This document shows positions 1 through 25,672 of a stretch of 25,672 nt of DNA, one piece after another. The notes beneath the pieces were generated by a model. It did no database searches and had not been told where the DNA came from. It saw nothing but the letters and a program-made list of their open reading frames with translations. Where the stretch lies: IMG/VR virus record IMGVR_UViG_3300037069_001914, positions 1-25,672 of that record. The stretch is one strand, 5' to 3'. Every line of letters starts with the position of its first letter. The stretch's first letter is position 1. This stretch comes from a virus. A program made the position numbers and the translations under genes.

Positions 1-826
1 AGGGGTCAGCAGAACGAACAACACCCCAGAAGGTGTCACTGCCGCTTGGAGAACTATAAGGAATCCAAGCTTGAAGTCCCGATAGTGCTAAAGAGGATCC
101 AGTGGACACTGCGCCTGCAATCATGTCTCCTTGTACGCCAAGAGCGTTGCCAGCGGTTGACCAGCTAGAAGAGGTAGCAGAAGCCGTTACAGTGATAATA
201 CCGTTTGCTCTGTCAACAGCGGTAATAACAGCGGTTGAAGCAGAAAGGGTTGCTAACGAAGTAATCGTTTGACCACTTAGTGTAGGAACGCTGTTCTGAA
301 GGGTCATTCCAATTTCGAAATTAACAATTGCTTGTGGGTTCGAAAGAGTAATAACGTATACGGGAGCCGATCCTGAATCAGCGCTACCGATGAAACCACG
401 AACGCCGGTTCCGTCTCCGAAGAGTTCGAAAGCGATGTTGTTGGTGATGTTTCGGAAACCGCCGTCCATTTGAAGTTTAGCAGCATCAACGAAAGCGCCA
501 GCGTTCGTTTTAGTCTGTTCCATCAAAAGGTTGGTAATCGTTACGAGCTGATAATCTTCAACAACGTAAACGAAGAAGCTTGCAAGGCTGGTAGCAGTTT
601 GATTGCTTTGAGCCAAGGAGAACGTATGAGAACGTCCTTGAGGAGTTCCATATTCAAGAGGCACTGGAATATATTTACCAGCGAATCCGTCTACAGATTC
701 GTTCTTAGGCACTAATGCCAAGAAGGGGTTTTCTTTATAAACTAGATCCTGCATGTATTCTGCAGAGTCCGTGTACAACTCTTTAAGAGCTGCGATTTGG
801 TTAGCTGAGGTAGCGTATGTAGCCAT
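1..826 (-). CDS. Major capsid protein, N-terminal 275 residues (runs off window)
   Basis: The frame is open from the ATG at 826 to the window edge, giving 275 codons with no stop, so the 3' end is missing. The product starts MATYATSANQIAALKELY, contains NLLMEQTKTNAGAFVDAAKL around residue 105-125 and GDGTGVRGFIGSAD around 150. This is the usual composition of an HK97-fold capsid subunit, and the segment after the ATG resembles N-terminal arms of phage capsid proteins. Position fits: it follows portal and scaffold genes in the order typical of tailed phages. A Shine-Dalgarno AGGA lies 8 nt before the ATG. Codon use is richer in G and C than in the small genes, as expected for a highly expressed protein. 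The identification is from context and overall look rather than a diagnostic motif. Confidence 0.82.
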   Translation of the reverse strand, partial: MATYATSANQIAALKELYTDSAEYMQDLVYKENPFLALVPKNESVDGFAGKYIPVPLEYGTPQGRSHTFSLAQSNQTATSLASFFVYVVEDYQLVTITNLLMEQTKTNAGAFVDAAKLQMDGGFRNITNNIAFELFGDGTGVRGFIGSADSGSAPVYVITLSNPQAIVNFEIGMTLQNSVPTLSGQTITSLATLSASTAVITAVDRANGIITVTASATSSSWSTAGNALGVQGDMIAGAVSTGSSLALSGLQAWIPYSSPSGSDTFWGVVRSADP

Positions 827-956
827 TTGACTATTCCTATTAGGCCTTGGTAATGCGGGCTTATCGCCTTTATGTTCCTTTAGCCGTTATTGATAGCTAT
901 AGCTGTTCAAAACACCATTGTCTGAATAGCCATAACTGTTCGTAATTAAAAGTTAT
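827..956 (-). promoter_or_regulatory. 130-bp non-coding leader before capsid gene with imperfect direct repeat
   Basis: No ORF of useful length is present on either strand between the scaffold stop and the capsid start. Two 19-bp copies of an imperfect direct repeat (890-908 and 923-941 on the plus strand, 15 of 19 bases identical) sit inside it. The proximal copy includes the 10-bp palindrome AGCTATAGCT. There is no convincing sigma70 promoter or rho-independent terminator. The gap may hold a late promoter or mRNA processing site for the capsid transcript; this is inference. Confidence 0.3.
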
Positions 957-1964
957 TTACTTGAGCTCACCTTTAAAGGCCAAGAGAGCGCGTTCTCTAG
1001 CTGATAACTGTCTAGAGCTGCTCATATTATTGGTTAAGGTTTTAATTTGTTGCTGCTTGGGTGCATCCGTAATCTTCTGTTCAGCGGGCTTACTTGCTGA
1101 CTGCAGTTTCTGTTGAATCTTTTTAATCCTTGTAATCTTTAGGGCTTCTTCTACAAGGTGATCTTCAACAGCTTGGGCGGCTTCTTCTACGGACATAAGA
1201 TAGCCGTCCTGGTCAAAAGTTCTCTCAATAAGCTCTACTACATCGTTTATTGAGTTGGTTTCTTTAATAGTTTCAAAATTTGGGTCTGCTTCTACTAAAC
1301 GCTTGGTTTCATTTCTAAGTTGAGATTTAGTTTGTTGTAAAGCTTCTTGATCTCGTTCTTCAAAAGTTTTATTAGTTTTCTCTAGCTTCTGATCGATTTC
1401 AGCTAGTCTAGCCTCAAGCTTTTTAATATATGTTTGTTGTTCTCTTTGTTCTGGAGTAGGACCGTTAAGAGCCCTTTCGGTAAGCTGCTCATAGGTTAAA
1501 CCTAAATCAGATAACACCGAGAAGGGGTCTTCTGCTAGCTTATCTTTTGATATGTATTTAGATTCATCAAAAGCAGGGGCTTTAGGACGTAAAGCTTCTT
1601 CAGCAGCGAGTCTTGCTGATTCCTCTTTAGCTCTAATAGCTTGTTCTCTAGCTCTAAGAGCTTTTTCTTTCCTAGCTAATACAGCGTATTGACTGGAAAG
1701 CGGTTCTTCTGTGGCCTTAGTTTCTGCTTTAGGCGCTTCAGAAGCAGGGGCTTCATTATTATCAGTTTGTCCACTAGGTTGCTTTATAGCGCCTAGTTCT
1801 TCAACTGAAACGTTTGAGGGGTTTCTAACCGCTTCTGATTGAGAGTTTCCTGTATTATTGGCCTGCATAGCAGCGTTAAGTCTAGCTACGACGTCAGCTT
1901 TTATATTTGAAGGGCCATTGGACATTCTTACGGACGCAGGTCCTGAACTTGGTACGACTTTCAT
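957..1964 (-). CDS. Capsid scaffold protein
   Basis: The 335-residue product is hydrophilic and low in aromatic residues, with an Ala/Pro/Glu/Thr-rich disordered region (about residues 40-90) and a long charged helical region. Residues 95-120 (RKEKALRAREQAIRAKEES) and 180-225 look like coiled coils. The C-terminus ends in a basic helix, RQLSARERALLAFKGELK, the usual capsid-binding element of scaffolds. Scaffolds guide capsid subunits into procapsids around the portal and leave or are degraded before packaging. Its place between portal and capsid gene supports this strongly. SD AGGAG is 6 nt before the ATG. No protease motif is seen, so a fused protease is unlikely. Confidence 0.8.
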   Translation of the reverse strand: MKVVPSSGPASVRMSNGPSNIKADVVARLNAAMQANNTGNSQSEAVRNPSNVSVEELGAIKQPSGQTDNNEAPASEAPKAETKATEEPLSSQYAVLARKEKALRAREQAIRAKEESARLAAEEALRPKAPAFDESKYISKDKLAEDPFSVLSDLGLTYEQLTERALNGPTPEQREQQTYIKKLEARLAEIDQKLEKTNKTFEERDQEALQQTKSQLRNETKRLVEADPNFETIKETNSINDVVELIERTFDQDGYLMSVEEAAQAVEDHLVEEALKITRIKKIQQKLQSASKPAEQKITDAPKQQQIKTLTNNMSSSRQLSARERALLAFKGELK

Positions 1965-2016
1965 AAATACTCCTGGTTGACAGCAAACGAATGTTGCTAT
2001 CTAGTTAATTGCTTTA

Positions 2017-2036
2017 GTCTTTAAATCAATAAAGAC
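2017..2036 (-). repeat. 7-bp inverted repeat (hairpin) upstream of scaffold gene
   Basis: The minus strand reads GTCTTTA, a 6-base loop, then TAAAGAC, a perfect 7-bp inverted repeat. It lies in the 88-bp gap between the small membrane-protein gene and the scaffold gene. There is no U-run after it, so it is a poor intrinsic terminator. It could be an mRNA stability or processing element. Confidence 0.35.
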
Positions 2037-2052
2037 GGTTTGTTTGTGGCTA

Positions 2053-2223
2053 CTAGATATGGAGCTTAGCTAGCTCTAAAGAGAGGAGGATGATAATCGA
2101 GATGAGAATCATGAAAACTGATTGATAAGAAGCTATGGAAGGCCAGTTGGTGCTTTTAACCTTGGTTATGCCATTGCAGGCGGGGCAGTGCGTTGATATG
2201 AAAGTTCTTCTACGCGGTGTCAT
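2053..2223 (-). CDS. Small protein with CPxC half zinc-ribbon and one membrane segment
   Basis: This 56-residue ORF starts with ATG at 2223 and ends with TAG at 2053-2055. AAAGG lies 6 nt before the start, and the start falls just 9 nt after the portal stop, as expected for a coupled gene. The product begins MTPRRRTF, has THCPACNG at residues 11-18 (one CxxC pair, half of a zinc ribbon), and a run of about 17 hydrophobic residues at 36-52 (VFMILISIIILLSLELA). It would be a small single-pass membrane protein with a basic, cysteine-bearing N-terminus. I do not recognise a family. A holin or a membrane accessory is conceivable, but a lone CxxC is not typical of holins. Coding status rests on SD, spacing and the hydrophobic segment. 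Confidence 0.55.
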   Translation of the reverse strand: MTPRRRTFISTHCPACNGITKVKSTNWPSIASYQSVFMILISIIILLSLELAKLHI

Positions 2224-2232
2224 TAAAGGCCT

Positions 2233-4131
2233 TTATCCTATTGCACCGTTGGGGACTAAAGGAGACACGGGTTTAGCTGCTGGAGCTGCCATTGGTGCTG
2301 ATCCTTCCGTGCCTGGAGCAGCAGGAGGGGCTGGAGGCATAGCGGCCATTTTAAGAGCCTGTACTTGAGAAAAGAAATCTCTTAACATTTGGCAACGATC
2401 TTCTTCTAACCTATTACTGGAATAGAGATTGTAGTATTGAGTTACTAGGTCATTAGCTAAGGATAAGTTCATGAAAGGATCTGGACTGGTGTATTCGCCG
2501 TCTTCTACGATTTTATCTAAAGCTTGCAGTATGCGCTCTTCTGATGCATTAGCTAGTTGTTCTACTTGTTCTAAATCAGGATAATCTAATAATCTTCGAC
2601 CTTCTTGAATGGAAATCATTCCTGATTGAATCATTTCAGTGATTTTCTGCATTCTTCCTGCTGGGTCTCTTGGAAGAGAGGACATATTAAAGCACTGAAT
2701 GACGAATGGATCCTTAATTAAATCCATTTCAGGAAGGTCTATTTGTTTAGAGCCCTTCTTATTAGGGAATACAGTGGAATATTTGCCATCTCGTTCAGCT
2801 ATGTCTTTAGCTTTATCGGTAATTGCATAAGCTAAATCAATGAAAAGAGTGTCATATTTACGAGATAAAGATGCCATTCTGTCTGTTGATATATCGTCAT
2901 AGGATCTAATGGCCTCACCGGAGTTCAATCCTGCAGGTTTTTGAGACCCCGCTTGCATTGCGGATACGCCTTCTTGTTGATAGCCCATTTGAATCAATCG
3001 TTCAAGTTGAGCATATATTTCTTGTGGAACACAAGGGGCTACTGAGTATGTAGGAGGGGTACCTGTATAACTAATAATAGCACCAACTTCATTGTTGAAT
3101 GAAGTTTTAGAGATTTTAGAGCCTGCATCTACAAACACTCTAGGAACACCGACTAATCGTATGCTTTTAGATATAGTATGAAGTAATTGATTAATTTCTA
3201 TTTGAGTGCCGGTTAAACGTTCGGCTGCACCTTGGGACCAGAAACCTAATAGACGCTCGGAGTCATGAAGGAATACAAAAGGGAATTTATCCTTGGTGTA
3301 TTCTTCATCCATTATAATACCCGAGGTACAAGCTATAGTATGTCTACCATCTTTTGCATCTTTGCCGCTTCTAAGGTGCCATCCTTCAACGACCATGACC
3401 ATATCAGACACTGTCTTCGAGGCATCTGCAGAATTGTCAGGAAAGGCCTGTTCTGCTTGTTTAATGACATTTTTGAATTTTGGATTCATTGCCATGAGAA
3501 CAGAACGGTCTACAAGCTTAAGTTCGTATATTTGTCTTGGTTCGCCATACATCGATTCACTGGGGTCTGTGAATATTTCTGTTAGGAGACGGCGTTCTAA
3601 ACCAACTTTGTTATCTTCTGTTTCTACTATCTTGAGAACCCCGGTGCCTAAAATTTCGGCATCTCTTAAAGCCATAACAGCTTTTTCATAGGTTTTTGTT
3701 TGATAGAACTCACCTAAGATAAAGTTATTTAATTGTTTCGCTAGTCTTCGTTCTTTATAATCGCTATTGTCTGTCAAGAATACCGGTGCGGGTCTAGATT
3801 GGCCTATACGCGCTACCTTGGTGTCTATAACCGACTGAATGATATTCATTGTGGGTCGATCGGTGGGAATGCCGGTCATTTGATCCATTTTCGACATGTT
3901 AGTGCCGATGAAGGAAAACAACGACATGTTACCGTAGAGGCGAGCATATATAGCTGCTTGACGTTGTCTATACTGTTGACTTTCTTTAAGGAAAGCCGCC
4001 GTGCTTAACAATTCCTTAGACAGCTGCTCATCAGTAGTAGAGTCCCACCACTTGTAAGCTTGTTTTTTGTCTTTCTTATCGGTAGTTTTGAACGTTACCG
4101 TTGTTTTTGGAACTGTTTTTGTTACACGCAT
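2233..4131 (-). CDS. Portal protein
   Basis: The 632-residue product is the dodecameric portal through which DNA enters the head and to which the terminase docks. The N-terminal half has typical portal features: an early helical region with QQYRQRQAAIYARLYGNMS (about 52-70), then TDRPTMNIIQSVIDTKVARI (about 90-110), and MALRDAEILGTGVLKI (about 153-168), the conserved alternation seen in podophage-type portals. The middle has GTQIEINQLLHTISKSIRL, the portal stem-like helix, and ends with an Ala/Pro-rich tail (residues 600-632). Length fits large portals. It lies downstream of terL and upstream of scaffold, separated from terL by three small genes. The SD is weak and the gene starts 3 nt after the previous stop, so translation may be coupled. 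Confidence 0.85.
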   Translation of the reverse strand: MRVTKTVPKTTVTFKTTDKKDKKQAYKWWDSTTDEQLSKELLSTAAFLKESQQYRQRQAAIYARLYGNMSLFSFIGTNMSKMDQMTGIPTDRPTMNIIQSVIDTKVARIGQSRPAPVFLTDNSDYKERRLAKQLNNFILGEFYQTKTYEKAVMALRDAEILGTGVLKIVETEDNKVGLERRLLTEIFTDPSESMYGEPRQIYELKLVDRSVLMAMNPKFKNVIKQAEQAFPDNSADASKTVSDMVMVVEGWHLRSGKDAKDGRHTIACTSGIIMDEEYTKDKFPFVFLHDSERLLGFWSQGAAERLTGTQIEINQLLHTISKSIRLVGVPRVFVDAGSKISKTSFNNEVGAIISYTGTPPTYSVAPCVPQEIYAQLERLIQMGYQQEGVSAMQAGSQKPAGLNSGEAIRSYDDISTDRMASLSRKYDTLFIDLAYAITDKAKDIAERDGKYSTVFPNKKGSKQIDLPEMDLIKDPFVIQCFNMSSLPRDPAGRMQKITEMIQSGMISIQEGRRLLDYPDLEQVEQLANASEERILQALDKIVEDGEYTSPDPFMNLSLANDLVTQYYNLYSSNRLEEDRCQMLRDFFSQVQALKMAAMPPAPPAAPGTEGSAPMAAPAAKPVSPLVPNGAIG

Positions 4132-4134
4132 AAG

Positions 4135-4395
4135 TTATTGGTTTTCTTCAGTAATGCTTGAACTCCAAAATAAAATTTCTTCTTCCGATAGTCCCGCGGT
4201 GTCATCTGCTATTACTTCTGGTTGCGATAAAGTAGCTGATATGTTTTCTTGTGCGGGACTTATTACAGTGCGTCTTCTTCTAGTAACTGTCGGAGCTAAA
4301 TCAGATAAAGTGAATTCTACCTCTGAGTTTTTGAAGCTTTTTATACCGGCTTTCCTACAGGCATCGGCTAGCTTTTTAATCTCTTTAGCGGTCAT
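4135..4395 (-). CDS. Hypothetical small protein between terL and portal
   Basis: The 86-residue product begins with a short helix, MTAKEIKKLADACRKAGIKS, followed by a predicted strand (EVEFTLSDL) and the basic patch TRRRRT at residues 37-42. The C-terminal 25 residues are acidic and probably disordered. The N-terminal helix-strand pattern (KxLADACRKAGIxSFKxSEVEFTLS) recurs in small phage proteins coded beside portal genes, but I know no function. It starts one base after the upstream stop region and sits three bases before the portal start, so it is in the head operon. It could be a head-assembly accessory. Confidence 0.6.
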   Translation of the reverse strand: MTAKEIKKLADACRKAGIKSFKNSEVEFTLSDLAPTVTRRRRTVISPAQENISATLSQPEVIADDTAGLSEEEILFWSSSITEENQ

Positions 4396-4396
4396 G

Positions 4397-5086
4397 TTAA
4401 GACCTTTTTTTCATTTTTTTCCTGATGGAATCGACCATATCGTAAGAATCTTCGTCACTTAGCTCGTGGCCTTTAAGATTTGAATCATGTGGTTGTTCAT
4501 GCTCACCTGAATCTGAGTAGTTTTCTTTTAAAGCTGCTTCTTCAAATTCTTCCCACATATCAGCTGGGTTTTCAGAATCATGTTCAGGTCCTTCAACTTC
4601 TCCACCTTCGGCCATCATTTTACGCTTGCGCATAATATGGTCTACGACAGAGCCACCTTCAGCCCATTTATCGGACATGTATTCGTCCATAGGCAATCTA
4701 TGATCATCTGGTTTTCGTTCTGGATCCGATCCACCAGCCCATTGATCAGACATATAATCTTTTTCGTCTAATCGTCTGTTGTCTGGTTTAGCTTTAGGAA
4801 GTCCTGGATTACCGTCTCGTTCGGCTTTGTCGTCAATTTTGCCACCTTCAGCCCATTTGCTAGACATATATTCAGACATTGGAAGTCTTTTGTCGTCTGG
4901 CTTAGCTTTTGGCATTGCAGGCTCATCGGTGTCTTCAGCTTTACCGCCGTATGCCATTTTTTTACGAGCTCTGCGTTGTGTTTCTAATGCAATTGCAATG
5001 CTTTGTTTTTTAGGTTTACCGGCTTCCATTTCTTTTTCAATGTTCTTGCCGACAGCTTTTTTACTTGAGCTCTTAATAAGAGGCAT
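4397..5086 (-). CDS. DUF6496-like N-terminus plus three KPDxxRL...EYMSxxWAxGG repeats
   Basis: The 229-residue product has two parts. Residues 9-40 (KKAVGKNIEKEMEAGKPKKQ, then SIAIALETQRRA) match the short helical segment common in phage structural operons that I associate with DUF6496. Residues 63-82, 100-119 and 126-145 are three divergent copies of a unit of the form KPD-x-x-R-L-x-x-x-E/D-Y-M-S-x-x-W-A-x-G-G. The tail is acidic (residues 165-215) and ends in a basic stretch, RKKMKKRS. There is no transmembrane segment. In this position it is probably a virion or head-assembly protein; no enzymatic motif is seen. The repeats suggest a short linear motif displayed three times, perhaps for a multimeric partner. 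Confidence 0.65.
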   Translation of the reverse strand: MPLIKSSSKKAVGKNIEKEMEAGKPKKQSIAIALETQRRARKKMAYGGKAEDTDEPAMPKAKPDDKRLPMSEYMSSKWAEGGKIDDKAERDGNPGLPKAKPDNRRLDEKDYMSDQWAGGSDPERKPDDHRLPMDEYMSDKWAEGGSVVDHIMRKRKMMAEGGEVEGPEHDSENPADMWEEFEEAALKENYSDSGEHEQPHDSNLKGHELSDEDSYDMVDSIRKKMKKRS

Positions 5087-5089
5087 AAA

Positions 5090-5341
5090 TTATTCTTGTC
5101 CTTCGTTAGTATGAGGCCCTTCTTCATGGGGCAAAGAGTCATAAATTTGAAATGCGGAGTGTAGAGCTAAAGCAATGTGCTTTACATCTTTTTGTTCAAA
5201 AGCTCTTAAAAGGTCAGCGGCGGCTGCTTCCATAGCTAAATTATCTTTTTTTGGTTCAGAATCAGATTTAACATCCGGTGTTCTGTGCTTGATAATCATT
5301 CCAGCAATACCGGTTTCTTTATTTTTGAGAAAAGGAAGCAT
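5090..5341 (-). CDS. Hypothetical protein after terL
   Basis: I place the start at the ATG at 5341, giving 83 residues (MLPFLKNKETGIAGMIIKHR...), because AGGAG lies exactly 8 nt upstream. The farther ATG at 5374 has no SD and lies inside a 20-bp palindrome. The product has a short N-terminal strand-rich part and then two helices (residues about 38-70, LAMEAAAADLLRAFEQ and HIALALHSAFQIYDS) with an acidic C-terminus. That second half resembles small helical phage proteins coded beside portal genes. Function is unknown. The stop lies just 3 nt before the next start. Expression is probably controlled by the hairpin over its SD. Confidence 0.6.
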   Translation of the reverse strand: MLPFLKNKETGIAGMIIKHRTPDVKSDSEPKKDNLAMEAAAADLLRAFEQKDVKHIALALHSAFQIYDSLPHEEGPHTNEGQE

Positions 5342-5346
5342 CGATT

Positions 5347-5372
5347 GGACTCCTATCTCTATAGGAAAGTCC
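5347..5372 (-). promoter_or_regulatory. Hairpin sequestering the ribosome binding site of the gene at 5341
   Basis: On the minus strand GGAC, a TT bulge, then TCCTAT pair with ATAGGA and GTCC around an AGAG loop, giving 10 base pairs. The AGGAG Shine-Dalgarno (5350-5354) is wholly within the 3' arm, so a folded transcript would block initiation at 5341. Confidence 0.5.
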
Positions 5373-5391
5373 ATTAAAATGCATTTTAATG
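5372..5391. repeat. 20-bp perfect palindrome
   Basis: The sequence is CATTAAAATG followed directly by its reverse complement CATTTTAATG, with no spacer. It lies between the terL-end repeats and the RBS hairpin in a 115-bp non-coding gap. A spacerless dyad of this length is typical of a site for a dimeric DNA-binding protein; which protein is not known. Confidence 0.7.
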
Positions 5392-5410
5392 ATAATTAAG
5401 CTATTATTAG

Positions 5411-5470
5411 TGTTTATTACCAATTATTACTATTTATTACCAATTATTAGTGTTTATTACCAATTATTAA
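5411..5470 (-). repeat. Three tandem 20-bp repeats at the end of terL
   Basis: On the plus strand three consecutive 20-bp units occupy 5411-5430, 5431-5450 and 5451-5470. They share a TTTATTACCAATTATTA core and differ only at the second base and at the last base. The copy at 5451-5470 contains the terL stop and its last codons (N-N-W-stop), so the other two look like duplications of the gene end into the gap. The unit is not a multiple of three. Function may be iteron-like binding, or the array may be a slippage product. Confidence 0.85.
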
Positions 5471-6902
5471 ATGGATCGTCACTTTTATCTTTTTGGAAAT
5501 GTTCTAAAGCAGAGTTCCACATAAGCTCTTGTTCTTCTTTCCCCCACTCAGGGGTGCCGGGCTTATTTCTTGTTTTTTCTGCTTCGTACGCATAAGCGTA
5601 TGATTCTTTAAATGCATATAACACCGCGTCAATTATGTCAGAATGGTATCTATCAGACACCTTAATCTTATCAGGTGTTGATTTATCTCTGTCTATTTCT
5701 ACTAAAAAAGAATCTTTAGCAAAGTTTGAGTCTCTTTTTGCTTTAAACTTTCCAGTCCTAAGATAGTCATTTAATAAGGCTACATTTTCCATTTTTCTAA
5801 ATTTATCTGCAGCCTCTAATGGAATTTTATATCTTTTTATTAATTCTTCAGAAATCTTTTTACCTAACCCACCGGTATCTATAACTATTTTATCAAAATC
5901 ATATTTTTTACGTAAAAATTCAATTTGATTAGTTAAATCTGTTATATCTTGTCCTTTGTTGAGCATCTCCTCTACTAAATATATGTTTGGAGTGTTAGAG
6001 TGCCATGCCAATACCGCTAGGGCATCAGCGTCATCATGTCCTATATCTACCCCTAGAATATAATGATACTTTGCTAAGGGATTACTCAGCTTAGGCAAAG
6101 TATCATAACTATTTTGATGCTCATTGTAATGAATAAGAAGAGAATTAGTATCTACTACGCATCTACCAAAAAATTCTCTTTGAATCGAAGGATCATCTCT
6201 TGTAACCCCTCTTCTATCTAATTCATTCTTAAGCATTTGCTCATGTGTGTTTTTTGATGTTTTTACTAGAAACGGATTGTTAAAGAATGTCCAAGAGTGT
6301 TTAGACCATGTATTTTTAATATTTTCGAATGCATTAATAAAGAATCCGTTTGGGACGGGTGGGGGTGTGCCTATAAGGCAAATAGTGCCTGCATAGTCCA
6401 TTAAAGTAGGTCCTAAAGCTTCATTTACTAGTTCTTCTATGTAGGCTCTAAATGATTGAGCTTCATCTATGTATACTAATTTTAAAGCAAGACCTCGAAA
6501 CTTGTCGATTTCACTGAGGTCTTTAGCACCGGAAAGATATATTATAGATCCGTTCGGAAACGTAATTGAGAGTTCAGATAGACTTTCCTCTCCTTCTAAT
6601 AGATATGTTTTGTTGATTTTTTTTAACTCTTTCCATATAATTTTTTTAGCATTATTACGAGATAATGTAATGTAAAGACAAACCACGTTAGTATTTTCTA
6701 AAGCCGTACGTACTAAATCGGCGGCACATGATATTGTTTTGCCGGCACGGCGACTACACATGGCTACTTTACTTCTAGAGGGGTCTCGAACAAAATCTAG
6801 TTGTTCAGCAAATAGAAAATTTTCTATTAGAAATTTAGGAGCTTCTTTACGTTCTTTAAGTCTTTTATCTAAAGCTTTTTGAGCTCCTATTTTAGTAATC
6901 AT
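5457..6902 (-). CDS. terL: Terminase large subunit (packaging ATPase-nuclease)
   Basis: The 481-residue product is the motor that translocates DNA into the procapsid and cuts the concatemer. The N-terminal ATPase shows an adenine-binding region (FAEQLDFVRDPSRSKVAMCS), Walker A CSRRAGKT at 49-56, Walker B VYIDEA at 143-148 and coupling motif CLIGTP at about 175-180. The C-terminal RNase H-fold nuclease shows the expected acidic residues: D286 in LGVDIGHDD, D342 in VIDTGG, and D422/D425 in HSDIIDA. Length is normal. The start at 6902 overlaps the previous gene by ATGA, and the last codons lie in a 20-bp tandem repeat. All catalytic residues appear intact. Confidence 0.96.
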   Translation of the reverse strand: MITKIGAQKALDKRLKERKEAPKFLIENFLFAEQLDFVRDPSRSKVAMCSRRAGKTISCAADLVRTALENTNVVCLYITLSRNNAKKIIWKELKKINKTYLLEGEESLSELSITFPNGSIIYLSGAKDLSEIDKFRGLALKLVYIDEAQSFRAYIEELVNEALGPTLMDYAGTICLIGTPPPVPNGFFINAFENIKNTWSKHSWTFFNNPFLVKTSKNTHEQMLKNELDRRGVTRDDPSIQREFFGRCVVDTNSLLIHYNEHQNSYDTLPKLSNPLAKYHYILGVDIGHDDADALAVLAWHSNTPNIYLVEEMLNKGQDITDLTNQIEFLRKKYDFDKIVIDTGGLGKKISEELIKRYKIPLEAADKFRKMENVALLNDYLRTGKFKAKRDSNFAKDSFLVEIDRDKSTPDKIKVSDRYHSDIIDAVLYAFKESYAYAYEAEKTRNKPGTPEWGKEEQELMWNSALEHFQKDKSDDPFNNW

Positions 6903-7213
6903 TTTTTAGCAATTTTCTCTAGTTCATTATCGCTTAATTTGTTAAGTAAGTCTTTTTCATCTTTTTTAAGAGTTTGAAGAATAGCCATTACATCTTTCAG
7001 ATTCATTACAGTAAATCTACTAGGATCTCCGGTAGCCACATCAGCTGTTATGGCTCGCATTATGCCATATATGGCTTTTAACCCTCTGCCCATTAGATCA
7101 TCAATAGATAGATCTTCTGGAATAGGTTCAGGAGCCTTCGTTTCTTCAACTACAGGCTCCTTAACATACACACCGTCGACATCTTTGTACCCTGGTATGA
7201 CTCTTTTGCTCAT
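6899..7213 (-). CDS. Possible terminase small subunit
   Basis: The 104-residue product lies directly before terL and overlaps it by 4 nt, the standard place for the DNA-recognition subunit TerS. Residues 1-35 are strand/loop rich and acidic (VKEPVVEETKAPEPIPED); residues 36-104 are helical, ending NLKDVMAILQTLKKDEKDLL and LSDNELEKIAKK. No helix-turn-helix is obvious, and the protein is short for a TerS, so the call rests mainly on position. An alternative is a small head-assembly protein with TerS encoded elsewhere, for example the HTH-containing gene at 8083-8466. Confidence 0.4.
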   Translation of the reverse strand: MSKRVIPGYKDVDGVYVKEPVVEETKAPEPIPEDLSIDDLMGRGLKAIYGIMRAITADVATGDPSRFTVMNLKDVMAILQTLKKDEKDLLNKLSDNELEKIAKK

Positions 7214-7458
7214 GAGGCCTTAGAAGGTTTAATAGTAACTAATGGTTCGGCTTCTGTGATATACATCTGAACGTTTGCATAAGGAATAATAGAGGTTCCC
7301 ACTACACCCTTAATGGTGAGTTCTAATCCATTAAGTCCCTCAAACATGGTGAGATCTAGTGTCTTGTTTTTAAGAGGAAGATCATTACCTAGTGATCCAA
7401 CACCGGGTACTACGATTTGTAGATCATGCAACTTAGCTCTAATTACTTTCCTTTTCAT
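7210..7458 (-). CDS. Hypothetical small beta-rich protein
   Basis: The 82-residue product is strand-rich: alternating hydrophobic residues in VIRAKLHDLQIVVPGVGSL, LDLTMFEGLNGLELTIKGVV and YANVQMYITEAEPLVTIKP. There is no signal peptide, membrane segment or catalytic motif. It overlaps the next gene by 4 nt, so it is co-translated with the TerS candidate. A good SD (AAAGGAGT) lies just before the start. Function is unknown; a small virion or assembly protein is plausible from position. Confidence 0.6.
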   Translation of the reverse strand: MKRKVIRAKLHDLQIVVPGVGSLGNDLPLKNKTLDLTMFEGLNGLELTIKGVVGTSIIPYANVQMYITEAEPLVTIKPSKAS

Positions 7459-7650
7459 TTAAGACTCCTTTTTTTCAGCAGCTTGTAGTTTTGCAGCTTC
7501 AAAGTTAAGTGTTTGAAGCTCTTCATTTAATAGAGCTAAGTCTTTGGTAAACACGTAAATTTGATACTGAATATTACCTGCTTTAGCACATAATTGACCA
7601 TATTCTTTTGAAACTTCGTCTAGAGTTCTTACTTTTTTTTCTTCGGACAT
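7459..7650 (-). CDS. Hypothetical small coiled-coil protein
   Basis: The 63-residue product is highly charged and helical, with a heptad-like pattern across residues 25-58 (IQYQIYVFTKDLALLNEELQ, then TLNFEAAKLQ), suggesting a coiled-coil dimer. It abuts the next start exactly. There is no recognised family. SD is a weak AAAGGTAATA before the ATG. Confidence 0.6.
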   Translation of the reverse strand: MSEEKKVRTLDEVSKEYGQLCAKAGNIQYQIYVFTKDLALLNEELQTLNFEAAKLQAAEKKES

Positions 7651-7655
7651 TTATA

Positions 7656-8090
7656 TTACCTTTCTTGTAATATTTGGGTTAATAAAAAGGGATTAAACAC
7701 TATTTTTGGATTTTTCTTGATAAGGCTTAAGCCTACTTTTGTTAAATGTGTACAGGAATTTATGGTATCAGGTATTAAAGACTTCATAATACCTATATGT
7801 CGCCAAGGCTTTTTAACAAACGTAAAATGCACGGCTGTTGCTGTTGCGTTTAATAGTGCGTAGCCTAGTATTGTTGTGGGATCTTCTTTTAAGCAGGCTA
7901 CCCATAAACTAGTATTAGAACTGTCGACTAAGGTTTCTGCTATAATATGATAGCCTTTCATGAAAGTGTCTTTTTCCATGTTAGAAAAAACAGAATCACC
8001 GTAATAGAGACCTAGTAGGAAAGTAGATAGGATGAAGTTTCTATCACCGGGGGTGCCTTCTCTAATGCTTACAAGATCGTTTCTATTCAT
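7656..8090 (-). CDS. GNAT-fold-like protein
   Basis: The 144-residue product follows a GNAT layout: an N-terminal strand and helix (VSIREGTPGDRNFILSTFLL), a central strand pair (SLWVACLKEDPTTILGYALL), then TAVHFTFVKKPWRHIGIMKS where GNATs carry the acetyl-CoA-binding loop and following helix. The canonical Q/R-x-x-G-x-G/A pattern is only partly met (PWRHIGIM). Phage GNAT-like proteins of this size are known in podophage-type head operons and may be inactive or modify host or virion proteins. It overlaps the upstream gene by 8 nt. I consider the fold likely and enzymatic activity uncertain. Confidence 0.45.
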   Translation of the reverse strand: MNRNDLVSIREGTPGDRNFILSTFLLGLYYGDSVFSNMEKDTFMKGYHIIAETLVDSSNTSLWVACLKEDPTTILGYALLNATATAVHFTFVKKPWRHIGIMKSLIPDTINSCTHLTKVGLSLIKKNPKIVFNPFLLTQILQER

Positions 8091-8466
8091 TTTTATTCGC
8101 TCCGACGTACATTTTGATCATCTCTTTTTTTAATTGAGCTACAATGTTGAAAACTCTAGATTTTTTAAATTTCTGTAGGTTCAAAAAAGTTGATATTTGT
8201 CTTATAGTGAAGCCTTCAGAGTAAAGACGCCAAATTTCTTTTTCAATATCATTTTTGAAATTGTAGTCATGTAAAAATTTACCGGCTAGCTGATAATATT
8301 CTTCTTTTGCTTTAAATTTTTCGTGACCATAAAAACTATAAAACATGGCTCCTTCTGATTGAAACTTGATATGATCTAATTTTTCTATGTCGTCAAAGCC
8401 TTCTTTTTCAAGCTTTTTATACCACTTATCTTGTAATAATTTAAATTGTTTACTGTTCGTGTCCAT
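8083..8466 (-). CDS. Helix-turn-helix protein, small terminase subunit or regulator candidate
   Basis: The 127-residue product is helical and basic. Residues about 76-118 (EIWRLYSEGFTIRQISTFLN, then FKKSRVFNIVAQLKKEM) read as a helix-turn-helix: an acidic/aromatic helix, the turn EGFTIRQIS, and a recognition helix. This pattern is shared by phage small terminase subunits and by sigma-like or resolvase-like HTHs. Its place a few genes before terL makes TerS reasonable, but a late-gene activator would also fit. It overlaps the upstream gene by 17 nt. No metal site is seen. Confidence 0.5.
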   Translation of the reverse strand: MDTNSKQFKLLQDKWYKKLEKEGFDDIEKLDHIKFQSEGAMFYSFYGHEKFKAKEEYYQLAGKFLHDYNFKNDIEKEIWRLYSEGFTIRQISTFLNLQKFKKSRVFNIVAQLKKEMIKMYVGANKNE

Positions 8467-8833
8467 TTGAAGCCTGTTGTGCTAATAGTATGGCTTCTTG
8501 TGCTTTTTTATTGGCAGCGGCTTCTTGAATAGCTTTCACTTCGGCAGCTTGCTCTTGTTTTATTTTATACATCATTCCACCTGCAATTTCTTTTGCACAT
8601 GCGGCTTTAATAACTAAGAAAAAATAATGTTTAGCTTTGTATGCAGTAGTTTGGCTTAGGGTAGTAATATTACTAGCTAATACGAATCTATAAGATCTAT
8701 TAAGATCTTGACTTCTAGCAAATTCATAAGTAGAGACGATGTCTTCGGCCCAAATTTCAAATTCGGATGTTCCAATAGGAAGTTTACTTGGGAATAAATT
8801 TCTAATTTGTTTTAAAAAATTCTTAATTGTCAT
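8450..8833 (-). CDS. Hypothetical helical protein opening the packaging/head operon
   Basis: The 127-residue product has a globular N-terminal part (MTIKNFLKQIRNLFPSKLPI, FEIWAEDIVSTYEF) and a C-terminal Ala/Gln/Lys-rich helix (residues 85-127). The Leu/Pro pattern followed by F/W-E-x-W-A resembles small podophage-type proteins coded upstream of terminase genes, whose function I do not know. The ATG at 8833 and half of its SD are inside a 15-bp inverted repeat, so its translation is probably regulated. It is the first gene after the accessory island and may lead the late operon. Confidence 0.6.
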   Translation of the reverse strand: MTIKNFLKQIRNLFPSKLPIGTSEFEIWAEDIVSTYEFARSQDLNRSYRFVLASNITTLSQTTAYKAKHYFFLVIKAACAKEIAGGMMYKIKQEQAAEVKAIQEAAANKKAQEAILLAQQASNGHEQ

Positions 8834-8867
8834 TCTATATCTCCTGTAACCTAGATATAGAATGACA
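8828..8867 (-). promoter_or_regulatory. 15-bp perfect inverted repeat covering SD and start codon at 8833
   Basis: Arms 8828-8842 and 8853-8867 are exact reverse complements around a 10-base loop. On the mRNA strand the 3' arm (AGATATAGAATGACA) contains the whole ATG, and AGG of the AGGAG SD is in the loop and stem junction. Such a hairpin would occlude initiation unless opened. As DNA it could also be an operator for a dimeric regulator. No U-run follows, so it is not an intrinsic terminator. Confidence 0.8.
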
Positions 8868-8890
8868 TATGTTTATTATTTAGTCAACTG

Positions 8891-9004
8891 TTAGCATATA
8901 AAAACTATGTGATATCCTAATTTTGATAAAGCTTTGTATGCTTCAAAAGAAATACTAGTAATTACAACAACTTGATTATTTTCATCAATATAATAGGATT
9001 TCAT
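8891..9004 (-). CDS. 37-residue small protein
   Basis: The ATG at 9004 overlaps the stop of the upstream gene as ATGA, and GAGGT lies 7 nt before it, so coupling is likely. The product starts MKSYYIDENNQVVVITSI and ends GYHIVFIC. It has alternating strand-like residues and one helix (SFEAYKALSKLG), a compact alpha/beta microprotein. The family is unknown. It is the last gene of the Ala-rich protein cluster and may work with those proteins. Confidence 0.5.
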   Translation of the reverse strand: MKSYYIDENNQVVVITSISFEAYKALSKLGYHIVFIC

Positions 9005-9549
9005 TTCAAATACCTCAATAAGATTGTTCTAATTTTTCTTTCAGTGTTTTGACCGTTTAGCTGGGCCGCAGTACAAGTAGTGAAATAAATAATATTATCA
9101 GCAGCAGCAGCAGCTCTAGCAGCACAAGCAGCGGCCCAAGAAGCAGCAGCAGCGTTAGCAGCATCTTTAGCGGCGACCGTCCAGGTAGAATCAGCAGCTC
9201 TAGCAGCAATATGATAAGCATTAGCAGCATTAGCAGCTGCTACTTTACAAGCTTCTACATCTAATATTTTAGCTCTAGCTGCTAAAATGGCTAGCCTTGG
9301 CCGTTTATCGTTAGGATATTTAGCTTCAAATATTGGCAAAACCAGTTCAGCTATATCTGCTGCAGCAAAACGTAGTAACTTTTTATCCATTAGCCTAACA
9401 GCTACCCATATTTTGTCATTATGGCTAATATTCCTTAAACCCATAAACTGTTTAGGTGTAAAGTCTCTGTCGCTGTAATGCTTTAAATAATTATTGAATC
9501 TATCTTTACATGGATTTAGTTTAGCTATTGTTTTTTTGTTAATATTCAT
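9001..9549 (-). CDS. Ala-rich protein resembling Imm-5-like putative immunity family
   Basis: The 182-residue product has an N-terminal region with KLNPCKDRFNNYLKH at 10-24, then DKIWVAVRLMDKKLLRFAAA (44-63), ADIAELVLPIFEA, and PNDKRPRLAILAARAK around 79-95. This order (Cys, W/L helix, LP-x-F-E, D-x-RPR-x-AI-x-AAR) followed by an Ala-rich helical array is the pattern I recall from the Imm-5-like putative immunity proteins. Residues about 103-150 are Ala-rich with periodic W, R and aromatic residues. It is a paralogue of the next gene upstream (9539-10228): NPC...YLK and the IWV/LWV helix align. SD AAAGGA lies 10 nt before the ATG. Function in phage is unknown. Confidence 0.6.
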   Translation of the reverse strand: MNINKKTIAKLNPCKDRFNNYLKHYSDRDFTPKQFMGLRNISHNDKIWVAVRLMDKKLLRFAAADIAELVLPIFEAKYPNDKRPRLAILAARAKILDVEACKVAAANAANAYHIAARAADSTWTVAAKDAANAAAASWAAACAARAAAAADNIIYFTTCTAAQLNGQNTERKIRTILLRYLK

Positions 9550-10228
9550 ATTTTTTAATCCTTTCGCCTGCTTCTATTAAAATCATTTCAATGAGTTTTT
9601 CTTTTTGAGCAGACCTGGCAGCAGACTTGGCAGCAGACCAGGCAGCAGACCTGGCAGCAGACCAGGCAGCAGACCAGGCAGCAGACTCAGCAGCAGACTC
9701 AGCAGCAGACTCAGCAGCAGACCAGGCAGCAGACTCAGCAGCAGACCAGGCAGCAGACAGGGCAGACCTGGCAGCAGACCCAGCAGCAGCAGACAGGGCA
9801 GCAGACAGGGCAGACCTGGCAGACCAGGCAGCAGACCTGGCAGCAGACCAGGCAGCAGACTCAGCAGCAGACAGGGCAGCAGACCTGGCAGCACTTAATT
9901 CTTCTCGTGATGCTTTATCTAAAGCAAATGCTTCGGATATATCAGCAGCCTTTATGCTTCTAGGATCGGGATTTTTAACAAAAACAAGGGTTTGTCTGTA
10001 AGACCACACAGCAAAAAGACGCATGAGTTTTTCAGATGGAATTTCTGTTCTTAAAATAACCCATAATCTATCTTCAAAAGGTATGTATTCATTGTTTAGT
10101 ATATCAATAGCAGAACCTTTAAAATTTTCTTTTAAGTATTTAGACGGATCATAACAAGGATTCGAACTTCTAATATCTTCAATTGTAAACTTCTTCAATC
10201 CGGTTTTTTTGCTATACTTAAGTTTCAT
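9539..10228 (-). CDS. SAAx-repeat protein, paralogue of the neighbouring Imm-5-like protein
   Basis: I choose the ATG at 10228 (MKLKYSKKTGLKKFTIED), 229 residues, because AGGAG lies 7 nt upstream and a sigma70-like promoter sits just before it; an ATG at 10279 overlaps the polymerase gene and lacks such support. The N-terminal domain (residues 1-110) has SNPCYDPSKYLKENFKG and EDRLWVILRTEIPSEKLMRL, which align with the neighbour. Residues about 112-207 are 25 units of mostly S-A-A-x, with x being W (7), R (6), E (5), L (4), K (1) or G (1), followed by a helical end (KEKLIEMILIEAGERIKKYE). A four-residue repeat with amphipathic x suggests a long Ala helix or helical stack. It overlaps the following gene by 11 nt. 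Confidence 0.65.
   Translation of the reverse strand: MKLKYSKKTGLKKFTIEDIRSSNPCYDPSKYLKENFKGSAIDILNNEYIPFEDRLWVILRTEIPSEKLMRLFAVWSYRQTLVFVKNPDPRSIKAADISEAFALDKASREELSAARSAALSAAESAAWSAARSAAWSARSALSAALSAAAGSAARSALSAAWSAAESAAWSAAESAAESAAESAAWSAAWSAARSAAWSAAKSAARSAQKEKLIEMILIEAGERIKKYEY
9608..9895 (-). repeat. 288-bp minisatellite encoding (S-A-A-x)n
   Basis: The array is 24 periods of a 12-bp unit, TCTGCTGCC/T plus NNG on the minus strand. The variable codon is TGG, AGG, GAG, CTG or AAG, always ending in G; units of 9 and 15 bp also occur but keep the frame. It is far more GC-rich than its surroundings. Frame-preserving unit changes point to expansion and contraction by slippage or recombination under selection. 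Confidence 0.95.
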
Positions 10229-10247
10229 GTACGTTCTCCTATTAAAG

Positions 10248-10276
10248 AGTATACTTTTGTTTACTTTTATTGTAAA
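10248..10276 (-). promoter_or_regulatory. Sigma70-like promoter with overlapping inverted repeat, before the SAAx gene
   Basis: On the minus strand TTTACA (10271-10276) is followed after 17 bp by TATACT (10248-10253), each 5/6 to consensus. Predicted start is near 10241, just before AGGAG (10236-10240). The inverted repeat TGTTTAC / GTAAACA (10258-10264 and 10272-10278, 7-bp arms) covers the -35, making a repressor site possible. The element lies directly at the end of the polymerase gene. Confidence 0.65.
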
Positions 10277-10278
10277 CA

Positions 10279-12381
10279 TTATTTTAAATCGGCTATTGTT
10301 TTAGCTATTATAGGTTGGGCTAATAAACTAACGCCGGGTAATAAAACAGTATTTTCCATAGAATGTTTTAAAACAGTTTTAATGTCTTCTGCAAGTTCTT
10401 CTGGTCCTTCCACTATTAATTCATCATGCACTTGTAGAACAATGTTAACATTTGTCCATCCTAAATCTTTGCAATTATTATAAAAAGCTATGCTTGCTCT
10501 ATTCATAATGGAAGCACCGGTGCTCTGAATGGTATGATTAATGGCTAAATTCAAAGTATTTCTTGCCTCATAAGGCAAGTCACCGTGGGATTTATTGCCG
10601 TATACTTTGGGTATTTCCATTGCTAAAGGCATTCTTCTGGGTCTACCAAAAAGATTCACTACTCTTCCTTGTTTTTTAGCAGTGTCATGTGCTCTTAACA
10701 TAAGATTTTTTACATTAGGAAATCTCTCAAAGTAATTGTCAATAATTTCCTGCGCTTCATCTATTCTTTTACCTAGTGCGGGGGCCATTTTAGGAGCCGT
10801 AGTTCCATAAGTAGCAGATAAAGCTATTACTTTAGCTGCGTTTCTTAATTCAGGAAATTTCTTAGCAAATGAGTTATTATCATCTTTTTTTAAAGAATAT
10901 CCTGTCTTATCAAACACTTCTGCCCCAATAACTGAATAAAAATCATCTCCGTCCTTAAAACAATTTAATAGCCGTTCATCTTCAGAAAAACTTGCAAACA
11001 CTCTTGGTTCTAATTGAGAATAGTCGGCTCCAATAAATACTTTGCCGGGGCGAGACATAAGACAAGCCTTAATTCGTTTTTCGTCTCTTGGTAAATTTTG
11101 AAAATTTGGATTTTTAGAACTATATCTACCTGATGTAGTTCCATGTTGAAGAAAAGAAGGCCTAATTATGTTATAGCGCATACGAGATTGAATACCCTCA
11201 ACATATGTATTGAGTAGTTTCATATTTTTAGCATATAATAAGTATTTTTTAACCCACTCATACTTGTTTTCAAATTGTTTAAGTACAGTTTTATCGCATG
11301 CTATGTAGTTCCACACGTCTGTGACTTTTTTAGGTCGCATAGTACGTCTGGTCTTTGGATTCCAACTACCTTGATCCCAAATTTGATCTTTTCTGTCCTG
11401 TACGGCGTGTATAAATTGTATTCTAGCTTTTCTCGTATATACCGGAGGGAGATTTAATGCTTTAGCTAGATTTCTTCCTTCTTTCGTCAACCCGGTGAAA
11501 TCATTGTTTAATTGAAAGAATAAAAGCCATGATAATTGTTTACCTGAAGCTATATTGAAAGTGTTTGTCTTTTTAGTGCTTGGGTATTTTGCCTTAACAA
11601 ATGGTGTTATTTCATTATATATAAACGCTTTAGCTTCTAAGCATTCTGCTTCCAATGTGCCTTTTAAATTTTGTAATTTTTCTGGATCAACTCTAAGACC
11701 CACAGTATTTAATTGGTAGGTTGGACCCCTCAATAGCGGCATAGTTTCATCTTCATAAAAGAATTTATCTAGTCCTTCCTCAAACAACTGAGGTACCAGG
11801 GTATAGAATATTTTAAGAGTCAGTATAGCATCCTTAGCTCCATAGAGGCCAATTAGATCTGCATCGGCTTTATAAAGCTCATAGTTGTCTTTGGTTAACT
11901 GACCTCCATTAGTTATGACAGATTCTTTCATTTTTATTTGTTGTTCTTTAGCGTCTTCTCCAAACAAAGACACGCCCAGTTCTTTTAAACCATTTGATCT
12001 ATTTTCATCTAACAAATGTCCTAACATAAGAGTATCAGTATGAATGTAATCTATAAGAGATATGCCATAATTGTTTTCTATCATAGAGCAATCAAATATT
12101 GCATTATGACCTATTAAATTTTTACCTATAAGAAGAGACAAAGTTTCTTTTGCGTAATCGGCCGTCTCTAAATCAATCAACTGTTGTTTTTCCTTATCCC
12201 AATATGAATTAATTACATAAAAAGCTTCATCAGTATTGGCACAAATGGAATAACCAATAATCTTTGAATCTTTTTCAATCCCGGTGGTTTCGGTATCAAA
12301 AGCTATATAATCATTAACTTTTATGTATTCTTGTAATTCCAGTAGATCTTTTAAAGTTTTTATTACTATTAGTTTTTCCAT
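10279..12381 (-). CDS. polA: Family A DNA polymerase with 3'-5' exonuclease
   Basis: The 700-residue product is the likely replicative polymerase. The exonuclease domain has FDTETTG (D29, E31), GHNAIFD (D97) and YGAKD (Y180, D184). The palm and fingers have SGRYSSKNPNFQNLPRD at 417-433, motif A GADYSQLEPR (D453), motif B R513-x3-K517-x3-L521-x3-Y525-G, and motif C VLQVHDELI (H652, D653). The residue equivalent to E. coli Phe762 is Leu521. There is no 5'-nuclease domain, as in T7-like polymerases. All catalytic acids are present. It abuts the methyltransferase gene directly. Leu at this position has been tied to slower or more accurate synthesis and to particular replication gene sets in viral polymerase surveys; applying that here is inference. 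Confidence 0.97.
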   Translation of the reverse strand: MEKLIVIKTLKDLLELQEYIKVNDYIAFDTETTGIEKDSKIIGYSICANTDEAFYVINSYWDKEKQQLIDLETADYAKETLSLLIGKNLIGHNAIFDCSMIENNYGISLIDYIHTDTLMLGHLLDENRSNGLKELGVSLFGEDAKEQQIKMKESVITNGGQLTKDNYELYKADADLIGLYGAKDAILTLKIFYTLVPQLFEEGLDKFFYEDETMPLLRGPTYQLNTVGLRVDPEKLQNLKGTLEAECLEAKAFIYNEITPFVKAKYPSTKKTNTFNIASGKQLSWLLFFQLNNDFTGLTKEGRNLAKALNLPPVYTRKARIQFIHAVQDRKDQIWDQGSWNPKTRRTMRPKKVTDVWNYIACDKTVLKQFENKYEWVKKYLLYAKNMKLLNTYVEGIQSRMRYNIIRPSFLQHGTTSGRYSSKNPNFQNLPRDEKRIKACLMSRPGKVFIGADYSQLEPRVFASFSEDERLLNCFKDGDDFYSVIGAEVFDKTGYSLKKDDNNSFAKKFPELRNAAKVIALSATYGTTAPKMAPALGKRIDEAQEIIDNYFERFPNVKNLMLRAHDTAKKQGRVVNLFGRPRRMPLAMEIPKVYGNKSHGDLPYEARNTLNLAINHTIQSTGASIMNRASIAFYNNCKDLGWTNVNIVLQVHDELIVEGPEELAEDIKTVLKHSMENTVLLPGVSLLAQPIIAKTIADLK

Positions 12382-13449
12382 CTAGCCTACCCTTTTTTCG
12401 GCTATAGTGTAATATTCTTCTTCTTTTTCAATCCCTATAAAATCAAAACCTTCCTTAACCGCAGCCACACCGGTTGAACCAGAGCCCGTGAAAGGATCAA
12501 GAACAACACCATTTGGCGGGGTTACGAGTTTTATTAAATAACTCATAAGAGTTGAGCTCTTCACTGTAGGGTGAGTGTTATCAGTTCCTTTATCTTTTTT
12601 TGAGGCCTTGGAGCAGTAGAAGAAGCGGGATGCGCCGCCTGAGTCGCCAAAACCTGTAACGGGTATTTCGCCGAAATTTCCATGATATCCATTGCCGATA
12701 TTTTTCTTACCCGAAGGCTTACCGCTAGTGAGATTCCCACTCTGCCGATCCAACTCAGCTACCGCACAGCCTTCGGTGCAGGTCTCTTCGCAGTCTGGGT
12801 TGTGAGAGAGGATGAAGTTTGCGGGGAAGCGGCCTTGTGTAGATGTAATATTTGGAACACCTATTCTTGTTTCAGAATACTCACCATAAACCTCGTTTCC
12901 CTGATTAGCACCGCTGCCATGTGTGACTTCTCCGGGTTTCAGACTGATCCTCGACACATCAATATTAATCCCACCAGTCCCATGCTTAAGGACATTTGCG
13001 GCTACGGTTTTTTCTGCGATCGGTTTTCTGACTAATATCCAATGCTCCGATGCAGGCTTCAGTGCAGTGCCAAATCCTTTGAACCGTTCATCGCCTGTTG
13101 CCTTCTCTATGTTGTGACTTTTCGGAAATCCACTACCGAATAAATGGGTCACCACATCTCTGATCTCGAAACCCGCATCCTCAAGCGCTGTAGCAGTCCA
13201 GTGTGATGTCCTAGGAATCGCCCAGACTAAACCATGGGCACCGGGTTTCAGCACTCTTAGGCATTCGGTCATAACTTCAGCCATCCAAGCTATCCACTGT
13301 TTTCGGCCGCCTTTATCTTCGTCCCATGCTTTACCCATAAAGCTTATACCGGCTGGTGGGTCAGTTATTAAGCTATCTACGCTATTATCTGGTAGTTCTT
13401 TTAAAATTTCTAAACAATCACCTTGTAACAATACTGCTTTATCTGACAT
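12382..13449 (-). CDS. Orphan site-specific DNA methyltransferase (beta-class order)
   Basis: The 355-residue product is a SAM-dependent amino-methyltransferase. Catalytic motif IV DPPAG is at residues 30-34, near the N-terminus, and the SAM-binding motif I DPFTGSGSTG at about 318-327, with THPTVK before it. This N-to-C order (IV, target region, I) is that of beta-class adenine-N6 or cytosine-N4 enzymes. DPPA instead of DPPY/DPPW is a common variant. The middle has a Cys cluster (CEETCTEGC) and SRFFYCSKAS, typical of this phage/bacterial family. No restriction partner is near, so self-protection or epigenetic marking is likely. G+C is clearly higher in the middle than in flanking genes. Confidence 0.9.
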   Translation of the reverse strand: MSDKAVLLQGDCLEILKELPDNSVDSLITDPPAGISFMGKAWDEDKGGRKQWIAWMAEVMTECLRVLKPGAHGLVWAIPRTSHWTATALEDAGFEIRDVVTHLFGSGFPKSHNIEKATGDERFKGFGTALKPASEHWILVRKPIAEKTVAANVLKHGTGGINIDVSRISLKPGEVTHGSGANQGNEVYGEYSETRIGVPNITSTQGRFPANFILSHNPDCEETCTEGCAVAELDRQSGNLTSGKPSGKKNIGNGYHGNFGEIPVTGFGDSGGASRFFYCSKASKKDKGTDNTHPTVKSSTLMSYLIKLVTPPNGVVLDPFTGSGSTGVAAVKEGFDFIGIEKEEEYYTIAEKRVG

Positions 13450-13460
13450 TTAAACTCCTT

Positions 13461-15299
13461 TTATTGATCAATTCCAGTAGTACCTAAACTTTTATATTCT
13501 AGAACATCAGTCTTCCTGTCCTGTTTTCTAAGTGTAGTCGCTTGGCTATTAAAGTAAATAAAAGATTTTTCTTCCAATTGGGTTAGAGGCCTATAATGTT
13601 CGCTATCTACATCAAACATTAAGGTATATCGAACATCTTCTTTTATTCTGTCGAGTTTGACATTTTTCTTACGAATTTTACAAAACTTGAAAGCTGTAAC
13701 TGTCATATTAGGAGCCTGGTCATATATGCGTTTAAGAGGAGCCCATATAGTTACCAAGAAATCGCAATAGTTTTCAAAGGCCGCAGTACCAAAGGCGGCA
13801 TCTTTATTTAGTTCTAAATCGCCTATTCCTGCCTTTTCTCTGCTAGTTTGAGATTGCACTACAAAAAAAGTATTTGTTTCTAAAGCAAAGGATTTTAAAC
13901 CCTTACATATTTTACGTAAATCTTCTGTTTCTCCATTTTTAGAGTCCATTTTAAGAACTCCAATATGATCTAATACAACACAACCAACTTTTTTACCTGT
14001 TTTAGTTTGGAATTGAAGAATGTAATCTTTAATTTGAGTTAAAGATAAATCTCTAAATCTTCCTTGTTTATCATAGTTACCTAAAACTTGGACTTTACTA
14101 TGCAAACGCTTATTATCACCACACATAGCTACCCAGCGTTCTGATATTTCTTCTACTGGCTGTTCTAAACTAACAAAAAAATGAATATAATCAGGATTTT
14201 GCTCAACAAACCATCTAAATAAATTTAAAGCAAAAGTTGTTTTGCCTATACCAGAGCCCCCAACTAGTCCAAAAACTTGTCCTAATTTAAATCCTGCATT
14301 AGTACCGTCTACTATGGGATTACAAGGGAATCTGGTACCTGCTAGGTCTTCTTTCGATTGCCGGGACAGAATCTCCTCTACACTGCTGGATAAATCGTCT
14401 GAAGAAGTGTCGTTTGTAGTTTCAAATGTCCATATTTTATCTACGATGTTAGTCGCGTAAGATATTCTGTGTTGCGGCGCTCTTGCTATAGCCTTAGAAC
14501 TATTAACTAATACACTTAATGCTTCATCTCTTGTAAAGCTGTTTGCAAACATTAGGTGTGCAAGTCTATAATCTCCTTTACTTCTATCGTCTACTTGACC
14601 TGACCATATATCTTTTGCTTCTTTGCTATCTCTTATAAGCTGAGCAAATTTTAAAGGAATTTTATCATCTATTTTAATATCCGGCTGATTTATCTTATAA
14701 GTTTTATTATAATGCTGCTGACAATAAGCTTCATCTTGAGCCGTTATAGGAGGTAGAACTTGATCTAATTGTTCTGCTGAATATACTGTATCGATATTTA
14801 ATATTTCTTCGCAAAAGCGTGGATTTTCTTTAATTTTGTTGTTTGTAGTGCCTGGAAGACGCATAAGCTGATAAAGTTGTCCGACTGCTTCATCTGATTT
14901 GAACAAGCGCATAAGACGTCTAGACAACCTAAGATAGCTCATCGCGTCTAGATCAGAAACTTTCCAATAGGCGTGTATACCGCCTCCGGAATCCACTATT
15001 CTTGAGGGCAGCAAGTCAAATGAACCTAGTTTGTCTATGAATTCTTCTTTAGATGAGTATACTTTATCTTTTAAATCTACGTCTATAAAAACCACATTAA
15101 ATTTATCAACCATTGATCCATCAACATTTTTTGTTGAATCATAAACTGAGGGATAATTAGGAAGATAAAAAATATTATAACCAAGATGATTAAGAGTTTT
15201 TATTTCCTTGTCTGTGAATATGCCTTCTCGTACTCGAGAAAGACTTTCATTTTCTACTTTAGCCCAATCAGGTAATATAGCACGTATAATTCTAGACAT
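13461..15299 (-). CDS. AEP-type primase fused to DnaB-like helicase
   Basis: The 612-residue product combines primer synthesis with replicative unwinding. The N-terminal domain has the archaeo-eukaryotic primase (PrimPol/RepB-type) signature: motif I VFIDVD (D73, D75), motif II SGGGIHAYW (H109), a likely motif III acid D136, and QLMRLPGTTNNK at 144-155. Residues 215-295 look like a primase C-terminal linker. The C-terminal RecA-fold helicase has Walker A GGSGIGKT (347-354), Walker B VVLDHIG, the sensor FVVQSQTSRE and FKFCKIRKKN. TOPRIM and zinc motifs of T7 gp4 are absent. It follows the tRNA and precedes the methyltransferase and PolA genes. SD is GAGGGGA. Helicase assignment is firm; primase type is well supported. 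Confidence 0.9.
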   Translation of the reverse strand: MSRIIRAILPDWAKVENESLSRVREGIFTDKEIKTLNHLGYNIFYLPNYPSVYDSTKNVDGSMVDKFNVVFIDVDLKDKVYSSKEEFIDKLGSFDLLPSRIVDSGGGIHAYWKVSDLDAMSYLRLSRRLMRLFKSDEAVGQLYQLMRLPGTTNNKIKENPRFCEEILNIDTVYSAEQLDQVLPPITAQDEAYCQQHYNKTYKINQPDIKIDDKIPLKFAQLIRDSKEAKDIWSGQVDDRSKGDYRLAHLMFANSFTRDEALSVLVNSSKAIARAPQHRISYATNIVDKIWTFETTNDTSSDDLSSSVEEILSRQSKEDLAGTRFPCNPIVDGTNAGFKLGQVFGLVGGSGIGKTTFALNLFRWFVEQNPDYIHFFVSLEQPVEEISERWVAMCGDNKRLHSKVQVLGNYDKQGRFRDLSLTQIKDYILQFQTKTGKKVGCVVLDHIGVLKMDSKNGETEDLRKICKGLKSFALETNTFFVVQSQTSREKAGIGDLELNKDAAFGTAAFENYCDFLVTIWAPLKRIYDQAPNMTVTAFKFCKIRKKNVKLDRIKEDVRYTLMFDVDSEHYRPLTQLEEKSFIYFNSQATTLRKQDRKTDVLEYKSLGTTGIDQ

Positions 15300-15321
15300 T
15301 TATCCCCTCTCATAAAAAAAT

Positions 15322-15397
15322 TGGCTGCGCCCCTAGGATTCGAACCTAGATCCTTACCATTAACAGTGGTCAATTTTACCTATTAAACTAGGGCGCA
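15322..15397 (-). tRNA. tRNA-Asn (anticodon GTT), CCA encoded
   Basis: All 76 bases fold: acceptor TGCGCCC / GGGCGCA (7 bp), D arm GTTT/AAAT, anticodon arm with loop CTGTTAA and anticodon GTT (15362-15364), a 5-base variable loop, and T arm CTAGG / CCTAG with loop TTCGAAT. The discriminator is G and CCA is encoded. The lowest anticodon-stem pair is a G-A mismatch and the D stem starts with G-T. It lies between the SSB-like gene and the primase-helicase, in the same direction, and a run of seven T follows the CCA after two A. Confidence 0.93.
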
Positions 15398-15409
15398 TAT
15401 CGTCAATTA

Positions 15410-15964
15410 TTATTTACGATTTTTGTTAAGCAAAGCTTGCAAAGCTGCTTGTCTTTCAGGAGAAGGAGTTTTAAGTGGGACTTTTGGAGCTACTGGGCGA
15501 GTTACAGGAGCTGCTTCTAATTCTGCATCATCGGCTTCTAAATCATTAAGTTCGGCTTGAGCAATATAATCTTCATCTGATTCAGTTGATTCTACAGGAA
15601 CATTTCGAGGCGCAGTGTCTACGTCAATACGGTTATCAGTATCTTGAGCTACCTTGTACTTATACATATCACCGTTTTTAGACGGTGCCATACCTGCAAA
15701 TACCGCTCTGGTCATAGCGCCGGGTTGTACTGAGGCCATTTTACGGTCTAAATCCGTTTTACCCCAAACCCCTACATTTCCTTCGGCTGTTTGAAAGATA
15801 TGCAGTTTAGCCTTACCATCTTTACTTTTAGGACTATCAACGATTTTACTTCCAATAAAATAACCTTCAATTGAGGTTGGATTGTCTTTACGAGCCTTTT
15901 TATTAAACCCACCTAATGCAATTGCAGTTTCACAATCTAAATCAAGAACTTCTTTGAATCCCAT
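15410..15964 (-). CDS. Probable single-stranded DNA-binding protein
   Basis: The 184-residue product has a strand-rich N-terminal domain of about 110 residues (GYFIGSKIVDS, KAKLHIFQTAEGNVGVWGKT, GAMTRAVFAGMAPSKNGDMY) consistent with an OB fold. A long acidic low-complexity region follows (about 120-160) and a short basic end (NKNRK). OB fold plus acidic tail is common in phage SSBs, but the classic acidic tip is not at the very C-terminus. The gene sits beside the tRNA and primase-helicase in the replication region, which supports the call. No cysteine zinc site is seen. Another OB-fold or recombination-accessory role cannot be excluded. Confidence 0.6.
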   Translation of the reverse strand: MGFKEVLDLDCETAIALGGFNKKARKDNPTSIEGYFIGSKIVDSPKSKDGKAKLHIFQTAEGNVGVWGKTDLDRKMASVQPGAMTRAVFAGMAPSKNGDMYKYKVAQDTDNRIDVDTAPRNVPVESTESDEDYIAQAELNDLEADDAELEAAPVTRPVAPKVPLKTPSPERQAALQALLNKNRK

Positions 15965-16039
15965 ATTTACTCTTCTTTCGTTTTAGCGTTTACACCTCAA
16001 GCGTTATGCCTAAGGCCAAGGTTTGCCAGCGCCTCTGAA

Positions 16040-16603
16040 CTACCAAATATGCAGTCTTTTGTTAAGCTCACACAAGGAGCCTCTTAAGTCCTCTATAGTA
16101 TCATCGTTTTGTATAATATAGTCAATATATTTAATGTCGATGCCGTTTTCACTAGTGTGATTTACTATACCAGATTTTGTATTTATTCTTTCATCTACTT
16201 TAAAAGATACAAGCTGTATAATATGACCGCCTAAAGCTTTTATTGCTTCTGCTTCATTATCATACCGTACGTCATCGCATACTATAATGGGTTCATTTTC
16301 AAGCATATTAGCTGCTCGCATTAAAGCTTCGGTTTCTTTTTTCCAAATATCAACCCATATTGTATCTGAAATTTTCTGTCTGCCCCACTCAGTCCCTAAG
16401 AATTGTAGAAGAAATCTATCTTTAGTAAAGTTTTGTGGTTTATCATATACCTTGTTAATCCTTCTATAAATCATTTCTTGTATATCGTACAATGGAGCAG
16501 CAAATTTTCTAAGTATAACTGGATTATGTTGTAAATCTTTTAAACAGTCGATAGCGGTACTTTTACCACTGCCCATTCGCCCAGTAAATGCTAGTAATTT
16601 CAT
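16040..16603 (-). CDS. Deoxynucleoside monophosphate kinase (T4 gp1-like)
   Basis: The 187-residue product has a P-loop GRMGSGKST (residues 8-16) at the very N-terminus and follows the small NMP-kinase layout. Residues 72-80 read GTEWGRQKI, and ENEPIIVCDDVRYDNEAEAI (about 101-120) is the strand, DD and R region of phage dNMP kinases. GGHIIQLV follows. It would phosphorylate dNMPs for phage DNA synthesis. The start overlaps the HAD gene by 4 nt. The 75-bp gap after the stop shows no ORF, RNA or strong structure. Guanylate-kinase-like or dephospho-CoA-kinase-like activities are less likely from the DDVRY motif. Confidence 0.8.
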   Translation of the reverse strand: MKLLAFTGRMGSGKSTAIDCLKDLQHNPVILRKFAAPLYDIQEMIYRRINKVYDKPQNFTKDRFLLQFLGTEWGRQKISDTIWVDIWKKETEALMRAANMLENEPIIVCDDVRYDNEAEAIKALGGHIIQLVSFKVDERINTKSGIVNHTSENGIDIKYIDYIIQNDDTIEDLRGSLCELNKRLHIW

Positions 16604-16911
16604 ACTTTTCCCCTATAAATTCTATTAACTTCAGGCAAAAATTCAGCTGATGTTAAATCATCACAAAACCATGAAGGTTTGCATATAACCAAATCGACGT
16701 ATTCTTCTAATCCTAGTTCTATTACTATTCGTTCTGCCCATTCACATCCACCTGCAGACCATACCACAATTGTGTGTCCTCTAAGTTTATGTTCTTTTAT
16801 TAATTTTATGTGGGTTTCATTAGCTTTATAAGACGCATGTGTCTCATTCCACATAATAAGAGTATCATCAACATCACAATAAAGTATTCTATCTCCTTTT
16901 ATTGTTATCAT
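16600..16911 (-). CDS. HAD-superfamily phosphatase
   Basis: The 103-residue product is a minimal HAD hydrolase. Motif I is YCDVDDTL (nucleophile D13, acid D15), motif II VVWSAGG (S52), motif III CKPSW (K78) and the acidic pair FCDDL follows. There is no cap domain, as in small polynucleotide- or nucleotide-type phosphatases of phages. It overlaps the dNMP kinase by 4 nt and the CYTH gene by 4 nt. This points to a shared role in nucleotide or polynucleotide-end metabolism. Substrate cannot be told from sequence. Confidence 0.85.
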   Translation of the reverse strand: MITIKGDRILYCDVDDTLIMWNETHASYKANETHIKLIKEHKLRGHTIVVWSAGGCEWAERIVIELGLEEYVDLVICKPSWFCDDLTSAEFLPEVNRIYRGKV

Positions 16912-17474
16912 TTTGTACTCCTATACATTTCAAAAAGAGATTCTTTTACTCTATTAGAGGGTAAGATACCTAAAGGTTTAAACATTTTTTCTAAAACTAG
17001 TAGTTCCGTCCAGGCCTCTTGTTCATTAACCCATTCATAGTTCTCTTTCATTTCGAGTTCAATAAATCTATCGAGTTCGACCATATCTTGATTATAAACG
17101 ATATAATAAACAGCGGTATAATAATCATAATTATAAATAAAACAGTTTTTAAAAATACTTCCAGCATAGTTAAAACCAATTTCATTGACATATGCCTCAA
17201 CTTCTTTTGGATCTACATTAAAACCTAAATTAATATTATATTCTTTACGAATAAAAGAATTGTTTTTAGTTGTTTTTATTTTATATGTCAACTGACTGCC
17301 ATCGTCCCCGTCTCTATACCTGTAGAAAATGTCTAAATTATTTGAAGCATAAAAATGATCCGTACCGGAGACTGTAAAATATTTTTCAGGCTTTCTTTTT
17401 TTACAAAAGATATGAAAATTCTCTAATTTTATACCCTTAGCAGAAAATTTAAGTTCTATTTCTTTGTAATTCAT
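16908..17474 (-). CDS. CYTH-domain protein (triphosphate tunnel enzyme fold)
   Basis: The 188-residue product begins with the CYTH signature E-I-E-L-K (E5, E7, K9). Further alternating charged residues of the tunnel are visible: FYRYRDGDD at about 50-58, LTYKIKTTKN, IRKEYNINLG, and VELDRFIELEMKENYEWV at 132-149. This set fits class IV adenylyl cyclases, thiamine triphosphatases and inorganic triphosphatases. The presence in a phage, in a four-gene overlap chain with a HAD phosphatase and a dNMP kinase, suggests action on a nucleoside triphosphate or RNA 5' end. Which reaction is unknown; CyaB-like adenylyl cyclase cannot be claimed. Confidence 0.75.
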   Translation of the reverse strand: MNYKEIELKFSAKGIKLENFHIFCKKRKPEKYFTVSGTDHFYASNNLDIFYRYRDGDDGSQLTYKIKTTKNNSFIRKEYNINLGFNVDPKEVEAYVNEIGFNYAGSIFKNCFIYNYDYYTAVYYIVYNQDMVELDRFIELEMKENYEWVNEQEAWTELLVLEKMFKPLGILPSNRVKESLFEMYRSTK

Positions 17475-17710
17475 TCCAGTTTCCTTATCTTTGCTAAGGG
17501 TAATATATGTATGCCCATAGGAGTGTAAGCAAATACTTCTTTATTTTCCACAAACCATTTATTATCGGGGGCATCTAGAACGTGTTTAGGAACGTATCCT
17601 ATATAAATAGGCCTCACAAAGGTTCCAGAAGGTATTATTTTTTCATTCCAAATACCCTGCGTAATTTTAATATCTTCTATTGTAACATAGTTTGGAGTGG
17701 GTAGGCTCAT
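17471..17710 (-). CDS. Hypothetical 79-residue protein
   Basis: The product begins MSLPTPNYVTIEDIKITQGI and is strand-rich with several Pro and Tyr. The middle, SGTFVRPIYIGYVPKHVLDA, and the end, VFAYTPMGIHILPLAKIRKL, suggest a small beta-barrel or SH3-like fold. It has no catalytic motif, signal peptide or membrane segment. It overlaps the CYTH gene by 4 nt, so it is translated with that cluster. Similar small phage proteins of unknown function exist. Confidence 0.55.
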   Translation of the reverse strand: MSLPTPNYVTIEDIKITQGIWNEKIIPSGTFVRPIYIGYVPKHVLDAPDNKWFVENKEVFAYTPMGIHILPLAKIRKLE

Positions 17711-17741
17711 AAATAAAGCATAGCAATCTTGTATGCATTAA

Positions 17742-18167
17742 TCAAGATTTTTTATAAGAATTAATAGATTCTTTTTCTACTTCTGTATACCACTTACCGA
17801 GTCTTATTTTAAGTTGCTTAGCAATGGCACGGCCATTTTTCCAGGCTAAACGTTCACATTTAATTACCAGGGATTTCTGTTTTTTGGTGGCTTTAGTATT
17901 ATACACCGCCTCATATGCTGCATGAATATCGCCGAGTTTATATGACATATCAAAGGCATCGTCAATAGCGTGGCCTAATTCATGTAGAATGGTGGCTATT
18001 TCATCTGCATTACTCATATATTTATCAACTTTTATAGTATTAGTGTATGGAAGCCACATGCCTTCATCGTCAAAGTCACCTATCTTAAGTTTAATACCTA
18101 TACATTTAGCGTATATCTTTAAGATTTCTAGATATTCATCATACTTTTTTAGGTCTCTATCAGACAT
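17742..18167 (-). CDS. HExxH metallopeptidase-like protein
   Basis: The 141-residue product carries HELGHAID (H62, E63, H66) in [20 protein letters not shown], the zinc-binding helix of gluzincin/metzincin-type peptidases. The third ligand is not obvious; E86 or a downstream Glu in AAYEAVYN could serve. The C-terminal half is helical and basic. There is no signal peptide, so it should act in the cytoplasm. It could process a phage or host protein. It lies between the lytic transglycosylase (1 nt upstream) and the small 79-residue gene. Confidence 0.7.
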
Positions 18168-18168
18168 A

Positions 18169-18666
18169 TTATTTTAGCAAATCTCTAAGCATTTTTCTTA
18201 ACATTCTGTTACTAGCTTCAACTTTTTTAACATACTTGCTTTTAGAGCTTCGTGCTGTGCCCTTATTATAAGCATCAACAGCTTTTTGCCAGTTCCAATT
18301 ATAACGTCTAAGTTGATATTTAAGATGTTGTGCTGCATAAAAAGCGTTTACCTTGGTATCGACTAGTCGTTTTGGATTGGCTTTGAATTTGTTTTTGTAC
18401 CATCTATCCATAAATTGTGCCGTTTCTAGTTTGACTTGGCAAGTATGATAGCTAAAGCTTTTACCGTCGGCGTGGGTAAGCTTCTTATCGTTTCTAAAAG
18501 AGCCTTCCCCCCAACAGACAGCCAGAAGAAGTTCCCTTGGAATCAATACTTTATCAGCTGCCCATATAATATCTTTAGCTACATTAAACTGAGACTTAGA
18601 AAATTCTTTAGCAAAACTATTAATACTTACTAGTAGACTAACTACTATGATCATAACGTACCGCAT
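18169..18666 (-). CDS. Secreted lytic transglycosylase (endolysin candidate)
   Basis: The 165-residue product has a Sec signal peptide ([20 protein letters not shown], cleavage likely near residue 19-20). An SLT-type lysozyme fold follows: [17 protein letters not shown] with catalytic Glu54, then [17 protein letters not shown] and [17 protein letters not shown], close to the family motif AYNxG. It would cut peptidoglycan glycan strands. A signal peptide lets it reach the periplasm without a holin, and no certain holin is seen here. There is no Shine-Dalgarno upstream, and a TTGACA/GATACT pair sits so close that the mRNA may be nearly leaderless. A virion-entry role is also possible. Confidence 0.8.
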
Positions 18667-18674
18667 AATTAAAG

Positions 18675-18701
18675 AGTATCAACATTGTTGCGATATGTCA
18701 A
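18675..18701 (-). promoter_or_regulatory. Sigma70-like promoter before the lytic transglycosylase
   Basis: On the minus strand TTGACA (18696-18701, 6/6) precedes GATACT (18675-18680) by 15 bp, short of the usual 17. TACTCT two bases downstream gives 17 but is a poorer -10. The 12-base string ATACTCTTTAAT (18668-18679) recurs exactly at 10241-10252 after another promoter. Predicted start is within a few bases of the ATG at 18666. Confidence 0.55.
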
Positions 18702-18723
18702 CTATTTGGCTAAGTACTTGAAA

Positions 18724-19437
18724 TTATAGATGTCCTACCCATTTTCCCCCTTTTGCCAAAACCATAGGAATTATACTGGGGATACCGTCTATTATTACAA
18801 TTAGAGATACTATAGGACGTCTGGGGTTAACCTTATTATATTCAAGAGCTAAGCTTTTATCATCTGCTAAACAACCTGTATGAGCGTCAAACATCAACTT
18901 ATCCGGTGTAGATATATAAGTGATTTGAGCCTTCTCGTGGAAATGCCCTTGTACACAAGATAGTCCATAACTAGAGGCTAGCTTGCCAGGCGATCCTGAT
19001 TTACCGTGGCAGAAATATACGTCACCTAGGGGTGTTTTTTCAATCGTATCAAATTTCCATTCCCAACCCTTAGGAGCGTCTATAATTTCATTGTAGGACC
19101 TAAACACAGCTTTTGGAAGGCCATTAGCTAAGGCCTTGCGGTATACCAGTGACCCGTGGTTAGATTCTACTACTGTAACGTCTGGGAATAGCTTATAGAT
19201 TGGTTTCAATGATTCTATAGCTCGTTTAAGTTCTTCTCCTGCACTGGGGAGATCCGGATTAGAATCATGGAAGCTAATGGCATGATTATCTACTTCATCA
19301 CCGATGCAAATTACTTTGTCAAATTTGTATTTAGCTTTTAAAGCCTTAAGAAAAGGGAGTGTATCAGGATGCATAAAAGGCGCATGTAAATCGCTAATAA
19401 CCAATATACTTCGACTAACTTTAGTCTTCTTACTCAT
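18724..19437 (-). CDS. Calcineurin-like metallophosphoesterase
   Basis: The 237-residue product shows the five metal-binding motifs of the family: SDLHAP near the N-terminus (Asp/His), CIGDEVDNH, ESNHGS, YFCHGKSG and QGHFHEKA. It should hydrolyse phosphodiester or phosphomonoester bonds with two metal ions. It has no signal peptide or extra domain. I start at the ATG at 19437 (MSKKTKVSRSILVISDLHAP), 8 nt after AGAGGAG; a TTG one codon upstream is possible. Phage relatives are common but their substrates are mostly unknown. It is distinct from the SbcD-like gene at 21.8 kb. Confidence 0.88.
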   Translation of the reverse strand: MSKKTKVSRSILVISDLHAPFMHPDTLPFLKALKAKYKFDKVICIGDEVDNHAISFHDSNPDLPSAGEELKRAIESLKPIYKLFPDVTVVESNHGSLVYRKALANGLPKAVFRSYNEIIDAPKGWEWKFDTIEKTPLGDVYFCHGKSGSPGKLASSYGLSCVQGHFHEKAQITYISTPDKLMFDAHTGCLADDKSLALEYNKVNPRRPIVSLIVIIDGIPSIIPMVLAKGGKWVGHL

Positions 19438-19477
19438 CAAAATCTCTCCTCTAACGTACTGCGTGAAAACGAACTTA

Positions 19478-19708
19478 TTACTCTGCTTTAGACTCTATGG
19501 GCTTGCTAACTTGTCTTACTAGATAGCTCATAGTATCTTTGTGTCGTTCATTCATGGTATGCATAGTAGCTTTAGTGTCTTTTTCAATTTGAGCAAGTTT
19601 TTCGTCAATACGACGTTTCAGCTCTTCAAACTGTGCTTGAGTAAGGATTTCTGGGAGGAGCTCCTTAGCCACGTTCCTAAGCTGCTTTCTTAAATCTTTG
19701 GGATTCAT
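19478..19708 (-). CDS. Hypothetical coiled-coil protein
   Basis: The 76-residue product is almost all helical and charged (MNPKDLRKQLRNVAKELLPE, FEELKRRIDEKLAQIEKDTK), a likely coiled coil. There are no cysteines or catalytic motifs. It overlaps the HNH gene by 4 nt (ATGA). Function is unknown. Confidence 0.55.
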   Translation of the reverse strand: MNPKDLRKQLRNVAKELLPEILTQAQFEELKRRIDEKLAQIEKDTKATMHTMNERHKDTMSYLVRQVSKPIESKAE

Positions 19709-20091
19709 TTATTTTCCTTTCGGGCTCTGGCTCTAATAGCCGCCTCTGTCTTTGATTTAGTCTTATGACAAGCTTTACATAAAATTTGTAGATTGTCCAG
19801 TGCACAAAACAATCTTTTAGCATACGTGTCATAGTCTACAAAGCCGCTATTAGGGTCTACTACTGGCAATATATGATCAACTGCTATATTTTTTTGAGAG
19901 TATTTATCTCGGCATGAAGCACATTCAAACTGAACTCTTCTTAAGTTCTTACCGTGCTTACTTAATATGTGATATTCACTTTTAGCATTTTGTAGACATT
20001 GTTTGTAGGCGGGGTAACGTCTAAAAGCTCGTCTCATAGCACTTATAACGACGGCTTGCTCTACCCATTTAAAAGGCTTTTTAGTGTTCAA
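19705..20091 (-). CDS. HNH endonuclease
   Basis: The 128-residue product has the zinc-bound HNH layout: C57-A-S-C60, then VDHILP with D72/H73, N100 in LDNLQILC, and C105-K-A-C108-H109. The helical N-terminus (AMRRAFRRYPAYKQCL) is seen in free-standing phage HNH proteins. It would nick or cut double-stranded DNA, perhaps in packaging, recombination or as a homing-type nuclease. The start is TTG at 20091 since the domain begins upstream of the first ATG. AGAGG is 10 nt before it. Confidence 0.85.
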   Translation of the reverse strand: MNTKKPFKWVEQAVVISAMRRAFRRYPAYKQCLQNAKSEYHILSKHGKNLRRVQFECASCRDKYSQKNIAVDHILPVVDPNSGFVDYDTYAKRLFCALDNLQILCKACHKTKSKTEAAIRARARKENK

Positions 20092-20092
20092 G

Positions 20093-20129
20093 ATAAGAGA
20101 ACCTCTATTATATAGATAAGTCCTCTTAT
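20093..20129 (-). promoter_or_regulatory. Inverted repeat flanking a perfect -10 box before the HNH gene
   Basis: In the 87-bp gap after the sbcC-like gene, arms 20093-20102 and 20120-20129 pair over 10 positions with one G-T, around a 17-base loop. The loop holds TATAAT (20107-20112). TTGTTC, 17 bp upstream of it, is a weak -35. Start from this -10 would remove the SD, so promoter function is uncertain. A hairpin in mRNA is equally possible. Confidence 0.35.
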
Positions 20130-20178
20130 GAACAACAAACCGAATATTATGATTTCAAAACCAATAACAAGATTTTGC

Positions 20179-21786
20179 TTATTCATCTAATACTATTATA
20201 CTAATATCGCTTATTATTTCAACCTTATACTGCTTATCAAATAGAGATTTAAATTCTGTTGAGTGGTCAATTAAATATATTGAACTGTGATTTATATTAA
20301 GCTCTTGGAATAAACGAAAAGCCTTTACTTTAAGATCTGCATCAAAACCACTGAGGGCTTCATCAAAAAATAATTGTTCAAAATGAACCCCGGCTCTATT
20401 GGCTGAAGCTTTCATCATGGCAACAGTAAAACAAAGAGTTAATAAACCTCTCTGCCCTTTTGAAAGCTGTTTAAAATTACATATATGGCCGTTTTTATTG
20501 ATAATTATAGAAATACCGTCGGCACCTTCTATTTCTAAGCATATCTGTATTTCTGAATCAAAATAAGTTTCTAAACATCTGTTTGTTTCTTCTGTTATGA
20601 GTTTTATGGCATTATGCAGCAATTGTCCTCTCAATTCGAAAGACAGATCATATATAGTGTCAAGTCTACAAATATTTGCTTTTTGTTCTTTTCTTTTGTT
20701 ATTTATAACATCTATGTACTTTTTTGCTTTATCTATGTCTGATAAAATGGTGTCTATTTGAGTTAAAAAAGGATTTATTTTTTTACTCTCTTCTTTTATT
20801 TGTTCATCATAATGATTGTGCAATTGTTCTGCTTTAGCTAAAGAGTTTATATAAGGATTGATTTGTTGTATTAGAGATTTTAATTCATATTGATAAACTA
20901 AAAGCTGTTTTTCAGCTATAGCAGCGGATTTTATAGGCTGCTGACATTCTTTACAAATAGCTGAAGTTGGTTTAGGTAAGGCAGTTATTTTATTTTTAAT
21001 TTCCAATATCTGTTTAATATTGTTATCTTGCCAAGAACTCAAAAGCTTTTGTTGTTTTTCTATTTCTAATGATTTATTAATCACAAAATTAGATTGTTTT
21101 TGTGATAAAGAAGCTAATGTATTTTGTAGTTCTTTATCCCATTTAGAAACCGCACTTATCGTACTTTCATGGAAATAAGTTAACTGTTCTAATTTACCTT
21201 TTTGTTTTTCGTATAATTTTTCTGTTTCTATAATCTCAGATTTAGTAATTTTCCGTAATTCAGTTATTTTAGCAGCTAATGTGGCTGGCCATTTAAGATT
21301 AGCAATTTCTTCAAGTAAGGCTCGTTGAGCTTTAGAAGATGCTATAAAAAACCCAACGGTCGGAGAAAACTCATGAAAATAAGCGGCCGTTTCGTATGTA
21401 TTAGAAGATACTCCCATACGAACTTCTAACAGTTTTTGAGTTTCTTTGATATCTTTTCCGCGATTTTCAACTTCCTGTCCTTCTTCTATCCAATATAAAT
21501 CATTTTCATAGTTTTTACCTCTAATTCTAAACACTTCTATAGCACCGAGGGGGGTCTCCAGAGACACTTCTACCTCTGTTGCTAAGTCAGGACTGCTCCA
21601 GCTTCGAACATCATCTACTGACCCTCCTTTAGCTGTTACCCCATAAAGTCCCCAGAACGCTATATCTTGAAATGTAGATTTTCCAGATCCTGTTGCTCCT
21701 GATATCAGGGTAAGGCCTTCCTCAAAGCTAAATTCCAGTTTTTCGTAACTTCCAAAGTTTTTAGCACTAAATTTTACAATCTTCAT
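20179..21786 (-). CDS. sbcC: SbcC/Rad50-like ATPase (T4 gp46-like)
   Basis: The 535-residue product is the ATPase partner of the SbcD-like nuclease. Walker A GATGSGKS is at 30-37, a coiled coil runs from about 175 to 275, the zinc hook CKEC is at C278/C281, and a second coiled coil to about 370. The ABC signature LSKGQRG lies at 441-447, Walker B LFFDEALSGFD at 472-482 and switch histidine LIDHS at about 505-509. Coils are short compared with bacterial SbcC, as in T4 gp46 (about 560 residues). With gp47-like nuclease it resects DNA ends for recombination-dependent replication. Its start overlaps the sbcD-like gene by 20 nt. Confidence 0.92.
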   Translation of the reverse strand: MKIVKFSAKNFGSYEKLEFSFEEGLTLISGATGSGKSTFQDIAFWGLYGVTAKGGSVDDVRSWSSPDLATEVEVSLETPLGAIEVFRIRGKNYENDLYWIEEGQEVENRGKDIKETQKLLEVRMGVSSNTYETAAYFHEFSPTVGFFIASSKAQRALLEEIANLKWPATLAAKITELRKITKSEIIETEKLYEKQKGKLEQLTYFHESTISAVSKWDKELQNTLASLSQKQSNFVINKSLEIEKQQKLLSSWQDNNIKQILEIKNKITALPKPTSAICKECQQPIKSAAIAEKQLLVYQYELKSLIQQINPYINSLAKAEQLHNHYDEQIKEESKKINPFLTQIDTILSDIDKAKKYIDVINNKRKEQKANICRLDTIYDLSFELRGQLLHNAIKLITEETNRCLETYFDSEIQICLEIEGADGISIIINKNGHICNFKQLSKGQRGLLTLCFTVAMMKASANRAGVHFEQLFFDEALSGFDADLKVKAFRLFQELNINHSSIYLIDHSTEFKSLFDKQYKVEIISDISIIVLDE

Positions 21787-22774
21787 TTAAGATGTTTCTC
21801 CATAGTTCTTTTAGTTGTTGTTTTTCTTCAATTGTTTCAAGGCATTGATCAATTAATAAATCTAAAATTTCCCAATCCTGTATATGTAGATTTTCTCGTT
21901 TTTCTATTTTTTCCTCTATAGGAAATAAATCTAGTTTAAAATTACTATGTCCTAAAAGTTTTTGTCCTAATTCTCTTTTATCTATTTGATTTAATTCTTG
22001 TTTTGGCCCAGAAATTTTTAACCATAATAAATCACCAGGGCGATAGTTTTCTATTGGATCATATGCGTTTTCTGTACCGCGGGTAATAATTATGTGTTTT
22101 CTAAGAGTAAGGATTTCTCTTGTAAAGCTACCATCTTCATTGAGTATTAAAAAGCCTTTAGGTCCATCGTTAGCTTCTCCGAAAGTAATTGTGTATGGAC
22201 TTCCGATGTAAGTTACCGTTCCTATAGTTTGATGTCTGTGATAATGGCCTGAAATAACTGTGAAATCTTTGACTGTGGTAGGATCTAAGGAACTTTTATC
22301 TTGTATATAGTCGCCCATTTGAGCTCCTAAAAAACCTTGATGCATGATTAATATTTTGAATGTTTTCCCCCACACATCGATTAAAGTAGAAATACGCTGT
22401 GACTGTGTCAAATATGGTATAAAAACTATTTTAGGAAATTCTTTGAAACTTGTTATTGTGTCTATAACGGTTGCATAAGGAGTCAAATAGTTCAATCCGT
22501 GCTCAGATCCCTTTTCATTTATTTTATCATGGTTACCCTCTAAGATATAAATCTTTGTTTGAGCATCTTTTAGTATTGATATAATAGCATTAGCAACTTC
22601 AGCACGTATGATAGCTTTAGTATCGTTTAAATCACCAGCTATCACTAGCGGTATTTGCAATTCTTCTGCTTTACTTAAAGCTGCTTTAAGAGCCGCAGAA
22701 GCAAGTGGTAAAGTTGTTATATTGAAATGTATGTCACTTATTAAAATCGCTATAGGTCTACTCATCATCTCCAT
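21767..22774 (-). CDS. sbcD: SbcD/Mre11-like nuclease (T4 gp47-like)
   Basis: The 335-residue product is a metallophosphoesterase nuclease. Motifs appear in order: LISDIHFN (D14, H16), AGDLND (D48, N50), LEGNHDK (N81, H82, D83), IMHQGF and SGHYHRHQ. The N-terminal domain is followed by a DNA-binding/SbcC-binding part. It forms a complex with the overlapping sbcC-like product. Starts at 22774, 22768 and 22765 are all ATG within the recA-like gene end; 22768 has the best SD spacing (AGGAG, 9 nt). It is part of the recombination operon. Confidence 0.92.
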   Translation of the reverse strand: MEMMSRPIAILISDIHFNITTLPLASAALKAALSKAEELQIPLVIAGDLNDTKAIIRAEVANAIISILKDAQTKIYILEGNHDKINEKGSEHGLNYLTPYATVIDTITSFKEFPKIVFIPYLTQSQRISTLIDVWGKTFKILIMHQGFLGAQMGDYIQDKSSLDPTTVKDFTVISGHYHRHQTIGTVTYIGSPYTITFGEANDGPKGFLILNEDGSFTREILTLRKHIIITRGTENAYDPIENYRPGDLLWLKISGPKQELNQIDKRELGQKLLGHSNFKLDLFPIEEKIEKRENLHIQDWEILDLLIDQCLETIEEKQQLKELWRNILNEDCKI

Positions 22775-23663
22775 CGTCTCCTACATTATCAACTAGCTTA
22801 ACACCTTCGGCGGTGATTTGAAAGTCTAATTGATGTGTAGAAGTTTTTGATTGAGATAAGTGATTCTTTGTTACGGTGGCTCTGGATATGATTCCGTATT
22901 TAACGGTTACCCCTTTAACTACTTTAGTTAATACTTTTATTCGTTTAAGCATGACAATAAATGAGGAATGATATTCAATTTTAGACCCTCCTGCTGCAGC
23001 GCTTCCATGTTGCATAAATCCTATTTTAGCATAAGTTTGATTAGCTAAATAAACTGCAATAGAATCTGGATATTTGTTAAAAAGCGCGGTAAGGACTTTC
23101 ATTACCGAGCCGTTCTCTTTGGCGTCCTGTCCAGGCTGGGCATGTTTTTCATTGTCTAGCTCACGTTCAGCGTGACTTCTAGACTGAGAGCCTCCAACGG
23201 AATCCCAAATAAATAATATTTTGGCTTCTGAATCTTGATCTTTCACCGCGGTGATGAATCGCCTGGCTAGTTCAGCTCCTTTTAATATTTCATTAGTTTT
23301 AATTAAAAGCACTTGAGAAGGATCACCGCCGATCATAGTGAGACGAGCCGAGTCAAACTTATCCTCAGAATCCCATAAGATTATAATATGATTAGATTTT
23401 TGTGCTGCAACGGTTAATTCGGCTGCCCATGTACTTTTGCCAGTATCTGGACTACCGGCAGTTTGAATGATTTTGTTATAAGGAAGCACTGGGAGGCCAG
23501 AAAGTTCTTTTATGGGGTGGCCTTCGGGAAGCGGTATGCCATCTTTAAGTGTGTACTCTTGTTTTACAGAGGCTCCAGTGGTTATAATGCTTTGAACTTT
23601 TTTGTCTTTACTATAAAGTTTTTGCATTTCAGCTACTATACTGTTGACATTTACCTTACCCAT
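22758..23663 (-). CDS. RecA/UvsX-like recombinase
   Basis: The 301-residue product carries the RecA core: Walker A GSPDTGKS (70-77), Walker B ILFIWDS (149-155), the L2-region LANQTYA (206-212) and AAAGGSKIEYHSS (222-234). The C-terminus ends in a run of acidic residues (292-301), as in RecA regulatory tails. It would pair homologous DNA in recombination-dependent replication together with the gp46/47-like nuclease just downstream. It is shorter than bacterial RecA and closer in length to phage-type recombinases. It overlaps both neighbouring genes (8 nt upstream, 17 nt downstream). Confidence 0.9.
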   Translation of the reverse strand: MGKVNVNSIVAEMQKLYSKDKKVQSIITTGASVKQEYTLKDGIPLPEGHPIKELSGLPVLPYNKIIQTAGSPDTGKSTWAAELTVAAQKSNHIIILWDSEDKFDSARLTMIGGDPSQVLLIKTNEILKGAELARRFITAVKDQDSEAKILFIWDSVGGSQSRSHAERELDNEKHAQPGQDAKENGSVMKVLTALFNKYPDSIAVYLANQTYAKIGFMQHGSAAAGGSKIEYHSSFIVMLKRIKVLTKVVKGVTVKYGIISRATVTKNHLSQSKTSTHQLDFQITAEGVKLVDNVGDDGDDE

Positions 23664-24048
23664 TGAAAGATCCTTTTGAAATACTTCTAAAGTGTAGGTG
23701 AGCTTCTCTGAAAATGTTATACATTCGTTCTAACGAGTCTCTAGACACTTCGGCTTCATCAAAAGCACTTTGCTCTGATTGAACCAACTCATGTAAGTTT
23801 ACTGCGTCCTCCAGTGCTCCCTCAGTTGGTTTCTTGTCGTGTTTTTTAACTTCCTCAGTACGAACGGCGCTTCGAATTGCTTTTAATCCTGATTTACGCA
23901 TACGGCTATCTAGATCGGCTTTAGCTAATTCAGATGATATTAGTAGTTGGGCATGCAGGAATTCACCGGCTAATTTTTCAGCCTCAGATGTAGTAATACC
24001 TTGTTCATAAGAAGCTTTAATTTTATCAATAAGTAGGGTCCAATCCAT
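23656..24048 (-). CDS. Hypothetical helical protein before the RecA-like gene
   Basis: The 130-residue product is helical throughout (SEAEKLAGEFLHAQLLISSE, SRMRKSGLKAIRSAV, EDAVNLHELVQSEQSAFDEA). There is a basic patch at residues 49-75 and acidic flanks. It overlaps the recA-like gene by 8 nt. A fixed place next to a recombinase suggests a mediator or accessory, but no motif proves it. Function is unknown. Confidence 0.6.
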   Translation of the reverse strand: MDWTLLIDKIKASYEQGITTSEAEKLAGEFLHAQLLISSELAKADLDSRMRKSGLKAIRSAVRTEEVKKHDKKPTEGALEDAVNLHELVQSEQSAFDEAEVSRDSLERMYNIFREAHLHFRSISKGSFNG

Positions 24049-24195
24049 TTAGCTAATCCTCAAAATTTCTAATCTAGTCATTTCTTTTTCATCTTTTTCA
24101 TTCTCGACAACAAAAATTTTTAGTGAATCTCGTATGATTGTAGGAGGAATAGGTAACTTATCAACAAACTGCAATATTTGATTAATAAATTTCAT
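24049..24195 (-). CDS. 48-residue small protein
   Basis: The ATG at 24195 overlaps the upstream stop as ATGA and GAAGG lies before it; the TAA directly precedes the next ATG. This perfect fit in the operon argues that it is a real gene. The product starts MKFINQILQFVDKLPIPPTI, continues with a short strand (KIFVVENEK) and ends in a charged helix (DEKEMTRLEILRIS). I know no family. Confidence 0.55.
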   Translation of the reverse strand: MKFINQILQFVDKLPIPPTIIRDSLKIFVVENEKDEKEMTRLEILRIS

Positions 24196-24374
24196 TTGAC
24201 TGTGCCTTCAAGTTTTGCAGCTTCTAACTTAATAGTGGTCATCCTAATTTCATTACGAAGGAAATTGTGATAAGTAGTAGGATTATTTTTATGTTTTTCA
24301 GGTACTGCGGTTTCTAGTTTTGCTTTAAGATCTAGTACATATTTAGTCAAAGAAACTAGTTTTTCTTTAGTCAT
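24192..24374 (-). CDS. Hypothetical 60-residue helical protein
   Basis: The product is helical and basic (MTKEKLVSLTKYVLDLKAKL; RNEIRMTTIKLEAAKLEG). It starts on an ATGA overlap with the previous gene, with GAGGT 6 nt before the ATG. It has no cysteines, signal or catalytic motif. It belongs to the early operon behind the promoter at 24667-24695. Confidence 0.55.
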   Translation of the reverse strand: MTKEKLVSLTKYVLDLKAKLETAVPEKHKNNPTTYHNFLRNEIRMTTIKLEAAKLEGTVK

Positions 24375-24646
24375 ATTTTACCTCGCTCACCTGTTAGGTG
24401 AAGACTATATTGAATGATGGAATTTTGACGTTTTTTAACTTCTTTAAGACCTGCTGATAGTGCTTTCAAGTTTTCTTTAATTTCTTGATAAACAGGATTT
24501 CCTTCAAGTTCTTCCACAGCCTGTTTAATTGCTTGATTAGCGTTAACAATAGCGGTTTTAAGATCTTCAGGAGATAAAGCATTTAATTCTTGAATTGTGT
24601 CAACCCCAAGAATTTTCTCAATTTTGTCCAATTTTTTATCATTCAT
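24371..24646 (-). CDS. Hypothetical 91-residue helical protein
   Basis: The product is helical and charged (MNDKKLDKIEKILGVDTIQE, LKTAIVNANQAIKQAVEELE, ENLKALSAGLKEVKKRQNS), likely a small helical bundle or coiled coil. It is the first gene behind a sigma70-like promoter and has a strong SD (AAAGGGAG), so it should be expressed early and well. No family is recognised. Confidence 0.6.
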   Translation of the reverse strand: MNDKKLDKIEKILGVDTIQELNALSPEDLKTAIVNANQAIKQAVEELEGNPVYQEIKENLKALSAGLKEVKKRQNSIIQYSLHLTGERGKI

Positions 24647-24666
24647 AAATACACTCCCTTTAAATA

Positions 24667-24695
24667 AGTATTGCTTGCAGTCGTTAAAATGTCAA
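24667..24695 (-). promoter_or_regulatory. Sigma70-like promoter of the early operon
   Basis: On the minus strand TTGACA (24690-24695) is followed after exactly 17 bp by AATACT (24667-24672). Predicted start is near 24660, just before AAAGGGAG and the ATG at 24646. The -35 overlaps the last codons of the preceding gene. With the sites at 10248 and 18675 it defines a set with ATACT in the -10. Confidence 0.7.
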
Positions 24696-25169
24696 GCCAA
24701 CACTTGCTCCGAAGGTCATATTAGAAAGTCCAAAGACTCCTACTGTTAGTGGACCTAAAATAGGTTTTGAGCAACTCAATCCATATACCGGGGAATTTCT
24801 TGTCACATCATAACCACCTAGTGCTGAAATAGTTACTTTACTTTCCGAATGGGTCTCCAAATGTTTATCGTCTGTTGTGGTAGAGTTACTATCGGTTTGA
24901 GAATTAGTCGTTTTATTGTTTGTGCTAGTATCTTGTGTAATAGTAGTGGTAGTTTGTTTCTCACCATCTGGTTTTTGAACTTCGACAATAGTGATTTTCT
25001 TATGATCATCTGATTTAGTATCAGTAGCAGTTTTATCAGTCTTTTTTTCGACTTCAACTGTCTTAATTTCAGTAACCACTTTAGTAGGAGATGCCCACCT
25101 ACCAGCAGCATAGCTGCTTGCTAGAGCAACTATTACAACAATAACTTTATACTTTGTTTGTATTTCCAT
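24684..25169 (-). CDS. Membrane-anchored Thr/Ser/Lys-rich protein
   Basis: The 161-residue product has an N-terminal hydrophobic segment (residues 8-24, KVIVVIVALASSYAAGR), either a signal anchor or a signal peptide. A long hydrophilic region rich in T, S, K and D follows (27-110, with TTTTITQDTSTNNKTTNSQT), and a C-terminal strand-rich part with SKPILGPLTVGVFGL and a terminal GASVGLTF. The layout resembles membrane-anchored phage proteins sometimes coded near lysis genes. A spanin-like role is conceivable but no coiled coil or lipobox is present. The aromatic C-terminus recalls outer-membrane beta signals. SD AGGAAA precedes the start. Confidence 0.6.
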   Translation of the reverse strand: MEIQTKYKVIVVIVALASSYAAGRWASPTKVVTEIKTVEVEKKTDKTATDTKSDDHKKITIVEVQKPDGEKQTTTTITQDTSTNNKTTNSQTDSNSTTTDDKHLETHSESKVTISALGGYDVTRNSPVYGLSCSKPILGPLTVGVFGLSNMTFGASVGLTF

Positions 25170-25178
25170 ACTATTTTC

Positions 25179-25616
25179 CTAATTAATTGAAGAATCAGCT
25201 GATATGCGATCCATACGAGCCAATTCATTTGCCGTAAGCTCTTGCATTACGTGTTTAACTTTTCTACTTAAAAGAGGCGATAGCGCTAATCCTAAGTTAT
25301 TAGAAAACAACAACAAGGCTCTTTGTTCAGAAGAGCCTTTTGAATAGTTAAATTGATCTAAAGTTCCTACTAGTTGCACCGGGGATAGTGCATTGAATAC
25401 ATCTCTTATTGTAGGTTCTCCTACTATTTCATAGCCACCGTGAGGACCTCTAACGCTTTTAATAACGCCTGCTATTCTTAATTTTCTAGCTACTTGTTCT
25501 AAAAAACTTTGAGACAGTTGTAAACCCTCTGCAATTTGATCTAGACTAATTCTACCCGATCTTGTCAAGTAAAGCGCAAGAAGTATGCCATATTGTGTTG
25601 CCTGATTAATCCTCAT
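25179..25616 (-). CDS. Rrf2-family transcription regulator without Fe-S cysteines
   Basis: The 145-residue product has the Rrf2 winged helix-turn-helix: MRINQATQYGILLALYLTRS, then SLDQIAEGLQLSQSFLEQVA (recognition helix), and wing VRGPHGGYEI with the G-x-x-G-G hallmark. The dimerisation helix region follows. There is no cysteine at all, so it cannot bind the [Fe-S] cluster used by IscR/NsrR. It resembles cysteine-less members. It lies at the start of the early region, 10 nt before the next gene, and may control phage or host promoters. AGGAG is 11 nt before the ATG. Confidence 0.85.
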   Translation of the reverse strand: MRINQATQYGILLALYLTRSGRISLDQIAEGLQLSQSFLEQVARKLRIAGVIKSVRGPHGGYEIVGEPTIRDVFNALSPVQLVGTLDQFNYSKGSSEQRALLLFSNNLGLALSPLLSRKVKHVMQELTANELARMDRISADSSIN

Positions 25617-25661
25617 TTATCCTAATCTCCTAAATAAAGCATTCTCTCTCTTTTTCTTCCC

Positions 25662-25672
25662 AGATCGGAAGA
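25662..25672 (+). other. Residual Illumina adapter at contig end
   Basis: The last 11 bases, AGATCGGAAGA, are identical to the start of the standard TruSeq adapter. They should not be treated as phage sequence. Confidence 0.85.

What the first reader, a model, noticed from the sequence alone, without database searches (positions are those of the whole stretch)
9608..9895. In-frame 12-bp minisatellite encoding S-A-A-x units in a phage gene
Twenty-five units are present. The fourth codon is nearly always NNG and encodes W, R, E, L or K while Ser-Ala-Ala stays fixed. Irregular units (9 and 15 bp) keep the frame, so selection holds the reading frame while unit number changes. This looks like a rapidly evolving repeat that could tune length or surface of a helical protein, or diversify against a host target.
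Basis: partly seen in the sequence, partly recalled or inferred. Interest (0 to 1): 0.62.

Follow-up and report, generated by a model that had tools for sequence, protein, structure and literature searches.

The report
Shuffling aromatic-acid-base repeat in phage proteins
A phage gene carries about 24 copies of a four-amino-acid unit (Ser-Ala-Ala-X); in many related viral genes the copies are gained, lost and reshuffled quickly while X stays an even random mix of aromatic, acidic and basic amino acids, which points to selection on the chemistry of the array rather than on its exact order.

Summary
The repeat is real: 24 in-frame units (20 x 12 bp, 3 x 9 bp, 1 x 15 bp) at 9614-9895 (-) in a 229-aa phage protein (9542-10228). 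Together with its neighbour 9001-9549 (Pfam Imm5_like) it forms an accessory cassette, absent between DNA polymerase and the next gene in relatives. SAAx arrays of this kind occur in well over 130 viral and prophage proteins with several unrelated flanking domains, including cultured Xanthomonas phages; homologues occur in 148 mycobacteriophage records. Unit number changes in frame between otherwise identical genes (Llama 12 vs Seabastian 24 units, no substitution); frame-breaking arrays are rare. Within an array the synonymous sites of Ser-Ala-Ala are nearly fixed (per-site diversity 0.04; different spelling in different phages) while x varies (0.56). x is W/E/R in nearly equal thirds, in random order; arrays whose x codon ends in C/T use Y/D/R instead. 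Same-pattern arrays outside the family are mostly uniform at x. So whole units are copied and shuffled, and selection keeps an aromatic + acidic + basic mix on a predicted helical array. The function of the mix (multivalent binding surface) is inference; host-target diversification is possible but not shown. I found no published description.

The parts
9542..10228 (-). Coding sequence of the array protein, 229 aa (stop codon at 9539-9541)
   Evidence: ORF list; start chosen by AGGAGAA at 10234-10240; phrog_18326 E=4.8e-26
9614..9895 (-). SAAx array: 24 units (20x12, 3x9, 1x15 bp); x = W, R, E, L, K, G
9899..10228 (-). N-terminal helical domain, related to Imm-5-like phage proteins
   Evidence: AlphaFold2 pLDDT mostly 85-95; Foldseek BFVD match to Imm-5-like domain protein A0A6J5RNF9, prob 0.99, E 0.26; alignment with 16 viral relatives
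9542..9613 (-). C-terminal cap SAQKEKLIEMILIEAGERIKKYEY; a similar SAQ...L cap is shared by many relatives
   Evidence: alignment; pLDDT rises to ~91 here
10234..10240 (-). Shine-Dalgarno-like AGGAGAA, 5 nt before the ATG at 10228
   Evidence: sequence
9001..9549 (-). Neighbouring Imm5_like gene with a degenerate Ala-rich tail; its start overlaps the end of the array gene
   Evidence: Pfam PF21805 E=3e-6, 27.6 bits vs cut-off 25; homologue at another position in L135 and L149
9001..10228 (-). Two-gene accessory cassette between a DNA polymerase-like gene (10279-12381) and a conserved gene (8450-8833)
   Evidence: no homologue of either gene at this place in syntenic relatives L132, L133, L137, L140, L142

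Best explanation
The array is a coding minisatellite inside a phage accessory protein. Shown: whole units are duplicated, deleted and reshuffled in frame, so that within each phage the silent codon positions are nearly identical in all units; unit number and order turn over much faster than the rest of the gene. Shown by comparison: whatever spelling a lineage has, x is a near-even, randomly ordered mix of an aromatic, an acidic and a basic residue (W/E/R if the x codon ends in G, Y/D/R if it ends in C or T), while same-pattern arrays outside the family are mostly uniform at x. Inferred: selection acts on the bulk chemistry of a Ser/Ala-rich helix (predicted to break into long helices that fold back on each other, with the C-terminal cap docked), not on unit order; the mixed stripe of aromatic and charged side chains serves as a multivalent binding or self-assembly surface, and length is free within wide limits because the turn can move by whole units.
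For: Per-site diversity in family arrays: wobble 0.041, x1/x2 0.557; family arrays of the genome scan 0.037 vs 0.535; arrays without family homology in the same scan 0.103 vs 0.186; aromatic+acid+base all present in 16/20 vs 1/47. Wobble identity ~95% within but ~30% between arrays; Arg is only AGG or only CGG in 78 of 79 arrays; neighbour transitions match shuffles apart from a mild E-to-W excess. Where wobble varies it is linked to x type, so units are copied whole. The two Ala codons of the unit differ from each other yet are each fixed in 34 of 90 arrays, which codon preference does not explain. Composition dispersion 1.2-1.7 and lag-1 identity 0.29, against dispersion 4.6 and 0.57 after 20 neutral turnover events in a simple simulation. 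Arrays with x3=C/T: mostly R, D, Y. In-frame unit changes between genes with identical N-terminal parts: Llama/Seabastian (144 bp), Zapner/Jabbawokkie (93 bp); SG4/CaptainTrips: four x changes, two-base R>E among them, and no synonymous change. Helices predicted for two unrelated contexts.
Against: 31 of 137 arrays lack one of the three chemical classes. Array pLDDT is low (35-75), so the fold of the array is only a prediction. No binding partner or assay is known. Girr and Fruitloop lack the gene, and frame-broken arrays survive (Ardmore; L003/L122), so the array is dispensable at least in those phages. The simulation is one simple turnover model, and the control arrays are shorter than the family arrays.
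Confidence: 0.5

Rival explanations
1. Order-specific diversification: the sequence of W/E/R along the helix is a recognition surface against a changing host or competitor-phage target, and random order across phages is the outcome of an arms race.
For: x changes with few or no silent changes between near-identical mycobacteriophage genes (SG4/CaptainTrips, Shauna1/WillSterrel); every lineage has its own order; paralogues in one genome differ in order at ~99% flank identity (L099; L250/L284).
Against: Unit order is statistically random with no sign of conserved positions, and unit number ranges widely (10-30 in the sample); the array is unchanged between isolates from different continents (KPhi1/phiXaf18); no partner known.
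Confidence: 0.25
2. Largely neutral spacer: a helix-compatible minisatellite that expands and contracts by slippage, tolerated as long as the frame is kept; the x mix only keeps the helix soluble.
For: Length and order vary freely; the gene is accessory; frame-broken copies exist; TolA-like Ala-rich rods give weak profile hits.
Against: Neutral turnover would make x as uniform as the wobble sites; it is about 14 times more diverse, and Trp at about one third of x is odd for a solubility filler; same-pattern arrays outside the family are mostly uniform at x.
Confidence: 0.17
3. Targeted mutagenesis of the x codon (diversity-generating-retroelement-like or another hypermutation process) creates the variety.
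For: Variation is largely confined to two bases of one codon with silent sites frozen.
Against: Mainly three chemistries are used out of the many residues that NNG or NNY can encode; two-base changes recur as existing unit types, as in unit shuffling; third-base-dependent switch from W/E/R to Y/D/R. No dedicated search for a reverse transcriptase or template repeat was made.
Confidence: 0.05

Closest known systems
Imm5_like family, Pfam PF21805 (with phrog_18326, phrog_3416, phrog_8332, all of unknown function)
   Same: The adjacent gene is a member; relatives share an N-terminal motif (RLFAVWCAR...DPRS...AERFANG) and an Ala-rich tail; a BFVD Imm-5-like protein is a structural match
   Different: The array protein itself has no Pfam match; the array also occurs behind other domains without detectable relation
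Amino-acid tandem repeats (aaTRs) of Borg elements (PMC9879509)
   Same: In-frame tandem repeats in an extrachromosomal element, unit lengths divisible by three, fast evolving, similar amino acids recur with different DNA
   Different: Borg aaTRs are mostly perfect repeats, commonly intrinsically disordered, and almost without Trp; here one codon per unit is hypervariable, Trp is about 29% of x and the array is predicted helical
TolA domain II-type Ala-rich helical rods (from own knowledge; weak NCBIfam hit)
   Same: Long Ala-rich helix used as a spacer or stalk
   Different: No aromatic/acid/base triad or shuffling 4-residue unit known to me; no evidence of homology
DUF6745 (PF20530) and DUF7666 (PF24703) proteins
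   Same: Some viral members carry the same SAAx array next to these domains (L062, L124, L129)
   Different: Domains of unknown function; neither domain was found in the window protein
BACON-domain tandem repeats of crAss-like phages (PMC6949934, seen only as a search result)
   Same: Evolving tandem repeats in a phage protein
   Different: Repeats are whole domains, not 4-residue units

Membership tests
Imm5_like (PF21805) | Profile score above the Pfam gathering cut-off | tested here: not met
   Window array protein: 0 Pfam families at E<=10; neighbour 9001-9549 meets it, 27.6 vs 25 bits
Imm5_like (PF21805) | Structural similarity to Imm-5-like phage proteins | tested here: inconclusive
   BFVD A0A6J5RNF9 prob 0.99 but E 0.26, TM 0.42-0.45
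phrog_18326 | Profile match over N-terminal domain and array | tested here: met
   E=4.8e-26, residues 32-192 of the 246-aa ORF
Immunity protein of a polymorphic toxin system | Cognate toxin and neutralisation | not testable with these tools
   No toxin gene recognised beside it; the family name is a Pfam prediction
Borg-type aaTR | Unit length divisible by three inside an ORF | tested here: met
   All 24 units are 9, 12 or 15 bp
Borg-type aaTR | Perfect, disordered, Trp-poor repeat | tested here: not met
   x1/x2 diversity 0.56, Trp about 29% of x in consecutive units; helices predicted
Diversity-generating retroelement target | Adjacent reverse transcriptase and template repeat, variation at template adenines | not tested
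   The window is a fragment and no dedicated search was run; x usage (mainly W/E/R) does not look like random mutagenesis at template adenines
Known anti-phage defence protein (PADLOC) | Significant PADLOC profile match | tested here: not met
   0 families at E<=1 for both window proteins

The most novel reading that the evidence does not exclude
A convergent three-letter 'aromatic/acid/base' helical repeat module, attached to several unrelated phage domains, whose composition is set by selection and whose unit order is freely reshuffled by recombination; in its strongest form the order is an evolving recognition code against host or rival-phage targets.
Probability: 0.2. Interest if true: 0.85.

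Novelty: new variant of a known kind. Interest (0 to 1): 0.66.

Why it matters
Coding minisatellites usually become uniform or give disordered tails. Here copying keeps silent sites uniform while selection appears to keep a balanced aromatic/acid/base mix, spelled with different codons in many lineages and in unrelated proteins. That gives a natural, already sequenced library (148 mycobacteriophage records alone) for asking what a random-order, fixed-composition helix does, and whether phage accessory proteins of the 'putative immunity' type work through composition or through sequence.

Tried and rejected
Full-length tblastn of the window protein against cultured phages gave nothing, probably because low complexity is masked; relatives with better-conserved N-terminal parts worked. 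Close relatives of the window's phage, found by the terminase, lack the gene or do not cover it. PDB sequence and fold searches gave no match at E<=0.001. Homology between the two main flanking domains was tested by hhalign and not supported (probability 1.8%). Codon preference as the cause of frozen silent sites was rejected because the two Ala codons differ but are each fixed in 34 of 90 arrays. A salt-bridge order rule (E then R) was rejected: transitions fit shuffles, with only a mild E-to-W excess (z 3.2). The Girr cytotoxicity screen (PMC11075535) does not test this gene: Girr gp52 is a different protein and Girr lacks the array gene. The first DNA scan required NNG at x; a second scan with any x codon removed that bias and revealed the Y/D/R arrays. 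Literature searches for the repeat found no description.

Full report
THE OBSERVATION. Tandem Repeats Finder reports 9608-9893, period 12, 24.3 copies, score 318, and the pattern TCTGCTGCNNNGTCTGCTGC occurs 16 times there and never in 100 shuffles. On the minus strand, from the ATG at 10228 with AGGAGAA five bases upstream, the gene encodes 229 residues; the array begins at residue 112 and has 24 whole units, 20 of 12 bp, three of 9 bp and one of 15 bp, followed by a truncated SAQ.

SURROUNDINGS. The window is a whole IMG/VR record (25,672 bp, a linear fragment) of a tailed phage with terminase, portal, DNA methyltransferase and a replication module. The array gene overlaps the start of 9001-9549, which matches Pfam Imm5_like. 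In relatives found by the terminase (54-63% identity) much of the gene order continues, but both genes are missing between the polymerase and the next conserved gene; in L135 and L149 a homologue of 9001-9549 lies elsewhere. The pair is therefore best read as accessory cargo. In mycobacteriophages too the homologue is present in some (148 records) and absent at that place in others (Girr, Fruitloop).

HOW WIDESPREAD. With the array masked, the flanking parts fall into two large groups (94 and 52 arrays) and small ones; proteins with DUF7666 and DUF6745 domains are among them, and the two large groups show no supported profile similarity to each other. Cultured carriers include Xanthomonas phages, and mycobacteriophages such as SG4, Llama and Shauna1; Burkholderia phage Bcep176 gp36 and Pseudomonas phage PPpW-3 ORF54 carry a close variant with Ala or Asp in place of Ser. 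Mycobacteriophages spell Ser as AGC, so TCN-based scans undercount the family.

TURNOVER. Comparing N-terminal nucleotide identity with unit edits: most pairs with identical N-terminal parts have identical arrays, but L095 has one unit more than L092; at 98.6-99.4% identity, some paralogues and relatives already differ by 7-10 edits in 10-27 units; at 85% the arrays are unrelated (18 vs 33 units in KPhi1 vs XapPhi3). In mycobacteriophages the Llama and Seabastian genes differ only by 12 whole units; Zapner and Jabbawokkie only by a 31-codon tandem copy, which Inventum carries with the two copies slightly different, so the duplication is not an assembly artefact there; SG4 and CaptainTrips differ by one unit and four x changes with no synonymous change in the gene; Shauna1 and WillSterrel by five units and three x changes with one synonymous change. 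Two-base changes such as CGG to GAG without any silent change fit unit replacement better than point mutation. Frame-breaking does occur (Ardmore gp46; L003/L122) but is rare among the arrays seen.

WHAT SELECTION SEES. Within family arrays the silent positions of Ser-Ala-Ala have mean diversity 0.041 and the first two bases of x 0.557. Between arrays the silent positions match only ~30%: phages differ in their frozen spelling. Where spelling varies inside an array it is mostly tied to the x type, so units are copied whole. Neutral copying should make x as uniform as the silent sites, and in arrays without family homology from the same scan x diversity is low (0.186; all three chemistries in 1 of 47, against 16 of 20 in the family); those control arrays are shorter (mean 7.6 vs 15.4 units), which weakens but does not remove the contrast. 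x is R 439, E 421, W 407 of 1421 in consecutive units, in random order, and its scatter between arrays is close to multinomial (1.2-1.7), far below what a simple turnover simulation gives. When the x codon ends in C or T the set becomes R, D and Y (12 arrays). The same chemistry from different codons is the strongest sign that the amino acids, not the DNA, are selected.

STRUCTURE AND FUNCTION. AlphaFold2 gives a confident helical N-terminal domain and a helical array for the window protein (mean pLDDT 75, array 35-75, C-terminal cap ~91) and for a protein from the other large group, where the array is two long helices joined by a turn with a confident C-terminal end. Foldseek finds other phage proteins including an Imm-5-like one and no convincing solved structure. 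No functional test of any member was found. The multivalent-surface model is therefore an inference from composition and predicted fold.

LIMITS. Viral contigs come mostly from short-read assemblies (own knowledge), so unit numbers may be too low in some. Flank clustering kept up to 170 residues before and 120 after the array and could include stray units. The window's own species could not be compared. The simulation explores one turnover scheme. The mycobacteriophage sample read in full is 14 genomes out of 148 records.

VERDICT.

Noticed in passing
25179-25616 (-): An Rrf2-type transcription regulator (Pfam PF02082, E=4e-14) is encoded in this phage, with homologues in related phages L136 and L149.
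   Followed up: partly
5403-5469: A 20-bp direct repeat, 3.3 copies (ATTATTAGTGTTTATTACCA), lies across the 3' end of the terminase gene and the gap after the preceding gene.
   Followed up: no
L003:3989-4429: In this relative the stretch between the N-terminal domain and the array is lost and the array is read out of frame as VGS(M/R/K); the SAAx frame stays open to a normal C-terminus.
   Followed up: partly
L099 and L250/L284: Recently duplicated array genes inside one genome with ~99% identical N-terminal parts but clearly different arrays.
   Followed up: yes
L062, L061, L111: SAAx arrays directly in front of a DUF6745-type domain (shown for L062), a protein type unrelated to the window gene.
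   Followed up: partly
L256 and L279: Family arrays on contigs assigned to archaea (Candidatus Methanoperedens and Nitrososphaeraceae MAGs); could be viruses or other elements of archaea.
   Followed up: no
L218, L230, L245: Uniform SAAW or SAAR minisatellites in Actinobacteria (Kribbella, Pseudonocardia), useful as controls for neutral slippage.
   Followed up: partly
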